Shown here: piece after piece, positions 1 through 64,000 of the stretch
Layout: each line of letters opens with the position of its first letter
Numbering within the stretch: position 1 is the first letter of the stretch
Assembly: GCA_009773205.1 (NCBI GenBank)
Contig: WPAE01000008.1
Location: 1-64,000, forward strand
Source: Ignavibacteria bacterium
GTDB lineage: Bacteria; Bacteroidota; Ignavibacteria; Ignavibacteriales; Melioribacteraceae
Direction: 5' to 3'
Length of the DNA: 64,000 bases
The notes under the pieces: generated by a model
Seen by the model: only the letters and a program-made list of their open reading frames with translations
Told to the model about the DNA's origin: nothing
Databases searched by the model: none
Made by a program: the position numbers and the translations under genes

Positions 1-1
1 A

Positions 2-310
2 AATGAAGCGATTAACCGTTTAGAAATATCTGCTGAAGAAATACCAGTATCATTTGAGCTATACCAGAATTATCCAAATCCGTTTAACCCAACAACAAAA
101 ATAAAATTTGCATTGCCGCAAAACGGAAGGACAAAACTAACAATCTATAATACACTTGGTGAAAGTGTAGTTGAACTAATTAACAAAGAATTAGAAGCTG
201 GTTACCACGAAGTTGAGTGGAACGCGACTAGCTTTTCAAGTGGTGTATATTTTTACGAGATAATCAATAATTCGACAAAAGCTTACAAAAAAATGATATT
301 AGTGAAGTGA
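2..310 (+). CDS. C-terminal fragment of a T9SS-sorted secreted protein (5' end outside window)
   Basis: The open frame enters from the left edge and ends at TGA 308-310, so only about 102 C-terminal residues are visible. They form a type IX secretion type A sorting domain: the FELYQNYPNPFNPTTKIKF block, then the conserved GESVVELINKELEAGYHEVEW and SSGVYFYEI segments, ending in a basic KKMILVK tail. In T9SS families this domain is recognised at the outer membrane and cleaved when cargo is anchored or released. The upstream domains and therefore the function are unknown. The stop codon overlaps the GTG start of the next gene (GTGA), suggesting translational coupling with another cargo gene. The residues just before the domain (AINRLEI) resemble those before the sorting domain of the genes ending at 4339 and 11525, so it may be a paralogue of those. 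Confidence 0.85.
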   Translation, partial: NEAINRLEISAEEIPVSFELYQNYPNPFNPTTKIKFALPQNGRTKLTIYNTLGESVVELINKELEAGYHEVEWNATSFSSGVYFYEIINNSTKAYKKMILVK

Positions 311-1161
311 GATATAAAATTTCAAAATATTGTTGTTTAGTTTTTTTCATTTTCCTTAAAATGGTTTTGGGGCAGACTGTGAGTATTCCAATTAAAGTGA
401 GTAATAATATGGGAGACACACAATTGCTGAAAATTGGAATTGACCCATCTGCAACTGATGGTGTTGATGGTTCTTTAGGGGAAGCGGTGTTGCCCCCGCT
501 TCCCCCTAAAGATATATTTGATGCGAGACTAAAACTGCCAACTTCTTCTAATGATTTCTCAACTGCCGATTTTCGTTTTGGTACAAAACCACCATTTGCT
601 TCAACAATAACATATTTCTTAGAGTTTCAGCCAGGAATGGGTACAAGCATTACTATTGAATGGGATTTGCCAAAAGAAACGAGCGGAGTTATAAAGGATA
701 AATTTGGTGGTATAATAATCAATAGAGCAGTTAATGGAATTGGCTCATTCACTGTTACAAACCTTGCGTTAAATAAACTTGATCTTATTGTTCAGTATAA
801 TTTAATCTCTTCGATTAATCATCAAAAAGAAATTCCGAATGCAGTAGAACTATACCAAAATTATCCAAATCCATTTAATCCTTCGACCACTATTAGCTAT
901 AGCATTCCGGTGGTCGAAGCACTGAGCGCAGCCGAAGTGCACGTATCGCTAAAAGTGTATGATGTTTTAGGAAGAGAAATAGCTACACTAGTTAACGAGT
1001 ACAAGCAAGCGGGAACGTATAATGAAAACTTTAACGTAAAGACGCGCCGTGGCGCGTCTCTACAAAGCGGAACATATTTTTATAGATTACAAGCGGGCGG
1101 TCCTTCGGCTGGCTCAAGAAAAGGATTTGTTCAGACAAAAAAAATGGTAGTAGCAAAATAA
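307..1161 (+). CDS. Secreted T9SS cargo protein with one PPxPPxGxFDxR-type module
   Basis: A 284-aa protein. It has an N-terminal signal peptide (basic start, hydrophobic CCLVFFIFLKMVLG, likely cut before QTV). It then has one copy (about residues 35-155) of a beta-rich module recurring in the next genes, marked by IDPSATDGVDGSLGE and LPPLPP..IFDAR. A T9SS sorting domain with LYQNYPNPFNPSTT starts near residue 180. I do not recognise the module as a named family. The GTG start overlaps the upstream stop by 4 nt. The sorting domain is odd: it carries three extra in-frame segments (about 909-942, 1040-1059 and 1095-1130) absent from sister domains. The first two coincide with palindromic repeat sequences found in spacers of this window. 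Function is unknown; surface or extracellular location is inferred from the sorting signals. Confidence 0.85.
   Translation: MRYKISKYCCLVFFIFLKMVLGQTVSIPIKVSNNMGDTQLLKIGIDPSATDGVDGSLGEAVLPPLPPKDIFDARLKLPTSSNDFSTADFRFGTKPPFASTITYFLEFQPGMGTSITIEWDLPKETSGVIKDKFGGIIINRAVNGIGSFTVTNLALNKLDLIVQYNLISSINHQKEIPNAVELYQNYPNPFNPSTTISYSIPVVEALSAAEVHVSLKVYDVLGREIATLVNEYKQAGTYNENFNVKTRRGASLQSGTYFYRLQAGGPSAGSRKGFVQTKKMVVAK
909..942 (+). repeat. REP-like palindrome read in frame inside a T9SS sorting domain
   Basis: The core GCACTGAGCGCAGCCGAAGTGC (919-940) has GCACT/AGTGC arms. It matches spacer repeats such as the CACTGAGCCAGTCGAAGTG run near 30284-30302. Here it encodes the extra residues EALSAAEVHV between the SIP and SLKVYD blocks of the sorting domain. 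Confidence 0.7.
1040..1059 (+). repeat. Perfect 20-nt palindrome read in frame inside a T9SS sorting domain
   Basis: AGACGCGCCGTGGCGCGTCT is a perfect inverted repeat with 9-nt arms. Close relatives lie in the spacer at 52230-52273 and 52297-52315 (AGACGCG..CGCGTCT). It encodes the extra residues KTRRGAS before the conserved SGTYFYRL strand, with the reading frame kept open. Confidence 0.75.
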
Positions 1162-1198
1162 AAATACAAGAAAGGACAAAATTCTTAGGAGATCTGAA

Positions 1199-4100
1199 AT
1201 GCAAAAGCTGATAATACTCTTTCTATTTACATGTACAACAATATTTGCGCAGGCAACAAATGGACTAATTGCATATTATCCTTTCAACGGAAATGCTAAT
1301 GATGAGAGTGGTAATAATTTACACGCTACCTTGATGAACAATCCATCTTTTGTTACTGGAGCAATAGGTCAGGCAGTAAAATTTACCTCTATTGGTGTTA
1401 TGGGTGCTAATGGAAGTCATGTTTTATTACCAGAAGCATTAACAAGTCTTGTTGCTTCTGCAGCAGAGCTAACAATTTCGATGTGGGTTAATGAAGAATC
1501 TATCAAACCATTAGCAGGGGGCGAAGCCTATATATATTTTGGTGATACCAAAGTGTTTACAATTGGGCACGAGGTTGGCGGTTCTGCACCTGCTGGGAGT
1601 ATGATTATTTTTGGAGATGTTACAAAATATTACCCATATGATAATAACAATACTTTAAAATGGGCTCATTATACAGTAACATTTAAGAATAATGTGCTTA
1701 ATTGTTATGTTAACTCTAGTTTGGTAATATCTTCACCATACATAAAAGAAATAAATGGTAGTGCGGCAGCCTTAGGACGGCACTGGTGGGGCGGCGGCGG
1801 CCTTGCATCAAATTTAACGTCAACACGATTTACTGGTTCAATGGATGAGGTAAGGGTTTATAATCGTGCATTAAACAATCAAGAAATAAGTGAGCTCTAT
1901 AACTTATCATCAAATAATATTTATTCACTTAATATCACTGACCAATCTGGCGGCTCAAAAGATTTACAATTTGGACTAGATCCTACAGCAACTGATGGTA
2001 TAGATGCAACTTTAGGCGAGTATGTTGTTCCACCTATGCCGCCAGCAGGAAGTTTTGATACCAGATTTGTTTTACCGGGTAACATTGATAACTCATTAAC
2101 TGATATTCGTAACGGCAGTAATACATCGTTTGTAACAAAAGAACATATCATTCAGTATCAAGTTGGTACTGGTACTAATATAAAACTTTCTTGGAACTTA
2201 CCAGTTGGTGTGTATGGAAGACTTCAAGATAGAGTTTTAGGAACTATAATAGATGTACCAATGTCCGGCTCGGGAGACTATACAGTTGCAAATCCAAGTG
2301 TTGTTTCTTCATTAAAGATGACTATTAATTACATGTTGGGTAGTTTACCAACACCGGTATTAAAATCCCCAGCAAACAACTCCATTGATCAGTTATTAAG
2401 TCCCACATTGATTTGGCATAAATCTCAGTATGCCGATAAATACAAATTGCAAGTTGCCAAGGATGCTAATTTTGCAAATATCGTTTTTGAAGATTCAACC
2501 ATTACAGATACTACAAAACAAATAACCAACTTGGAGGCAGTTACAAAATATTTTTGGAGAGTAAGAGCCAAGAACTCACAAGCTGCAAATCCCATTTCAT
2601 CTTATCCAAGCGTTAATAATTTTACTACTGAGTTAATTGCGCCAAAAAAGCCAACTTTATTGTTCCCAGGCAATAATGCTGTAAATATTCCTCTAAAACC
2701 AAAGTTGCTTTGGTCTAAATCAAAATACGCTTCCGGATACAATATTGAATTCCAGGGTGGTTGGACGGGAAAAAGTGGAACAACCTCAGATACAACAATG
2801 CAGTTTGATTTTTTGAAACCCGGAACACAGCACACATGGAAAATACAAGCATATAATTCAAAGGGAGTGAGTGGATTTACTGATGTATTTTATTTTACAA
2901 CGGCACCAACAGATTGGAATTTATCATTGTTTATTCAAGATAGATTTTTATTGCTTGGACATGCTAATGCTATTAATGCGAACGATCAAATAAATTCAAT
3001 TTATGGTGAAGAAACTCTTCCACCAGTTCCACCAGCGGGAGTTTTAGACGCACGGTTATTACTTCCCGGAGGTGATGCTAGTCTTGGAGATTTTCGTAAT
3101 TCTAGCGAAGAAAAAACAACTTGGATACTATCATTTCAACCTTCATCAACCGGATACCCAATTACTATTAAGTGGGGTTTGCATCCAGCACCGGAAGGAA
3201 CCCTTTACATAAAAGATAGAATTGACGGATCGATTGTAAATATCAATATGAAAACTCAAGATTCTGTAAGAATAACAAATCAAGCTCTAACAAGTCTTCA
3301 AATTGAATACAATAAACAGATTACTGTAAATGCATCCTTAAACAGTGGCTGGAATATGGTCTCTGTGCCTGTAATAGCTGCAAGTTTGAAAGGAACTGAT
3401 TTGTTTTCATCTGCTAACTCGCAAATCTTCGGATTCAACGGCGGCTATACAATTGAAACGAATCTTACACTTGGCAAAGGTTATTGGGTAAGATATGCTG
3501 CTGGAAAAACCGAAGCTATTAAAGGAACTCTGAGCAAAACAAATAGGATAGCCTTAAACTCTGGCTGGAATATGATAGGTGTTTATGATAAAGAAGTTCA
3601 AGTTAATCAAATAGTATCCACACCAGCTAACATTGTTAATTCATCCTATTTTGAATTTAATAACGGATATGTAATTGCTTCATCGCTTAAACCTGGAAAA
3701 GGTTATTGGGCAAGAACGAGCCAAGCCGGCGAATTAACTTTTCCATACACCGTTTCAAAAACGTCAGCACAAATTGCAAATGTAATTGATAAGGATTGGA
3801 GCAGAATAATAATTCAAGATGCTGGTTACAAAACAGCATCTTTATATTTATCTAGGAATAGTGAAGGAAGCAGCAAACTTGATCTTCCACCTGCACCGCC
3901 CGCAGGCATTTTCGATGTTCGCTGGGCAAGTGAAAAATTGGTTGAATCAAGTAATGGTATAAATGAGATTGTATTTAATTATGCCGAATATCCAATTACA
4001 CTCAAGTTTGAGAATTGCGATCTTTGGATAAAAGATAAAATAAACGGGTTGATAATAAATCAGCTTGTTAAAAAGGGTGAATCCTTAACCATAACAAACA

Positions 4101-4339
4101 AAGCAATAGAACGGCTTGAAGTAAAAGCAACAGAGCTGCCAACAGAATTTGAATTATACCAAAAGCTGGCGATTTTTAACTCAATAGGTGAACAAGTAGC
4201 CGAATTGCTTAACAAAGAACTAGAAGCCGGATATCATGAAGTTGAATGGAATGCAAGCAATTTTAGTAGCGGAGTGTATTTGCTTCAAATAGTTTACGGT
4301 TCTCAACAAGTTGTAAGGAAAATTGTATTACTGAAGTAA
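1199..4339 (+). CDS. Large multidomain T9SS cargo: LamG-like lectin fold, FN3 pair, three PPxPPxG modules
   Basis: A 1046-aa protein. Order: signal peptide (1-18); LamG/concanavalin-like jelly-roll at about 22-235 (starts GLIAYYPFNGNANDESGNN, ends DEVRVYNRALNNQEI); module copy at 243-378 (FGLDPTATDGIDATLGE, PPMPPAGSFDTR); two fibronectin type III-like domains at about 385-570; second module copy at 575-700; a paired GWNMVSVPV / GKGYWVRY domain at about 715-850; third module copy near 870-985; then a shortened T9SS sorting domain. The LamG fold suggests carbohydrate binding, which is inference. The sorting domain runs from FELYQ straight to KLAIFN, so it lacks NYPNPFNPTT and the following strand (about 22 residues relative to intact domains). 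A 100-nt stretch (4064-4163) is identical to 11208-11307 in the gene ending at 11525. A GGAG-type ribosome site precedes the ATG. Confidence 0.88.
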   Translation: MQKLIILFLFTCTTIFAQATNGLIAYYPFNGNANDESGNNLHATLMNNPSFVTGAIGQAVKFTSIGVMGANGSHVLLPEALTSLVASAAELTISMWVNEESIKPLAGGEAYIYFGDTKVFTIGHEVGGSAPAGSMIIFGDVTKYYPYDNNNTLKWAHYTVTFKNNVLNCYVNSSLVISSPYIKEINGSAAALGRHWWGGGGLASNLTSTRFTGSMDEVRVYNRALNNQEISELYNLSSNNIYSLNITDQSGGSKDLQFGLDPTATDGIDATLGEYVVPPMPPAGSFDTRFVLPGNIDNSLTDIRNGSNTSFVTKEHIIQYQVGTGTNIKLSWNLPVGVYGRLQDRVLGTIIDVPMSGSGDYTVANPSVVSSLKMTINYMLGSLPTPVLKSPANNSIDQLLSPTLIWHKSQYADKYKLQVAKDANFANIVFEDSTITDTTKQITNLEAVTKYFWRVRAKNSQAANPISSYPSVNNFTTELIAPKKPTLLFPGNNAVNIPLKPKLLWSKSKYASGYNIEFQGGWTGKSGTTSDTTMQFDFLKPGTQHTWKIQAYNSKGVSGFTDVFYFTTAPTDWNLSLFIQDRFLLLGHANAINANDQINSIYGEETLPPVPPAGVLDARLLLPGGDASLGDFRNSSEEKTTWILSFQPSSTGYPITIKWGLHPAPEGTLYIKDRIDGSIVNINMKTQDSVRITNQALTSLQIEYNKQITVNASLNSGWNMVSVPVIAASLKGTDLFSSANSQIFGFNGGYTIETNLTLGKGYWVRYAAGKTEAIKGTLSKTNRIALNSGWNMIGVYDKEVQVNQIVSTPANIVNSSYFEFNNGYVIASSLKPGKGYWARTSQAGELTFPYTVSKTSAQIANVIDKDWSRIIIQDAGYKTASLYLSRNSEGSSKLDLPPAPPAGIFDVRWASEKLVESSNGINEIVFNYAEYPITLKFENCDLWIKDKINGLIINQLVKKGESLTITNKAIERLEVKATELPTEFELYQKLAIFNSIGEQVAELLNKELEAGYHEVEWNASNFSSGVYLLQIVYGSQQVVRKIVLLK

Positions 4340-4363
4340 CATAAATTAAAAAAAGGGTCAATT

Positions 4364-7300
4364 ATGAAAAAGTATGTAATTGTTATTTGTTTGATCACAT
4401 TACTTAGAGTAAGTGCTCAACAGGGCAGCCCTACTTTTACGCCAAATAGTAAAGCTGGTCTACAATCAGGTGATGTTATAAAACTTGATCCGCGTGCAAG
4501 CGCATTCGATTTTGTGCCGGGACAAATACTTGCAAAATTCAAAGATGAAACTGTAATTCGATTAGGAAAATCTGCTAACGGTGCAATTACGGTTGGCATC
4601 GAATCGGTAGATGAAATTTTATCTGCTAATAAATTGAAGAAAGCAGAGAAACTATTTCCCGAAGAAAAAAGAATACTGAACAAGCGCTTGCTGAAGACAC
4701 ACAACGGAAACGAAATTGAAGAGTCATCTCTGCATAATATTTATAAACTTGAGTTTGACTCGATTAAAAATGTTATGCAAATAATAGATGAACTGAAACA
4801 AAACTCTAATGTTATTTATGCGGAACCAAATTATATTATGTCCATAGTTGAAAGCAAACCAGTTTCGCCGGAATTAACCGAACAAGAAATGTTAGAGTGG
4901 GTAAAAGATCATAACCTTAATCCCAGTTCAAATCTTGCTCATGCTCTTGACCTGCCTCGCCGACAGGCGGGTCTTAATCTTGACCTTTCTAATTCTTCGA
5001 ATAACACTGTTCCAAACGATCCGTTGTACAGCCAGCAGAGTTACATAAGTGAAGTACAAGCAGATTCTGTATGGAAGCAAACTACCGGAGATACCACGCA
5101 AGTCATTGCAATTCTTGATACCGGAGTTGATTGGCTGCACCCAGATCTAAAGAATAAAATATGGATTAACAAGAATGAGATCCCCAACAATGGAATTGAT
5201 GACGATGGGAACGGTTTGATTGATGATATACGCGGCTGGGATTGGATAAATAATGATAACAACCCGATGGATGATAACAGCCACGGTACACACGTTGCAG
5301 GTATTGCTGCAGCAGAAAGCAATAATAACATTGGTATTGCTGGCGTAAACTGGAAAGCCAAAATAATGCCGCTTAAGGTTTTCCAGAGCAGTGGAAGAGG
5401 TGACGCGGCAACAATTACACAAGCCATTATTTATGCAAAGAACAAAAATGCTACTGTAATAAATATGAGTTTTGGAAGTTATACAAGAAGTTTAACAATG
5501 GAAGCCGCTTTAGCAAATGCTTACGCTACTTGCGTTCTTGTAGCTGCGGCAGGGAATGATAAACTAGGAATAGGTCCGCCTACACTGTTTAGACCATTTG
5601 ACAAACCATTCTTTCCAGCTGCAATAAGCTTTGTGTTAGGTGTTGAAGCCCCACCGTTGTCACCAGATGGGTTTACAAATTTTGATCAAGATGGACCTGT
5701 TTATAGCAAATACACAGATTTACTCAACTACGAAATGAAAGCACCTGGAACAAATATTATTAGCACTGTTCCAAACGGTGGTTATAGAGTTTATAATGGT
5801 ACTTCTATGTCAGTGCCAATTATCTCAGGTGGAGCGGCTTTATATAAAAAAGCACACCCTGCACATTCTCAAGAATTGATGTGGGGAAATTTAATAAACT
5901 CTATCAGTGGATTTGTTAAGCTAAATACTGCAATAAAATCCTTGACTCAGCCTAAATTATGGGTTATCTCTAATACGATAGTTGATACGCTGGATGGTGA
6001 TAAAGATGGGCAAGTGGATGCTGGGGAAACAATAGAATTATGGTTCATGTTAAGAAATAGTTGGGGTAATGCAGACAAAGTTAAAATGAAATTAAGATTT
6101 GGAGAGTTTGAAGATCATTCAGTTGCCACAATATTAAGAGATACAGCTACAGTTGGAAGTATAAGCAGTTACGCAAGAAGGTCAAATGAAAAGAATCCAT
6201 TCCGCATAAAAATTAATCCTTCAATTGCACATAACAGAGATATTAGTTTGCAAGTTCTCTGTTGGAGTGATGGTATACAAGATACTGTATATCAGAAGAT
6301 TGTATTAGCAGTCTCAAATGGAACTGAACTCTCAGGTATTTTGGATTCTACTTTGGTGTTGACCTCAGCGAAACAATGGTTAGTAAATAAAAGTTTCAGA
6401 ATTGGTGAAAAAGGAAAACTACTGATCAAACCTGGAACAAATATCATAATAGGGTCAGGAAAATTTATAGAAAACCGGGGAATAATTGAAGCAATTGGTA
6501 CTAAAGACAGCATGATTATTTTCAAGTCATATTATGGTGATGGGAAAGGAATTAGCGGAAATGGGGGTAATTTTAAATATTGTAGTTTTTCAAATCTTAC
6601 ACCTCCTATAGTTGGTGGAAATGTAAATTATTGTATTATTGAAAATGTTAATCCGAAAAACGATTGGGTGTTTACAGGAGGATCGTTAACAAATAGCATT
6701 ATCGCCAATAACTATTATTATTATTTTATCCAAACTGGTTCAACACTGAAGAAAAATAATTTCATTAAAAATTATGCTTACGCTCCATGGGGACCGCAGC
6801 CAATTATGTTGGCTAGTACCAATATAGTATATAACAATTTTATTGACACGAGATTTTTAAATCATTATATCTTTAATGGACCATTTTTTGTTGAAAGTGA
6901 AAATCTAAATATTATTAAAAACTCATTTATTAATCCTCAGGACTATACAATTGTTTCAAGTTATGGGAATAAGGATATAATTAATTTAATAGATCAATAT
7001 TGGGGAAGTACAAACACAAAAAAAATAAGCAACTCTATTTATGATTTCTGGAAGAACGCTTCTTTACCACTTATAAAATATCAACCTTTTTTAACTGCTC
7101 CTTCAGATTCGGCCAATGGCATCGTTTGGAAAGTCCTTGTAAATGGTAAAGATGCTCAGGATGAAATTGTAGATCCACTTGGTGTAGCTACACATCGGTT
7201 TGATGTTTATTTCAATAGACCGATGGATAAAAACTATCCGCCGCAAATTACATTTGGTGTAAGAGAACCTTACACGCAACAATCAGTTGCATTAAACGGA

Positions 7301-8569
7301 AGCTGGAGTGCAGACGGAAAAATATACACTGCATATAAAAAAGTAGAACTCTATACGGGAGACGGAATTAACCGGGTTCGTGTAGCAGGTGCCCGAGATC
7401 TTGAAGACTTTGAAATTCCGGTAGAAGATATGCGGTTCGAGTTTTTAATAGATGCAGCCGGAAGTGCATCTACAGATTTCTTGGCTTCTGCCGGTATAGG
7501 TAAAGTTAAATTAGAGTGGCCAACTCCAAATGACTTACCAACTTTACTTGGTTACAATATGTATCGTTTTACTAATCAAACAGATACAACTTTTACAACG
7601 CCTATACAGATCAATAATCAACTAGTAACAGATTCAACTTATACAGATTTTAATGTAGAACCTCATAAAAAGTATTATTACAAGTACAAAGTTTTGCGCA
7701 CAGATTTTACTGAATCGGATTTTTCTAAAGTAGTAAATGCCACAGTTCTTACAGCAGCCAAAGGGGATGCAAATGGAGATTTAGCAATTACAGTTCAAGA
7801 TATTGTAAGTATAGTAGCATATATCTTAAAACAAAACCCGACGCCATTCTTGATAGAAGCAGCTGATGTAAATGGTGATGCTAAAGTTGATATTTTGGAT
7901 ATTGTCAGTGTAATCAACAAAATTATGAATCCCGGAAGCGGTAAGATGATTACACTTAAACCAAAAGTAAAATTTGGAAAGGAAAGCGTTTATTTTTCCA
8001 GCGCAGAAGGAATAGCCGGTATTGAATTAAAAATAGTTGGCGATAATTTCGACAAGATGCAGCTTATCACCGGCGAACTTGCCAAAGGAATGGAACTCGC
8101 TTATAAAATTGATAAAGATACACTTACTGCATTGTTGTTCAACTTTAATAATCAAACTATCTCTGGTACAGATGGAGTATTGTTAAAACTAAATAATAGC
8201 ACAATTAAACAGCTAAAGGAAATTAAAGTAAGTAACGCAAAAGGTAATGCTGTAGAAGTTGAATACAGCAATGATGATGTTGTTTTGCCAAGCCAATTTG
8301 AGCTTTATCAGAATTATCCAAATCCTTTTAATCCTACTACAAAAATTAAATATGGGCTGCCAGAAAAAAGAGATGTTGATATTTCTATCTATAATGTTTT
8401 AGGACAAAGAATTAAGAAATGGGTAATTAAAGATCAAAATGCCGGCTATCATGAGGTTATTTGGAACAGCAGAAACGATTATAATCAAGTAGTTTCAAGC
8501 GGTGTTTATATTTATCAGATTAAGGCAGGCAACTATATTAAGCAAATGAAAATGTTGCTCCTCAAGTAA
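4364..8569 (+). CDS. T9SS-exported subtilisin-like (S8) serine protease with dockerin module
   Basis: A 1401-aa protein with a signal peptide (about 1-18) and a propeptide-like region (VPGQILAKFKDE to YAEPNY, about 50-160). The S8 catalytic domain has visible triad blocks: AILDTGVDW (Asp252), DDNSHGTHVAG (His307) and YNGTSMSVP (Ser481). A beta-rich region with beta-helix character follows (about 600-900), then an FN3-like domain (about 1040-1130). A type I dockerin-like pair of calcium loops follows (GDANGDLAITVQD and DVNGDAKVDILD, about 1134-1190). A cohesin-like segment and an intact T9SS sorting domain (FELYQNYPNPFNPTTKIKY) finish it. It lies 16 nt before a gene with three cohesin-like domains, so docking onto that partner is the obvious inference. 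An in-frame palindrome (4949-4972) inserts LPRRQAG between the propeptide and the catalytic domain. Confidence 0.92.
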   Translation: MKKYVIVICLITLLRVSAQQGSPTFTPNSKAGLQSGDVIKLDPRASAFDFVPGQILAKFKDETVIRLGKSANGAITVGIESVDEILSANKLKKAEKLFPEEKRILNKRLLKTHNGNEIEESSLHNIYKLEFDSIKNVMQIIDELKQNSNVIYAEPNYIMSIVESKPVSPELTEQEMLEWVKDHNLNPSSNLAHALDLPRRQAGLNLDLSNSSNNTVPNDPLYSQQSYISEVQADSVWKQTTGDTTQVIAILDTGVDWLHPDLKNKIWINKNEIPNNGIDDDGNGLIDDIRGWDWINNDNNPMDDNSHGTHVAGIAAAESNNNIGIAGVNWKAKIMPLKVFQSSGRGDAATITQAIIYAKNKNATVINMSFGSYTRSLTMEAALANAYATCVLVAAAGNDKLGIGPPTLFRPFDKPFFPAAISFVLGVEAPPLSPDGFTNFDQDGPVYSKYTDLLNYEMKAPGTNIISTVPNGGYRVYNGTSMSVPIISGGAALYKKAHPAHSQELMWGNLINSISGFVKLNTAIKSLTQPKLWVISNTIVDTLDGDKDGQVDAGETIELWFMLRNSWGNADKVKMKLRFGEFEDHSVATILRDTATVGSISSYARRSNEKNPFRIKINPSIAHNRDISLQVLCWSDGIQDTVYQKIVLAVSNGTELSGILDSTLVLTSAKQWLVNKSFRIGEKGKLLIKPGTNIIIGSGKFIENRGIIEAIGTKDSMIIFKSYYGDGKGISGNGGNFKYCSFSNLTPPIVGGNVNYCIIENVNPKNDWVFTGGSLTNSIIANNYYYYFIQTGSTLKKNNFIKNYAYAPWGPQPIMLASTNIVYNNFIDTRFLNHYIFNGPFFVESENLNIIKNSFINPQDYTIVSSYGNKDIINLIDQYWGSTNTKKISNSIYDFWKNASLPLIKYQPFLTAPSDSANGIVWKVLVNGKDAQDEIVDPLGVATHRFDVYFNRPMDKNYPPQITFGVREPYTQQSVALNGSWSADGKIYTAYKKVELYTGDGINRVRVAGARDLEDFEIPVEDMRFEFLIDAAGSASTDFLASAGIGKVKLEWPTPNDLPTLLGYNMYRFTNQTDTTFTTPIQINNQLVTDSTYTDFNVEPHKKYYYKYKVLRTDFTESDFSKVVNATVLTAAKGDANGDLAITVQDIVSIVAYILKQNPTPFLIEAADVNGDAKVDILDIVSVINKIMNPGSGKMITLKPKVKFGKESVYFSSAEGIAGIELKIVGDNFDKMQLITGELAKGMELAYKIDKDTLTALLFNFNNQTISGTDGVLLKLNNSTIKQLKEIKVSNAKGNAVEVEYSNDDVVLPSQFELYQNYPNPFNPTTKIKYGLPEKRDVDISIYNVLGQRIKKWVIKDQNAGYHEVIWNSRNDYNQVVSSGVYIYQIKAGNYIKQMKMLLLK
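4949..4972 (+). repeat. Palindromic repeat read in frame in the protease linker
   Basis: The stretch ACCTGCCTCGCCGACAGGCGGGT is an imperfect inverted repeat of the ACCTGCC/GGCGGGT type seen in spacers of this window (for example the GCC-rich hairpins in the MITE copies). It encodes LPRRQAG between duplicated LDL residues, a position where an insertion would be tolerated. Confidence 0.6.
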
Positions 8570-8585
8570 GAAAAGGAGTGCTATA

Positions 8586-11525
8586 GTGAAAAAAACAATA
8601 TACATTTTCCTGTTATTAGTCTTTTCAGAAGCCTATGCTCAAAATGTAATGAGTGTAGAGAATAAATCGGGTGACGCATTAAGCCAAATAGAAGTTGGTT
8701 TAATAATACAGAACTCGGTTCCTTTTGTTGCATTTCAATGTGATATTTTATTACCGTCTCAAGTTAAGTATGTTGATCAATCCACATCATTAACAGATCG
8801 AAAATCTGATCACTCAATTTCAGCATCTTTAATTAACGGTAATACTCTAAGAATAGTTGCCTTTTCTATCACTCAAAAAGTGTTTGCTGGAAATTCTGGT
8901 GTAATTGCAAAATTTGGATTACTCTTAGGTTCATTGCCCGGTAATTTTACGTTGGAATTGAGCAATGCTGTAATTAGCAATTCCTCGTCAGTCAATATTC
9001 TTAGTTCAGTGGTGAACGGTACTGTATTAATTGCCTCGCCAAACATTAGTGTTAGTGTAACTAAACTTGAATATGGCAGAATACCAATTAATTCTGAGCG
9101 CTCACTTTTTGTCTCAATAACCAATACTGGAAATAAAATCTTAAACATCTCAAGAGTGTACATTAATAATAAGTACTTTGAATTAGCTGGTGACACAACC
9201 TTTAATATCTTACAAAATGGAGTGAGGAATCTTGAAATAAAATTCAAGTCCAGAATAAAAGGAAGTTATCAAAACAAATTAATAATTGAATCCAATGATC
9301 CAGATCAGCCAAAGATATTGATTGATCTAAATGCGGTTTCCTATGCAGTTAACGAGTTACATCAAAAAAATGCTTCGGGAAGATCTGGTCACCCAATATG
9401 GATAAATTATAAAATATCGAACATGGAAAAATTTTGTGGTCTTCAGTTCGATATATCACTACCGGCGGTTCTGAAGCTGTTGCCGGATTCTGTAAAATTA
9501 AATTATCGAGCTCAAGACCACATTATCAAAGCATCTCAACTTAGCGGGGAGAAAGTTAGAGTGATAGCATACTCTCCTACCAATAAAACATTTTTATTAA
9601 ACGATGGAGATGTTATCTCAATTGGATTTATGCTTAATGGAATTGGCGGCAATTATAATACAGCATTAGAAAATGTAATAATTTCGGATTCACTTGGTTT
9701 TAACATCATTTCAGATTATTACAGTAATTCCTTAAATATAATATCTCCAAGTTTGGTTGCTGAAGCTGCTATTAACTTTGGCGAATGTTCTATTAACGAT
9801 TCAATTAGAAAGAATTTGAATATTCAAAATAGTGGAAGCGATACACTTATAATCAATTCGCTTAATTCAGAAAATAACGTATTCAAAAGTCTAAGCAGCA
9901 CACCAGTTAAAATAGCGCCGTCACAGAATAAGAATTTATCGTTGGAGTTTAAGAGTTTATTTAAAGGCAGTTTTACAGAGAGAGCAGTAATTCGTTCAAA
10001 TGACCCGATTAGAGACCCATTTTATCTACAGTTACAAGCGGTATCATTTAATCCAAACTATATTGTTGTAAAGGATACAACGGCAACTATAGGGGATACT
10101 TGTTTAGTATCAATTGAAATACAAAATGCAGAGCCTTTTGTTGCTTTTCAGTTTGATATAGAATGCCCTGCAAATTTTCAATATATCAACGGATCAGCGT
10201 CCCTTACAAATCGTAAAGTTGACCACAGCTTAAGCATTGGTAGCATTGGCACAAATAAGTTTAGGATATTTTCTTTTTCACTTACACAATCCCACTTTTT
10301 AAGTAATAATGGTGCTGTGGTTAAGATGAAGTTCCGTGTAACAGATCCGCCAGGAACTTATACCCTCCAATTATCAAATGCGATCATTTCAAATAGTCTT
10401 TCACAAAACATTCTAAAGTCGTCTCAAAATGGAACCATTAGGCTAAATAGCGCTCAGGTAAAAGCTGCTTTTAATTTGGCTGCCGGGTGGAACTTGGTTT
10501 CAGTTCCGGTGAGCGCATCTGATATGAATACTAAAATATTATTTCCCGATTATGCCTCAAACACTTTCTATTATGATAATGGTTACAAAATTGTTAACAC
10601 GTTGGAGTTTGGAAAAGGCTATTGGGTCAAGTATAATCTTAATAAGCAAGTTGAAATAACAGGGGCAATTCCAGCATCAAATGAAATTATTGTGAAACAA
10701 GGCTGGAATTTGATTGGCGGCGTAAATAATAGGATACTAACCAGTAATATTGCTACAGTCCCTATTAATATAAAGTCTTCTAATTTTTTTGGATTTAATA
10801 ATGGTTATTTCATTCCGAATGAGTTAGAACCAGGCAAGGGTTACTGGATTAAAGTTAACTCTGATGGGCGATTAATTTTTAACACGGCATTAGGAAAAAA
10901 TTCAAAAGAAATTACAACCAATTGGAAAAACGATAAATCCGGGTGTAAAATCAGCTTTACCGATAATGGAAACAATACCAAGATTTTATTTTTATCAGAA
11001 AATATGTTTCTTGGAGAGAATAATGATTTACCCCCAACTCCTCCAAGTGGAGTATTCGATGTGCGTTGGTCTAATAATAAATTAGTTGAGTCACTAAACG
11101 GTGTAAATGAAATTGTACTAAGCTCTCCAGAATATCCAGTTACAATTAAAGTAGAAGGATGTGATCTTTGGATAAAAGATAAAATAAATGGAATGGTGGT
11201 TAATCAACTTGTTAAAAAGGGTGAATCCTTAACCATAACAAACAAAGCAATAGAACGGCTTGAAGTAAAAGCAACAGAGCTGCCAACAGAATTTGAATTA
11301 TACCAAACCACTAAAATTAAATTTTCTCTGCCTCAAACTGGTTTAACTAAATTGGCGATTTTTAACTCAATAGGTGAGCAAGTAGCCGAATTGATTAATA
11401 AAGAACTAGAAGCAGGATATCATGAAGTTGAATGGAATGGAAGTAACCGAAGCAGCGGTGTTTATTTTCTCAGGTTAGCAAGTGGAAATAATCAATTAGT
11501 TAAAAAGATACTGTTACTGAAATAG
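8586..11525 (+). CDS. T9SS cargo with three cohesin-like domains (possible scaffoldin)
   Basis: A 979-aa protein starting at GTG behind AAAGGAG. After the signal peptide come three cohesin-like domains (about 20-145, 255-380, 485-620). Each has the pattern F(V/C)(A/G)(F/L)Q(C/F)DI..P and late NG.V(I/V)....FG strands. The first two are each followed by a roughly 90-residue immunoglobulin-like segment of ASPM/Hydin character (FVSITNTGNKIL, LNIQNSGSDTLII). A GWNLVSVPV/GKGYWVKY double domain (about 625-780), one PPTPPSGVFDVRW module and a T9SS sorting domain end the protein. The sorting domain lacks exactly NYPNPFNP: FELYQ is joined directly to TTKIKF, a 24-nt in-frame deletion. Cohesins bind dockerins; the preceding protease has one, so a surface protease-scaffold pair is inferred. 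No terminator is obvious downstream. Confidence 0.85.
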   Translation: MKKTIYIFLLLVFSEAYAQNVMSVENKSGDALSQIEVGLIIQNSVPFVAFQCDILLPSQVKYVDQSTSLTDRKSDHSISASLINGNTLRIVAFSITQKVFAGNSGVIAKFGLLLGSLPGNFTLELSNAVISNSSSVNILSSVVNGTVLIASPNISVSVTKLEYGRIPINSERSLFVSITNTGNKILNISRVYINNKYFELAGDTTFNILQNGVRNLEIKFKSRIKGSYQNKLIIESNDPDQPKILIDLNAVSYAVNELHQKNASGRSGHPIWINYKISNMEKFCGLQFDISLPAVLKLLPDSVKLNYRAQDHIIKASQLSGEKVRVIAYSPTNKTFLLNDGDVISIGFMLNGIGGNYNTALENVIISDSLGFNIISDYYSNSLNIISPSLVAEAAINFGECSINDSIRKNLNIQNSGSDTLIINSLNSENNVFKSLSSTPVKIAPSQNKNLSLEFKSLFKGSFTERAVIRSNDPIRDPFYLQLQAVSFNPNYIVVKDTTATIGDTCLVSIEIQNAEPFVAFQFDIECPANFQYINGSASLTNRKVDHSLSIGSIGTNKFRIFSFSLTQSHFLSNNGAVVKMKFRVTDPPGTYTLQLSNAIISNSLSQNILKSSQNGTIRLNSAQVKAAFNLAAGWNLVSVPVSASDMNTKILFPDYASNTFYYDNGYKIVNTLEFGKGYWVKYNLNKQVEITGAIPASNEIIVKQGWNLIGGVNNRILTSNIATVPINIKSSNFFGFNNGYFIPNELEPGKGYWIKVNSDGRLIFNTALGKNSKEITTNWKNDKSGCKISFTDNGNNTKILFLSENMFLGENNDLPPTPPSGVFDVRWSNNKLVESLNGVNEIVLSSPEYPVTIKVEGCDLWIKDKINGMVVNQLVKKGESLTITNKAIERLEVKATELPTEFELYQTTKIKFSLPQTGLTKLAIFNSIGEQVAELINKELEAGYHEVEWNGSNRSSGVYFLRLASGNNQLVKKILLLK

Positions 11526-11611
11526 TTCTCGCAGAAAAACGTATTATGTATCTTTAGGGCACTTCTAAAAACATCTATGAGCCTACTCTAAAAAGCCATG
11601 AACATTATTAA

Positions 11612-11782
11612 CCCAAAAAATTCATTAGAAATGATTTTTTTGCCGAAGGCCGATAGTAAGACGTTTTTTCGTAACGTCTTACTATCGGGGTTAACCCCGA
11701 CAAGCACGACATAACCTATTTACCCTAAAGGACTTAATGCTTGTCGGCCCAAAGGGCAAATTTCCCTAACGGAAAATTTGGG
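11612..11782 (+). mobile_element. MITE-like element, family A, copy 1
   Basis: The 171-bp element has CCCAAAAAATTC at the left end and GGAAAATTTGGG at the right end, giving short imperfect terminal inverted repeats. It is flanked on both sides by ATTAA (11607-11611 and 11783-11787), a 5-bp target duplication. Internally it has nested inverted repeats (GACGTT arms, GACAAGC/GCTTGTC). It shares ends and internal blocks with the copies at 30656-30816 and 36829-37000. No open reading frame is present. Confidence 0.85.
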
Positions 11783-11935
11783 ATTAAAAAATGTTGTTTT
11801 CGACTTGCCCGCCCAACCCTCCATAAAACCGCGGGCAGGAAATCGTAACCAGAAATTGTCAAAATGACCTTTCCTGCCCGCCATGTTTGGTCTAAAGAGG
11901 CAGGCGGATTAGACCCGGCTCATAGATTCTGTGAT

Positions 11936-11969
11936 AAAAAAAAACCCGCTGTTGGCGGGATTTTTTTTT
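11936..11969 (-). terminator. Rho-independent, bidirectional-looking terminator
   Basis: The stem CCCGC/GCGGG has a TGTTG loop and is flanked by an A run on the left and a run of nine T on the right. It lies 17 nt after the stop of the 53-aa minus-strand gene. Confidence 0.8.
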
Positions 11970-11986
11970 ACAGTATTTTTTTCTGT

Positions 11987-12148
11987 TTAGTTAATCGTAT
12001 TTATTTTGCTGATATCGTCAAGTCTAACAAATTTTTCGTTGAATTTGTAGCTTCCGTTAGATGTCTTTACAGTCTTAATAACTTTTACATTAACAACTGT
12101 AGATTTTTGCTTTTTAGACTTATCACCAAACGACTGTGTTTTAGCCAT
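11987..12148 (-). CDS. Small basic protein, DUF4295-like (53 aa)
   Basis: This gene is too short for most ORF filters. Read on the minus strand it gives MAKTQSFGDKSKKQ, a Lys/Val-rich middle (VNVKVIKTVKTSNGSYKFNE) and the end LDDISKINTIN. The VIKTVK..NGSYKFNEKFV pattern resembles the roughly 50-aa Bacteroidota DUF4295 family (VIKMVKSPKTGAYTFKEE in that family, from memory). That family is thought to be linked to translation, so this assignment is tentative. An AACGAGG ribosome site lies 7 nt before ATG, a good Bacteroidota promoter sits just upstream and a strong terminator follows, so it is a monocistronic gene. The high Lys content fits nucleic-acid or ribosome contact (inference). Confidence 0.75.
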   Translation of the reverse strand: MAKTQSFGDKSKKQKSTVVNVKVIKTVKTSNGSYKFNEKFVRLDDISKINTIN

Positions 12149-12173
12149 TATATACCTCGTTAAATTTTGCTGC

Positions 12174-12204
12174 CAAATTTATAAAAATTCTCTAAAACGG
12201 CAAA
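12174..12204 (-). promoter_or_regulatory. Bacteroidota-type promoter for the 53-aa gene
   Basis: On the minus strand TTTG (12204-12201), a 19-nt spacer and TAAATTTG (12181-12174) match the TTTG-N19-TAnnTTTG form. The -7 box lies 25 nt before the ATG. Confidence 0.7.
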
Positions 12205-12212
12205 GCTGCCAA

Positions 12213-12689
12213 TCAGATTAAATCTGCAAATTCCGCTTTAGTAACATCAGCCAAATCCAGAGGCGAGAGAAGGATTTGCATACCACGAATGCCAGCGCTG
12301 CAGTAAATTTTTTCATGCAGCAGAGCAGTTTCATCAATAAATGTTGGAAATAGTTTTTTCATTCCGATTGGTGAACAGCCGCCGCGTATGTAACCGGTAA
12401 GAGATTGAAGCTCTTTAACTTTTATCATATCTATTTTTTTGCTTCCGCTTGCTTTAGCGGCTTTTCTCAGGCTCAACTCAAAATTGCCAGGTATTACAAA
12501 AACTAAAAGTGTGTTTGCTTCGTTTCTAGCAACAAGTGTTTTGAAAACTGCTTCCGGCTCGGCGTTAATTTTGTTTGCTACGGAAAGAGCGTCAAGTTCA
12601 TCTTCATCGGCTTCGTATTCAAGAGTAGAATGAATAATTCCTCGCGATTCTAAAATACGTATGGCATTTGTTTTCAAAACATTCCGCAA
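12213..12689 (-). CDS. ybaK: YbaK/EbsC-family aminoacyl-tRNA deacylase
   Basis: The 158-aa protein has the full YbaK/ProX-like fold. It starts with KTNAIRILESRGIIHSTLEYEADEDELDA and has EAVFKTLVARNE and VFVIPGNFELSLRKAAKA blocks. It ends with the GYIRGGCSPIGMKK motif typical of Cys-tRNA(Pro) deacylases. Members hydrolyse Cys mischarged onto tRNA(Pro) in the cytoplasm. The lysine of RKAAKA and the GG.SPIG loop are the substrate-site elements of the family. Length is usual (about 155-160 aa). It begins 5 nt after the stop of the upstream protease gene, so the two are probably cotranscribed. Confidence 0.93.
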   Translation of the reverse strand: MRNVLKTNAIRILESRGIIHSTLEYEADEDELDALSVANKINAEPEAVFKTLVARNEANTLLVFVIPGNFELSLRKAAKASGSKKIDMIKVKELQSLTGYIRGGCSPIGMKKLFPTFIDETALLHEKIYCSAGIRGMQILLSPLDLADVTKAEFADLI

Positions 12690-12694
12690 ATAAT

Positions 12695-14791
12695 CTAAGG
12701 ATTGGTAACAAGTTTAAATCTGTTTTTTGAAAGAATAAAATCGGCAAGAATTCTTCCTGTCTCGCGCAAATCATAATCGGACGGTATTTTAGCCGGTTCA
12801 GCAGAAACTTCTTTTTTGTCTTCAACCTTTAGCCCGAGAAGTTTTGCTCGTTCATCTTCTCTTTTCTTTTTTTCAGCTTCGGCAATTTCTCTTTCAGTTT
12901 TGCGTGCTGCTATATTTAAAGAAAATTCTTTCTGTTCACGCACTTTTTTATAATTGTTAATTTCGTCCATTTCAAGTAGAAACTCCGGATCATTCTTTGC
13001 TCTTGATTCATGTAAAGAACCCAAGTATTTAATTGCGTTGCTCAAATTAAAGTAAGGCTTGTAATCTGCAGCTTGAATTTGATCCCAAGCCAAAGCACTT
13101 GGTCTTGCCTCTTCCCCAAACTCATTAATTTCGAAGTGAGAAGGAAATTGAATGTCTGGCGTTACACCTTTTCTTTGTGTGCTGCTTCCGTTTATCCGGT
13201 AGAACATTGCTTGAGTAAGTTTAATTTGTCCTGCTTTTCTCCCCTCAGTACGAATCATCATTCCAAGGTCTATCATATTTTGAACAGTTCCTTTACCCCA
13301 AGTTTTTTCACCTATAATTACGCCGCGTCCGTAATCTTGTATAGCTCCGGCAAAAATTTCGGAAGCAGATGCGCTAGAACGGTTTACCATTACTGCTAAA
13401 GCTCCGTCAAAAAATATACTAGTATCTGGATCGCGGTTAACTTCAATTATGTTGTTTGTGTTTTTAACTTGTACTACCGGACCCTCTTTAATAAACAAAC
13501 CGGTTAAAAGAATTGCTTCTTGTAAAGAACCGCCGCCGTTACCGCGCAAATCCATAATTATTCCGTCAACTTTTTCCTCTTTAAGTTTTGTAATTAAAGA
13601 TTTCACATCACGCGTTGTTGATTTATAATCGGGCTTTCCGAGACGCTGTCCTTCAAAATCGGTATAGAAAGTAGGTAAGTTAATAACGCCAATTTTAAAC
13701 TGTTTTCCGTTATGTTCAAAGTTGAGTACATCGCTTTTAGCAGCTTGTTCTTCTAATTTAACTTTATCGCGTACCAATTTAATTTCTTTAGGAAGTGCAT
13801 TATCTCCTTCTTCTTTCTTCAAAATTTGAAGGCGAACAAGAGTACCTTTTTTACCTCGGATTAATTGAATCACATCATCGAGGCGCCAGCCAATTACATC
13901 AACCATTTCACCATCTTCACCTTGTGCTACACCAACAATTCTATCTTCATTATTAATTAAATTACTTTGCTGAGCAGGTCCGCCCTGTACAACACTTGCT
14001 ACAGTAGTGAAATCTCCATCCTGCCTTAGTGTTGCACCAATACCCTCAAGAGAAAGACGCATTGCTATATTAAAATTATCCGAGTTTGCCGGCGAAAAAT
14101 AATCTGTATGCGGGTCTATTATTTGTGTAAAAGAGTTTATGTAGATAGAAAATACATCCTCTGCTTCATACTGAAGTACAACTTTGTGAAAATTTTGGTA
14201 GCGTTTTAGCAGGTCGGAATAAACTTTCTTTGGTTCTTTGTTGGATAAAACCAAACCGAGCGCATCACTCTTTAATCTTAAACGCCAAATTTCGTCTAAC
14301 TCTTCAACTGTTTTAGCCCACTCAGCTTTTTCTCGATCTGGTCTAAAAAATTCATTTACAGTAAAATCGAACTCTTTTTGCAATGCTTTCTTTACATATT
14401 CTATTCTCTCATTAACTCGGCGTTTAAACACATCAAATATCTGAAAAGGGATTTCGAGACTGCCATTGTTGAGCATATCGTCGAACATAAACCGGTATTT
14501 TTCAAACTGTTCTACATCAGATTTAAGGAAGTAGCTTTTGGTTACATCTAAATTTTTTAGGTATTCGTTAAAGATGGCTGATGAAAGTGAATCGTTTAGC
14601 TGAGGTTTTTTAAACTGGTAAACACGCAGCATATTAAGTATAATTCTGCTTTGTTGTTTGTAGAACTCATCTGGAACAATAACCTTTGTAGTATCAATTT
14701 TATGATCTTTCTTAAGCACAATACTTGGGTCTTGTGCAAAAGTTGAACCGGCAACAACAAAAAACAAAAACAGTAAGAAAATCTTTCTCAT
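12695..14791 (-). CDS. prc: Tail-specific / C-terminal processing protease (S41)
   Basis: The 698-aa protein has a signal peptide (MRKIFLLFLFFVVAGSTFAQ). A long N-terminal helical region and a PDZ domain follow (about 240-330, SLEGIGATLRQ, GPAQQSNLINNEDRIVGV). The S41 catalytic domain shows VDGIIMDLRGNGGGSL, the serine block NRSSASASEIFAGA and the lysine block GEKTWGKGTVQ, a Ser-Lys dyad arrangement. A lysine-rich C-terminal region (KKKREDERAK) resembles the Prc C-terminal domain, and length is close to the E. coli enzyme. It degrades or processes proteins from their C terminus in the periplasm. Given the many proteins here with C-terminal sorting domains, a quality-control link is possible but is inference. 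It lies between an acyl-CoA synthetase gene (84 nt upstream) and ybaK. Confidence 0.94.
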   Translation of the reverse strand: MRKIFLLFLFFVVAGSTFAQDPSIVLKKDHKIDTTKVIVPDEFYKQQSRIILNMLRVYQFKKPQLNDSLSSAIFNEYLKNLDVTKSYFLKSDVEQFEKYRFMFDDMLNNGSLEIPFQIFDVFKRRVNERIEYVKKALQKEFDFTVNEFFRPDREKAEWAKTVEELDEIWRLRLKSDALGLVLSNKEPKKVYSDLLKRYQNFHKVVLQYEAEDVFSIYINSFTQIIDPHTDYFSPANSDNFNIAMRLSLEGIGATLRQDGDFTTVASVVQGGPAQQSNLINNEDRIVGVAQGEDGEMVDVIGWRLDDVIQLIRGKKGTLVRLQILKKEEGDNALPKEIKLVRDKVKLEEQAAKSDVLNFEHNGKQFKIGVINLPTFYTDFEGQRLGKPDYKSTTRDVKSLITKLKEEKVDGIIMDLRGNGGGSLQEAILLTGLFIKEGPVVQVKNTNNIIEVNRDPDTSIFFDGALAVMVNRSSASASEIFAGAIQDYGRGVIIGEKTWGKGTVQNMIDLGMMIRTEGRKAGQIKLTQAMFYRINGSSTQRKGVTPDIQFPSHFEINEFGEEARPSALAWDQIQAADYKPYFNLSNAIKYLGSLHESRAKNDPEFLLEMDEINNYKKVREQKEFSLNIAARKTEREIAEAEKKKREDERAKLLGLKVEDKKEVSAEPAKIPSDYDLRETGRILADFILSKNRFKLVTNP

Positions 14792-14875
14792 TAATTAACC
14801 TTTCTTTAACACATTTACTAATACACAAAAAAGTAACTTTTGGTTTCATTTCTACAAAAATTATGAACAAACCAA

Positions 14876-16567
14876 TTACACGTAAAGATACCTTTTAATC
14901 TTTTGAGTAGGAGTTTTTTCAAACGGTTCTGGCTGTTCTAAAACTTTATTTATTCGCGAAAACGTATTTACTCTAAGATTTACATTTTCTAACAAATCGT
15001 TAAGAATTTTAGTTTTGATCTCTCTTGCTTTAGGCTCACTCAGTTTTTCAATAGTAAATTCTTTATCAATTTCTTCGTTGTTCAAATACACTTTGGCAAT
15101 AAGTTGATCTCCTTTATCCAAAACAAGAGACTCTGAAACGAAAGGAAACTCATTAATTACAGCTTCAATTTCTTCAGGGTAAATGTTCTTTCCATTTGAG
15201 CCAATAATTACATTTTTTGATCTTCCCTTGATATATAAATATCCGTCGCTATCAATCAAACCAAGATCTCCGCTTTTAAGCCAGCCATCTTCAGTAAAAA
15301 CAGCTTCCGTTTTTTCTGAATCCTTAAAATATCCTTTCATAACATTTGGACCTTTAATTAAAATTTCACCTTCGCCTGTTTTGGGGTCCGGGGCATCAAT
15401 TTTAACTTGCATCCAAATCATTGGCTTGCCGGCGCTTCGCATACGAACGTTTTCCGGCACGGTGCCGGTTACCAACGGAGAAGTTTCTGTTAACCCATAA
15501 CCAATTGCATAGGGGAATCCGGCTTCGGTTAAAAACTTTTCTACATCTGCTGCAAGCGAAGCCCCGCCTATGCAAAACATTTTTAGCTCTCCACCAAATG
15601 TTTGCATTAATTTTTTACCCGCAATTTTGTTAAGCTTTTTTCTAATAGTCGGAATCTTATACAATCCGCGAACTATTGCTTTCTTGTTAAACTCCGGTAA
15701 AATTTTATTACGGTATATTTTTTCTATAATTAGAGGCACGGCTAACATTACAGTTGGTTTTACTTTTTGAAGTGCTGGAAGCAAAGCCGCAGCCGTAGGC
15801 GGTTTATCTAAATATGTTACAGATGCGCCAACAGCAATTGGAACTACTAAACCTAATGTTGACTCCATTGTGTGGAATAGTGGCAGCAGAGAAAGCATCC
15901 TATCATGTTCACCTAAAACAATCATATCTAAGGTAGATAGAGCATCTGAAACAACATTTTTGTGTGTAAGCATTACTCCTTTAGAATGCCCTGTAGTTCC
16001 GCTGGTGTAAAGTATTAGCGCAAGGTTATCTTCTTCAACTTCATCCGAGATTAAACCGACAAATTTCATGGCAGCTTCTTTAATCTTAGCAAACTCTTTT
16101 TTCCCGCCGGTAATCACCTCCTTTAACAAATCATTTTTTGTGTTTGGTGGAATTACAGAAAAATCTTCTAACAAAATTCTGGCTTGAAGCGAATCATATT
16201 CCAAATCATCAATTTTATTAAAATACTTTGCAGAGATAAAAATAGCTTTGCTTTCCGAATGGCGGATAATATGATGAACTTCCGATGAGTGAAACTCCGT
16301 CATAATTGGAACGGCTATAGCGCCTATAGTTGTTATTGCAAAATATGCAGCACCCCAATTAGGCTGGTTCTCGCTTAAGATTGCTACTCTGTCTCCGGCA
16401 ATAATTCCTTCGCTTTTTAAAAAGCGTGTTACATCATCAATTTTTGACTTGAATTCTCTGTAAGATATGGCTGCTTGATCAACAAAAGAAACTGCCGGGC
16501 GGCTGCCATACAATTCTACTGAATTATTTAACAGACATAATAATGTGTGCTTTTTTAGATTTACCAT
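14876..16567 (-). CDS. AMP-forming long-chain acyl-CoA synthetase
   Basis: The 563-aa protein belongs to the ANL adenylate-forming superfamily. The P-loop-like LILYTSGTTGHSKGVMLTHKN, the aromatic/adenine block GYGLTETSPLVTG and the hinge SGDLGLIDSDGYLYIKGR are all in order. They are followed by NGKNIYPEEIE and a C-terminal lysine context (PFEKTPTQKIKRYL). The overall sequence (FHTMESTLGLVVP, AVPLIIEKI) matches FadD-type long-chain fatty acid CoA ligases rather than acetyl-CoA synthetases. It activates fatty acids to acyl-CoA at the cytoplasmic membrane. No beta-oxidation genes are adjacent, so the physiological substrate is not determined. ATG lies near the divergent, repeat-containing spacer toward the 16869 gene. 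Confidence 0.9.
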   Translation of the reverse strand: MVNLKKHTLLCLLNNSVELYGSRPAVSFVDQAAISYREFKSKIDDVTRFLKSEGIIAGDRVAILSENQPNWGAAYFAITTIGAIAVPIMTEFHSSEVHHIIRHSESKAIFISAKYFNKIDDLEYDSLQARILLEDFSVIPPNTKNDLLKEVITGGKKEFAKIKEAAMKFVGLISDEVEEDNLALILYTSGTTGHSKGVMLTHKNVVSDALSTLDMIVLGEHDRMLSLLPLFHTMESTLGLVVPIAVGASVTYLDKPPTAAALLPALQKVKPTVMLAVPLIIEKIYRNKILPEFNKKAIVRGLYKIPTIRKKLNKIAGKKLMQTFGGELKMFCIGGASLAADVEKFLTEAGFPYAIGYGLTETSPLVTGTVPENVRMRSAGKPMIWMQVKIDAPDPKTGEGEILIKGPNVMKGYFKDSEKTEAVFTEDGWLKSGDLGLIDSDGYLYIKGRSKNVIIGSNGKNIYPEEIEAVINEFPFVSESLVLDKGDQLIAKVYLNNEEIDKEFTIEKLSEPKAREIKTKILNDLLENVNLRVNTFSRINKVLEQPEPFEKTPTQKIKRYLYV

Positions 16568-16868
16568 GGTCTCTCATATTTGATGGAGTGAAAATAAGGA
16601 AACTATAGTTTTTTTGCCCTTGTAATATTTTACACAGCAAATTTATTAAGCTGGTTCTGGCTAAGTGCGCTGTCTTAAGTACTGAGTATTTAGTAGTTAG
16701 ATATAAGCGGCAAGGTTTAAGGAACTAGGAACAAGAGAAGCCGCACTGTAAAACGTGCGGCTTTTTGCTTTATCGGTTAGTGTAAAACAAGACTTGACTA
16801 TCGGCAAAAAAAATATTATTTACCAGCAGTAAAAACATAATTGTTAAATAACCAAACTTGGGCGATAT
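16568..16868. other. Divergent spacer with heptamer repeats and a hairpin
   Basis: This spacer of about 300 bp separates two diverging genes. It contains heptamer-phased repeats (TACTGAG TATTTAG TAGTTAG at 16680-16700; CAAGGTT TAAGGAA CTAGGAA at 16711-16731) and a strong hairpin. No gene is supported. Promoters for both neighbours must lie here, but no clear box was identified. Confidence 0.5.
16738..16767 (+). terminator. Hairpin with T tract in a divergent spacer
   Basis: AAGCCGCAC pairs with GTGCGGCTT around an 8-nt loop and is followed by TTTTG. No plus-strand gene lies immediately upstream, so it may be a repeat remnant or terminate an unannotated transcript. Confidence 0.5.
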
Positions 16869-17903
16869 ATGAAACCCGCAAGCCTCTTAACTATACTTTT
16901 AACAGCTCTTATAACAACATTTTCTTGTAAAGATGGAATAACAACAATTGAAGAACCACAGCCCGGAAGAAGAGATTATGTGTGGAAGGTGGATACACTA
17001 AAAGCACCAATGAATTATTTTATAGGAATGTGGGGAGCCTCAACCGATGATATATGGACGGTAAGCTTAACCGGAGATAGCGAAAACGCAATTTGGCATT
17101 TTAACGGTAATACATGGTCTGTTTACCAAAAAGAAAAGCTTGTAAGAACTTGCAATAGTATTTGGGGAAATTCTAAAAGAAACATATGGATTGTAGGTGG
17201 TGATGGTTACATTTGGCATTATGATGGCAGTGCGTGGAAGGAAAATTTTATATATCAGCAAAGTGATGGCTTTGCGACCATAATGGATATCTGGGGAAGA
17301 AATAGTTCCGACATTTATGCGTGCGGCGTTATACACTTGAAATCAAAAAAAGAACAAAGAGGCTTCATTTTACATTATGATGGAACTAAATGGAAAGAAT
17401 ATTACAAAGCAGATTACATTTCTCAGTTTAATTCGATTCTTGGTGATGACAAAAATGTATTTGTTACGGGTGTAAGAATTCTTTTTGAAGCAAATAATCA
17501 TATTAAGGTGGATTCCCTCTACATAGCAAAAGTATCAAATAATAAAACGAGTGTTTTATTTAGTGAGCCCAAAGAAGTGATGATAAATCAACATCTGGGA
17601 ATAGTAGGCAACAAGTTGCATGCGGTAATTAATTACCAACTATATAGTTACGAAAACAACAGCCTGAAACCGGTCTTTGAAATAAAACATCCAAAATTTA
17701 CAGGAAATATTTATGGGAGAAATTATAAAGATATTTTTTTAAGCATGTATGACGGAATAAGTCATTATGATGGGAATGATGTTAAATATTTGTACCAATT
17801 TGATAATGGTTTTTCTTATTACAAAGGTCGTCCATTGGATTTTGGAAGCAGCATATATTTTAATATTAGTGATAAACTAATATTACACGGCAGTTTAAAA
17901 TGA
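16869..17903 (+). CDS. Putative lipoprotein with beta-propeller-like WG repeats
   Basis: The 344-aa protein has a hydrophobic N terminus ending in TTFSCKDG, a plausible lipobox with Cys20 as lipidation site (the -3 residue is weak). The body carries repeated blades of the form (S)IWG....DIW..G....I(W/L)HYDG..WK: SIWGNSKRNIWIVGGDGYI, DIWGRNSSDIYACG and ILHYDGTKWKEYY. Such repeats are typical of beta-propeller surface proteins in this lineage. No catalytic motif is visible and no function is proposed. The gene is followed by two hairpins and then by a T9SS cargo gene. Base composition and codon use look like its neighbours. Confidence 0.75.
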   Translation: MKPASLLTILLTALITTFSCKDGITTIEEPQPGRRDYVWKVDTLKAPMNYFIGMWGASTDDIWTVSLTGDSENAIWHFNGNTWSVYQKEKLVRTCNSIWGNSKRNIWIVGGDGYIWHYDGSAWKENFIYQQSDGFATIMDIWGRNSSDIYACGVIHLKSKKEQRGFILHYDGTKWKEYYKADYISQFNSILGDDKNVFVTGVRILFEANNHIKVDSLYIAKVSNNKTSVLFSEPKEVMINQHLGIVGNKLHAVINYQLYSYENNSLKPVFEIKHPKFTGNIYGRNYKDIFLSMYDGISHYDGNDVKYLYQFDNGFSYYKGRPLDFGSSIYFNISDKLILHGSLK

Positions 17904-17948
17904 AAAAGGAGGGTACGTCCGTAGTTATGTTTTATTAAGCAGAGATAA

Positions 17949-17975
17949 GGAGATAGTGTAACGAGCACTATCTCC
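17949..17975 (+). terminator. Perfect 10-bp hairpin after the lipoprotein gene
   Basis: GGAGATAGTG and CACTATCTCC form a perfect stem with a 7-nt loop, followed by ATTAAAAAAG rather than a T run. Factor-independent termination is therefore uncertain. Confidence 0.5.
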
Positions 17976-17983
17976 ATTAAAAA

Positions 17984-18042
17984 AGAATAGCTCTCTAAGG
18001 CTTGCGACCTATGTAGTTAAACTACACGGCTATTCTGTTTTT
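17984..18042 (+). promoter_or_regulatory. Structured leader or terminator upstream of T9SS gene
   Basis: AGAATAGC pairs with GCTATTCT across about 37 nt, with an inner TGTAG/CTACA hairpin, and is followed by GTTTTTAAA. Flanking A and T runs extend the outer stem. It ends 40 nt before the ATG of the next gene, so it could act as an attenuator or be a terminator. No known riboswitch core was recognised. Confidence 0.4.
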
Positions 18043-18081
18043 AAATTAAACAATATTTTTTAAAGAAAGGAGAATTGTTTT

Positions 18082-19842
18082 ATGGAATCGTTAGTTAGAA
18101 TCACAATAGTTATGTTTTTTTTCAGCATCTATCTTTTAGCACAGGTACCGGGCAACACAACGCTTACAACCGGAAGCACTTCTATATTAAAAGAAACAAC
18201 CGGTCAAACAACTACGCATAGTTACGGAGTTTACGGAATAGGAATGGAGACAGTAGGAAACACCTCAAAAGTGTATAGAACTTATTTTGATTTTAGCCTT
18301 GAGGCAATACCTACTAATGCAACTATTCAAAGCGTTACTGTTTACATATCTAACGGTAAGAACGGATATACGCAAAAAATAACACAGATAGCCAGTTTAA
18401 ACCAATTTGATTTGAGCAGTTGTTGGACAGCAATCGGTAACGCAAATTCATTACATACTGGTGTAGCTTATAATGCTTCCAGCTTTACATCGGCAGCGAT
18501 AAAAACCGCAATACAGGGAAGTCTCTCCGGCAGAAAGATAATCATCGGTGTATTATCAGAAAGTGAAAGCACAAATGGATCAAACACTTCTGTATCTTTA
18601 AGCTTGTATGTAACATATACACGTCCTTTGGCTACAATAAATTACTCGGTTCGTAATGATATGGATGGTTTTGTTGGTGGAAATATAGGTGTGGGCATTA
18701 ACGCCCCCGCAACTTCACAAGGAAGTCCATATAGTTCAACTGCTACTGAAGGAAATACCATAAATGTTCAAGCTTACGATTATTCGGGAAACTTCTACAG
18801 TGGTTATAGTTATGTCTTTAATGATAACGAAGGTTCTACAAATAAAAGCGAGCTTTACAGTCAAGGTGGAGCAAGTAGGTATTTCAGCTATGGCGATAGC
18901 CCTAGTGGATCGCACACATTTCTGCAAAATGATAGCGGAATTGAATTCGTAGCAAAATTAAGAAAAGTATGTAATTTAAGTTTTTCAAATCCCGGGCGAT
19001 TAATAACCCTCAATGGAACTAATTTTACTTCATCTGCAAGTACTTCTGCCGTTGTTCAAAATACCGTTTCAGCATCAGCAGAACCGTATTTTGTTGTTAA
19101 TTACATCGAACACATGTTCTTAGGCGGCTGGAGAAACAGTGTCGGACAGCTGATTCCTTCAACCATTATTACAGCAACACAACACGATACTTACACACCC
19201 GAGTATCGTATTCAGCCGCTTACACCTAATATATCTTTTGGTACAACTATAGGACTGCCTATTCAAATTAATTGGACTGATAACCCTAATTCTGCTGTAA
19301 CGCAGTACCGCATTCATAGAAGGGTTTATTCCGGAACTTCTTGGGGACCTGATCAAGTAATTGGAACAGTAGGTAGAGGTGTTCTAACATTTACCGATAA
19401 CGACTTTATCTTAAAAACTTGGCGTACAGGTACTTGGTTAGAGTATGGTATAACAGCTTATTATTCTGTTAACAATACATGGTCATCCGGAGGAGCAAAT
19501 ACACAAGTTTATGGCATGCAAACTCTGATACAAAGCAATGAGTCGGCATTATTAACATCAGAAAGCGAAGTTCCAACAGATTATTCAATTAGCAATTATC
19601 CAAATCCATTCAATCCAACAACAACAATCAGCTATCAATTGCCAAAAGATGGGATGGTAACAATAAAGGTTTACGATATTCTTGGTAAAGAAGTTGCAAC
19701 ATTAGTAAACGAGCCTCAGCAATCTGGAACATATAATTCTCAATTCTCAATTCGTAATTCTCAATTATCCAGCGGTGTTTACATAGCAACAATACAAGCA
19801 AATAATTTTGTCAAATCAATTAAGCTGGTACTGGCTAAGTAA
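18082..19842 (+). CDS. Secreted T9SS cargo protein of unknown function
   Basis: The 586-aa protein starts at ATG behind AAAGGAG. It has a signal peptide (about 1-20, ending LLAQVPG). An N-terminal beta-rich domain (about 25-190, with YRTYFDFSLEAIPTNATIQSV) resembles carbohydrate-binding or DNRLRE-like modules, but I cannot name it. An FN3-like domain lies around 385-480 (PIQINWTDNPNSAVTQYRIHR). It ends in a T9SS sorting domain (NYPNPFNPTTTISYQLPKDG). Within that domain the loop before SSGVYIATI is encoded by five tandem heptamers (19735-19769). The gene converges on the CDF transporter gene, with a shared hairpin terminator between them. Confidence 0.83.
   Translation: MESLVRITIVMFFFSIYLLAQVPGNTTLTTGSTSILKETTGQTTTHSYGVYGIGMETVGNTSKVYRTYFDFSLEAIPTNATIQSVTVYISNGKNGYTQKITQIASLNQFDLSSCWTAIGNANSLHTGVAYNASSFTSAAIKTAIQGSLSGRKIIIGVLSESESTNGSNTSVSLSLYVTYTRPLATINYSVRNDMDGFVGGNIGVGINAPATSQGSPYSSTATEGNTINVQAYDYSGNFYSGYSYVFNDNEGSTNKSELYSQGGASRYFSYGDSPSGSHTFLQNDSGIEFVAKLRKVCNLSFSNPGRLITLNGTNFTSSASTSAVVQNTVSASAEPYFVVNYIEHMFLGGWRNSVGQLIPSTIITATQHDTYTPEYRIQPLTPNISFGTTIGLPIQINWTDNPNSAVTQYRIHRRVYSGTSWGPDQVIGTVGRGVLTFTDNDFILKTWRTGTWLEYGITAYYSVNNTWSSGGANTQVYGMQTLIQSNESALLTSESEVPTDYSISNYPNPFNPTTTISYQLPKDGMVTIKVYDILGKEVATLVNEPQQSGTYNSQFSIRNSQLSSGVYIATIQANNFVKSIKLVLAK
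19735..19769 (+). repeat. Five tandem heptamers inside a sorting-domain coding region
   Basis: AATTCTC AATTCTC AATTCGT AATTCTC AATTATC, 35 nt, encodes the NSQFSIRNSQLS loop. The same seven-base phasing occurs in many spacers of the window. Confidence 0.8.
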
Positions 19843-19852
19843 GCAGCTCGGT

Positions 19853-19904
19853 AGGGAATAGTATCCGCCATGAAGCGGCGGACAAGTAAGACCATTCCCT
19901 TTGT
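19853..19904. terminator. Two-level hairpin between convergent genes
   Basis: The outer arms AGGGAAT/ATTCCCT enclose an inner TCCGCC/GGCGGA hairpin, and TTTG follows. It can serve both the T9SS gene and the convergent transporter gene. The inner CGGCGGACAAGT is shared with the element inserted in rpiA. Confidence 0.6.
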
Positions 19905-19909
19905 AAAAC

Positions 19910-20761
19910 TTAAACCGGATCCACGTGCACAAAAACTTTTTGAACTTCATCAATCCTTTCTAGAGCAAAGCGTACTTTGTTTCCAATATCGTGCGATTCT
20001 TGCGTGGTTAGTTTTCCATCAACTTCAACATGAATTTCTATATGAAATTTATCTCCAACGTACAAAGAACGTAAATCATTTATTCCTTTTACACCTTCAA
20101 TTGCAAGCGCAATTAATTTTACATTCTTATCAAAATCACTATTGGCAGATGTTCCCATTAAGTAATTTAAATTCTCTCTGGCAACTTCGTAACCAGATTT
20201 GAAAATAAACAATGCAACCATAATTCCGGCGGCGCTATCTAAATAGTTGTAATTGAACGATGCGCCGATAATTCCTAGCAGTGCTATTGAAGAAGCTAGA
20301 ACATCATTTGTGCTGTCAACCGATGCAGCGCGTATTGCCGGACTGTTAAACATCTTTGCAACTTTAACCTGGTATCTGTTCAATATAATTTTTGAAATTA
20401 TTGTAATGATAAGAACTACATACACGGCGGGAATTGTGTTAATCTCTTTTGGCTCGATGAAACGCTTTATAGACTCTTCAATAATGTTTACTCCAACAAC
20501 AAAAGCGAACACAGAAAGAATAAATGCTGCAAGCGGCTGTGCTGCGTTATGCCCAAATTGATGTTTGGAATCCGGCTTTTCGCGCGACATGCGTACCGCT
20601 ATTTTAATTCCTATCGAAACAAGAACATCTGTAAAAGAATTAAGTGCTTCTCCAATCACCGCTATCGAGTTTGATATTACTCCAACAACAGCTTTAATGA
20701 GAAACAACAAAAAATTTATTACGAGTGCAGCATCTGCTGCGCGTTTAAGGGTCTGTGGCAT
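19910..20761 (-). CDS. Cation diffusion facilitator (CDF) family transporter
   Basis: The 283-aa protein has about six predicted membrane segments followed by a cytoplasmic domain of about 90 residues, the standard CDF layout. The metal-site segments are GEALNSFTDVLVSIG (segment 2) and ASVDSTNDVLASS (segment 5). The site therefore reads N-x3-D plus D-x3-D rather than the Zn-type with His in segment 5, which leaves metal specificity open (Mn, Fe or Zn). The C-terminal domain shows KFHIEIHVEVDGKLTTQESHDIG, typical of the CDF dimerisation domain, ending VFVHVDPV. It exports divalent cations from the cytoplasm by proton antiport. It lies 79 nt downstream of the peptidase T gene. Confidence 0.93.
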   Translation of the reverse strand: MPQTLKRAADAALVINFLLFLIKAVVGVISNSIAVIGEALNSFTDVLVSIGIKIAVRMSREKPDSKHQFGHNAAQPLAAFILSVFAFVVGVNIIEESIKRFIEPKEINTIPAVYVVLIITIISKIILNRYQVKVAKMFNSPAIRAASVDSTNDVLASSIALLGIIGASFNYNYLDSAAGIMVALFIFKSGYEVARENLNYLMGTSANSDFDKNVKLIALAIEGVKGINDLRSLYVGDKFHIEIHVEVDGKLTTQESHDIGNKVRFALERIDEVQKVFVHVDPV

Positions 20762-20767
20762 TTAATT

Positions 20768-20802
20768 AGGTACAAGGTTCAAGCAGCAAGGAACAAGTGA
20801 AT
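20768..20802. repeat. Degenerate heptamer array between CDF and pepT genes
   Basis: AGGTACA AGGTTCA AGCAGCA AGGAACA AGTGAAT is five units in strict 7-nt phase sharing AGG..CA. Confidence 0.65.
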
Positions 20803-20840
20803 TCTAAACTGCTTGAACCGAATATTTTTCAATTAGTTTA

Positions 20841-22091
20841 TTAAGATTTTTCTTCCCAAACTTGAGCAAGAGTAACAATCATTTTTACAGATGCTTCCAT
20901 ATCTTGTACTGCAACATATTCTAAATAACCATGAAAATTATGCCCGCCTGCAAACAAGTTTGGAGTTGGCAAACCCATATAGCTTAAGCGCGAACCATCA
21001 GTTCCGCCGCGTATTGCAGATTGAATCGGCTTAATGTTTAAGCGGTTAAGAGCTTCTACGGCAAATTGTTCAACTTGCGGATGTTCATCCAAAACATATT
21101 TCATATTTCTGTACTGTTGAATTACTTCAAAATCATATGTAGCTCCAGGAAACTGAACAATAGCTTTATCGCACAAATCTTTTAAGAAGTCTTCAAATTC
21201 TTGCAGCCTATCTGCATAAAAATCTCGGATTATAAATTTTAATGTTGTAAGCGTTTCATTTCCTGTTATAGATGTTGGATGAACATAACCTTCTCTCTTT
21301 TCTGTAGTTTCCGGTGAGAGGGTTTCTTTGGGAAGCATTTCTAAAAATCTGGAAGCAATTTTTACTGAGTTGATCATTTTATTTTTTGCATAGCCGGGGT
21401 GAACATTTTTGCCATGAAATTTAATTATTACTGCATCGGCACTGAATGTTTCTGTTTCAACTTCGCCTCGTGTAGAGCCGTCAATTGTGTAAGCATACTT
21501 CGCGCCAAATTTCGCAACGTCAAATTTTTCTGTACCGCGTCCAACCTCTTCATCCGGTGTAAAACAAACTCTAATTTTTCCATGTTTAATTTCGGGATGT
21601 TGAACTAAGTAATTCATCGCATCAATTATTTCTGCTATTCCGGCTTTATCATCTGCGCCAAGCAGTGTAGTTCCATCTGTAGTAATTATGTCCATTCCTA
21701 TCATGTCTTGTAACTCTGGATTTCCGGCAGCATCAATTACTTTGGACGAGTCTTTAGTTAAAGCAATATCTCCGCCTTGATAATTTTTATGAATTACAGG
21801 ATTAACATCTTTACCAGTAACTGCCGGTGAAGTATCAACGTGCGCAATAAAACCAATCACAGACACTTCTTTATCTGTGTTTGCCGGCAATGTTGCCATC
21901 ACATATCCATGCTGGTCAAGTTCAGCATCGGTTAAACCAATTTGTTTTAATTCATCTACTAATTGTTTGGATAGCTCTAACTGTTTAGGATCACTTGGAA
22001 AAGTTTTGGAATCTTCGTTGGATTGAGTATCAACTTTTACATAATTAAGAAATCGTTCTACACAAGTGAATTTGTAATTGGGATCGAACAT
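20841..22091 (-). CDS. pepT: Peptidase T (tripeptide aminopeptidase, M20B)
   Basis: The product is 416 aa from the ATG at 22089-22091. It has the M20B metal-site blocks VIGFIAHVDTSPAV (His-x-Asp), LLGADDKAGIAEI (bridging Asp), CFTPDEEVGRG (Glu-Glu) and, near the end, GGTDGSRLSYMGLPTPNLFAGGHNFHG. These identify the di-zinc aminopeptidase that releases N-terminal residues from tripeptides in the cytoplasm. A longer frame reaches 22184, but the internal start is preferred. It has AAGAGG at the right distance, gives the usual family length of about 410 aa, and leaves 95 bp for divergent promoters with the phosphorylase gene. Confidence 0.93.
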   Translation of the reverse strand: MFDPNYKFTCVERFLNYVKVDTQSNEDSKTFPSDPKQLELSKQLVDELKQIGLTDAELDQHGYVMATLPANTDKEVSVIGFIAHVDTSPAVTGKDVNPVIHKNYQGGDIALTKDSSKVIDAAGNPELQDMIGMDIITTDGTTLLGADDKAGIAEIIDAMNYLVQHPEIKHGKIRVCFTPDEEVGRGTEKFDVAKFGAKYAYTIDGSTRGEVETETFSADAVIIKFHGKNVHPGYAKNKMINSVKIASRFLEMLPKETLSPETTEKREGYVHPTSITGNETLTTLKFIIRDFYADRLQEFEDFLKDLCDKAIVQFPGATYDFEVIQQYRNMKYVLDEHPQVEQFAVEALNRLNIKPIQSAIRGGTDGSRLSYMGLPTPNLFAGGHNFHGYLEYVAVQDMEASVKMIVTLAQVWEEKS

Positions 22092-22186
22092 TTTTTCCTC
22101 TTTTAGTTTAATTTTGGAAAGCAAGTTAATAGAGTTGGCTTCATTCTTCAAGCCGGCAGATTTAAGAATTTTATTATGGAACAAAA

Positions 22187-23488
22187 ATGAATACTGTAGA
22201 ACTTATCCGCAAAAAAAGAAATGGGAACGAGCTTACTGAACAGGAAATTCAATATTTAATTACAAACTTTACTAACCGGAAAATACCGGATTATCAATTT
22301 TCTTCTTTTTTGATGGCTGCATTTCTTAAGGGAATGAGTAAACAAGAAACTGCGTCGCTAACAAAAGCTATGCTTTACAGCGGAAAAGTTGTTGATCTCT
22401 CTTCGATAAAGGGAATTAAAGTTGATAAACATTCTACAGGCGGAATTGGTGATAAAACTTCTTTAATACTTGCGCCAATAGTTGCCGCAGCAGGCGTTAA
22501 TGTACCAATGATAAGCGGGCGCGGTCTTGGGCACACCGGAGGAACTTTAGATAAATTAGAATCTATTCCCGGCTTCAGAACCGATCTCGATTTAAACAAT
22601 TACAAACGAATAATTAAAAAGTGCGGAGTTGTGCTAATTGGGCAGACAAAAGAGATTGCTCCTGCAGATAAACTTATTTATTCGCTTCGAGATGTAACTG
22701 CAACTGTTGAATCCATTCCTTTAATTACCGGAAGCATAATGAGCAAAAAACTTGCTGAAGGAATTGATGCGCTCGTGCTGGATGTTAAAACCGGTTCCGG
22801 CGCATTTATGCAAAAGTACGAGGATTCTCTTGCGCTTGCAGATTCTCTTGTTAATACAGCTAAGGCGTTTAAGAAAAAAGTTATAGCTATGATTACAGAT
22901 ATGAATCAACCACTTGGAAATTACATTGGAAACTGGTTAGAAATTTATGAATCTGTTAAAGTTCTTCAAGGTGAAAAAGTTAGTGATTTGCTTGAAGTTA
23001 CACTTAATCTTTCCGGCGCAATGATTTATCTTGGCGGAAAGGCAAAATCTATTAAAGAAGGAATTGAAATTTCTCAAGATTTAATTGATAACGGCAAAGC
23101 TTTCGATAAGTTTTTGGAGTTAGTTAATCTACAAGGCGGCGATATTAGTTATCTTAAGAATCTCGACAAATATCCTAAATCAAAAATACATGTTGAGCTG
23201 ACTGCAAATAAATCTGGTTATATTGAATCTATGAATAATTACGAAATAGGAATGGCTTCGCTTGAACTTGGCGCAGGAAGAATTACGATGGCAGACAAAA
23301 TTGACCCTAAAGCTGGAATAATTTTCTATCCAAAGATTGGCGATAAAATTTCTAAAGGGCAAATTATTGCAGAGTTATTCACAGATAAAAAAGAAAAAGT
23401 AGAAGCCGTAAAAGAGAAGTTGAACAATGCTATAAAATATTCTTCCAAACATGTAAAACCGATTAAACTCATTCATAAAGTAATTTAA
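22187..23488 (+). CDS. pdp: Pyrimidine-nucleoside / thymidine phosphorylase
   Basis: The 433-aa protein matches the thymidine/pyrimidine-nucleoside phosphorylase family throughout. It has the signature SGRGLGHTGGTLDKLESIPG, the phosphate-binding KHSTGGIGDKTSL, and the lysine-rich VLDVKTGSGAFM block. The C-terminal barrel-sandwich hybrid domain is present (AGIIFYPKIGDKISKGQ). It splits pyrimidine nucleosides into base and (deoxy)ribose 1-phosphate in the cytoplasm for salvage. Length is normal. The ribosome site is weak. It is divergent from pepT and followed 25 nt later by an SPFH gene. A nucleoside-type permease is encoded farther along (31838), which fits a salvage role but is not linked in an operon. 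Confidence 0.94.
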   Translation: MNTVELIRKKRNGNELTEQEIQYLITNFTNRKIPDYQFSSFLMAAFLKGMSKQETASLTKAMLYSGKVVDLSSIKGIKVDKHSTGGIGDKTSLILAPIVAAAGVNVPMISGRGLGHTGGTLDKLESIPGFRTDLDLNNYKRIIKKCGVVLIGQTKEIAPADKLIYSLRDVTATVESIPLITGSIMSKKLAEGIDALVLDVKTGSGAFMQKYEDSLALADSLVNTAKAFKKKVIAMITDMNQPLGNYIGNWLEIYESVKVLQGEKVSDLLEVTLNLSGAMIYLGGKAKSIKEGIEISQDLIDNGKAFDKFLELVNLQGGDISYLKNLDKYPKSKIHVELTANKSGYIESMNNYEIGMASLELGAGRITMADKIDPKAGIIFYPKIGDKISKGQIIAELFTDKKEKVEAVKEKLNNAIKYSSKHVKPIKLIHKVI

Positions 23489-23513
23489 GTTTACAAACAA
23501 TAAAGGAGCAAAT

Positions 23514-24383
23514 ATGTTATTCTTATTAGCGTTGTTAATTATTGCTGTTTCGTATTCGGTTTACACAAATTTAAAAAAAGCAGGAAGGTACAGAGAGTCT
23601 AAATTTGCGTTTGCAGGTTATGCAGTTGCCGGAATTATTATTCTTCTAAAACTTTTTACCGTAGTACCTGCCGGAACTGTTGGCGTTGTAGATTTTCTTG
23701 GCAGTGTTAGCGATAACACACTTAAAGCCGGTGTAAACTTTGTTAACCCTTTAGCAAACGTAATTAAGTTCAGCATCAAGACCCAAGAAATGAAGGAGAC
23801 TATGAATGTTCCTTCAAAGGAAGGGTTAAGCGTTCAATTAGAAATTAGTTTGCTCTTCAGTCTCGATCCGGAAAACGCTTCTAAAATTTATAAAACGGTT
23901 GGAGAAGACTACACAAATATTATTTTGATTCCGCAATTCCGCTCTGTGGTTAGAGGCGTTACTTCTAAATATGACGCTAAATCTTTGTACACTGCCTCGC
24001 GTGAACAGTTGGCAAACGAAATTAAGATTGAACTCGAAAAGTTAGTTTTGCCAAGAGGAATTATTGTTGAATCTGCGCCTATGCGCCACATTATTCTTCC
24101 TCAAGGGCTAACTGCTGCTATCGAAGAAAAGTTGAAATCGGAACAAGAAAGCCAGCGTATGCAGTTTGTTCTTAAACGCGAAGAGCAGGAAGCCGAACGT
24201 AAACGAATTGAAGCTAAAGGTATTGCAGATTTTCAGGCAATTGTTTCGCGCGGCATTAACGACCAACTGCTTCAGTGGAAAGGCATTGAAGCAACTGAAA
24301 AACTTGCTAATTCTACCAACAGCAAAATTGTGGTTATAGGCGCCGGAAAATCTGGACTGCCGCTTATTCTAAACCAGAATTAA
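23514..24383 (+). CDS. SPFH/prohibitin-family membrane protein
   Basis: The 289-aa protein starts at ATG behind TAAAGGAG. It has two closely spaced N-terminal hydrophobic segments (residues 1-15 and 25-50), then the band 7/SPFH domain. Visible blocks are VPAGTVGVVDFLGSV, LKAGVNFVNPLANVIKFSIKTQEM and the ENASKIYKTVGEDY region. A C-terminal coiled coil rich in E/R/A follows (EEKLKSEQESQRMQFVLKREEQEAERKRIEAKG). The end KIVVIGAGKSGLPLIL matches prohibitin-type homologues. Such proteins form ring-like membrane scaffolds that often control FtsH-type proteases; no partner protease is adjacent. A strong hairpin terminator follows. Confidence 0.9.
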   Translation: MLFLLALLIIAVSYSVYTNLKKAGRYRESKFAFAGYAVAGIIILLKLFTVVPAGTVGVVDFLGSVSDNTLKAGVNFVNPLANVIKFSIKTQEMKETMNVPSKEGLSVQLEISLLFSLDPENASKIYKTVGEDYTNIILIPQFRSVVRGVTSKYDAKSLYTASREQLANEIKIELEKLVLPRGIIVESAPMRHIILPQGLTAAIEEKLKSEQESQRMQFVLKREEQEAERKRIEAKGIADFQAIVSRGINDQLLQWKGIEATEKLANSTNSKIVVIGAGKSGLPLILNQN

Positions 24384-24392
24384 ATACTCCAC

Positions 24393-24423
24393 AATGTGCG
24401 GATAATTAAGTCCGCACATTTTC
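24393..24423 (+). terminator. Hairpin terminator after the SPFH gene
   Basis: AATGTGCGGA pairs perfectly with TCCGCACATT around an 8-nt loop, followed by TTC. Confidence 0.7.
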
Positions 24424-24440
24424 AACTTCATCTATGCTAT

Positions 24441-24448
24441 TATTTTTG
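24441..24448 (+). promoter_or_regulatory. Possible -7 box for the metal operon
   Basis: TATTTTTG fits TAnnTTTG and lies 44 nt before the GTG start. No clear -33 TTTG is present at the expected spacing, so support is weak. Confidence 0.3.
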
Positions 24449-24492
24449 AAACTTTTCTCGATACTAATGTGTAAAAATGCTACTTTTACAAC

Positions 24493-24879
24493 GTGAAAAA
24501 ATTATTATACATATTATTCATATTGGTTTACCTGCTTCCTACAGTAGGCTTAACAGTAGCCAATCATTTTTGCGGAGATACTTTAGTATCTACTAATGTT
24601 GTTTTAGCCAAAGCCTTGGATGAACCGGTTAATTGCTGCCCCGATGAACCTGAAGATAATTCTTGCTGCTCCGATCAAATAGTTACTTATAAATCAGATG
24701 ATTCACACTTTGCTTCAGCAAAAAGTAGTCTCGAAAATATTTCTTTAGACTATACCTTAATTCATACAGAGACTTCTTATAGAAATAATTTTGTTAAATC
24801 TTTCTCATTTCAATCAACAACTTCTCATTACCAGCCTGGAACCCCAGCTTATATTATAAACAGAACTCTCCTTATTTAA
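24493..24879 (+). CDS. Cys-rich secreted protein, HYC_CC_PP-like
   Basis: The 128-aa protein starts at GTG and has a signal peptide or anchor (KKLLYILFILVYLLPTVG). Its ordered cysteine motifs are NHFCGD, VNCCPDEPEDN and SCCSDQ. This matches the HYC_CC_PP type of small Bacteroidota proteins found beside heavy-metal transport genes. The His-x2-Cys and two CC pairs suggest thiol coordination of a soft metal such as copper in the periplasm. It is the first gene of a set with a secreted HMA protein and a TonB receptor that itself has a CC pair in its plug. Exact function is unknown. Confidence 0.75.
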   Translation: MKKLLYILFILVYLLPTVGLTVANHFCGDTLVSTNVVLAKALDEPVNCCPDEPEDNSCCSDQIVTYKSDDSHFASAKSSLENISLDYTLIHTETSYRNNFVKSFSFQSTTSHYQPGTPAYIINRTLLI

Positions 24880-24952
24880 TCCAACTCAAAAACTTTTGTA
24901 TTTAGAAGTTAGTTGGTTCATTTTATTATTTTAAATTTTATTGGAGAGTTTT

Positions 24953-25300
24953 ATGAAAAAGTTACTTTCATTAGTTGTTGCATTAATGTTTGCTTCATCA
25001 TTTAGTTACGCACAAGAAAGCAAGGTTGTAGAAGCCGAATTTAAAGTTGCCGGTAATTGCGGAATGTGTAAATCTAGAATAGAAAAAGCGATGAAGATTA
25101 AAGAAGTTAAGTTTGCAAAGTGGGATAAGAGCGCTAAGATTCTTAAAGTCAATTACTTTTCTCCAGATATAACAGTTGATTCTCTAAAGAAGCGCATTGC
25201 AGAAGTTGGGCACGATACTGATATGTTCAATGCTGATGATGCTGTGTATGCAAAACTGCCAAAGTGCTGCTTGTACAGAGATAACCCTAAAACACATTAA
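24953..25300 (+). CDS. Secreted heavy-metal-associated (HMA) domain protein
   Basis: The 115-aa protein starts at ATG behind TTGGAGAG; a TTG 12 nt earlier is the ribosome site itself. A signal peptide (ending SFSYAQE) is followed by one HMA domain. Its metal loop reads GNCGMCKSRIEKA (CxxC), then WDKSAKILKVNYFSP and a ferredoxin-like fold. The C-terminal tail carries another CC (LPKCCLYRDN). Domains like this bind Cu(I) and pass it between partners. Being exported, it would act as a periplasmic chaperone between the TonB receptor and the Cys-rich neighbour (inference). The next gene starts 23 nt later. Confidence 0.9.
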   Translation: MKKLLSLVVALMFASSFSYAQESKVVEAEFKVAGNCGMCKSRIEKAMKIKEVKFAKWDKSAKILKVNYFSPDITVDSLKKRIAEVGHDTDMFNADDAVYAKLPKCCLYRDNPKTH

Positions 25301-25323
25301 TCAGCAAAATTTTGGAGAAAGCT

Positions 25324-27573
25324 ATGAATTATAAATTAAGTTTATTTCTACTTCTCGTTTTTTCAACTCTTATTTATTCGCAGCAAATGTTGAATGGAAG
25401 AGTTGTTGAAAAAAATGAAGCAGGAAAAATAGTTCCGCTTACAGGTGTTAATATTCTTTGGAAAGGCACTCAAGTTGGAACTAACACAGACCTTGATGGA
25501 AAATTTTCTGTTCCTTATAAAAATGAATATCAAGAATTAACTGCAAGTATGGTTGGATACAAAACCATCTCTTTACATATCGAGAATGTTAGCGAGACGG
25601 TAGAAATTGTAATGCAGGTTGAAGCAGCTCAACTTGGCGAAGTTGGAGTTGTTGGCAAGCAAACCGCTACGTTTTCCGATTATCTTTCGATTGAGAATAA
25701 AGGAGTAATGACAGATAAAGAATTATTTAAAGCCGCTTGCTGCAATCTTTCCGAAAGCTTTGAAACAAATCCATCAATAGATGTTTCTTTTACAGATGCT
25801 ATTACCGGTGCAAAGCAAATTGAAATGCTTGGGCTTTCGGGCGTTTACACTCAAACTACTATGGAAAACCTGCCTTACATTCGCGGACTTATGTCGAATG
25901 TCGGTTTAACTTTTATCCCTGGTACTTGGATTCAAGCAATAAATGTTTCTAAGGGAATTGGTTCTGTTGCAAACGGATTTGAATCAATGACTGGGCAAAT
26001 AGATGTTGATCTGAAAAAACCTTATACAGTTGAAGGCGAAAAACTTTTTGTTAATATGTATGCAGATTACGATAGGCGCTTTGAAGGAAATCTAAACTAC
26101 AGAACTTCGCTGAGCGAAAAACTTTCTGTTATAAATTTATTTCATGCAAGCTCGCGCAAGTATGGTTTTGATAATAACAACGACATGTTTAGCGATGTTC
26201 CGAATTTTGAGACCTACAATGTTATGCAGCGCTGGCAGCTTCATACAGAAAGCGGCTGGGAAGGTCAGTTTGGTTTTCAATATTTAAGTGATTCAAAAGA
26301 GGGCGGAACTCTCCAAGAATCCCACATACACGTTGAAAGTGCTGATTATAAATATTCGACAAATAATAATCAGTTAAATATTTACGGCAAATTTGGGTAC
26401 GTTTTCCCCGAAGCAGCTTATCAATCTTTTGGAATACAATGGTCTTTGAACAGTTACCGCAATACTTCTTTATTTGGTACCAGAAATTATAATGGCAATG
26501 AAAAGACAGGCTATTTCAACTTCATTTATCAATCGAATTTTGGATCGCCAAATCATAAGTTCAGAACCGGATTTAGTTTCTTGTTCGATCAGTTTGATGA
26601 AACTTTTATTTCTAATCAATATAAAAGAGTTGAAAGAATTCCAGGTCTGTTTTTTGAGTACACTTACACAGTTGATGATGATCTCTCTTTCATTTTAGGT
26701 TCAAGAGCAGATCAGCATAATTATTATGGATTTATGTTTACACCTCGTTTTCATATGAGATGGGCGCCGCAGCAGGATTGGGTTTTTCGTGCTGCTGCCG
26801 GAAGAGGTTACAGAACGTCAAATATTTTTTCGGAGAACTCTTCGGTTTTTGCAAGCTCGCGTAAGCTAAACATTTTATCTAACGAATCTTTCGGCTATGG
26901 TTTAGCTCAAGAGATAGCTTGGAATTTCGGACTAAATCTTACTCACTATTTCTCATATAATTACAGGCAGGGAACTGTTTCTGTTGATTTATACAGAACT
27001 CAATTTGAACAATCTACTATTGCAGATTTGGATTTTAATCCACAGACAGTGAATTTCTACTCTGTTCAAAATGGAAGTTATTCCAATAGTTTTCAAATAG
27101 AAGTGAACTATCACTTTATGGCTGGACTTGATACGCGGGCTGCTTATAGATTTATGGATGTTAAACAAGAAATTGGAGGAAAGATGCTCGATCGTCCATT
27201 TACTTCGAGACACCGTGCGCTGCTCAACTTTGCATATTCTACAGAACGTGAAGCAAAAGATGAGCCGCAAATGAATTACGATTTAACAGTTCAATGGTTT
27301 GGTTCAAAACGGCTGCCTTCTACTTCGGCAAACCCGGCAAATATACAAGCCAGAGAAAAATCTCCGAGCTTTGCAGTTGTTAATTTGCAGGTTACACGCT
27401 CTTTCTTTTTAGGATTCGATTTATATCTTGGCGTAGAAAACTTACTTGGCTTTAAGCAAAATAATCCTATTCTTGATCCGCAGAATCCACACGGAAACTT
27501 TTTTGATGCATCTATGATTTGGGGCCCGATTAACGGCAGAATGGTTTATACCGGATTGCGATACAAAATGTAG
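25324..27573 (+). CDS. TonB-dependent outer-membrane receptor (probable copper/heavy metal)
   Basis: The product is 749 aa from ATG 25324 (TTTGGAG upstream). It has a signal peptide (about 1-21, ending LIYSQQ) and a carboxypeptidase-like regulatory domain (GVNILWKGTQVGTNTDLDGKF, about 25-105). The plug domain starts at about 115 (DKELFKAACCNLSESFETNPSIDV), followed by a beta barrel to the C terminus. The CC pair in the plug and the upstream HMA and Cys-rich genes point to copper or a related metal as substrate. The barrel is of usual length and ends in an aromatic-rich strand. Energy comes from TonB-ExbBD encoded elsewhere. A perfect palindromic terminator follows. Confidence 0.9.
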   Translation: MNYKLSLFLLLVFSTLIYSQQMLNGRVVEKNEAGKIVPLTGVNILWKGTQVGTNTDLDGKFSVPYKNEYQELTASMVGYKTISLHIENVSETVEIVMQVEAAQLGEVGVVGKQTATFSDYLSIENKGVMTDKELFKAACCNLSESFETNPSIDVSFTDAITGAKQIEMLGLSGVYTQTTMENLPYIRGLMSNVGLTFIPGTWIQAINVSKGIGSVANGFESMTGQIDVDLKKPYTVEGEKLFVNMYADYDRRFEGNLNYRTSLSEKLSVINLFHASSRKYGFDNNNDMFSDVPNFETYNVMQRWQLHTESGWEGQFGFQYLSDSKEGGTLQESHIHVESADYKYSTNNNQLNIYGKFGYVFPEAAYQSFGIQWSLNSYRNTSLFGTRNYNGNEKTGYFNFIYQSNFGSPNHKFRTGFSFLFDQFDETFISNQYKRVERIPGLFFEYTYTVDDDLSFILGSRADQHNYYGFMFTPRFHMRWAPQQDWVFRAAAGRGYRTSNIFSENSSVFASSRKLNILSNESFGYGLAQEIAWNFGLNLTHYFSYNYRQGTVSVDLYRTQFEQSTIADLDFNPQTVNFYSVQNGSYSNSFQIEVNYHFMAGLDTRAAYRFMDVKQEIGGKMLDRPFTSRHRALLNFAYSTEREAKDEPQMNYDLTVQWFGSKRLPSTSANPANIQAREKSPSFAVVNLQVTRSFFLGFDLYLGVENLLGFKQNNPILDPQNPHGNFFDASMIWGPINGRMVYTGLRYKM

Positions 27574-27575
27574 GC

Positions 27576-27610
27576 TGGATTCTGGTTGCAGGTTACTGGA
27601 TACTGGAATT
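27576..27610. repeat. Degenerate heptamer array after the TonB receptor gene
   Basis: TGGATTC TGGTTGC AGGTTAC TGGATAC TGGAATT is five units in exact 7-nt phase. Confidence 0.7.
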
Positions 27611-27650
27611 AGATAAGCAGCCGATGATTAAAAGAGAGTGTGAAAATTAT

Positions 27651-27674
27651 AACCCACGAATTAATTCGTGGGTT
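27651..27674. terminator. Perfect palindrome between convergent genes
   Basis: AACCCACGAATTAATTCGTGGGTT is a 24-nt perfect inverted repeat followed by ATTTTAA. It suits termination from both sides. Confidence 0.7.
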
Positions 27675-27677
27675 ATT

Positions 27678-28406
27678 TTAATCAGCCAGAGGCGGACGAG
27701 GGTCAAATTCCCCGCCTCTTGAGGCGAATAAATAAAATTTGTTTTCAGAAACCTCGCTGCCCCGCCTGCCAAAGCAAAGCGGCTTGTTCATTTCACTTAT
27801 TAAGTAGTTCACATCTTTGTTCTTTTTAATTCTTATATAATAAGAATATTCCACAGTAGCTTCGGCTTCGTTAGAACGGACGCTAATAATTTCGTAACTA
27901 TTGCAGTAGGAAGATAGCAGCTTAGTTACAGTGGTTACTTCGGTTTCTTTGTTAGAGTAAACACATTGAAGCATATACTGGTTGCTTAAAAACAAATTAA
28001 AATTACTTTTCGAAAATAATATTAATGCAGTACCGACAAAAAGAGTGCCTGCAATAGCTAGTTTATAATACTCTACGCCGCAAGCCATACCAATAGCCAG
28101 CGCTAAGAATATATAAACGATATCCATTGTATCTTTTATCGCAGTTCTAAAACGAATAATAGATAAAGCGCCAACTAACCCAAAAGCCCTTGCAAGATTA
28201 TTGCCAATAATCATTATCACTAAGGTTGTTATTATAGAAAGAAAAACGATTGAGTTTACAAAACTTTCCGAGTAGCCGGGACCGCGGTAAGTAAATCTAT
28301 ATATTAGAGATATAATAAAACTGCAAACAAGACTTACAGTTATGTTTGTTAACACATCCGAAAAAGAAGGAGCAAATACATTAATTGTTTGTAGATTTTC
28401 TAACAC
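27678..28406 (-). CDS. DUF4956 membrane protein with repeat-derived C terminus
   Basis: The 242-aa protein has about four membrane segments in its first 140 residues. The DUF4956 signature is visible (YRFTYRGPGYSESFVNSIVFLS, GLVGALSIIRFRTAIKDTMD). Family members often sit beside VTC-domain polyphosphate polymerase genes, as here: it is preceded by a VTC gene 9 nt upstream on the same strand. The last 35 residues, from KPLCFGRRG to PPLAD, are not family-like. They are encoded by a 103-bp dispersed repeat (27681-27783) also present in the spacer at 30600-30868. The repeat has therefore replaced or extended the native C terminus, supplying the stop codon. Biochemical role of the family is not established; membrane partnership with the VTC enzyme is inference. 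Confidence 0.88.
   Translation of the reverse strand: MLENLQTINVFAPSFSDVLTNITVSLVCSFIISLIYRFTYRGPGYSESFVNSIVFLSIITTLVIMIIGNNLARAFGLVGALSIIRFRTAIKDTMDIVYIFLALAIGMACGVEYYKLAIAGTLFVGTALILFSKSNFNLFLSNQYMLQCVYSNKETEVTTVTKLLSSYCNSYEIISVRSNEAEATVEYSYYIRIKKNKDVNYLISEMNKPLCFGRRGSEVSENKFYLFASRGGEFDPRPPLAD
27681..27783. repeat. 103-bp dispersed repeat, uninterrupted copy overlapping a gene 3' end
   Basis: It matches 30600-30655 plus 30822-30868 with two mismatches and no indels. The junction at 27736/27737 is the empty site for the MITE inserted in the other copy. It contains several GC-rich inverted repeats (CCGCCTCTTGAGGCG). Confidence 0.9.
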
Positions 28407-28415
28407 ATCAATTCC

Positions 28416-29156
28416 TTATCTCATTTTTAATAATTTCTTGTTTGCACCAGAGGCAAGAACACTCATTGCATATTTAGGAGAAGACATTCGTATAATGTTG
28501 TATTTCTGCAAAACTCTTGGCAGCCAGTTCGGTAAAATTTTATGAAATTTTATTTCGAGAACAAAATGATCTTTTAAGGCGTTCTTAAACCCATCATCAG
28601 AAAATAGTTCATTAAAATTAGTTGTGTTTTTGGCTCGTACGTTTTTATCTAATGTTAATCTTAAACCGGAACCAAATTTGCATTCCATTGCTTCACGCTC
28701 GTAATTTACCAAAACTGCAGGCTGCAAAATATGATAGTGATAGTAGTATAAAAATTTTCTTGCATTTTCAGTTTTTATTGATGAATTGTTACCTGTAGTA
28801 TGCAGCAGAGACAAATCGCTGGTTCTAAAAAACTTTTCCAGATTAGAATACTTCAAAACCGCCCTGTCTTTGTGTATATGCTCTACATCTTTTCGTTTTA
28901 TCTCAAGAAAAACTTTTGAATCGGGTGTAATTTGATTGTAGCCGCGTATTCTAAACTTTTTTCTATTTCGTACGCCATCTAACTTCTCGTAAAACGTTAG
29001 AAGTTTATGAGAATCTAAGTACAAGCTGTGTACTGTATAATCGTTGTTTGCTCTTTGTCTTGCAAACGAATCGTAAATTAAATAGGGCATTAAATCTTTA
29101 CGTAACGAATCAAGATATTGAACCGAGATGTTATATTTATACTCGTAACGCGGCAT
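28416..29156 (-). CDS. VTC-domain protein, polyphosphate polymerase family
   Basis: The 246-aa protein belongs to the VTC/triphosphate tunnel family. It starts with RYEYKYNISV and has VHSLYLDSHKLLTFYEKLDGVRNRKKFRIRGY, then FLEIKRKDVEHIHKDRAVL and VNYEREAMECKFGSGLRLTLD. The ExK motif (LEIKRK) and the many Arg/Lys residues are those lining the tunnel that binds polyphosphate/NTP and metal. In eukaryotes this domain makes polyphosphate from ATP; for bacterial members the activity is inferred. Its ATG overlaps the stop of the upstream adaptor gene by one base (TAATG), showing tight translational coupling. DUF4956 follows at 9 nt. Confidence 0.9.
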   Translation of the reverse strand: MPRYEYKYNISVQYLDSLRKDLMPYLIYDSFARQRANNDYTVHSLYLDSHKLLTFYEKLDGVRNRKKFRIRGYNQITPDSKVFLEIKRKDVEHIHKDRAVLKYSNLEKFFRTSDLSLLHTTGNNSSIKTENARKFLYYYHYHILQPAVLVNYEREAMECKFGSGLRLTLDKNVRAKNTTNFNELFSDDGFKNALKDHFVLEIKFHKILPNWLPRVLQKYNIIRMSSPKYAMSVLASGANKKLLKMR

Positions 29157-30223
29157 TATTGAACAAAAAACCTTACTAATTGCTGAAACAAACTAATCTC
29201 CGTGAGTTTAATTGTAACTTGGGGAATCATGCCCGGCAGCATATTAACCATAGTATTATCTACTACTACAGAAACTAAAACCACCTGCTGTTGATTAAGA
29301 ATTTTTACTTCGCGGTCAATCCATACTACTTCACCGGAGAAATTTTTTTCTTCTCCATCTGATGAAAGCATTATTTTCTGTCCTGCCTTGAAATCTTTGT
29401 AATGTGCAGCCTTAATTGGAAGCTGCAGAACAATCTCTTTAGAATTAACAACTTTCAGCAGAGTATCCGGAGAAAGCGAAGTAACTACCTGCCCATTAAC
29501 CGGAGAAGTAATAACTAACTGAGCTTCGCGTTCTTTCAAAAAAATCATTCTGTCTTTAATTGAGTTAATCTCAGACTGCAAATAATTCAACTCTTCCGGC
29601 TTAACACCGGTTTTCAAGTTTTCGAGCTGCGAGCTGTAAATTTCTTTTTCAATCTTCAGAAGATCCAAATTCCATTTAAGTAAATCGAACTCTTGCTGAG
29701 AGGTGTATCCTTTGTCTAATAATTTTTGCGATCTTTCAACAAGCACTTTTTGCTCGCTCATTTTTTTGTCAATGTAGGCAATCCTTGTTAGAGCTTCTTT
29801 AATTACCGGTTCTTTTTCTGCGGAGCTAAAAGATTTTAATTTTGCATTTGCTACTTCAAGCTGGTTTATAGCTTCAACCATCTGATTTTTTACATCGCTC
29901 GAATGCATTGTGAGTACGGTATCCCCTTTTTCAAATTCTCTTTTAGTAGTAAGTAACTTAGCAAAATTAAGCGCTACAAATTCACCGCGCTCAAACTGTG
30001 TTATATTGTATTGTACTGTCTGTCCAGCGGAATAATCTATTAGATTGGATATTACCTGACCATTTCCTCCAATTGTTATAAGCCATTTTTCTTTTGGAAG
30101 TACAACAGAATATGAACTGATTCTAACAAAAGTATAAATGTAGTTGCTTGCTATAAGCGCTGCCGCCGCCAGCACTACAAATACTAAAAACAGATGAACA
30201 GTATTTCTATTTCTATAAACCAT
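29156..30223 (-). CDS. HlyD-like periplasmic adaptor protein
   Basis: The 355-aa protein has a single N-terminal membrane anchor (about 9-31, HLFLVFVVLAAAALIASNYIYTF), a lipoyl/barrel-sandwich part (about 60-100, FEKGDTVLTMHS) and a long coiled coil (about 105-240, with LDKGYTSQQEFDLLKWNLDLLKIEKE). It returns to ITSPVNGQVVTSLSPDTLL and a beta domain with the DGEEKNFSGEVVWID strand. This is the standard layout of HlyD/MFP efflux adaptors. No ABC, RND or outer-membrane partner is adjacent. Instead it heads an operon with the VTC and DUF4956 genes, so a role in a polyphosphate or envelope complex is possible (inference). First gene of the unit, upstream of repeat-rich spacer. Confidence 0.86.
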   Translation of the reverse strand: MVYRNRNTVHLFLVFVVLAAAALIASNYIYTFVRISSYSVVLPKEKWLITIGGNGQVISNLIDYSAGQTVQYNITQFERGEFVALNFAKLLTTKREFEKGDTVLTMHSSDVKNQMVEAINQLEVANAKLKSFSSAEKEPVIKEALTRIAYIDKKMSEQKVLVERSQKLLDKGYTSQQEFDLLKWNLDLLKIEKEIYSSQLENLKTGVKPEELNYLQSEINSIKDRMIFLKEREAQLVITSPVNGQVVTSLSPDTLLKVVNSKEIVLQLPIKAAHYKDFKAGQKIMLSSDGEEKNFSGEVVWIDREVKILNQQQVVLVSVVVDNTMVNMLPGMIPQVTIKLTEISLFQQLVRFFVQ

Positions 30224-30255
30224 AAGTACTGTGTAAGGAAGTTAATTATAGAATA

Positions 30256-30399
30256 GAAACATCTGAATAATTAATCTATTGTCACACTGAGCCAGTCGAA
30301 GTGTGGCAATTTCGTTTGTAGTGTCATGGTTCGACAAGACTTCGGCGTGAGCTCAGTCGAACGCTCACCATGACTTAGCGTAAATATTTCAGATGTTTC
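30256..30399. mobile_element. MITE-like element, family B, with 12-bp perfect inverted ends
   Basis: The 144-bp element starts with GAAACATCTGAA (30256-30267) and ends with its exact reverse complement (30388-30399). It is flanked by GAATA on both sides (30251-30255 and 30400-30404), a 5-bp target duplication. The interior (30298-30393) is about 96 bp and is shared with 57360-57453. It has no coding capacity. Confidence 0.85.
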
Positions 30400-30599
30400 G
30401 AATACTTAATTGAACCCGCTAAATAAGGCGATACCAAATATTTTTTGCCTGCGTTCTTCACTCTTCATGCCTCGACTGCCACAAGGCAAGGCGGGCGTTC
30501 TGCACTCTGAAGCGGCTAAATTAATTTTATTACGTGCTAAAAATATAATATCAACTACTCTTTTCATAGTATAAGAGAGTTTTTATTTCTTCTGCTTTA

Positions 30600-30868
30600 A
30601 TCCGCCAGAGGCGGACGAGGGTCAAATTCCCCGCCTCTTGAGGCGAATAAATAAACCCAAATTTTCCATTAGGCAAACCTGCCTGCGGTAGGCAGGTTTG
30701 CCATACGGGCCGACAAGCATTAAGTCATTTATAGTAAATAACTTATGTAAGATTTTTAATTTATAAAGACAATTAAAATCTTACCATGCTTGTCGGTTTC
30801 TAATGAATTTTTTGGGATAAAATTTGTTTTCAGAAACCTCGCTGTCCCGCCTGCCAAAGCAAAGCGGC
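30600..30868. repeat. 103-bp dispersed repeat, copy interrupted by a MITE
   Basis: The two halves 30600-30655 and 30822-30868 together match 27681-27783 with two mismatches. They are separated by the family A MITE plus one copy of its 5-bp duplication. Confidence 0.9.
30656..30816 (-). mobile_element. MITE-like element, family A, copy 2 (nested)
   Basis: The 161-bp element is in inverse orientation to the other two copies, with CCCAAATTTTCC and GAATTTTTTGGG ends. It is flanked by ATAAA at 30651-30655 and 30817-30821. The uninterrupted host repeat at 27681-27783 has a single ATAAA at the same point, so both boundaries and the duplication are defined. Confidence 0.92.
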
Positions 30869-30994
30869 GGGCAGGTTGCGGCGAGGAGATTCATTAAGTA
30901 CTTAACTGTGCAAATACATTCCTTCTAAATGAAATTATCATTGAAAGAATTTGCTCTAAGTAATAATTGAAGTAAATAGAGCGCAAGATAAAAC

Positions 30995-31027
30995 AAAAAA
31001 ACCCGCCAAAGTTAGCGGGTTTTTTTT
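30995..31027 (-). terminator. Terminator of the thioredoxin gene
   Basis: ACCCGC pairs with GCGGGT around an 8-nt loop, with an A run on one side and seven T on the other. It lies 28 nt past the trx stop. Confidence 0.8.
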
Positions 31028-31054
31028 GAATACTCTATAACCAATTTTGGAAAG

Positions 31055-31426
31055 TTACACTATCAAAGCAGGAGTTACATTTAATTCTGTTTCAATAATT
31101 TTTTTGAACTGTTCTTTAGGATAAGCGCCGGCGGTCATTTTGGGTTCGCCTTCTGCCGGAATAAAAAGCAGCGAAGGAATGCTTCTTATACCAAAGGCAG
31201 CAGAAAGTTCTTGCTCGGTTTCTGTATCAACTTTGTAAAAGTTTACTTTGCCTTTGTATTCTTCTGATAACTCGTCTATTATCGGCGCAACCATTCTGCA
31301 AGGACCGCACCATTCAGCCCAAAAATCTACAACTGCCGGAATTGTGCCTTCATACTTCCACTCTTTGTTTTGTTCGTAATTAAAAACTTTCTTTAAGAAA
31401 GTATCTTTTGTTAAATGCTCTACCAT
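31055..31426 (-). CDS. trxA: Thioredoxin
   Basis: The 123-aa protein has the thioredoxin fold with active site FWAEWCGPCRMVAPI (Cys-Gly-Pro-Cys). It also has the conserved cis-Pro region FGIRSIPSLLFI and the KVDTETEQELSAAF strand-helix. No signal peptide is present, so it acts in the cytoplasm as a disulfide reductant supplied by thioredoxin reductase. An N-terminal extension of about 15 residues (VEHLTKDTFLKKVFNYEQNKEW) is slightly longer than in E. coli TrxA. Single-gene unit with its own terminator. Confidence 0.93.
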   Translation of the reverse strand: MVEHLTKDTFLKKVFNYEQNKEWKYEGTIPAVVDFWAEWCGPCRMVAPIIDELSEEYKGKVNFYKVDTETEQELSAAFGIRSIPSLLFIPAEGEPKMTAGAYPKEQFKKIIETELNVTPALIV

Positions 31427-31837
31427 TTTCGTACTCTCATATTTTTTGTTTTAGTATGAGTATGAGATGCAGGTTATTTAAGCAGGATTCAAATTGAGAT
31501 AGAATATTTCTGAAATAGAATCTTGAGTTTTAAGAAATGTTTGTTAATGTCTGAATTGCAGAATGAAGAGCAAAGAATTATTCTCCAATAATTTCATCTT
31601 TTAGCTTTGCGTACTTCGCTGCTTATCGGCAATAACAACTTTGAGTGAGTAAGGTGCCAGAACAGTTTTATCACTGAACCAAAAGCAGTTTCAAGTTCAT
31701 AATTATTTTTTTTGTCTTAATGCAAATTTGATATATTTGTTCAAGAAATATTCTCAATAGATTTGGCAGTTCTGTAAGCTTAATAAATTTCCTTTAGGTA
31801 ACAAAAAAAGCATTCTATTCTTTAAAGGAGTTTTTGC
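31427..31837. other. Divergent spacer, about 410 bp
   Basis: This is the upstream region of thioredoxin (minus) and the MFS permease (plus). Apart from the candidate promoter near 31711-31739 and a ribosome site before 31838, no repeat or gene was recognised. Confidence 0.5.
31711..31739 (+). promoter_or_regulatory. Bacteroidota-type promoter for the MFS permease gene
   Basis: TTTG (31711-31714), a 17-nt spacer and TATATTTG (31732-31739) match TTTG-N17/19-TAnnTTTG. The implied leader is about 90 nt. Confidence 0.55.
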
Positions 31838-33055
31838 ATGAATGTTCAAATCCGTTTATCAATTATGATGTTCCTTCAATATGCAGTGTGGGGCGCGTGG
31901 TACGTAACTGTTGGTAATTACATGGGCAAAATTGGAATGTCGGATGTAATTCACTGGGCTTATACGGTTAGCCCAATAGCAGCAATTGTTTCCCCTTTCT
32001 TTCTCGGAATGGTTGCAGACCGATATTTTGCAACAGAAAAAGTTTTAGGTGTTCTTCATATAGTTGGCGGACTTGCAATATTCATTGCGCCACTTGTTGC
32101 CGAGGGTGAAAATGCTTCTGCAACGTTATTCATTATTCTTCTGCTTCTAAATATGCTTTGCTATATGCCAACTGTTGCATTAACAAACTCACTTGCGTTT
32201 CATCACATGACAAATCAAGAAAAACAATTTCCAATTATTCGCGTGTTTGGTACAATTGGCTGGATTGTGGTGGGAATATTTGTAAGCAAAGTTTTAGGCG
32301 CCGATGAAACTTCTACTCCGCTGAAGATTGCCGGAATTTTAGGTGTGCTAATGGGTTTTTTCAGCTTCATACTTCCACACACACCGCCATCGGCAAAAGG
32401 AGAAAAAGTTACAGCGCGGCAAATTCTTGGCATTGATGCATTAAAGCAGTTAAATACAAAACCGTTTATCGTTTTTATTGTAAGCGCGTTTTTGCTTTGC
32501 ATTCCTCTCTCTGTCTATTACGCTTACGCTCCGGTTTTTGTAAATGAAAGCGGAATTGAAAACCCGGCTTTCAAAATGTCTTTCGGGCAAATGTCCGAAG
32601 CTTTATTCATTCTTGTTATGCCGATGCTCTTCTCTCTAATTGGTATTAAGAAAATGCTGCTAACCGGAATGGCTGCATGGGTTCTTCGCTATGTTTTTTT
32701 TGCACTTGGCGCGCCCGATACAGTTGTTTGGATGATTTTAACCGGAATTATTCTTCACGGAATCTGCTACGACTTTTTCTTTGTTGCCGGATTTATTTAC
32801 GTTGATAAAAAAGCATCAAACGAAATACGGGCGCAGGCACAAGGTTTTGTTGTTCTTGCTACTTATGGTTTAGGTATGTTAATTGGCTCTCAGATTGCCG
32901 GATATTTATTTAACGGAATGATTACAGCACAAGGTAAAGATGCTTTAGTGCAGTGGCAAAACTTCTGGTACGTTCCGGCTGTTCTTGCTGCCGCAGTTTT
33001 AATTTTCTTTGCACTCTTCTTTAACGATAAAGAAGTGGATAAGAAACAGGCGTAA
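31838..33055 (+). CDS. MFS nucleoside permease (NupG/XapB-type)
   Basis: The 405-aa protein has about twelve membrane segments. It matches the nucleoside:proton symporter family by its start (IRLSIMMFLQYAVWGAWYVTVGNYM), the segment FPIIRVFGTIGWIVVGI and the late block GICYDFFFVAGFIYVDKKA. It would import nucleosides or a related sugar compound across the inner membrane. AAAGGAG lies before the ATG. A methyltransferase gene starts 6 nt after its stop, but with different gene style. A sugar-metabolism locus begins 4 kb downstream; homologues of this permease family are often found in such loci, so the substrate might not be a nucleoside. Confidence 0.88.
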   Translation: MNVQIRLSIMMFLQYAVWGAWYVTVGNYMGKIGMSDVIHWAYTVSPIAAIVSPFFLGMVADRYFATEKVLGVLHIVGGLAIFIAPLVAEGENASATLFIILLLLNMLCYMPTVALTNSLAFHHMTNQEKQFPIIRVFGTIGWIVVGIFVSKVLGADETSTPLKIAGILGVLMGFFSFILPHTPPSAKGEKVTARQILGIDALKQLNTKPFIVFIVSAFLLCIPLSVYYAYAPVFVNESGIENPAFKMSFGQMSEALFILVMPMLFSLIGIKKMLLTGMAAWVLRYVFFALGAPDTVVWMILTGIILHGICYDFFFVAGFIYVDKKASNEIRAQAQGFVVLATYGLGMLIGSQIAGYLFNGMITAQGKDALVQWQNFWYVPAVLAAAVLIFFALFFNDKEVDKKQA

Positions 33056-33060
33056 TTATA

Positions 33061-33831
33061 ATGTGTGCTAACAAAAAAAGAGGATTTTTGAATACTGACA
33101 ATCACTGGGAAAGATTTGGTAAAATAGACCCATATTTTGGGGTGATATCTCATGACGAATATCATAAATCTAATATTAATGATGAAATAAAGAAAAAGTT
33201 TTTTGAAACGGGTGATGAATATATCAAGAAATTGTTTTCTAATATCTACAAACACATTGACCCAGACTTTAACCCCAAAATGGCGTTAGATTATGGCTGT
33301 GGTGTTGGTCGAGTTATTATTCCACTGTCAAAATATACAGACTTTGTTACTGGTGTTGATGTTTCAAAATCAATGTTAGAAGAATGCCGAATTAATTGTG
33401 AACAAAATAATATTGTAAACTATCGTTTGGTCGAGGCAAATCATGAATTTTTTAGAGATTCAGAAAAACATGATTTTATCCATTCTTTTATTGTCTTTCA
33501 ACATATACCTAAAAGAAGAGGAGAATTGATCTTCAGTAGTTTAATTGATCGTTTAACGGATAAAGGAATTGGAGTCTTACATTTTACATTTGCTAAAAAG
33601 ACTATTGTGCGCAAAATACTCGAACTAATTAGAAATAATGTTCCACTTATTTCAAATATTATAAATCTGTTGAAGAGAAGACACATATTATACCCAGTAA
33701 TGCAGATGAACTCATATGACTTAAATAAGCTGTTAGGCGTGTTACAAAAAAATGGAATCAAGGATACTTATATTGAATTTACAGATCATGGTTCAGATGT
33801 GGGCGTGTTGATTTATTTTCAAAAAACATAA
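33061..33831 (+). CDS. Class I SAM-dependent methyltransferase
   Basis: The 256-aa protein has the AdoMet-binding motif I ALDYGCGVGRVIIPLS (about 77-92), an acidic motif II end (VTGVDVSKSMLEECR) and HDFIHSFIVFQHIP as motif IV region. The substrate is not recognisable. It starts 6 nt after the permease stop without a clear ribosome site, so translation may be coupled. Its composition is more AT-rich than the permease gene, and it opens the accessory stretch that continues with Abi and RhuM genes. It could be a late acquisition (inference). Terminator-like hairpin follows. Confidence 0.85.
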   Translation: MCANKKRGFLNTDNHWERFGKIDPYFGVISHDEYHKSNINDEIKKKFFETGDEYIKKLFSNIYKHIDPDFNPKMALDYGCGVGRVIIPLSKYTDFVTGVDVSKSMLEECRINCEQNNIVNYRLVEANHEFFRDSEKHDFIHSFIVFQHIPKRRGELIFSSLIDRLTDKGIGVLHFTFAKKTIVRKILELIRNNVPLISNIINLLKRRHILYPVMQMNSYDLNKLLGVLQKNGIKDTYIEFTDHGSDVGVLIYFQKT

Positions 33832-33881
33832 GCATATTCTGCCGCTCCTTTTTGAAAGATTAGGGACAGGCAACACGGGAA

Positions 33882-33904
33882 GCCCCGCTTATAAATATCG
33901 GGGC
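33882..33904 (+). terminator. Hairpin after the methyltransferase gene
   Basis: GCCCCG pairs with CGGGGC around an 11-nt loop and is followed by AAACTATTTTTC. Confidence 0.55.
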
Positions 33905-34113
33905 AAACTATTTTTCAAAGCTATATTTGCTTTTATAACTGATGATTCTAATGGGCTGATTTTTTTTGTGAGACTTAGCGAAATAATTCTTTTGTGGTTC
34001 AATTTCTTTTTCTTTCGTCATGAGGTCTCAATTGCACTAAGAATTCGCAAAGTGTATTACTTCTGTAATTAACTATGAATTGAATCAACAATAGAAAAAT
34101 AAGGACTCTTGTT

Positions 34114-34356
34114 ATGAAAAAGGTAAACGAAACCAAACAAAAATATTACTTCAACGAAAAGAATCATGAGCGGCTAAAAACGATGTCACGAGAAAGGTAT
34201 CATAAAGATCCTAATTATAAAAAGGCAACACTTGAAAGAGCTAAAAGACGTTATCATGAAGATGCTGTTTATCGTGAAGCTACAATTCGAAGAGCTAAAG
34301 AACGTAATCAGCGATTAAAAAAACTACGTGAAAAGAAACCGCTTAAGAAAAAATAA
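34114..34356 (+). CDS. Small, highly basic protein with two internal repeats
   Basis: The 80-aa protein begins at ATG after AATAAGGACTC. It is extremely rich in Lys/Arg and contains two near-identical units: RYHKDPNYKKATLERAKR and RYHEDAVYREATIRRAKE. It ends RLKKLREKKPLKKK. No signal peptide or cysteine is present. I do not recognise a family. The charge and amphipathic helical repeats suggest nucleic-acid binding (inference). It stands alone between a methyltransferase and an Abi-type gene in what looks like an accessory island, so a defence or mobile-element role is possible but unsupported. Confidence 0.65.
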   Translation: MKKVNETKQKYYFNEKNHERLKTMSRERYHKDPNYKKATLERAKRRYHEDAVYREATIRRAKERNQRLKKLREKKPLKKK

Positions 34357-34460
34357 AACATTGCTGGTTGAATTTGTAAATATTGTAGTTAAACGCGGCT
34401 GCATTCTTTATTTAAGAACTATTGGTTTTAGAATTGTCGGGCGCAAGCTGGTTATCTAAT

Positions 34461-34557
34461 GGGCAACTCTAAAAATATCAATTTCCTTTGCGGGCTTTCC
34501 CATTTCTTTGTGTTCTTAGAGTGAAATATTTTAACACAAAAGTTTTTAGAGGTGCCC
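34461..34557. repeat. Short element with GGGCA..TCTAAAAA inverted ends
   Basis: GGGCAACTCTAAAAA at the left and TTTTTAGAGGTGCCC at the right are 15-nt inverted ends with two mismatches, 97 bp overall. Similar ends occur at 57287 and 57534 and single ends near 11559 and 52327. No clear target duplication was found. Confidence 0.65.
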
Positions 34558-34673
34558 AAATTGTAACCACAGAAATTAAAATTTGTAATTGAATTAATAG
34601 GTAGTTTCGTTGAGAACAACAAAATGATAAAACTCGAAGGCAAATTTATAGCGAAGTCAATGCTTATTATTTC

Positions 34674-34704
34674 TTTGGAATACAAGAATAATTTCCTATT
34701 TTTA
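34674..34704 (+). promoter_or_regulatory. Promoter for the candidate Abi-associated RNA
   Basis: TTTG (34674-34677), a 19-nt spacer and TATTTTTA (34697-34704) match the Bacteroidota promoter except for the last base. It predicts a transcript start near 34711. Confidence 0.55.
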
Positions 34705-34710
34705 AACCAA

Positions 34711-34757
34711 CAAGCTCGGCAAGCCTCTCGAAGAAGCTCAAATCGCTGGGCTTTTTA
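34711..34757 (+). ncRNA. Candidate abiF-type structured RNA upstream of the Abi gene
   Basis: The stretch starts CAAGCTCGGCAAGCC and ends CGCTGGGCTTTTT, 11 nt before the Abi ATG. AAGCC can pair with GGCTT, enclosing GAAGAAGCTC and TCGCT blocks, and a T run ends it like a terminator. Small RNAs of this kind (the abiF RNA motif from comparative genomics) are known directly upstream of Abi_2/AbiF genes. The family match is from memory and was not scored against a covariance model. Confidence 0.55.
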
Positions 34758-34768
34758 GTTTTAAAGAC

Positions 34769-35665
34769 ATGAAAATACAATACACTAAAAAAGCACTTTC
34801 TGCACCTGAACAAGTTAGCTTGCTTAAATCACGCGGTTTAATAATAGCTGATGAGAAAAATGCAGTTCATACATTAAATCACATCAATTATTACCGCTTA
34901 AGCGCTTACATTTATCCTCTTCTTAAAGACAAAGAAAACCACATATTCAAAGAAAATGTTTCTTTCCAAAACATTATTGATATATATAATTTTGATCGTG
35001 AATTGAGATTGCTCTTCCTCGATGCAATTGAACGTATAGAAGTCTCGCTTCGTACAAATATCATTTATGTTCTCTCGCTTAAATATGGTTCCTTCTGGTT
35101 AAGTAATAAATATTTTTTCTATATCGAATCAAAATACAACACTCAAATAACTAAGCTTAAAGAAGAGTTCGAAAGAAGCGACGAAAAATTCCTAAGACAT
35201 TATTTTGATAAATACGAACAAGAAATTCCCCCTACATGGATTTCGCTCGAAATTGCCTCATTCGGTTTAATTTCCCTCTTCTATCAAAACCTTAAGTTTA
35301 ACAAGGATAAGAAGGAAATTTCTAACCGATATGGACTGAATCATATCACATTTACTTCATGGCTTCATACATTAACTTATACCAGAAATATTTGTGCACA
35401 TCATTCCCGTCTTTGGAATCGTGAGCTTGGCGTTCAGCCGAGCATTCCCAAAAGTACTCGCGATCTTTGGCTGAATAAGTCTGAGTCTTACAAGAATGAT
35501 AGAATATTCTATGTTATTTCAATAATTATTTATTTTTTAAGAAACATAAATCACTCGGATACTTTCATCTCTAAATTCAATAGCCTGATTACCAGTTATG
35601 CTATGATAGACTTAGCCGCAATGGGTTTCCCCAAGAATTGGAAAGAAGAGGATTTATTTGCGTAA
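34769..35665 (+). CDS. Abi_2/AbiF-like abortive-infection protein (HEPN type)
   Basis: The 298-aa protein matches the Abi_2 (AbiD/AbiF) family. It begins KKALSAPEQVSLLKSRGLII and HINYYRLSAYIYPL, then has FDRELRLLFLDAIERIEVSLRTNI. Near residue 210 is the HEPN-type RNase motif TRNICAHHSRLWNR (R-x4-H). Such proteins are phage-defence effectors thought to cleave RNA and stop growth on infection. A short RNA with its own promoter sits directly upstream, as in other abiF loci, and may restrain the toxin (inference). The gene is in a run of accessory genes next to a RhuM gene. Confidence 0.88.
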   Translation: MKIQYTKKALSAPEQVSLLKSRGLIIADEKNAVHTLNHINYYRLSAYIYPLLKDKENHIFKENVSFQNIIDIYNFDRELRLLFLDAIERIEVSLRTNIIYVLSLKYGSFWLSNKYFFYIESKYNTQITKLKEEFERSDEKFLRHYFDKYEQEIPPTWISLEIASFGLISLFYQNLKFNKDKKEISNRYGLNHITFTSWLHTLTYTRNICAHHSRLWNRELGVQPSIPKSTRDLWLNKSESYKNDRIFYVISIIIYFLRNINHSDTFISKFNSLITSYAMIDLAAMGFPKNWKEEDLFA

Positions 35666-35731
35666 CATAAGTAAATCACCAAGTTTCACTAAGGAAAATT
35701 TATAAAAATCAACTTTTACATAACTTCAGTT

Positions 35732-35795
35732 ATTAATAAATTTTTAAGGAGGTTTTTATGACAGAAAGAATTGGCGTTGGAATGATAGGTGCCGG
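35732..35795 (+). repeat. 64-bp direct repeat, left copy
   Basis: This stretch repeats the ribosome site (AAGGAGG), ATG and first 12 to 13 codons of the oxidoreductase gene at 37023, with one mismatch (35790 versus 37055). It precedes the RhuM gene. Confidence 0.92.
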
Positions 35796-35814
35796 GATGA
35801 ATGTTGGAATCTAA
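35758..35814 (+). pseudogene. Truncated 5' fragment of the Gfo/Idh gene acting as leader ORF
   Basis: ATG with a strong AAGGAGG site reads MTERIGVGMIGAGMNVGI and stops at TAA 35812-35814. The first 13 residues equal the start of the oxidoreductase at 37023, after which the frame leaves homology. It overlaps the RhuM start (35801), so it could couple translation of that gene. Confidence 0.8.
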
Positions 35815-36802
35815 TTCCGAAATAATTCTTTACCAAGCCGAAGACGGGACAACCAAGATTGATGTCCGTTTGGAAAAAGAAACTGTTTGGCTTAATCAAC
35901 TTCAAATGGCTGCACTTTTCCAAACCACAAAACAAAATGTCAGTTTTCACATTAACAATCTTTTTGCAGAAGGTGAATTAAGTCGTGAGGCAACTGTCAA
36001 GGATTACTTGACAGTTCAAACTGAAAACAAACGGGAAGTTTCCCGCAATCTTACGTATTACAATCTTGATGTAATTATCTCAGTCGGTTACCGTGTAAAA
36101 TCCAATCGCGGAACTCAATTCCGTATTTGGGCTACTCAACGGCTCAAAGAATATCTTGTCAAAGGTTTTGTCCTTGATGATGAACGGCTTAAACAAGCCC
36201 GCAACGATTATTTTGATGAGCTTTTGGAACGTGTCCGTGATATACGCACTTCCGAAAAGATATTCTACCGTAAGGTTACCGATATTTATGCAACAAGTGT
36301 TGATTATAATCACGAAGCTAAAGCTACGCAAGAGTTCTTTGCTGCTGTACAAAATAAATTTCACTATGCAATTCATGGTCATACTGCATCTGAATTGATA
36401 GCTGAAAGAGCAGATTCTAAAAAACCTTACATGGGTTTAACTTCTTGGAAGAATTCTAAAATTAAAAAGACTGATGTAACTATTGCTAAGAATTATTTAT
36501 CAGAAGAAGAAATCAAACAGCTTAACCTCATTGTAGACCAATATTTATCTTTTGCTGAATTGCAAGCTATGCAGCGTAAAGCAATGGCAATGCAAGACTG
36601 GATAAATAAACTTCACGATTTTCTTACTATTAACGAACGCACAATTCTTATGGATGCCGGTCGCATTCAAAAAAAGATTGGTGAAGAAATTGCTCTGCGG
36701 GAGTTTGATAAATACCAAGCTATTCAGAAGCAGAAAGAACTAGAAAATCCATCGAGTGATTTTGATAAGGCAGTTAAAAAATTAACAGAACGCAAAAAAT
36801 AA
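35801..36802 (+). CDS. RhuM-family protein
   Basis: The 333-aa protein matches the virulence RhuM family (PF13310). It has EIILYQAEDGTTKIDVRLEKETVWLNQLQMAALFQTTKQNVSFHI, then NLTYYNLDVIISVGYRVKSNRGTQFRIWAT and LFDELLERVRDIRTSEKIFYRKV-type blocks. The N-terminal part has a helix-turn-helix-like look. Homologues sit beside restriction systems and in mobile islands; the biochemical role is unknown. The start lies inside a leader formed by a duplicated 5' end of the neighbouring oxidoreductase gene, and there is no good ribosome site of its own. The gene is bracketed by the 64-bp direct repeat, so the roughly 1-kb segment looks inserted. Confidence 0.9.
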   Translation: MLESNSEIILYQAEDGTTKIDVRLEKETVWLNQLQMAALFQTTKQNVSFHINNLFAEGELSREATVKDYLTVQTENKREVSRNLTYYNLDVIISVGYRVKSNRGTQFRIWATQRLKEYLVKGFVLDDERLKQARNDYFDELLERVRDIRTSEKIFYRKVTDIYATSVDYNHEAKATQEFFAAVQNKFHYAIHGHTASELIAERADSKKPYMGLTSWKNSKIKKTDVTIAKNYLSEEEIKQLNLIVDQYLSFAELQAMQRKAMAMQDWINKLHDFLTINERTILMDAGRIQKKIGEEIALREFDKYQAIQKQKELENPSSDFDKAVKKLTERKK

Positions 36803-36819
36803 TATCAACATTATTACTA

Positions 36820-37060
36820 ATTAATAAACCCAAAAAATTCATTAGAAACTGAATTTTTTGCCGAAGGCCGTCCCGAAAATCGGGACGGGGTTAACCCCGA
36901 CAAGCATGGTAAGATTTTAATTGCCCGTAGCAGGCGGGCTTGTCGGCCCGTATGGCAAACCTGCCTACCGCAGGCAGGTTTGCCTAATGGAAAATTTGGG
37001 ATAAATTTTTAAGGAGGTTTTTATGACAGAAAGAATTGGCGTTGGAATGATAGGCGCCGG
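36820..37060 (+). repeat. 64-bp direct repeat, right copy, split by a MITE
   Basis: Nine bases (36820-36828) lie left of the MITE and 55 bases (37006-37060) lie right of its duplication. Together they match 35732-35795 with one mismatch. The MITE insertion is therefore later than, or independent of, the duplication. Confidence 0.85.
36829..37000 (+). mobile_element. MITE-like element, family A, copy 3
   Basis: The 172-bp element has CCCAAAAAATTC and GGAAAATTTGGG ends, flanked by ATAAA at 36824-36828 and 37001-37005. The interior has GTCCCGA/TCGGGAC and CCTGCC/GGCAGG hairpins. It sits 22 nt before the ATG of the oxidoreductase gene and so separates it from its original upstream region, but the ribosome site is intact. 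Confidence 0.9.
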
Positions 37061-38270
37061 ATTCAATGCGCAGTTTCATATTCGTTCTTGGGTTTCTGTA
37101 CGCGATGCAGACATAAACGGAATCTTTGATAGAAATACCGAAAAGGCTCAAGAAGCGGCTTCGCTTGCAAGAGTATTAAATGTTGGTAAACCGAAAATAT
37201 TTAATTCGGTTACAGAAATGGTCGCCGATCCAAACATAGACGCAATCTGGATTTGCTCGCCAAACTTTACACGAATTGAAGTGATGGAAGAAATTGTAAA
37301 TGCGGTTGAATTGGGCAAAGGAAAACTAAAAGGCGTTGCATGCGAAAAACCATTAGGAAGAAATGTTGCCGAAGCAAAGAAAATGGTTGAACTTGTTAAA
37401 CGCGCCGGACTTTTAGACGGCTATCTAGAAAATCAATTGTTTGAACCAACAGTTCAGCGCGGCAAAGAAATTATTTGGAAGCGAGGCGCTTTTTCTGCAG
37501 GAAGACCATATCTTGCCCGCGCCGCAGAAGAACATGGCGGACCGCACTCCCCTTGGTTTTGGGAAGGAACACTTCAAGGCGGCGGCGTTATGAACGATAT
37601 GATGTGCCACTCTGTTGAAGTTGCAAGATTTCTTTTGACAGATCCAGCAAAACCAAGAACTTCTTTAACGCCGGTTAAAGTAACCGCACACGCTGAAAAC
37701 TTGAAATGGCAAAGACCGCATTACGCAGATATTCTTAAAAATTATTCTTCAGGTAAGTTAGATTATTTCAACCGTCCGGCAGAAGATTACGCACGCGCCG
37801 TTGTTGAATATGTAGATGATGCCGGAGAAAAATTAATTGTAGAAACATCAACATCATGGTGTTACGTTGGCGCCGGTTTGCGTTTAAGCATGGAACTACT
37901 CGGACCAGAATATTCTATGCAGATTAACACGCTTGATACTGATCTAAAAGTTTTCTTCAGCCGAGATGTTAGCGGAAAAGCAGGCGAAGACTTAGTGGAA
38001 AAACAAAACGCCGAAATTGGATTGATGCCTGTTGTTGGCAACGAAGAAAACACTTACGGCTACGATGTAGAAAACCGCCATATGGTTCGCTCTTTTATAG
38101 AAGGAAAGAGACCATTGGAAAATTTTGAAGACGGATTAAATGTAACAGAATTATTAATGACCGGTTATATGAGTGCCGAACAAGAAAAAACAATTGCTTT
38201 TCCGCCCCCAAATTTGGAAACGTTTGTTCCAAAAGTTGCAAAAGGCGAGTGGAATCCACGTAGGAAATAG
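37023..38270 (+). CDS. Gfo/Idh/MocA-family NAD(P)-dependent oxidoreductase
   Basis: The 415-aa protein has an N-terminal Rossmann fold (VGMIGAGFNAQFHIRSW), the AIWICSPNFTRIE segment, and the family motif ACEKPLGRNVAEAKKM. The C-terminal alpha/beta domain contains GGGVMNDMMCHSVEVARFL with the catalytic-type His. It would oxidise or reduce a sugar or cyclitol in the cytoplasm. AAGGAGG precedes the ATG. The next gene is a TIM-barrel plus DUF1080 fusion. Gfo/Idh enzymes, epimerase-like TIM barrels and DUF1080 hydrolases together are known from 3-keto-glycoside breakdown, so this pathway is inferred. Its 5' end is duplicated upstream of the RhuM gene. Confidence 0.92.
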   Translation: MTERIGVGMIGAGFNAQFHIRSWVSVRDADINGIFDRNTEKAQEAASLARVLNVGKPKIFNSVTEMVADPNIDAIWICSPNFTRIEVMEEIVNAVELGKGKLKGVACEKPLGRNVAEAKKMVELVKRAGLLDGYLENQLFEPTVQRGKEIIWKRGAFSAGRPYLARAAEEHGGPHSPWFWEGTLQGGGVMNDMMCHSVEVARFLLTDPAKPRTSLTPVKVTAHAENLKWQRPHYADILKNYSSGKLDYFNRPAEDYARAVVEYVDDAGEKLIVETSTSWCYVGAGLRLSMELLGPEYSMQINTLDTDLKVFFSRDVSGKAGEDLVEKQNAEIGLMPVVGNEENTYGYDVENRHMVRSFIEGKRPLENFEDGLNVTELLMTGYMSAEQEKTIAFPPPNLETFVPKVAKGEWNPRRK

Positions 38271-38475
38271 TAATGAGTAGTGGGCGTGAATCCAATGAGT
38301 ATTAAAACGTTGGAATCGTCAGTCTGAGCCTGTCGAAGACTGAAATACTCACACTTCGACTGCTCGCCTCGCTTGCTGCAAGTTGCCCGCCTTGCCGAAG
38401 ACGCAAGACGAGGCAGGAAGCGAGCGCTCAGTGTGACTTTGAATTTATATTTGAATAATCAAAAAAGAGGTTTAT
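38271..38475. repeat. Spacer with REP-like inverted repeats
   Basis: Between about 38317 and 38438 lie CAGTCTGAGCCTGTCGAAGACTG and a longer imperfect inverted repeat from CACACTTCGACTGCTCGCC to GCGAGCGCTCAGTGTGAC. The sequence belongs to the same CACTGAGC..TCGAAGTG repeat group as 30284-30302 and 919-940. A -7-like TATATTTG follows at 38446-38453. Confidence 0.65.
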
Positions 38476-39909
38476 ATGTTGAACTTGAAAAAAATGTTAG
38501 TAGTAATTCTGGTTCTCGTTATGGCAAGCAGCATTAATGCACAGCAAACAAAAGAAGAAGTGAATTACAACGAAGTAAAAATTCGCGAGTTCAAAATTGC
38601 AGTACAATGCTGGACATTTAGAAAATTTACTTTTGTTGAAACACTTCAAAAAGTAAAAGAACTTGGCGTAAAATATTTAGAAGCATATCCCGGACAAAAA
38701 TTAGGCAGCGATGATCCAAATACTATTTTTAATTATGATATGAGTGAAGAGAACATAGCATTTGTAAAAAAGAAATTAGATGAAGCCGGAATTAAGTTAA
38801 CGAGCTTTGGCGTTGTAGGATTTGAAAATACAGAATCCGCCACAAAAAAAGTTTTTGAGTTTGCTAAGAAAATGGGTATTCAAACAATTGTTACAGAACC
38901 AAGCACAGATGATTTTTCTCTGCTCAACAAATTTGTTAAGCAATATGGAATTAATGTAGCAATTCACAATCATCCGGAACCTTCTAAGTATGCAAAGCCG
39001 CAGGCAGTTGCAGACAGAATTAAAGGATTAGACACACGTATTGGTTCTTGCGGCGATACCGGACATTGGATGAGAACTTCTGTAAATCCAATTGAAGCTC
39101 TCAAATTGCTTTCTGGGAGAGTGATTGAACTCCACTTAAAAGACCTAAACGAATTTGGCAGCAAAGATGCTTACGATGTTCCTTTCGGAAGCGGCAAAGC
39201 TAACATTCATGATATTCTTGCAGAACTAACTATTCAAAATTTTCGCGGTTACTTGGTAGTTGAACATGAAAACCCAAAAGAAGCAGATAATCCTTCGCCA
39301 TCAATTAAAAAAGGTTTAGATTACATTGAAAGCATTACTTACTACAAAGGATTTCAAGAATTGTTAAGTTACAATTGGGGCAGATATGAAAAGCATGGAT
39401 GGAATCATTACGGTCCAGGTTATTTTGAACTCGATCCTAAATCCGGAATTTTAACATCAAACGGCGGAATGGGTTTGCTTTGGTTCAGTCAAAAAAAATA
39501 TGGAGATTTTATTCTTGATCTTGAATATAAATGCTTAGCGCCAAAAACAAACTCGGGCATTTTCTTACGCGTGCCGGATTTTGTAACAAGCGATGATTAT
39601 ATCTACCGCTCGTTCGAAATTCAGATTGATGATGCTTCCGAAAAGAAACACCAAACAGGCGCAGTTTACGATTCCGAACCGGCTAAGGAAAAAGCATTTA
39701 AACCAACCGGCAACTGGAACCATTACAGAATTTCTTTTATTGGAGATGTTATTACTGTTGTGTTAAACGGCACAGAAATTATTAATTGGAAAGCTGAACC
39801 GCGCGGCAAGATTAAAGATTTTGCTAAGAACGGTTATGTAGGTTTACAAAATCACGATAGCGATGCAAAGGTTTCTTTCCGAAATATTTTTGTTAAGGAA
39901 TTGAAGTGA
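38476..39909 (+). CDS. Secreted sugar isomerase/epimerase TIM barrel fused to DUF1080 (3-keto-disaccharide hydrolase-like)
   Basis: The 477-aa protein has a signal peptide (about 1-22, ending SINAQQ). An AP-endonuclease-2/xylose-isomerase-like TIM barrel follows (about 37-290: FKIAVQCWTFRKFTF, GVKYLEAYPGQ, GSCGDTGHWMRT, VIELHLKDLNEFG, YLVVEHENP). The C-terminal DUF1080 jelly-roll (about 295-477) has GGMGLLWFSQKKYGDFILDLEYK, NSGIFLRVPD, and GNWNHYRISFIGD. The metal-site residues of the barrel (E..H..D..E) are present in the expected strands. DUF1080 domains include 3-keto-glycoside lyases/hydrolases. The fusion and its export suggest periplasmic processing of a keto-sugar conjugate made with the upstream oxidoreductase (inference). 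Confidence 0.88.
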   Translation: MLNLKKMLVVILVLVMASSINAQQTKEEVNYNEVKIREFKIAVQCWTFRKFTFVETLQKVKELGVKYLEAYPGQKLGSDDPNTIFNYDMSEENIAFVKKKLDEAGIKLTSFGVVGFENTESATKKVFEFAKKMGIQTIVTEPSTDDFSLLNKFVKQYGINVAIHNHPEPSKYAKPQAVADRIKGLDTRIGSCGDTGHWMRTSVNPIEALKLLSGRVIELHLKDLNEFGSKDAYDVPFGSGKANIHDILAELTIQNFRGYLVVEHENPKEADNPSPSIKKGLDYIESITYYKGFQELLSYNWGRYEKHGWNHYGPGYFELDPKSGILTSNGGMGLLWFSQKKYGDFILDLEYKCLAPKTNSGIFLRVPDFVTSDDYIYRSFEIQIDDASEKKHQTGAVYDSEPAKEKAFKPTGNWNHYRISFIGDVITVVLNGTEIINWKAEPRGKIKDFAKNGYVGLQNHDSDAKVSFRNIFVKELK

Positions 39910-39940
39910 CTGAGTGACTGAGTTCCTAAGTGAAATAACC

Positions 39941-39989
39941 ATAAGCTGTAAGCTATAAGCTGTAAGCTATAAGCAATAAGCTGTAAGCT
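39941..39989. repeat. Seven tandem heptamers
   Basis: ATAAGCT GTAAGCT ATAAGCT GTAAGCT ATAAGCA ATAAGCT GTAAGCT, 49 nt in perfect 7-nt phase. Confidence 0.9.
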
Positions 39990-40110
39990 AAAGAATCGAA
40001 TATGAAAATTTCATTGTGGTTGTTTATTTTATTTACAACTAACTACTAACAACTCAAAACTCAAAAGTGCCTAAGTGCTTACAAGGCATTAGGCAGTAGT
40101 TGGAAAAGTG

Positions 40111-40224
40111 ACTGAGTGGAATAGCTATAAGCTGTAAGCTAAAGAAACTAAGATGTAAATTAAATCCATTGTAGTTTGTTTTGTTCTTTGAAATCTTGCA
40201 ACTAATCACTAACAACCAACAACT
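40111..40224. repeat. 114-bp direct repeat, copy upstream of rpiA
   Basis: It matches 41066-41214 apart from two gaps of 21 and 14 nt and a single mismatch. Both gaps are whole numbers of heptamers. Confidence 0.92.
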
Positions 40225-40336
40225 ATTTTCTTCGCAATGCAGCGAAAATTATTCTTACTTATATTTAGCTATTCTATACAATTAACTTCATTTGACTAAT
40301 AAACCAAAATGGCTCGATTTTTTCTTAGGAATGCGA

Positions 40337-41092
40337 ATGAATCTAAATGACCCCAAAAAAATAGCTGCCGAAAAAGCCGTAGAAGAAATAAAAGATGATA
40401 TGATAGTTGGACTTGGCACCGGTTCAACATTTCATTTTGCACTTCTTAAAATTGCCGAAAGAATACAAAGTGGTGAATTGAAAAACATTAAATGTGTTGC
40501 CAGCTCTAAACAAACCGAATTGAAAGCAGCGGAGTTAGGAATACCGTTAGTCACTTTAAATGAATTGTACAAAAGTGGGCGGCGGACAAGTTCTCAATCC
40601 GCCACAAAAACGGCGGACAAGTTCTCAATTGATCTTACTATTGATGGTGCTGACGAATTAGATAAGGATCTTAATCTTATTAAAGGCGGCGGCGGTGCGT
40701 TGTTGCGCGAGAAAGTAATCGTTCAAGCAAGTAAAAAATTTATTGTTGTTGTTGATGAATCTAAATTATCTAAAAAACTTGGAATGAATTTTCCTGTTCC
40801 TGTTGAAGTACTTCAATTTGCCGTTGAAGCAGAAAAAAGTTTTTTGGAATCTCTTGGCGCTAATGTGAGCATAAGAAAGAATAGTGATGGAGAACATTTT
40901 ATAACTGATGAAGGTAACTTTATATTAGATGCAAAGATTAATGCAATTGAAAATGTTGATGAGTTTGCATCTATATTAGAGCAACGCGCTGGAATTGTTG
41001 AACATGGTTTGTTTAGAAGCTGTTTGGTAAGTAAAGTAGTTTGTTCTTTTAGTGATGGTAGTGTTACTGAGTGGAATAGCTATAAGCTGTAA
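40337..41092 (+). CDS. rpiA: Ribose-5-phosphate isomerase A with repeat insertion
   Basis: The protein is about 251 aa from the ATG at 40337 (AGGA 6 nt upstream). A TTG at 40292 in the same frame has no ribosome site. Family blocks are DDMIVGLGTGSTFHFAL, IKCVASSKQT, DLTIDGADELDKDLNLIKGGGGALLREK and VVDESKLSKKLG, with the catalytic Asp-x2-Glu and Lys region present. It interconverts ribose 5-phosphate and ribulose 5-phosphate in the pentose phosphate pathway. Between TLNEL and IDLTIDGADE, where other RpiA proteins run almost directly, about 19 extra residues (YKSGRRTSSQSATKTADKF) are encoded by a GGCGGACAAGTT-type repeat. The last codons (TEWNSYKL) and the stop come from the downstream 149-bp repeat. 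So both an interior loop and the C terminus are repeat-derived. Confidence 0.88.
   Translation: MNLNDPKKIAAEKAVEEIKDDMIVGLGTGSTFHFALLKIAERIQSGELKNIKCVASSKQTELKAAELGIPLVTLNELYKSGRRTSSQSATKTADKFSIDLTIDGADELDKDLNLIKGGGGALLREKVIVQASKKFIVVVDESKLSKKLGMNFPVPVEVLQFAVEAEKSFLESLGANVSIRKNSDGEHFITDEGNFILDAKINAIENVDEFASILEQRAGIVEHGLFRSCLVSKVVCSFSDGSVTEWNSYKL
40573..40630 (+). repeat. In-frame palindromic/direct repeat inserted in rpiA
   Basis: CGGCGGACAAGTTCTCAAT occurs at 40580-40598 and again at 40611-40629. The first copy forms a GGCGGA/TCCGCC hairpin. A related CGGCGGACAAGT lies in the terminator-like hairpin at 19853-19904. Confidence 0.8.
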
Positions 41093-41214
41093 GCTATAAG
41101 CTATAAGCTGTAAGCTAAAGAAACGAAGATGTAAATTAAATCCATTGTAGTTTGTTTTGTTCTTTGAAATCTTGCAACTAATCACTAACAACCAACAACT
41201 AACAACCAACAACT
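41066..41214. repeat. 149-bp direct repeat, copy overlapping the rpiA 3' end
   Basis: This is the expanded copy of 40111-40224: three extra AGCT heptamers (21 nt) and two extra AACAACC/AACAACT heptamers (14 nt). It supplies the rpiA stop codon. Confidence 0.92.
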
Positions 41215-41661
41215 TTTTAAAAATAATTATTGACTGCTATAACCTGAATTTATATTTTAGGCACAGTCTTTTAACACACAACAGACAAAAACACATAAAA
41301 ACGATGAAAATCTGCTTTTCTCTACATAAAAAAACATTGACAAGTTATAACCCGCTTATTATATTAAACCATAAAATAAAGAGAGTTGGGCTAAATACGT
41401 GATTTTTAACAACTTACCTTTTAAATACCGACGGACAGTGTGTGTCTCGAAAGTCAAATTTCATCCAATAACTATACTTAAAACAAATAAGGAGGACAAT
41501 TAATGTTAAACCAGTTACCAACTTAGGGGCGGTCCTTCCCAAAAGTTTGCTTACAGCAGCAAGTCGGCTCGCCGTAGGCGAAATTGTTTGTGTGTGTAAT
41601 ATGTGTGTAGTAAAAAAACAAGTAATACTTAATTAATTTTTCAACCAATAGGGAGAAAAAA
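41215..41661. other. Spacer upstream of the giant T9SS gene
   Basis: No protein gene is supported. It contains a strong ribosome site before a seven-codon ORF (41503-41526), then a GC-rich repeat-like block (GGGCGGTCCTTCCC... to CGCCGTAGGCG). The true ATG follows at 41662 behind AGGGAGAAAAAA. Confidence 0.5.
41503..41526 (+). other. Seven-codon ORF with strong ribosome site
   Basis: ATAAGGAGGACAATT precedes an ATG that reads MLNQLPT and stops at TAG. It may be a leader peptide or the remnant start of a gene cut by the GC-rich repeat block that follows immediately. Confidence 0.4.
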
Positions 41662-44600
41662 ATGAATTTGAAAAACCTATTTGCAAAACTCAGCGTTATC
41701 GTTGTTTTACTTACTGTGTTTGCAGCAAATGCTTTTGCTCAAACATATGTGAGCAATACAAATGGTAATGACATTGTGGGTACTGGTACAGCACTGGCTC
41801 CTTATAAGACCATTGCTAAAGGTATTGCACAAACAGCAGACGGTGGTACGATTATCATCGATGCTGATACGTATAATGAAACAGGTGCGAGTTTAGATTT
41901 AACTGGCGGCGGCGCTGGAAAGAATCTTACTTTCATTGCACAAACTTTTAATGCTCTTAACACAGTTACTATTACAAACGGTGTTACAATTGGTACTGCA
42001 AAAACTATCAATTTGGGAACAACCGGACAAATGTTCAATTTAGGTACTGGTGCAAATGCATTAGTTCTTACAGCTGGAACTTTGAATATCACAACTGCTA
42101 ATGTAATTGTTGGTGGTGGTGGTACAATTACTCGTACTGCTGGTACAATTAATAATACTCCAACTACTACCAATGTAAACGTTACATACAATGGTACAGT
42201 TGATATAGCTTCTGGCGCTGAATTACCAGCTAGCTTAGGTACAGGTACTCTTACTGTTAGTATTACAGCAGGTAGAACTTTAACAGTTGGTTCAAGCGTT
42301 AGTTTTTCTAATGCTGGTTTAATCAATGTTATTACTGGACATGTTACTTTTAATGGTACAGCATCTTTTGCTTATAGCTCTGCTACAACAGCTAATGCTA
42401 TTACGAACGGCGGAACAAATACAGTTACATTCAATGGATTAGTATCTCTTAGCAGATCAGCTGCTGCCCATACAGTAACATTGCAAAATACAAGCACAGG
42501 TACATTATCTTTTGCTGGTGGTGTAACTAATAACGATAATACAAACATTACTCTTAACTTATCAAATACAAGTACTGGTACTGTAAAACTTGGTGCTGCT
42601 ACTATTAACAATACTGTTGCTAACAATGCTGGTGGTATTCTTGAATTATTGGGCACAGTTACTTTTTCTGGTACAACAATTGGTAATGCTGGTTCTACTT
42701 TGAGATTAGGCGGCAACCAATTAAATATTACAAACGCTGCCGCTGCTATCAATAATACAGGCGGTAACATTATTTCTACAACAGTTTCTACAGTTGGCAG
42801 TGGTTTATTGAATATTAGCGGCGCTGCAACCCTTACAGGCGCTGGCGAATTGCCGAATGTTACAGTAAGCGGTCAATTAACTTTAGTTGCTGCTGTAGCT
42901 ACAGTTCCTGTTTACGGTAGTTTTACTCTTTCTTCAGGAACAGCAGGCGCTTTAACTCTCAACAACAATACACTTGAAATTTGGGGTGCTGCTTTCAATA
43001 GAACAAACAATACTCCAGGTAACTTGGTTGCTGGAACCGGCACTCTTTCTTTTAGAGGCGGTTTGGCCCAAACATTTACACCTGGTGGATCTTGTGTGCT
43101 TTACAATATGGTAGTTAATAAAACTGCAAGTACAGTTGTTACTTTAGCTTCTTCGGTTGCAGTTGGAAATAACTTAGCAATCACTTCAGGCACATTAAAC
43201 GTTGGTGATTTTAATATAAACCTACAAGGTGCGCCAAGCGTATTTTCAAATGGCGGACAGGCTTATTCTTCTACTGGTAATGGATATGTAGTATTTGAAG
43301 GCGCAAGTGGTGGTGTTACAGGCGCAGGTCAATTTGGTAATATCCTTGTGAATTTATCAAATGCTGCTAACGCAGTTACAACTGCTTCAAATATCGCTTT
43401 CTCTGGCATTCTTTTCATTAACCAGGGCGATTTTGTAGTTGGCGTTGGTAATACTTTAACTATGAACAATGCCTTAGTTGCTAACCCAACAGTTAGAATA
43501 AATACAACTACGGCAAACAGCGCATCTTTGATTAATAACGGTACTGTAACTTATTCTGCAAATGTTAACTTGCATTACTTTGGCGCTAACAGCCTAATAG
43601 CTGCTGGTGAATGGACAGGCGCTCCAACCAAAATTAACGACGTAACTGTTGCTACAGATGGTGGAACAACAATTACTGGCGTTAACGCTGCTTCAACAAT
43701 TAATGGTACTTTAACAGTTAATGGAAATACAACATTAGCACAGGGTGCTAACGTTTATACATTAGCTGGTGATGCTAAAACTCACTCAATCGTTGGTACA
43801 GTTACTGGTGGTACTTTGGAAGTTACCGGTGCTGGTTCTGCGGTTAACGGTACAACAAGCACAGCTGCTGGCTTCAATGCTTCAGTTAATCACTTGTCAT
43901 TCGAACCGGCTGCTAACAACGCAGCTTTCACATCAACAAACTTGAAGACAGTTGGTGGAAACCTTACTCTTCTTGGTGTGAGCACAAAAACTGGTGCTAC
44001 TGCAACAGTTACAATGAATGGAACAACATCAACATTGACTGGAAACTTAGCAGTTGGTAATGCAACTTTAGGTCCGGTTGCTTCAGTTACAATAAATGGT
44101 TCAACAACATCAGTATTAACTGGTAATGTTGTTCTTACAGATGGCAGCTTAACTCTTACAAGAGGCGGAAACAGCACAGTTGTTGGCGGTTTTGTTACTT
44201 TAACAAAAGGTACTTTAACATTAGGTTCTAATGTTAGCGTTACTGGTCAAACAACACAAGCTGCTGGTAATTTAGCTCTTGGCGGATTTACATATACACA
44301 ATTAGGTAGCGTTGCTACACCAGATTATAACAGAACTGGTGCTGGTACTGTTACTAACGGTACAGTTTCCTTTAACTCTACTGCGGCTGCTATCGACGTA
44401 ACTCCTGGTGCTACATCATTTGTATTACCAAATGTTTCTACAGTTGGTACAGCCTTTGGTGTTACTTTTAACGCCGCTCTTGAAATTGCTGGTACAGTAT
44501 TATTTGATAACGCTGGTACAATTACTCAAGCTGCAGGCACATTAACATTGAGTGGTTCTACAGTAACGGTAACAAATGATGCTGGTGCTTTCACAGGATC

Positions 44601-47600
44601 TGTTACTTTTACAGGTGCTGCTCAATCATTGTCTTTAGCTCAGAATTATGCTTTCCCAACAATGGTTGTAAACAATGCTGGTACGTTAACAATAGTTGGT
44701 AACCCAGCAACAACAGCAAGAACTTTAACAGTTGGTACAGCTTATACAAATACTGCAGGTACAATTGCATTAGGCATTCATACACTTGATGTTGCTACAG
44801 CTTTCACATGGACAGCAGGTACAATTACTCAAGGAACAGGTTACTTAAATCTTAATGTTGCTGCTCCAGTTATTCCTGCAACAGGCTGGTCAGTAGATAA
44901 CTTAAGAATTCAAACTACTGCTGCTAACTTTGGAACTTCAGCTTTTACAGTAGTTAAGAATTTGGTTCTTGCTCAAGCTTTAACCACAAGCGCTGATGGT
45001 AAATTGACTTTAGGCGATGGCTGCTTAGTTGAAAGACAAGGCAATGCATTCATTTTGTCAAACCTGCCAACATTTGGTGCTAACACGAACCTTAGATATT
45101 CCACATATACTGGTGCCGTTAGCATACTTACAGCAAAAGAAATGCCAGCTACAGTACGTAACTTAACAGTGTTAAGTGATGGTGGCGCTCTATTTACTCA
45201 ACTTACAGCAAACGTTACTGTTACTGGTACATTAAGTTTAGCTGATATGTTGAATGCAGTTCTATCAGATAAAGTTATCACAATGGCTAATAACTCTACT
45301 TTAGAACTAAAAATAAATGGTACTTTAGCTTTAGATAAAGATGTAACTAAAGCTGGTGCAATGCACTTAATTTACGATGGTGCTACTGGAACAACCACAC
45401 GTGAATTAGGTGTTATCACAGCCGGTGCTTATGCTGCATTTAGTGGAAATGTTACAATCAAGTCGTTAGTAGCTCAAAATGCTATTACAACTTGGAATGG
45501 AACATTTACATTTGATGGCAACAACTATGATCTAAATGCAATTGCATTAAACTTAGGCGGCGCTCTTGCAACAACAACTAATGGTGGTACTTTTGTAAAT
45601 GGTGGTGCTGCAGCATTCTTAAACTTTACAGGTGCTGGTGACCGTACTCTTGCTCTTAATGGTAACTGGGCAGTTCCAGCTGCTATTAATTTCAGATTAA
45701 ATACAACAAACAATACAGACGTAGTTACATTATCTGGTGGAAATCTTGATTTTGCGACAAACGCTCAAGACTTATACTTTGCTAATGGTGTTCTAAGCAC
45801 AGGTTCTAACGTTGTTATTTTACGTCACACAGCTGTTGCTGGTGTTCCAGTTCAAGGTTACAATAGAGCTGGCGTAACTGGTACAAACCAAAGCCACGTA
45901 GTTGGTAACGTAAGAAAGAACTTAGATGTTGTTACAACTGCTGGAGGTAATACACCTGCAATTAGATTAACCAGAGTTGAATATCCAACTGGTACAGCAC
46001 CGGTTACGGTTGCTCCAATCGTTCCTGCACACTACAGACCAATGGCATTCCAATTCAATACTCTACCTACAGCTACATTGAATTTGACTGTTAACCATAA
46101 AGACAAGGTCGCTGATCCTGATGGACCTGGTGGTGAAAAGGGATTCCCAATTACAGATGGTTCATTAAAGTTAGCAAACTACCCAGGATTCTACTGGTTA
46201 GTAACTTCCGATTTAACATTACAACCACAAGTAAAATATGATATCGAAGCTGAAGCTTACGGTTACGCTCCAACTAACTATCCGGAAGGAATTCAAAACG
46301 TACGCTTCTTAAGAAGATTTGATACTAACCCTGACAACCCATGGTTATTACAAGGCGGTTTAGGTTACGATAACTCTACAAATTTTGACCGTGCAAAAAT
46401 TATTGTTAGAAGTGCTGAAGGCGCTATTTCTACGCAAGGCGCACGCTTTACATACAGCCAAATAGCAAAAGCTCCTATAGTTACAACGGCATTACCAGCA
46501 GTTACAGTTGCAGAAAACGCTGCTCTTACAATTACATGGACAAGAGCAAGCCAAAACATTGGCGGTGCAGCAACATTTGAAGCTACTCCAGTTTGGACAG
46601 CAACAGCTCCAGCAGTAGTTCCAACAAATGCAACATTCAGCGCTGCTACTGGTACATTAACTTGGACTCCAAATTTTGTTCAAGCTGGTGTTTATACTGT
46701 AAAAGTAAAAGCAGTTGATGTTGATGTTTCATTATCAACAGAAAACACGGTAACAATAACGGTAACAAATGAAAATCAAGTTCCATCATTCACAGCAACT
46801 GGCGCGGCGGTACAAGCAAATGCTTCTATTCCTTATGGAACAGCAAGAACATTTACTTACATTGCTATGGATGCTGATAACGAAATCTTAACTTATGCAG
46901 TAAGCATTGTGCCAGCTCCAGCCGGTACATTCAGCATTTCTAATGCTTTCGGTTCAGTTGGTCTATTTACATTTACACCTGTATTTGCAGATAACGGAAA
47001 AGTATTTGCAGTTACAGTTACAGCTACAGACCCAAATGCAGCAGTTGCTACAACTACAGCTAACCTAACCATTACAGGTGCATACCAAAGAGGCGATGCA
47101 AACCTTAGCGGCGGTGCTCCAAACGTAGCTGATGCAGTTGCAATTCTAGAACATGTTGTTGGTAAAACACTTCTTTCTGCAGAAGCGCAAGTATATGCAG
47201 ATGCAAAAATAGATGGCGTAATTGGCGCAGTTGATGCTGCTTACGTACTATCATTTATTGCTAACGGTACATGGCCAACATTCAAATCCGTTGCAACAGC
47301 AGGTTCAGTTGAATTTGCTCGTACTTCATCAGAAAATGGTGTTCTTAGTTTACCATTAGCAATCAGCGCAGCAGCAGGCGTTACATCAATCTATGCAGAA
47401 GCTGATTTGAACAATGCTAATCTCGAAATTGGTAAAGTTAATATGCGTTTACCAGAAGGATGGTTAGTATCTACATTTACAGAAAATGGTAAAGTTAGAA
47501 TAGCAGCAGCAGGTACAAAAGAACTAAAAGATGGTATCTTTGCTACAGTAGAAGTTACATTAAAAGATAAAGAAACAGCAGTTTCAATTACAGGAAGCGC

Positions 47601-47934
47601 TAAGTTGAATGATGAAATTTCTTCATCATTAAACGCAAAGGTAAGAGAAATACCAACAGAGTTCGCTTTAAGCCAGAACTATCCTAACCCATTCAACCCA
47701 ACAACAACTATTAAATTCCAAGTTGCGCAAGATGCAAAAGTAAACTTGGTAGTTTACGATATGTTAGGTCAAAGAGTTAGAACATTAGTAGATGGTATCC
47801 AAGAAGCTGGATTCTATACAGTACGCTGGGATGGATCTAATGATTTCGGCAGCAAAGTTTCTTCTGGTATCTATATCTATAGATTGCAGGCAGGCAGCTT
47901 TGTTTCCACAATGAAGATGAACTTAATGAAGTAA
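41662..47934 (+). CDS. Giant T9SS surface protein: beta-helix repeats, Ig-like domains, dockerin
   Basis: The 2090-aa protein has a signal peptide ending in FAANAFAQ. A very long low-complexity region rich in Thr, Asn, Gly, Ala and Val follows (about 30-1500), starting YVSNTNGNDIVGTGTALAPYKTI. It looks like a right-handed beta-helix with irregular TLTVNGNTTL-type rungs. Two He_PIG/cadherin-like Ig domains lie at about 1600-1805 (LTWTPNFVQAGVYTVKVKAVD). A dockerin-like pair follows (GDANLSGGAPNVAD and DAKIDGVIGAVD, about 1808-1868), then a cohesin-like segment (about 1880-1990) and an intact sorting domain (FALSQNYPNPFNPTTTIKF). Such proteins act as adhesins or surface-layer components. The next two genes encode cohesins, so the dockerin could attach it to them (inference). 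Domain order dockerin, cohesin-like, sorting domain is the same as in the protease at 4364-8569. Confidence 0.86.
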   Translation: MNLKNLFAKLSVIVVLLTVFAANAFAQTYVSNTNGNDIVGTGTALAPYKTIAKGIAQTADGGTIIIDADTYNETGASLDLTGGGAGKNLTFIAQTFNALNTVTITNGVTIGTAKTINLGTTGQMFNLGTGANALVLTAGTLNITTANVIVGGGGTITRTAGTINNTPTTTNVNVTYNGTVDIASGAELPASLGTGTLTVSITAGRTLTVGSSVSFSNAGLINVITGHVTFNGTASFAYSSATTANAITNGGTNTVTFNGLVSLSRSAAAHTVTLQNTSTGTLSFAGGVTNNDNTNITLNLSNTSTGTVKLGAATINNTVANNAGGILELLGTVTFSGTTIGNAGSTLRLGGNQLNITNAAAAINNTGGNIISTTVSTVGSGLLNISGAATLTGAGELPNVTVSGQLTLVAAVATVPVYGSFTLSSGTAGALTLNNNTLEIWGAAFNRTNNTPGNLVAGTGTLSFRGGLAQTFTPGGSCVLYNMVVNKTASTVVTLASSVAVGNNLAITSGTLNVGDFNINLQGAPSVFSNGGQAYSSTGNGYVVFEGASGGVTGAGQFGNILVNLSNAANAVTTASNIAFSGILFINQGDFVVGVGNTLTMNNALVANPTVRINTTTANSASLINNGTVTYSANVNLHYFGANSLIAAGEWTGAPTKINDVTVATDGGTTITGVNAASTINGTLTVNGNTTLAQGANVYTLAGDAKTHSIVGTVTGGTLEVTGAGSAVNGTTSTAAGFNASVNHLSFEPAANNAAFTSTNLKTVGGNLTLLGVSTKTGATATVTMNGTTSTLTGNLAVGNATLGPVASVTINGSTTSVLTGNVVLTDGSLTLTRGGNSTVVGGFVTLTKGTLTLGSNVSVTGQTTQAAGNLALGGFTYTQLGSVATPDYNRTGAGTVTNGTVSFNSTAAAIDVTPGATSFVLPNVSTVGTAFGVTFNAALEIAGTVLFDNAGTITQAAGTLTLSGSTVTVTNDAGAFTGSVTFTGAAQSLSLAQNYAFPTMVVNNAGTLTIVGNPATTARTLTVGTAYTNTAGTIALGIHTLDVATAFTWTAGTITQGTGYLNLNVAAPVIPATGWSVDNLRIQTTAANFGTSAFTVVKNLVLAQALTTSADGKLTLGDGCLVERQGNAFILSNLPTFGANTNLRYSTYTGAVSILTAKEMPATVRNLTVLSDGGALFTQLTANVTVTGTLSLADMLNAVLSDKVITMANNSTLELKINGTLALDKDVTKAGAMHLIYDGATGTTTRELGVITAGAYAAFSGNVTIKSLVAQNAITTWNGTFTFDGNNYDLNAIALNLGGALATTTNGGTFVNGGAAAFLNFTGAGDRTLALNGNWAVPAAINFRLNTTNNTDVVTLSGGNLDFATNAQDLYFANGVLSTGSNVVILRHTAVAGVPVQGYNRAGVTGTNQSHVVGNVRKNLDVVTTAGGNTPAIRLTRVEYPTGTAPVTVAPIVPAHYRPMAFQFNTLPTATLNLTVNHKDKVADPDGPGGEKGFPITDGSLKLANYPGFYWLVTSDLTLQPQVKYDIEAEAYGYAPTNYPEGIQNVRFLRRFDTNPDNPWLLQGGLGYDNSTNFDRAKIIVRSAEGAISTQGARFTYSQIAKAPIVTTALPAVTVAENAALTITWTRASQNIGGAATFEATPVWTATAPAVVPTNATFSAATGTLTWTPNFVQAGVYTVKVKAVDVDVSLSTENTVTITVTNENQVPSFTATGAAVQANASIPYGTARTFTYIAMDADNEILTYAVSIVPAPAGTFSISNAFGSVGLFTFTPVFADNGKVFAVTVTATDPNAAVATTTANLTITGAYQRGDANLSGGAPNVADAVAILEHVVGKTLLSAEAQVYADAKIDGVIGAVDAAYVLSFIANGTWPTFKSVATAGSVEFARTSSENGVLSLPLAISAAAGVTSIYAEADLNNANLEIGKVNMRLPEGWLVSTFTENGKVRIAAAGTKELKDGIFATVEVTLKDKETAVSITGSAKLNDEISSSLNAKVREIPTEFALSQNYPNPFNPTTTIKFQVAQDAKVNLVVYDMLGQRVRTLVDGIQEAGFYTVRWDGSNDFGSKVSSGIYIYRLQAGSFVSTMKMNLMK

Positions 47935-47941
47935 TTTTCAA

Positions 47942-47965
47942 TTGGAGCGGTGTAAACCGCTCCAA
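47942..47965 (+). terminator. Perfect hairpin after the giant T9SS gene
   Basis: TTGGAGCGG pairs with CCGCTCCAA around TGTAAA. No T run follows, so it may only attenuate transcription into the next gene 44 nt on. Confidence 0.45.
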
Positions 47966-48008
47966 ATTAGATTCTGACAAAATGAATATTAAATAATAAG
48001 AGGTGATA

Positions 48009-50000
48009 ATGAGAAGTTTCAAAATAAGCGTTATAAAGCTGCTGTCTGTTATGACCGTGATGCTTATGCTAGGAACTAGTATTGCCTTTGCTCAGGTTAG
48101 CGTAACTTTTCCAACTGTTTCTGGTGCAGTAGGTTCTTCTACTACAGTGCCGATAATAGTCGGGGATCCCGGAACAAATGTATTTTCTTATCAGTTTACT
48201 CTTTCTTACGATAAGAATATTATAGATGTAACCGGAATTGAAACCGCAGACACCAAAAGTGCGAGTGGTCAAATTTCTTCAAATCCAGACCTAGCAAACG
48301 GCAAACTGAACGTAGCATGGGCAAATAATTCGGCTCTAACAGGTTCAGGAACTTTATTAAAGATCAAGATAACGTTTAAAGCTGCCGGAATGACGGATTT
48401 AGATCCGATGGCAACTTTCTTGTTCAACTCTGGCGTTCCAGCTGCTAATGTTACTAAAGGTAAAGCAACAGCTGCTTCTATCCAGGTTTTTGTTGATAAC
48501 GTTTCCACTACGGGTCTTGCTACTGAAATATTGATTCCTGTAAAGACAACTGCTTTGGCTGCAACCGATAACGTGTACTCGTTTGATTTAACCGGTGCTT
48601 TCGATGCTACAAGGCTCGAACTAACCGGCTATAGTTTAACAGGCACGTTAGGCGATGGCGGACAAGCAGCAATTAATTATAATAACACAACAGGTACTTA
48701 TAGCTTTGCTTGGGCAAATGGTACTAAGATCAGCGGTGTTGGTACTCTGTTCAATCTTAAAGCAAAGGCAAAAGCAAAAGCTGCATCAACTGTATCCATT
48801 GTTACATTCAAGTATAATGCTGGCGCTCCTGCCGTCGTAACTTCGAATGGAACAATAACCGTTGCCAACCAAAAGCCAGTATTCGCTGCTGCTTCGCAAA
48901 CACTTACAGGCGCAGAAAATTCAGCATTGGCTTTGACAGTAGTTGCTACTGATGGTGATAACGATGTTCTTACTTATACAGCAACTGGTTTACCATTAGG
49001 CGCTACTTTATCTACTGCTGGCGCATTTGCATGGACACCAAGCTTTATTCAAGCTGGAACTTATGCTGTTGTTATTACTGCTTCAGATGGTGCTGAAACA
49101 GCAACGATGACATTAAACATTACAATTACAGATGTTAACAGAACTCCAACTATTACTTTAACTCCTGCTGGTCCTTACACAGTTGCTGAAGGCACTCCTT
49201 TAACAATTAAGGCAGTTGGCGCTGATGTTGATACTGATAATACAATTACACTGTCTGCAACAGGTCTTCCTTCTGGAGCTTCTTTTGCAGCAGCAACAGG
49301 TGATTTTGCTTGGACACCAAACTTTGCTCAAGCAGGAAGTTACTCGGTTGTATTTACAGTAAGAGATAACAAGACCGCTTCTGCTTCTATAACAGCAGCA
49401 ATTACTGTAACAAATGTAAATGGCGCACCACGCTTTGATGTTGCAGGCGCAAGACAAATGCCTGATACAACTGTTAAAGCCGGTCTTAACTTTGTTTTCA
49501 CTTTTAGAGCTATTGATCCACAAGGTGATGTAGTTTCTTATTACTTGAATCAACCTGCTCCTTCAAACGCAATTATTGTTCCTTCTACTGGCGTATTTGG
49601 ATGGAGACCAGCAAACACACAAGCTGGTAAACACTACATTGTTGTTTCTGCAAGCGATGGTATTTTAACCACCAATTCCAGAATTGCAACTGTAACAGTT
49701 CAGCCCGATTTGTCAGCTGATGAGAGTGGCATTCCGACAGCTTTTGAATTATTCCAAAACTATCCGAATCCATTTAACCCAACTACAAATATTAAGTATG
49801 CGCTTCCAAAAGAATCAAGAGTTAGAATAGCAGTATTCAATATTCTTGGACAAGAAGTAGCAACTTTAGTAAATTCTGTAATGCAGGCTGGCTATCATAG
49901 CGTTGATTTCAAAGCTAACAACATTCCATCTGGTATGTATATTTACAAGATTGAAACCGAGAGTTTCTCTCAAGTAAAAAAGATGTTGTTGATGAAGTAG
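48009..50000 (+). CDS. T9SS cargo with two cohesin-like and three Ig-like domains
   Basis: The product is 663 aa from ATG 48009 (AGAGGTG upstream; a GTG six bases earlier is part of that site). A signal peptide ends GTSIAFAQ. Two cohesin-like domains follow, about 30-155 (VPIIVGDPGTNVFSYQFTLSYD..IIDV, GSGTLLKIKITFKA) and about 157-282. Three He_PIG-type Ig domains at about 283-560 each carry F.WTP.F.QAG.Y.V. An intact sorting domain ends it (FELFQNYPNPFNPTTNIKY). KAKAKAKAA near residue 255 is a small in-frame lysine-alanine repeat. It sits between the dockerin-bearing 2090-aa gene and another cohesin gene, which argues for a joint extracellular assembly (inference). Confidence 0.87.
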   Translation: MRSFKISVIKLLSVMTVMLMLGTSIAFAQVSVTFPTVSGAVGSSTTVPIIVGDPGTNVFSYQFTLSYDKNIIDVTGIETADTKSASGQISSNPDLANGKLNVAWANNSALTGSGTLLKIKITFKAAGMTDLDPMATFLFNSGVPAANVTKGKATAASIQVFVDNVSTTGLATEILIPVKTTALAATDNVYSFDLTGAFDATRLELTGYSLTGTLGDGGQAAINYNNTTGTYSFAWANGTKISGVGTLFNLKAKAKAKAASTVSIVTFKYNAGAPAVVTSNGTITVANQKPVFAAASQTLTGAENSALALTVVATDGDNDVLTYTATGLPLGATLSTAGAFAWTPSFIQAGTYAVVITASDGAETATMTLNITITDVNRTPTITLTPAGPYTVAEGTPLTIKAVGADVDTDNTITLSATGLPSGASFAAATGDFAWTPNFAQAGSYSVVFTVRDNKTASASITAAITVTNVNGAPRFDVAGARQMPDTTVKAGLNFVFTFRAIDPQGDVVSYYLNQPAPSNAIIVPSTGVFGWRPANTQAGKHYIVVSASDGILTTNSRIATVTVQPDLSADESGIPTAFELFQNYPNPFNPTTNIKYALPKESRVRIAVFNILGQEVATLVNSVMQAGYHSVDFKANNIPSGMYIYKIETESFSQVKKMLLMK

Positions 50001-50029
50001 TTGGTAGTATTTAGTAGTTAGTATTTAGT
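50001..50029. repeat. TAGTATT/TAGTAGT heptamer array after a T9SS gene
   Basis: The run TTGGTAG TATTTAG TAGTTAG TATTTAG starts immediately after the stop codon. Confidence 0.7.
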
Positions 50030-50053
50030 CCGCCAAAGACGGATTAGACAAGG

Positions 50054-50080
50054 TCCCGCTTAAAGAGCGGGATTTTGTTT
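50054..50080 (+). terminator. Rho-independent terminator
   Basis: TCCCGCT pairs with AGCGGGA around TAAAG, followed by TTTTGTTTTT. Confidence 0.8.
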
Positions 50081-50154
50081 TTAAACTATTCTTTTCGTTG
50101 AAAAATATTTAACGGCAATACTTGGGAGCTAAGGAAGAAAGAACTTAGGCGCTT

Positions 50155-50210
50155 ATGAGTTTTGAGTTATGAGTTTTCAGTTATCACTCAGGCACTTAGC
50201 TACTCAGTAA
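50155..50210. repeat. Degenerate heptamer array
   Basis: ATGAGTT TTGAGTT ATGAGTT TTCAGTT ATCACTC AGGCACT TAGCTAC TCAGTAA keeps 7-nt phase for eight units while drifting in sequence. Confidence 0.7.
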
Positions 50211-50232
50211 CAATTATTTAAGAGCAATTTTT

Positions 50233-50240
50233 TATATTTG
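50233..50240 (+). promoter_or_regulatory. -7 box candidate for the 50264 gene
   Basis: TATATTTG matches TAnnTTTG and lies 23 nt before ATG. No clean -33 box was seen at 17-21 nt. Confidence 0.4.
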
Positions 50241-50263
50241 CCAAGAACAATTTTGAGGGAAAC

Positions 50264-52138
50264 ATGAAAAAATTTGGAAAGCAAATTGTATTCTTAACTT
50301 TACTCCTTGGGGCAACCTCAATAGCAACTGCTCAAATACAATTAACATTACCAACCGTTACTGGAAAGCCAGGTACTGAAGCTGTTATTGCAGTGTTAGT
50401 GAATGATCTCACTCCTTACGATGTGCAAGGATATCAATTAAAACTTAAGTACAATAAAGACCTAATTTATCTGAAAGAACCGCTCCCTTCTCAAAAGACG
50501 GGCAGTTTAACGAGCCCTACTTATACAGATACTGTTCGAGTAGATTCTTCGGCGATAGTTGTAACAGCCGCAACTTCAGGTAAATTCTCAGGTCAGGGTG
50601 TATTGTTCAAATTAAGAATCATGTTTCGCAAGTTAGGTTCTACTAATATTACATTAGACCCTGCATTTGATAATATGTTTATTAAAGGCTCACAAACAAT
50701 TAACTATGTACTTGTACCTGGAAAGGCTACTGTTGCCACTGTGAACAACCCGCCTGTTTTTGATCCAATTACACCAAAAACTGTAAACGAGAACCAAGAA
50801 TTAAAATTTACTGTTAACGCTGTTGATCCCGAAGGCGATCCAATAACATACTCAGCTCAATATAATTTCAATGGTCCATCTTTTAATCCAGCTACTAAAG
50901 AATTTGTGTGGAAGCCAACTTTTGCGCAATCCGGAACTTATACGGTAACATTTAGTGCAAATGATGGCACTTCTACTGCAACTACAACAGTTGGCATTAC
51001 AGTTATTGATGTAAATACTGCTCCTGTTATTACGCCAATAACGGATAAAACTATTAACGAAGGAAGTACATTAATAATTGATGTACTTGCCACAGATGCC
51101 GAGGGAGATGTTTTAACATATTCTGCCGCGGGCACTCCGCAGGGTGCTCAGTTCGATCCAGCAACTCGTAAATTTACTTGGACTCCCAGTTTTCTTCAAT
51201 CAGGTAACTACACGGTTACCTTTTCTGTTTCAGATGGCAAATTAAGTGCTTCTATAAATGTTAAGATTACTGTAATTGATGTTAATGCAGCTCCGGTAAT
51301 TACACCAATTGCAGATAAAACAGTAAATACCGGACAGACTTTAACATTTGATGTAATTGCAACAGATGCTGATGGAGATGTGCTTACTTATGGACATTCA
51401 ACTTTACCTCAAGGCGCAAGTTTTGATGTAAATACAAAAAAGTTTTCTTGGAAGCCTTCTGGTACGCAGGCTGGTGATTATGAAATTACTTTTTTTGTTT
51501 CTGATGGCAAAGAAACTACTTCATTAAAAGTGAAGATTAAAGTGATAAAAGTAAATAGTGCGCCGGTTTTCGATTCAAAAACTATCTCCGATACAACCAT
51601 TAGCGTGCATAATGTAAACATGCTTTTCAAATATCAGTTCAAAGCAACGGATCCGGATGGTGATGTAGTAACATTTAGAATAGATGGAGACTCTCCGAGC
51701 GGATCTACTTTAAGTTCTTCAGGCGCTTTCAATTGGATTACAAATTCATCACATGCCAGCCGCGTTTATATGTTTATGATTACTGCAAGCGATGGAACAT
51801 TATCTGAAACTAAAGTAGTTACAATAACTGTAAGACAAACTGTTGTTGGAGTGGAAGATGAAATTATTATTCCAACTAAATTTAATCTTGCGCAGAATTA
51901 TCCCAACCCCTTTAATCCAACTACTAACATAAAATATAGCCTGCCAAAGGAAAGTAATGTTGTTTTAAAGATTTACAATGTAATGGGCGAAGAAATACGA
52001 ACATTAGTAAACGGTTATAGACCAGCCGGAACCCATACTGTTAAGTTCGATGCCAGCGGTTTGACGAGCGGTTTGTATTTTTATAAGATTCAAACAAACG
52101 AGTCTTCCAAAACAATGAAGATGCTGCTGACTAAATAA
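50264..52138 (+). CDS. T9SS cargo with one cohesin-like and four Ig-like domains
   Basis: The 624-aa protein starts at ATG behind TTGAGGG. A signal peptide ends SIATAQ. One cohesin-like domain follows (about 25-150: GKPGTEAVIAVLVNDLTPYDVQGYQLKLKYNKDLIYL, GQGVLFKLRIMFRK). Four tandem He_PIG/cadherin-like domains lie at about 155-540. The first three start from the repeated phrase PVITPI.DKT(I/V)N or its relative FDPITPKTVN and each carry F.W.P...QSG.Y or close variants. An intact sorting domain ends it (FNLAQNYPNPFNPTTNIKY). The near-identical linkers imply recent domain duplication. It completes the cohesin/dockerin group started by the 2090-aa gene. Confidence 0.87.
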   Translation: MKKFGKQIVFLTLLLGATSIATAQIQLTLPTVTGKPGTEAVIAVLVNDLTPYDVQGYQLKLKYNKDLIYLKEPLPSQKTGSLTSPTYTDTVRVDSSAIVVTAATSGKFSGQGVLFKLRIMFRKLGSTNITLDPAFDNMFIKGSQTINYVLVPGKATVATVNNPPVFDPITPKTVNENQELKFTVNAVDPEGDPITYSAQYNFNGPSFNPATKEFVWKPTFAQSGTYTVTFSANDGTSTATTTVGITVIDVNTAPVITPITDKTINEGSTLIIDVLATDAEGDVLTYSAAGTPQGAQFDPATRKFTWTPSFLQSGNYTVTFSVSDGKLSASINVKITVIDVNAAPVITPIADKTVNTGQTLTFDVIATDADGDVLTYGHSTLPQGASFDVNTKKFSWKPSGTQAGDYEITFFVSDGKETTSLKVKIKVIKVNSAPVFDSKTISDTTISVHNVNMLFKYQFKATDPDGDVVTFRIDGDSPSGSTLSSSGAFNWITNSSHASRVYMFMITASDGTLSETKVVTITVRQTVVGVEDEIIIPTKFNLAQNYPNPFNPTTNIKYSLPKESNVVLKIYNVMGEEIRTLVNGYRPAGTHTVKFDASGLTSGLYFYKIQTNESSKTMKMLLTK

Positions 52139-52229
52139 GCTGTAAGTAGCAGCAAGAAAAAACAAAAGAACCTGGTACTTCAATCCGATAGCTTCTTATC
52201 TGAGGGATAGATAGATTGGATTATTTGTA

Positions 52230-52273
52230 GAGACGCACCGAGCTTGTCCCGTGCTTTTTACGGGGTGCGTCTC
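52230..52273. repeat. Hairpin repeat, GAGACGCACC type
   Basis: GAGACGCACC and GGTGCGTCTC are perfect 10-nt arms. It is related to the in-frame palindrome at 1040-1059. Confidence 0.75.
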
Positions 52274-52296
52274 AAAATAAACAAGTTATGCAACAG

Positions 52297-52315
52297 AGAC
52301 GCGTGCGACGCGTCT
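52297..52315. repeat. Hairpin repeat, AGACGCG type
   Basis: AGACGCG and CGCGTCT arms enclose TGCGA, a spacer relative of the palindrome read in frame at 1040-1059. Confidence 0.75.
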
Positions 52316-52595
52316 TTACTATAAGTGCACTTCTAAAAATTATTATTTCAAAAATTTTAATCCCGCAAAGCAGGACTTGTCGGCGTTAAAAACAAGAAAT
52401 ATTTTTGGGAAATTTTCCGCGGACAAGTCAGGAGAATCTACATTTTCTTTAAAATAGAAAAAGCTGAGCTTCCGAATCTGATTAATCGGATTCAGAATGA
52501 CAGTTATTAGAGAATACCCTCGCAATCTTGTAGCTGCTTAGCTTAATGACACATCTAAAAATGTCAATCTCTTTTGCACTGCTTTGCGCGTAGAA

Positions 52596-52680
52596 CGCCC
52601 GCCTTGCCTTGCGCCAGACGAGGCAGGAAGAACTTGCCCGCCTAAGGCGGGTGAAAACGAAGAGTGAAGAGTGTAGAAAA
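52596..52680. repeat. GC-rich dispersed repeat
   Basis: It contains CCGCCTTGCCTTGCG and CCCGCCTAAGGCGGG hairpins. The part AAGAACTTGCCCGCCTAAGG onward recurs in inverse orientation at 56747-56796. Confidence 0.8.
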
Positions 52681-52815
52681 TCCAACACACTCTACACTCG
52701 ATACTTACTTTAGTGTCTCTCAAAAAAGTAACTTGAATCAAGCAATACTTAGGCGTAAATTTGATGCAAAGAAAAGAGAACCTATCTTCATCACTGGAAA
52801 ACTTAGGAGGAATTT

Positions 52816-54183
52816 TTGGAGCAAGTAATTAATTATCTTAAAAGCAATTTTGAAACATATTTGGAAGAGCTTAAAAATTACATTCGCATTCCAAGCATAA
52901 GCACTCTTGAAACACATAAAGATAAAATGGTTGAGTGTGCAGATTTTGTGGCAAAGCAATTTGAAGCTGCCGGAATGGAAAAGGTTAAGATTTATCCTAC
53001 ACAAAGGCATCCGCTTGTTTATGGCGAATGGCTGAAACAGCCTGGCAAGCCAACAGTGTTAATTTACGGGCATTACGATGTTCAGCCGGTTGATCCGCTT
53101 GAGCTTTGGCACAACGATCCTTTTGAACCAAGAATTGAAGATGGCAAAATTTATGCTCGCGGCGCCAACGATAACAAAGGACAAAATTTCGTTCACTTAA
53201 AAGCTGTTGAAGCTTTTATGAAAACTACCGGCTCGCTTCCGGTTAATGTAAAGTTTTTGTTTGAAGGTGAAGAAGAAATTGGAAGCGCTAATCTTGCAAA
53301 GTTTTTGAAAACCGAACAAGAACTGCTGAAGTGCGACTGTATAATGATTTCTGATACCAGCATGTATGCGCCTAATGTTCCAACTATTACTTACGGTTTG
53401 CGCGGGCTGCTTTATATGGAAGTAGAAGTTACAGCAGCTGACCGCGATTTACACTCCGGCAGTTTTGGCGGCGCAGTCGCTAATCCCATTAATGAACTTT
53501 CAAAGATGATTGCTAAGCTGCATGATAAAAACGGAAAGGTTACAATTCCTAATTTCTACAAAGATATACCGTTACCTACAAAACAGGAACGGGAGAATTT
53601 TAAGAAGTTAAAATTTTCAGACAAGGCTTATGCAAAAGCATTAGGAGTAAAAGAGCTTCAAGGAGAAAAAGGTTTTACTACTTTAGAGCGTTTATGGGTT
53701 CGCCCAACATTGGATTGCAATGGCATAGTTGGCGGTTTTACAGAAAAGGGTGCCAAGACCGTACTTCCATCTAAGGCGCTTGCAAAGATTAGTATGCGGT
53801 TGGTTCCAAATCAAGACCCTGAAAAAATTGCAAAAGATTTCGCAAAGTTTTTCAAATCAATTTCTCCCAAAAGCGTTACTACAGACGTACGCAAACTACA
53901 TTATGGTTCACCTGCTGTTGCACCTTTAAACAGCAAAGGAATAAACGCCGCTGCCAGTGCGCTTCTAAAAGCATTTGGGAAAAAAGCAGTTTTTACACGT
54001 GAAGGAGGCTCAATTCCAATTGTGGTAGATTTAATGAAGCAGCTAAAAGCTCCCGCTGTTTTAATGGGCTTAGGTTTAGATTCCGATAATATTCATTCTC
54101 CAAACGAACATTTCCGTTTAGAGAATTTTGAAAAAGGTTTGTACAGCGCAGCGTATTTTTTAGATGACTTATCTAAACAATGA
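52816..54183 (+). CDS. M20-family dipeptidase
   Basis: The 455-aa protein starts at TTG five bases after TAGGAGG. It has the M20 metal-site blocks TVLIYGHYDVQPVDP (His-x-Asp), YARGANDNKGQN (bridging Asp), FLFEGEEEIGS (Glu-Glu) and, near the end, TREGGSIPIV and DNIHSPNEHF. The dimerisation domain is present (about 190-340, AADRDLHSGSFGG). The pattern fits the M20 dipeptidase group of the carnosinase/CPG2 type. It lacks a signal peptide, so it is a cytoplasmic peptidase releasing amino acids from di- or tripeptides. A lipoprotein gene follows 19 nt later. Confidence 0.92.
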   Translation: MEQVINYLKSNFETYLEELKNYIRIPSISTLETHKDKMVECADFVAKQFEAAGMEKVKIYPTQRHPLVYGEWLKQPGKPTVLIYGHYDVQPVDPLELWHNDPFEPRIEDGKIYARGANDNKGQNFVHLKAVEAFMKTTGSLPVNVKFLFEGEEEIGSANLAKFLKTEQELLKCDCIMISDTSMYAPNVPTITYGLRGLLYMEVEVTAADRDLHSGSFGGAVANPINELSKMIAKLHDKNGKVTIPNFYKDIPLPTKQERENFKKLKFSDKAYAKALGVKELQGEKGFTTLERLWVRPTLDCNGIVGGFTEKGAKTVLPSKALAKISMRLVPNQDPEKIAKDFAKFFKSISPKSVTTDVRKLHYGSPAVAPLNSKGINAAASALLKAFGKKAVFTREGGSIPIVVDLMKQLKAPAVLMGLGLDSDNIHSPNEHFRLENFEKGLYSAAYFLDDLSKQ

Positions 54184-54202
54184 TTTTGCATGAGGTGGTT
54201 CG

Positions 54203-55054
54203 ATGAAGTACTTAAAGTTATCACTTGTGTTTTTGCTGACTGTATTGTTTATAATCGCTTGTTCTAAAAGTGGAACTTCTGAAGGAGATGCCGCAACCTC
54301 GGCAGCTAAAGAGCAAGATATTAAAGAGTACAACCTTGCTATTGAAAAAGAACAAACTAAAAATAGATTTCCGTGCGATACAATTTCTTTAAGAGAATAC
54401 ATTGCAGATAATTATGGAGAAGGAAATTATTTAGTAGAGTTCGATAGAACATACACTTACAATGTTCCTAAATCGGCTGCAATTTATTTTCAAGATGGAG
54501 CAAATTATATTCTTGCAGTTATTGCAAAAAGTAAACCCGGCGAACGTTTTATTGAATCTAAAAATGTAATCGGATTCGAGTCCAGTTTCATAAATCTTGA
54601 CAGCACAAAATTAGGAACTGCTTTCTTCTGGCTGACTTTATTTGAGTGCAGAGATGGAGAGTTTATCCGTCATTGGGAAGCCGAAGTTCCGATACATGGC
54701 GGGTTCAATAAAATGTCTATTAAGACCTGGAAGCCAAAGAACATAAAGTACGTTGAGCTTAATTTTGAGGACGGAATAATTTCTGGAAACCGTAACTATA
54801 ATTACTTTATGATTGATGGCTGGCAAAAAACGCCGCATCTTATGGAAACTTATATAGCGCTAACAATGAAACGTACGATAGCAAATATTAATAACGATAA
54901 ATACCCGGATTATTACGAGTATGATTTCACGAGCCATTTCTGGGAAGATTCTTTACACGTAATTAAACTTCGCGATTCGATACCATTTTATTGGAGCGAA
55001 AAAAGACAATTATACATTACAAACAGAACACCGCGCTGGTTCAGAAAATACTAA
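54203..55054 (+). CDS. Lipoprotein of unknown function
   Basis: The 283-aa protein has a typical lipoprotein signal (KYLKLSLVFLLTVLFIIACSKSG, Cys20 after IIA). A Ser/Ala/Glu-rich linker (about 21-45) precedes a folded beta-rich domain (about 60-283, with WLTLFECRDGEFIRHWEAEVPIHGGFNKM and FEDGIISGNRNYNYFMIDGW). I do not recognise the family. Location at a periplasmic-facing membrane leaflet is inferred. It lies between the dipeptidase and ygfZ with short gaps (19 and 22 nt), so it is probably cotranscribed with them. RBS GAGGTGG precedes the ATG. Confidence 0.8.
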   Translation: MKYLKLSLVFLLTVLFIIACSKSGTSEGDAATSAAKEQDIKEYNLAIEKEQTKNRFPCDTISLREYIADNYGEGNYLVEFDRTYTYNVPKSAAIYFQDGANYILAVIAKSKPGERFIESKNVIGFESSFINLDSTKLGTAFFWLTLFECRDGEFIRHWEAEVPIHGGFNKMSIKTWKPKNIKYVELNFEDGIISGNRNYNYFMIDGWQKTPHLMETYIALTMKRTIANINNDKYPDYYEYDFTSHFWEDSLHVIKLRDSIPFYWSEKRQLYITNRTPRWFRKY

Positions 55055-55076
55055 GCGAATTACTGGAGAGTATTAG

Positions 55077-56138
55077 TTGAAGACTTTTAATGAATATATA
55101 AAAGAGAATTATCCAAACTCTGTATTTGAAGGAAATAATTTTCTTCGCTTCACAAAATTTGAAGACGAATTATCTGTGCTGAAAAATGGGGTTGGGCTAA
55201 AAGTTTCAGAAACTGCTTCGCTAATAAAATTGGCAGGTAAAGATACTATTGATTTTCTTCATCGTGTTTCAACAAATGATTTAATTAGTATCAAGCCGTT
55301 TACAAAAAGGAACACTTTGTTTCTCAACGAGAAAGGTAGGTTTATAGCAAAATCTACTTTGCTTTCTTTTCTTGATGAAAATTGGCTGCTAAGCGATTTT
55401 GACCCTGCTAACAGAATATTTAGTTGGTTGAATAAATTCATAATTTCTGAAGACATCAAAACAGAAGATGTTTCTTTAAAGTATAGTTTATTGGAATTAA
55501 CCGGACCTCAAGCCGAGTCTTTTATTATGCTTTTGATTGGTGACGAAGTTAGTAAAATAAGTCCGGAAGATTTTAGGCGTTTCGATGCAGATGGTTTTAC
55601 ATTTTATTTATTTAGAAGTAGTGAGAAAGCTAATTGTAATTCAACAAAAATTATTATTGAGTCTGATAGATTAGTTGATTTTACCGAGCATCTTTTTAGT
55701 ATTAAGAGTGTGTTCGATATTTCGCTTGTTGGCAGGCATGCTTTAGATACGTACCGTATTGAAAAACTAATCCCTGCTTTTCCTAACGAACTTAATGCTG
55801 AAGTAAACCCGCACGATGTAAATTTGTTGAGTGAAATTTGTACAACTAAAGGCTGTTACATTGGGCAGGAAGTTATTGCGCGCTTAGAAACATACGATAA
55901 AGTGCAGAGGAAACTCGTAAAAATTATTTCTGCTCAGAAAATTGAAGAACCCAGCAAAGTTGTTTATAACGACAGCGGAGAAGAAGTTGGAGAAATTACT
56001 ACACACGGTGTTTATACAAATTCAACCGGCTATGCCTCTTTGTGTTTATTAAGAAAAAAAATGCTTTTGCAAAACAGCAACTATCATATTTTGTTAAATA
56101 ATAAGAAAGTTTCAATTAAAATTGCAGCAGAAGATTGA
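55077..56138 (+). CDS. ygfZ: YgfZ/GcvT-like folate-binding protein
   Basis: The 353-aa protein starts at TTG after TGGAGAG. The YgfZ signature TTKGCYIGQEVIARLE is clear near residue 260. The N-terminal GcvT-like fold is supported by SLIKLAGKDTIDFLHRVSTNDL and FLNEKGRFIAKSTLLS. The family binds tetrahydrofolate and supports assembly or repair of a subset of iron-sulfur enzymes in the cytoplasm. The Cys in KGCYIGQE is conserved. It is followed 5 nt later by the cobalamin adenosyltransferase gene, giving a short housekeeping operon. Confidence 0.92.
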   Translation: MKTFNEYIKENYPNSVFEGNNFLRFTKFEDELSVLKNGVGLKVSETASLIKLAGKDTIDFLHRVSTNDLISIKPFTKRNTLFLNEKGRFIAKSTLLSFLDENWLLSDFDPANRIFSWLNKFIISEDIKTEDVSLKYSLLELTGPQAESFIMLLIGDEVSKISPEDFRRFDADGFTFYLFRSSEKANCNSTKIIIESDRLVDFTEHLFSIKSVFDISLVGRHALDTYRIEKLIPAFPNELNAEVNPHDVNLLSEICTTKGCYIGQEVIARLETYDKVQRKLVKIISAQKIEEPSKVVYNDSGEEVGEITTHGVYTNSTGYASLCLLRKKMLLQNSNYHILLNNKKVSIKIAAED

Positions 56139-56143
56139 TATAA

Positions 56144-56692
56144 ATGAAAATTTATACAAAAACCGGAGATAAAGGGGAGACCTCACTTTTTGGCGGTAAA
56201 AGAGTTTGGAAAGACGATCTTCGTATTTCTGCATATGGCTCTGTAGATGAGTTAAATGCTGTAATTGGTGTAGCTTTAACAGAAATAGGAAATGTGGAAC
56301 TTAGGCGTATCTTAATTAGTTTACAGAGTGATTTATTTGTTCTTGGTTCAGATTTAGCAACTCCACTTGATAAAGGGAATACCAATTTTGTGATTCCCAG
56401 AATTCAAAAGGAGAATTTTGAAAGATTAGAAAAATTGATTGATGAAACCGAGGCTAAACTGCCCGAGCTGAAAAACTTTATTTTGCCTGGTGGTACAAAA
56501 GGCTCTGCAAATCTTCAATTAGCTAGAACAATTTGCAGAAGAGCCGAAAGGGATGTTGTAGCGCTTAGTAAAAAAGAAGAAATTAATTCAGCAGCAGAAA
56601 TTTATTTGAATCGCTTATCTGATTTGTTGTTTGTTTTAGCACGTTATCATAATTTTGTATCTGATACTAAAGAAATTAACTGGCAAAAATAG
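56144..56692 (+). CDS. Cob(I)alamin adenosyltransferase, PduO type
   Basis: The 182-aa protein has MKIYTKTGDKGETSLFGGKRVWKDD at the start (ATP site). It has SAYGSVDELNAVIGVAL, the FILPGGTKGSANLQLARTICRRAERDV block and LNRLSDLLFVLARY at the end, all diagnostic of PduO-type ATP:cob(I)alamin adenosyltransferases. It makes adenosylcobalamin in the cytoplasm. Length is standard. It is the last gene of the group starting at 52816; a spacer and the tmRNA follow. Confidence 0.95.
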   Translation: MKIYTKTGDKGETSLFGGKRVWKDDLRISAYGSVDELNAVIGVALTEIGNVELRRILISLQSDLFVLGSDLATPLDKGNTNFVIPRIQKENFERLEKLIDETEAKLPELKNFILPGGTKGSANLQLARTICRRAERDVVALSKKEEINSAAEIYLNRLSDLLFVLARYHNFVSDTKEINWQK

Positions 56693-56746
56693 TTTGTTCT
56701 TTAACCCATTGATATTGTAACCCCTTTCTTATTTGAATGAAGATTT

Positions 56747-56796
56747 CTACACTCTTCGTTTTCACCCGCCTTAGGCGGGCAAGTTCTTCACTCTAC
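56747..56796. repeat. GC-rich dispersed repeat before tmRNA
   Basis: TTCTACACTCTTCG to TTCTTCACTCTAC is the inverse complement of part of 52630-52680, with the perfect CCCGCCTTAGGCGGG hairpin. It abuts the tmRNA 5' end, within a few bases. Confidence 0.85.
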
Positions 56797-56798
56797 AT

Positions 56799-57151
56799 GG
56801 GGGTGACACTGGTTTCGACGGGATTATAAGTTCTTTGAGCTGCGCACCGTGTTCACCGTAGACACGTTAAACGACGGTAAAAAAAGTAACTGGCGAATCT
56901 AATTACGCCCTAGCTGCTTAATATAAGCAGCCGTTCACCAAGTTCTCTCATATCGGGACTTGACTGAGCGCCGACTAAGATATGATTGCTAAATCAGTTT
57001 TCCGGCTTGATTTGGTGAAACTTTACGGAATTGTCCCGATTAAAATTTGTCTATCAATGTTAACGGGATGAAATTAAAGGACAGACTATGTGTGTAGAAG
57101 TTCACTGAAATGTAGTTTCGGACCCGGGTTCGACTCCCGGCACCTCCACCA
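56799..57151 (+). ncRNA. ssrA: tmRNA
   Basis: The 353-nt gene starts GGGGGTGACACTGGTTTCGA and ends with a tRNA-like T arm (GGTTCGACTCCCGG) and CACCTCCACCA. The first seven bases pair with CACCTCC, and CCA is encoded. The tag frame at 56892-56921 reads GESNYALAA and stop, so the tag is (A)GESNYALAA, close to the GETNYALAA form of Bacteroides from memory. It frees stalled ribosomes together with SmpB. Confidence 0.96.
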
Positions 57152-57169
57152 AAAATTATATCAATATAG

Positions 57170-57200
57170 AAAGTGCGTTTTTGTAATAAAAGCGCGCTTT
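57170..57200 (+). terminator. Terminator candidate after tmRNA
   Basis: AAAGTGCG pairs with CGCGCTTT (one G-T pair) around a 15-nt loop, followed by ACTTTTC. Confidence 0.5.
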
Positions 57201-57286
57201 ACTTTTCAATAAACCTCTTAAACCATACAAAAAAACATGCTTTTGGCACACAAAGACTTTCGCAATTTTTATACTTGATGGGTTAA

Positions 57287-57534
57287 GGCACTTCTAAAAA
57301 GTAGTCTAATAAAAAGAGACCTTTAAAAAATTAACTTGCAATACGCTGTGTGTCAGACTGAAGTGTGGCAATTTCGTTTGTAGTGTCATGGTTCGACAAA
57401 CCCTGTCATGAGCTTGCCGAATGATTACCATGACTTAGCGTAAATATTTCAGAGGGTTCAAAAATTTAATCTCGCAAAGACGGGACAAAGAAAGCTCAAA
57501 GTCGGCAAAGGTTATCGCTGTTTTTAGAGCTGCC
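57287..57534. repeat. 248-bp element with GGCA..TCTAAAAA inverted ends
   Basis: GGCACTTCTAAAAA at the left and TTTTTAGAGCTGCC at the right are 14-nt inverted ends with two mismatches. The middle (57360-57453) is shared with the family B element at 30256-30399. No target duplication was evident. Confidence 0.65.
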
Positions 57535-57718
57535 CATAAAGTCAAAGTAAACAACTCTGCTTTTTTAATTAATGTATAACGGCGGAATCAAGTTTCATTT
57601 TAAGAACAAGAATTCACAAAAAAATTTTCTTTCACTGTTGAGTACAATCTCACTATTTTGAGGCAAGGAAAATTTGTTTTCGCTTTGAACAAAACTAATA
57701 ACATTAAAAGGAACATTT

Positions 57719-59983
57719 ATGAGCGTTACAAAGGAGGAGGCACTCAATTATCACAGTCAAGGCAGAAAAGGTAAAATAGAAGTTATTCCTTCTAAGCCTT
57801 GCTACACTGCACGTGAACTATCTCTTGCCTACACACCTGGAGTTGCAGAACCGTGTAGAGAAATTGAAAAAAATGATGACGATGTTTACAAGTACACCGC
57901 TAAAGGAAATTTAGTAGCAGTAATTTCAAACGGAACGGCAGTATTGGGATTGGGAGATATTGGTCCTCATGCCGGAAAACCGGTAATGGAAGGTAAAGGA
58001 GTTCTATTCAAAAGATTTGCTGATATTGATGTCTTTGACATTGAACTAAAAACTAAAGACACTAACGAAGTTATACGAGCAGTAGAATTGTTGGAACCAA
58101 CTTTTGGCGGAATTAATTTAGAAGATATTAAAGCGCCAGAGTGTTTTGAAATTGAAGAAAGATTAATCGAGTCAATGAATATTCCTGTCTTTCATGATGA
58201 CCAGCATGGAACTGCGATAATTTCTTGTGCGGCGCTTATTAACGCAGCAGAGATAGCTGGTAAAAAACTTGCCGATTTAAGAATTGTTGTAAGCGGAGCG
58301 GGAGCCGCAGCAATTTCTTGCTGCAATCTTTATGTTATGGCAGGAGCTAAAGCCGAAAACATTGCTATGTTCGATACTAAAGGACACATTCATAAAAAGA
58401 GAACGGACTTAAACAAATACAAAGATAAATATGCTACAGACAAAGCGTATTCAAGTCTTGACGAAGCAATGATAAACGCAGATGTTTTCATCGGCTTATC
58501 TAAAGGTAATATTGTTAGCAGCGAAATGGTTAAAAGCATGGCAAAAAACCCGATTGTATTTGCTATGGCTAATCCAGATCCAGAAATTACTTACGATTCA
58601 GGCGTAGCTGCGCGTAATGATATTATTATGGCAACTGGGCGAAGTGATTTTCCTAATCAAGTAAATAATGTTTTGGGATTTCCATTCATATTCCGCGGAG
58701 CATTGGATGTAAGGGCAACAAAAATTAATCAAGAAATGAAGATGGCTGCAACTATGGCTCTTTCTTCTCTTGCAAAAGAAAAGGTGCCCGAAGTAGTAAT
58801 TAATGCTTATGGAGGAAAAGAATTTTCGTATGGTCCCGAGTATATTATTCCAAAACCATTTGATCCGCGCGTGTTGTGGTATGTTGCTCCTGCTGTTGCA
58901 AAAGCAGCAATGGATACAGGCGTTGCACGTAAACCAATAACTGATTGGAGCGAATATAAAGAAGAGCTTCAAGAGCGACTTGGGTTCTCTACCGAAATTG
59001 TTCGAGTTATGGTTCACAAAGCTCAAAAAAGTCCAAAGAAAATTGTCTATCCAGAAGGTGAAGAAGAAAAAATAATTCGTGCGGCTCATTCTGTTTATCT
59101 TGAAAACATTGCTAAACCTATTCTTGTTGGCAGCGAAATAATCATCAAGGAAAAAGTTGTAGAACTTGGTTACGAATTAAATCAATTTGAAATTGTAGAC
59201 CCGGAAACTTACACCAAGACAGATGAATACGCTCATGCTTTGTACGAGAAACGGCAGAGAAAAGGAATGACTCACCGCGATGCTCATGTAGTTATTAAGG
59301 AGCCAAACTATTTTGCATCTATGATGGTAGAGCTTGGCGATGCCGATGCATTAATTGGCGGATTAACTTATCACTATCCGCAAACAATCCGCCCGGCGCT
59401 TCAATGCATAGGTGTACGTAAAGGCTTAAATGTAGTTTCTGGTATGTACATTGTTATTGTAAAAAGAAGAATTTTTTTCTTTGCTGATACAACTGTTAAT
59501 ATTGATCCAAATCCGGAACAGCTTGCAGAAATTGCAATTACTACTGCCGATGCAGCAATAGCATTTGATATTCAGCCAAAAATAGCAATGCTATCGTTCA
59601 GTAATTTTGGCAGCACAGTTTACCCGCAAACCCTTAAAGTGGCTAAGGCTACAGAAATTGTTAAGAAACTTCGTCCCGATTTAATGGTTGATGGAGAAAT
59701 GCAAGCCGATACAGCTGTTGTTGCCGAAAGATTGGAAGCAGAGTTTCCGTTTTCTACTCTAAAAGGAAGTGCTAACGTGCTAATTTTTCCAACTCTCGAA
59801 GCCGGAAACATTGCTTACAAATTATTTCAAAGATTAACCGATGCTACTGTTATTGGTCCAATTATTAATGGAATGAAAAAGCCGGTTCACGTTATTCAAC
59901 GAGGCGATACCGTACAGGATATTATTAACATTAGCGCAATTGCAGTAGTTGATGCAGGCACTGCTAATTTTAAGCAGCGATGA
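57719..59983 (+). CDS. maeB: NADP-dependent malic enzyme with phosphotransacetylase-like domain
   Basis: The 754-aa protein is of the MaeB type. Its N-terminal malic enzyme domain spans about 1-420 ([31 protein letters not shown]-like [37 protein letters not shown] for NAD(P) binding). The C-terminal phosphate acetyl/butyryltransferase-like domain spans about 430-754 ([56 protein letters not shown]). It decarboxylates malate to pyruvate with NADPH formation in the cytoplasm; the second domain is usually regulatory. Length is normal. AAAAGGAAC precedes the ATG. A hairpin follows the gene. Confidence 0.95.
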
Positions 59984-60055
59984 CAAACAGAGGATTTGGC
60001 AGCTTTTGAATAAAGATTCTGAATTGCATTAAATATAGTACTTCTAAACTGCGGA

Positions 60056-60075
60056 GGGCTTGAGAGATCAAGCCC
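60056..60075 (+). terminator. Hairpin after malic enzyme, overlapping a possible start
   Basis: GGGCTTGA and TCAAGCCC form a perfect stem with a GAGA loop, followed by GTTCTTTAT. It overlaps the most upstream TTG start of the next frame, which makes that start doubtful. Confidence 0.6.
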
Positions 60076-60764
60076 GTTCTTTATCAAATTGCCTGCGGTT
60101 TTTCATATATTCTATAAGTAAAAAACGATTTACTAAATTGGTAAAGAATATTCTTTACATAATTGCCAGCTCAGCTATTTTTTTTGCAGGCATGGTCTTA
60201 TACGGAGTTATACTTAATTTAAAAGAAGTTACTCTTGAAGAAGCTATGGCTGAAAAAGGAATTTCTACAATTGATAACCCGAAGTTAAAAGTAGACAGAA
60301 AGTACTTTCGTATAGAGCTTTATTCGGGTGATATTCTGGTAAAAACTTATAAAGCAGTTTTTGGAAAGAATAACAGTCTTGTAAAAACATCTAGCAACGA
60401 TAAAGTAACACCGATTGGAGAGTATAAAATTTGTGGGAAGGATTCATCTATTAAATACCACAAATTTTTACGGCTTAATTACCCCAACATGCATGATGCA
60501 GCCGAAGGTTTAAAAAGACACTACTTAACTCAAGATGAGTTTGATGCAATTGTTTTAACTCATAGAATAAATGAATGTACTCCTGAAGAAACTCGCTTAG
60601 GCGCTGAGATTGGTATTCATGGTATTGGAACTTACGATGTGATTTTTTGCAATCTGCCGTTTAGTTTTAACTGGACTAACGGTTCGATAGCTGTTAGCAA
60701 TGAAAATGTTGATGAATTATACAAAGTCCTTAAAATCGGCACGCCGGTTTCAATAACTTATTAA
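60060..60764 (+). CDS. L,D-transpeptidase-like (YkuD-fold) protein lacking the usual cysteine
   Basis: The frame is 234 aa from TTG 60060, but a TTG at 60138 (MVKNILYIIASSAIFFAG) would start right at the membrane anchor. The upstream one lies in a hairpin, so the start is uncertain. After the anchor comes a YkuD-type domain (about 75-234): YFRIELYSGDILVKTYKAVFG, KVTPIGEYKI, and the active-site region AEIGIHGIG...FNWTNGSIAVSN. The His of IHG is present, but the normal GCI/GC(I/V)R cysteine is replaced by serine in NGSIAV. Family enzymes crosslink peptidoglycan or attach proteins through that cysteine. Here the activity may be lost or changed. It lies 10 nt before the BamA/TamA gene. Confidence 0.78.
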   Translation: MRDQARSLSNCLRFFIYSISKKRFTKLVKNILYIIASSAIFFAGMVLYGVILNLKEVTLEEAMAEKGISTIDNPKLKVDRKYFRIELYSGDILVKTYKAVFGKNNSLVKTSSNDKVTPIGEYKICGKDSSIKYHKFLRLNYPNMHDAAEGLKRHYLTQDEFDAIVLTHRINECTPEETRLGAEIGIHGIGTYDVIFCNLPFSFNWTNGSIAVSNENVDELYKVLKIGTPVSITY

Positions 60765-60774
60765 CGAGAAATTT

Positions 60775-62925
60775 TTGAATCTTCGCCTGATTAAAATACT
60801 TTTACTAGCTTTTCCGGTTCTGGTTTTTGCTCAAGAAAAGAGGTACGAACTAACAACACTAGATTTTGTTGGGAATAAGTTTATTTCATCGAATGATCTT
60901 GCAAGCGCAATTTACAGTAAAGAATCTCCCGGATGGCTTTCTCAATTTGTTAACAAGTTTACAAGTATTGGAGGCAAAGCAATCTTTTTCGATTCTCTTT
61001 TAATCAAATCCGATTTAGACATTTTAAATTCCTATTACCGTTCAAAAGGTTTTTTTAAAGCAAAGCTAAAATCTAACTTTGTGCTTAACAACAAAAACAA
61101 CGAAGCCAAACTAACTTACTTAATTGATGAAGGTATGCCTGTTTTTTTCCGCTCTATAACAGTTAAAGGATGCGAAAACATAGGCAAAGAGTTCGAAGCC
61201 GTAGTTTTGGAATACTCCAAAGTTGATACAAATAGAGTTTATGAAGATGCTATTGTTGAAGACAAAATAAAATTTGGCTTAACTTACTTAAAAAACAACG
61301 GCTTTATGCAGGCTGTTGTGCAAAAACCAAAAGTAATTATTGATACCGTTCATAGCAGCAAAGCAGATGTAGAAATTATTTATTCTCCGGGCAGGCGGTA
61401 CAAGATTTCCGACATTTATGTTGTAAGAACCGGCAGCGGTTTCGATAAGATAGAAGATTCGTTAATAAAAGAGCTGGTTGGCTTACGTGTAGGCGATTGG
61501 TATAGTAATTCTGATATTCAGCGTGCACAAGTAAGGTTGTTTCGTACAAATCTTTTTCAATCGGCGGCTATATACAGTGTTATATCCGATACAATTGCAA
61601 ACAAAGTTCCACTTAGTATAAATACAGATATCGGTTTGATGAATGATCTTTCTCCAGAAATGATAATGAACAACGAGGACAACACTTTTAACCTTGGCGC
61701 CGGTATAAATTATAACCGAAAAAATTTTCTTGGCGGTGCGCGTAAACTTACAGTTGGTACTTCAATTGCTGCACAAAACATTTCTCAGTTTATTAAACAG
61801 CCTTCTCTTACAGATACTACTTTTTACGGCTATTTTGATGCGCGTGCTGCCTTAGAGCAGCCATTTTGGTTTGGGCTTCCAATAAGCATTAAACTAGAAT
61901 CTTACTACACTTTGCAGCGAAGATTAAGCGAGGGCTACAATGCAAAATTATTTGGCGCCCGGCTTGCTTTCGATTTTGAACTGCCGCCTTATGTTTATTT
62001 AAACACCTTAAATACTTATCTTAATATAGAGCGGACAGAATACAACTACAAACAAGAATACTTAGTTAGGTTGGCAAAGACTTTTTTTAGAGTTAATTCC
62101 GGTTTGCTCTTCCCAGGTTATATTGGTGATAGATTAAACACTCTAATTGATTCGGCTTCTGTTTTCTTTGTAGATCAGCAGCTTAAAACGAAAGCCTTTG
62201 CAAGTACAAACACAATTCTTGGCGCTAACTTCGGGGCAAACAAAACTAACGATTTTCTCTATCCAACCTCGGGATATTCTCTTTCCTTTTTGATAGAAGA
62301 TGCTAATTCAGTAGCTTATCTTTTTAGTAAAATCTTCGGAGTTGATTTTAACCGTCCGCAAAGCTTTAAAAGTGCCGTTACTGCAGCGTGGTATCCCAAC
62401 GTCTATAACTCTAATACAGATGCATTAGGTATCAAACTAAAAGTTGGAAATATCTTTACCTATCGAGGCGATAAAATAAATATTCCGATGAGCCAAAGGC
62501 TTTATTCTGGAGGCAGCAACTCTGTGCGCGGTTGGGGTACAAGAGAACTTGTGCCAGAACGCTCGTTAGTTAATTTTAATAATTTGAACCAAGAAGATTT
62601 GGAAGCACTTTTCTTAAGAGGTGCAGCTACAGGCGGTTTTTTCCTTTTTGAAGGTTCTTTGGAAACACGACATAAATTTTTAGGAAACTTGGGTGCTGCT
62701 TTTTTTATAGACTATGGTAATACCTGGAACGATTATTCGGAATTTCGATACGATCAGTTGGCGGTTTCTGCCGGCTTTGGTTTCCGGTTTTACACAGAAT
62801 TTATTCCGTTTCGTATTGATTTTGGATTAAAAACACTTGATCCGGCTTACAGACGAAATATGTTCAAAAAACGCTTTTGGAAGGAAGTTTTACAGATTCA
62901 TATTGGGATAGGCGAGGCTTTTTAA
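60775..62925 (+). CDS. BamA/TamA-family outer-membrane assembly protein
   Basis: The 716-aa protein starts at TTG after ACGAG. It has a signal peptide (about 1-20, VLVFAQE) and at least three POTRA-like repeats (about 25-300: LTTLDFVGNKFISSNDLASAI, FRSITVKGCENIGKEF, YKISDIYVVRTG). A 16-strand-type Omp85 barrel (about 310-716) carries the lid-lock motif GGSNSVRGWGTREL. Proteins of this family insert beta-barrel proteins into the outer membrane. The smaller number of POTRAs and the separate context suggest a TamA-like or accessory member rather than the main BamA (inference). It shares a short operon-like spacing with the L,D-transpeptidase-like gene. Confidence 0.9.
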   Translation: MNLRLIKILLLAFPVLVFAQEKRYELTTLDFVGNKFISSNDLASAIYSKESPGWLSQFVNKFTSIGGKAIFFDSLLIKSDLDILNSYYRSKGFFKAKLKSNFVLNNKNNEAKLTYLIDEGMPVFFRSITVKGCENIGKEFEAVVLEYSKVDTNRVYEDAIVEDKIKFGLTYLKNNGFMQAVVQKPKVIIDTVHSSKADVEIIYSPGRRYKISDIYVVRTGSGFDKIEDSLIKELVGLRVGDWYSNSDIQRAQVRLFRTNLFQSAAIYSVISDTIANKVPLSINTDIGLMNDLSPEMIMNNEDNTFNLGAGINYNRKNFLGGARKLTVGTSIAAQNISQFIKQPSLTDTTFYGYFDARAALEQPFWFGLPISIKLESYYTLQRRLSEGYNAKLFGARLAFDFELPPYVYLNTLNTYLNIERTEYNYKQEYLVRLAKTFFRVNSGLLFPGYIGDRLNTLIDSASVFFVDQQLKTKAFASTNTILGANFGANKTNDFLYPTSGYSLSFLIEDANSVAYLFSKIFGVDFNRPQSFKSAVTAAWYPNVYNSNTDALGIKLKVGNIFTYRGDKINIPMSQRLYSGGSNSVRGWGTRELVPERSLVNFNNLNQEDLEALFLRGAATGGFFLFEGSLETRHKFLGNLGAAFFIDYGNTWNDYSEFRYDQLAVSAGFGFRFYTEFIPFRIDFGLKTLDPAYRRNMFKKRFWKEVLQIHIGIGEAF

Positions 62926-62993
62926 GAGAATTTCTTCTTTTGTTAGCACTTCATTTTTAACTAAATTTGCCATCACTTTTTCTAGAGGATTTA

Positions 62994-63869
62994 ATGATTA
63001 GTAGTATGACCGGCTATGGTAAAGGTCTTGCAAATAATGGCGATCTATCCGTAGAAGCCGAGATCAAAAGTCTAAACAGCCGCTACCTTGATTTATCACT
63101 TCGCTTACCAAAATTTCTTCAGAATAAGGAATTTGAAATTAGAGAGAGAGTTAAAAGTAAAATTAAGCGGGGCAAGATTTATCTTTCTGTTACCGTAAAA
63201 AAAGGTGAGCTTGAAGAACGATTTAACGAGATTGATCCTAAATCTGTAAAGTTTGCCGCCAGTTTGCTTAATGATATTAAAAAGCATGCAAAGATAAGCG
63301 ATAAGGTAAAACTGAGCGATATACTTCTTTTTCAGAATATGCTTTTTAAGGATGACTCTGAACAAGCCAGCGAAGAATTTGGTATAGTTGCTGAATCTAT
63401 AGATAATGCAATTGCAGAACTTAACAAGATGCGTGATGCTGAAGGTAGAGAATTAGACAAAGATTTGCGAAAAAGAATATCAATCATCGAAGAAGCTCTT
63501 TTAAAAATTGAAACAACTGCAAGAATAACTGTAATAGAATATTTTGAAAAATTGAAAGACCGCGCCGCTCAGCTTATTGCCGATTTGACAAACAATAAGG
63601 ATAGACTAAATGTTGAACTTGCTTTGCTTTCCGAAAGAAGTGATGTAACTGAAGAATGCGTAAGACTTCGAAGTCATATCAAAATGTTTATAGAAACGTT
63701 GGAAAAATCGGAAGATGCAGGCAGAAGATTAAATTTTATTGTACAAGAAATGAACCGCGAAGCAAACACAATAAACAGTAAATCGCTTGCCTCCGAAATT
63801 TCGCACAGTGGAATTATGATTAAAGAAGAAATTGAGAAGATTCGTGAACAAATACAAAATATTGAGTAG
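62994..63869 (+). CDS. yicC: YicC-family endoribonuclease
   Basis: The product is 291 aa from ATG 62994 with AGAGGA upstream; an upstream TTG in frame is not needed. The family start MISSMTGYGKG is exact, followed by EIKSLNSRYLDLSLRLP. The C-terminal DUF1732 region is present (RSDVTEECVRLRSHIKMF, GRRLNFIVQEMNREANTINSKS). YicC proteins are RNases, and in many genomes the gene precedes guanylate kinase, as here. Acts in the cytoplasm. The gmk start lies 4 nt after the stop. Confidence 0.95.
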   Translation: MISSMTGYGKGLANNGDLSVEAEIKSLNSRYLDLSLRLPKFLQNKEFEIRERVKSKIKRGKIYLSVTVKKGELEERFNEIDPKSVKFAASLLNDIKKHAKISDKVKLSDILLFQNMLFKDDSEQASEEFGIVAESIDNAIAELNKMRDAEGRELDKDLRKRISIIEEALLKIETTARITVIEYFEKLKDRAAQLIADLTNNKDRLNVELALLSERSDVTEECVRLRSHIKMFIETLEKSEDAGRRLNFIVQEMNREANTINSKSLASEISHSGIMIKEEIEKIREQIQNIE

Positions 63870-63872
63870 AGA

Positions 63873-64000
63873 GTGGCAAAAAAAGAAGCAAGATTATTTG
63901 TGTTTTCTGCACCAAGCGGTTCCGGTAAAACAACTATTGTAAAAGATGTTCTTAAAAATTATGTACACTTTGTTTTTTCAATTTCTGCTACAACAAGAAA
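63873..64000 (+). CDS. gmk: Guanylate kinase, N-terminal part (cut by window end)
   Basis: Starting at GTG, the visible 42 codons read [20 protein letters not shown] and then TIVKDVL, ending SISATTR. This is the P-loop and GMP-binding start of guanylate kinase (GMP to GDP, nucleotide biosynthesis). The rest lies beyond the window. Coupled to yicC, a common order. Confidence 0.93.

Follow-up and report, generated by a model that had tools for sequence, protein, structure and literature searches.

A loop of RpiA probably refilled time and again with genomic repeats in an Ignavibacteria bacterium and its relatives

The window, by which we mean the whole stretch of 64,000 nucleotides analysed here, carries an intact rpiA gene (Table 1) and belongs to a genome assembled in 476 contigs (G000; other G numbers denote genomes of relatives and L numbers sampled loci). 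The rpiA product matches the Pfam family Rib_5-P_isom_A (1.8e-54) and scores 227 bits against TIGR00021 (cut-off 126.4) and 232 bits against NCBIfam NF001924 (cut-off 192), an equivalog model that it passes despite the insert described below. By these curated cut-offs the product is RpiA, with a predicted role as the enzyme, and residues D103, D106, K116 and E125, which we take to be the catalytic Asp, Asp, Lys and Glu, are invariant in a three-row alignment. From an alignment that was likewise thin (three rows), AlphaFold2 returned the RpiA fold with a mean pLDDT of 73.5 and a pTM of 0.63. Residues 82-94, between a helix (74-80) and a strand (98-104), fall below a pLDDT of 50, and the model thus predicts, with a low confidence of the kind seen in disordered loops, an extended loop that joins the active-site strand at its N-terminal end. 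In folds of the RpiA type, the catalytic face is located at the opposite end of the strand from the entry of the loop. A preliminary description of this DNA, which stressed that the repeat lies next to the active-site strand, hence overstated the risk to the enzyme. A direct repeat is also found on both sides of rpiA (40100-40235 and 41063-41201, with a weaker third copy at 39972-40061), and the final eight codons of the gene (TEWNSYKL) together with the stop codon come from its second copy. The idea that this flanking repeat represents the dispersed element of the loop described below was rejected, as its matches are confined to these places genome-wide.

Table 1. Features of the window that are discussed in the text.
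Feature	Position	Strand	Remarks
rpiA, ribose-5-phosphate isomerase A	40337..41092	+	frame intact, 251 aa + stop; listed ORF begins upstream at TTG 40292
Extended loop LYKSGRRTSSQSATKTADKFS, 21 residues, 63 nt	40565..40627	+	about 3 residues in short-loop relatives; AlphaFold2 pLDDT < 50 at 82-94
Partial second copy of composite repeat (19-mer CGGCGGACAAGTTCTCAAT)	40580..40598	+	again at 40611-40629
Full 40-nt composite repeat: heptamer, TCCGCC arm, spacer, GGCGGA arm, heptamer	40591..40630	+
Inverted arms TCCGCC/GGCGGA, 6 bp, 8-nt loop	40598..40617	+	fold z -0.50
Heptamer array AATTCTC x4.6	19735..19766	+	in frame in T9SS sorting-domain loop of ORF 18082-19839
TCCGCC/GGCGGA element with CGGCGGACAAGT	19864..19887	+	just 3' of ORF 18082-19839

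Compared with the roughly three residues in the 45 short-loop relatives that were read, the loop of the window's RpiA is about 18 residues longer, close to the approximately 19 extra residues reported in the preliminary description. Its DNA is a composite repeat built from the heptamer TTCTCAA and the arms TCCGCC/GGCGGA, and the 40-nt segment agrees at 38 of 40 positions with a consensus that was written by hand from the copies in the genome. With the 19-mer present exactly twice, the arms in place and the frame open, the proposed repeat insertion in rpiA proved to be real. As a single strand, the hairpin is of ordinary stability (58 of 200 shuffles fold equally well), and with its 6-bp arms and a z of -0.50 the insert falls short of the strong palindrome that characterizes a Rickettsia palindromic element (RPE). 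Read from the sequence, the arms are adjoined by neither GTAG nor CGTC; they are preceded by CTCAA and followed by CAAGT.

The same DNA is present elsewhere in the genome. CGGCGGACAAGT recurs at 19876-19887, in agreement with the claim that the repeat also occurs in a spacer hairpin near 19853-19904, and with up to one mismatch it has four matches against 0.04 expected, a number that none of 100 shuffles attained. Allowing one mismatch, CGGCGGACAAGTTCT is found at 12 places in the genome, two of which are the rpiA copies (reversed control: 0), and at least three of the 12 (L008, L010 and L012) are without the remainder of the composite element. Independently of the hand-written consensus, a BLAST search of the rpiA insert against the whole of G000 returned 36-38 nt at 89% identity twice on contig C132 and once on C327. 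The extra residues are thus encoded in frame by a dispersed repeat, as the term protein-coding repeat had implied, and the element has both in-frame coding and non-coding copies in spacers. Related in-frame copies in other G000 proteins occur in a T9SS domain (L003), in the linker of a dihydrolipoamide acyltransferase E2 (L056, 934-2577) and in L004. In the E2 protein, the related element is read from the opposite strand and separates the lipoyl domain, which extends to residue 182, from the E3-binding domain, which starts at 248. The L004 protein (1266-2720, minus strand), a glycosyltransferase of the BFO_1060 family, has about 40 repeat-like residues beyond the end of its domain at residue 370.

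Among the 79 family genomes searched, 59 have an RpiA match and 20 have none, eight of the latter being among the 56 genomes that are at least 90% complete. The loop was readable in 56 family genomes, with G006 and G095 (fragments) and G071 left out; in G071, the close rpiA copy is truncated and lacks the loop, and a second, distant RpiA has a 13-nt match gap that implies a short loop. A long loop of 10-72 residues is present in 17 of these 56 genomes, as opposed to about three residues in the other 39 and in all six RpiA sequences read from outside the family. The long-loop genomes represent six genera (G000, G001 and G004; G011, G091 and G092; G013; G068; G021; G070 and G074-G080), and the long loop is hence not peculiar to this one genome. 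The preliminary description had reasoned that a loop of the same length in all close relatives would make the insertion an old family feature. This turned out to be true in part, since both other same-genus genomes with an RpiA match, as well as five other genera, have an extended loop, whereas its lengths and contents differ from those in the window.

On a tree calculated without the loop, the long state requires at least three changes and is clustered, a pattern compatible with a single origin. From our point of view, the long loop is probably an old feature of the clade, while its filling probably is not. No match of at least 30 bits exists between the loops of the close relatives G078 and G079 (84% identical elsewhere) or G077 and G080 (85%), and the contents of the 17 long loops are mostly unrelated to one another. 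Clear common pieces were seen only among G074, G075 and G078, apart from a heptamer match of 17 nt that links G004 with G070. Since G074 and G078 have a 90-nt piece in common (82% identical) and both have an array in common with G075, some of the inserts are not independent.

Repeat-type DNA, namely heptamer arrays, palindromes or own-genome copies, was recognized in 12 of the 17 long loops (11 of 16 besides G000). The remaining five (G001, G011, G021, G091 and G092), of which G092 alone went into the whole-genome search, hold no recognisable repeat. In that search, 13 of the 17 inserts were joined as one BLAST query against their 13 genomes, and at least 10 of them have a further copy in their own genome (G000, G004, G068, G070 and G074-G079), with at least 27 rows for G004, 12 for G068 and 11 for G075. 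The matches include 50 nt at 92% in G079, 49 nt at 90% in G004 and 35 nt at 94% in G068; those of G076 are rich in A and T and could represent simple sequence. For G013, G080 and G092, no such copy was among the matches listed, and in G013 a related copy lies 408 nt downstream of rpiA. Heptamer arrays of at least 3.5 copies occur in nine of the 17 long-loop rpiA genes, always inside the insert to within 3 nt, and in none of 46 other rpiA sequences; elsewhere, seven were found in about 1.3 Mb of sampled ORFs, including two in loops of T9SS sorting domains, which is a contrast and not a census, the rpiA loci having been purposely chosen. Palindromic pieces are present in the inserts of G000, G068 and G079. 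An origin of the inserts from the spacers adjoining rpiA was discarded, with a clear flank copy (up to 1.5 kb per side) in only three of the 17 genomes (G013, G068 and G074).

One could imagine that nothing but local expansion took place, i.e., that an old variable loop grew and drifted as its own short repeats slipped and that its likeness to repeats elsewhere in the genome reflects a shared sequence bias instead of copying. The arrays in nine loops, the clustering of the long loop on the tree and the five loops without visible repeats would fit such a scenario, as would the observation that 12-mers of the inserts are not clearly commoner than those of the rpiA body, in samples of 29-183 kb (about 1-5% of 14 genomes) that give little power. 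However, the matches of the G000 insert at three other places and the long own-genome matches of G079, G004 and G068 speak against it, and slippage leaves the palindromic pieces of three inserts unexplained, so we regard local expansion alone as unlikely.

A second scenario is that a host RAYT (Y1 transposase) mobilizes the element as a REP, in line with the mobile palindrome of the preliminary description. Y1_Tnp genes are present in 24 of 30 genomes, with three matches in G000, and some inserts contain short palindromes; further, on contig C242 of G000 a different palindrome, TGGCGGACACTGTCTGCCA, which contains GGCGGACA, is found some 500 nt away from the Y1_Tnp gene, and in G068 there are matches of the insert at about 1.9 kb from one such gene. 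On the other hand, the 16 kb examined around the three Y1_Tnp genes in G000 contain no insert match of at least 34 bits, which is a weak test, as a 184-kb sample of G000 also yielded none. The neighbourhood search covered part of the Y1_Tnp genes in 11 genomes, and in eight of the ten others no insert match was found near the examined genes, the exceptions being G068 and G076 (AT-rich). In addition, long loops also occur in G011 and G091, where no Y1_Tnp gene was matched, GTAG and CGTC are absent beside the arms, the hairpin is weak, and the far side of the Y1_Tnp gene on C242 carries other palindromes, by eye of the CCCACG/CGTGGG type. With no convincing link to a transposase, if by a weak test, and an unremarkable hairpin, the word mobile seems unwarranted, and transposition by a RAYT appears quite improbable to us. 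Several of the CCCACG/CGTGGG and similar palindromes were noticed by eye at about 3700-4100 of L213, beside the Y1_Tnp gene on C242, and they are probably REPs of that neighbouring transposase.

All 17 long loops are free of in-frame stops and have a length that is a multiple of three, although stops are frequent in their other forward frames. Outside the loop, dN/dS amounts to 0.06-0.15 (seven pairs; dS is saturated for G000-G001), and this part of rpiA is under purifying selection. We infer that the loop is translated and tolerated. It could alternatively be bypassed or spliced out, comparable to the palindromic elements of yeast mitochondria that are subject to translational bypassing according to excerpts of one study (PMC6649704), and this would account for a conserved enzyme with widely differing inserts. 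Because every loop is open in frame and other forward frames often are not, we consider an untranslated insert very improbable. Given 476 contigs and a repetitive stretch, one might also think of an artefact of assembly or sequencing. The probability of this is close to negligible, since 16 other assemblies have long loops, 11 of repeat type including one in a single-contig assembly, and the frame is kept in all of them; long repeat-type loops are also found in the assemblies of G013 (one contig), G080 (5) and G079 (8). The idea that the repeats are pre-adapted as stop-free sequence was rejected, as 32 of 49 non-coding heptamer arrays are open on at least one strand and shuffling gives a mean of 32.0. 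Nine of 11 rpiA arrays are open on one strand only, which is the coding strand in seven and not in two (G013 and one of those in G080), and of the other two, one has no stop on either strand and that of G076 has stops on both.

RpiA had been regarded as an essential enzyme. An RpiB-family gene is, however, present in 28 of 30 genomes tested, including that of the window, so RpiA is probably redundant and non-essential here; the 20 family genomes without an RpiA match point in the same direction. RpiB was not found in G074 and G092, both incomplete, and the matches in G019 and G076 are weak or partial. Three near-complete relatives (G005, G073 and G086) have RpiB and no RpiA match, and their gene content suggests that RpiA was lost repeatedly.

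Within this one genome, the loop of the T9SS sorting domain behaves likewise and represents a second hotspot. G000 has 87 family matches to these domains, and 51 distinct loops could be parsed from the sampled loci, of which 21 have the usual 10 residues and 30 have 11-33. Nine loops hold translations of the TTCTCAA heptamer of the NSQFS/NSRFS type, with or without the palindromic middle, and others hold a second element that is also present in the window's spacers at 30468-30496 and 52597-52626; for two more element types, no copy was seen in the spacers of the sampled DNA. Loops with translated repeats were noted, besides that in the window (19735-19766), in L003, L050, L273, L284, L286, L288 and L290. 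As the sorting domains are paralogues, gene duplication or conversion may account for some of the common filler.

What has to be brought together are the observed identity of the repeats, the stop-free in-frame state of the loops, the recurrence at the same site and the conservation of the remaining gene. In our judgement, the explanation that most likely holds is that of an old permissive surface loop of RpiA that is repeatedly refilled with the genome's own repeats, which are kept in frame. The loop would have lengthened early in a group of related genera, and repeats of the surrounding genome would then enter it. Selection on the enzyme would purge those that disrupt the frame or introduce stops, and the surviving copies would later be replaced, such that species differ in filler. 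In G000 and G077, the end of the repeat passes directly into the native ATTGAT codons, and we favour, over dedicated transposition, an entry by copying or template switching at short homologies, together with slippage of heptamer units.

Parts of this picture have precedents. Excerpts of two studies describe RPEs as in-frame palindromic repeats in many proteins, with enzyme activity reportedly kept (PMC6649704; PMC3733652). The rpiA element has in common with them in-frame palindromic repeats with coding and non-coding copies, but, set beside these descriptions, differs in its short arms and heptamer arrays and in that a single loop is filled, from species to species, with repeats that mostly bear no relation to each other; the CGTC end described for RPEs in an excerpt of PMC3733652 is absent beside the rpiA arms. 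The same excerpt reports intragenic REPs (GTAG/CGTC) within ORFs and, in recB of two Xanthomonas species, different REPs at approximately the same site. Unlike these, the rpiA arms carry no such tetranucleotide tag and have no convincing RAYT link, and the rpiA loop is long in 17 genomes from six genera and holds other kinds of repeat besides REPs. Heptameric tandem repeats such as GGGAATC in Xanthomonas are, in the part of PMC4692102 available to us, dispersed and over-represented in non-coding DNA, whereas the rpiA units stand in frame in the middle of a gene, where the same text has short repeats suppressed. The inverted repeats within coding genes of Nematomorpha mitochondria are long and perfect as excerpted from PMC6649704, in contrast to the 6-bp arms in rpiA. 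In the open-licence literature, the phenomenon was not found for Ignavibacteria, RpiA or T9SS domains among the matches listed. Already known, in Rickettsia and other bacteria, are hence in-frame REP/RPE repeats with one same-site case, the Xanthomonas recB gene; new appears to be the variant in an RpiA loop across six genera.

The in-protein repeats described for bacteria in the studies cited here are mostly scattered, whereas here one loop of central metabolism appears to be refilled time and again in six genera. Such loops offer replicated natural experiments that can show which protein loops take up new sequence, at what rate it is exchanged and in what way non-coding repeats turn into protein, and repeat-filled loops can mislead protein alignments and annotation. 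One could further speculate, although we hold it to be distinctly unlikely, that the loops of RpiA and of the T9SS sorting domain are permanent gateways by which non-coding repeats are made into new protein sequence, and that rpiA may phase-vary with RpiB as a backup, since adding or losing one of the 7-nt units arrayed in nine of the 17 long loops shifts the frame.

Three minor observations concern related sequences. Another abundant palindrome, TCCGCC(AGA)GGCGGA with a conserved CGAGGGTCAAATTCCCCGCCTC-like tail, occurs in the window at 30601-30615 and in L043-L057, and nine of the ten copies shown lie outside any ORF longer than 90 aa. The CGTCATGCTGAGC family was found at five places by a pattern search that misses some observed variants and is not a census. 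Lastly, the rpiA gene of G088 (L090) has the usual short loop and about 47 extra repeat-like residues elsewhere, between DGADE and KGGGG.
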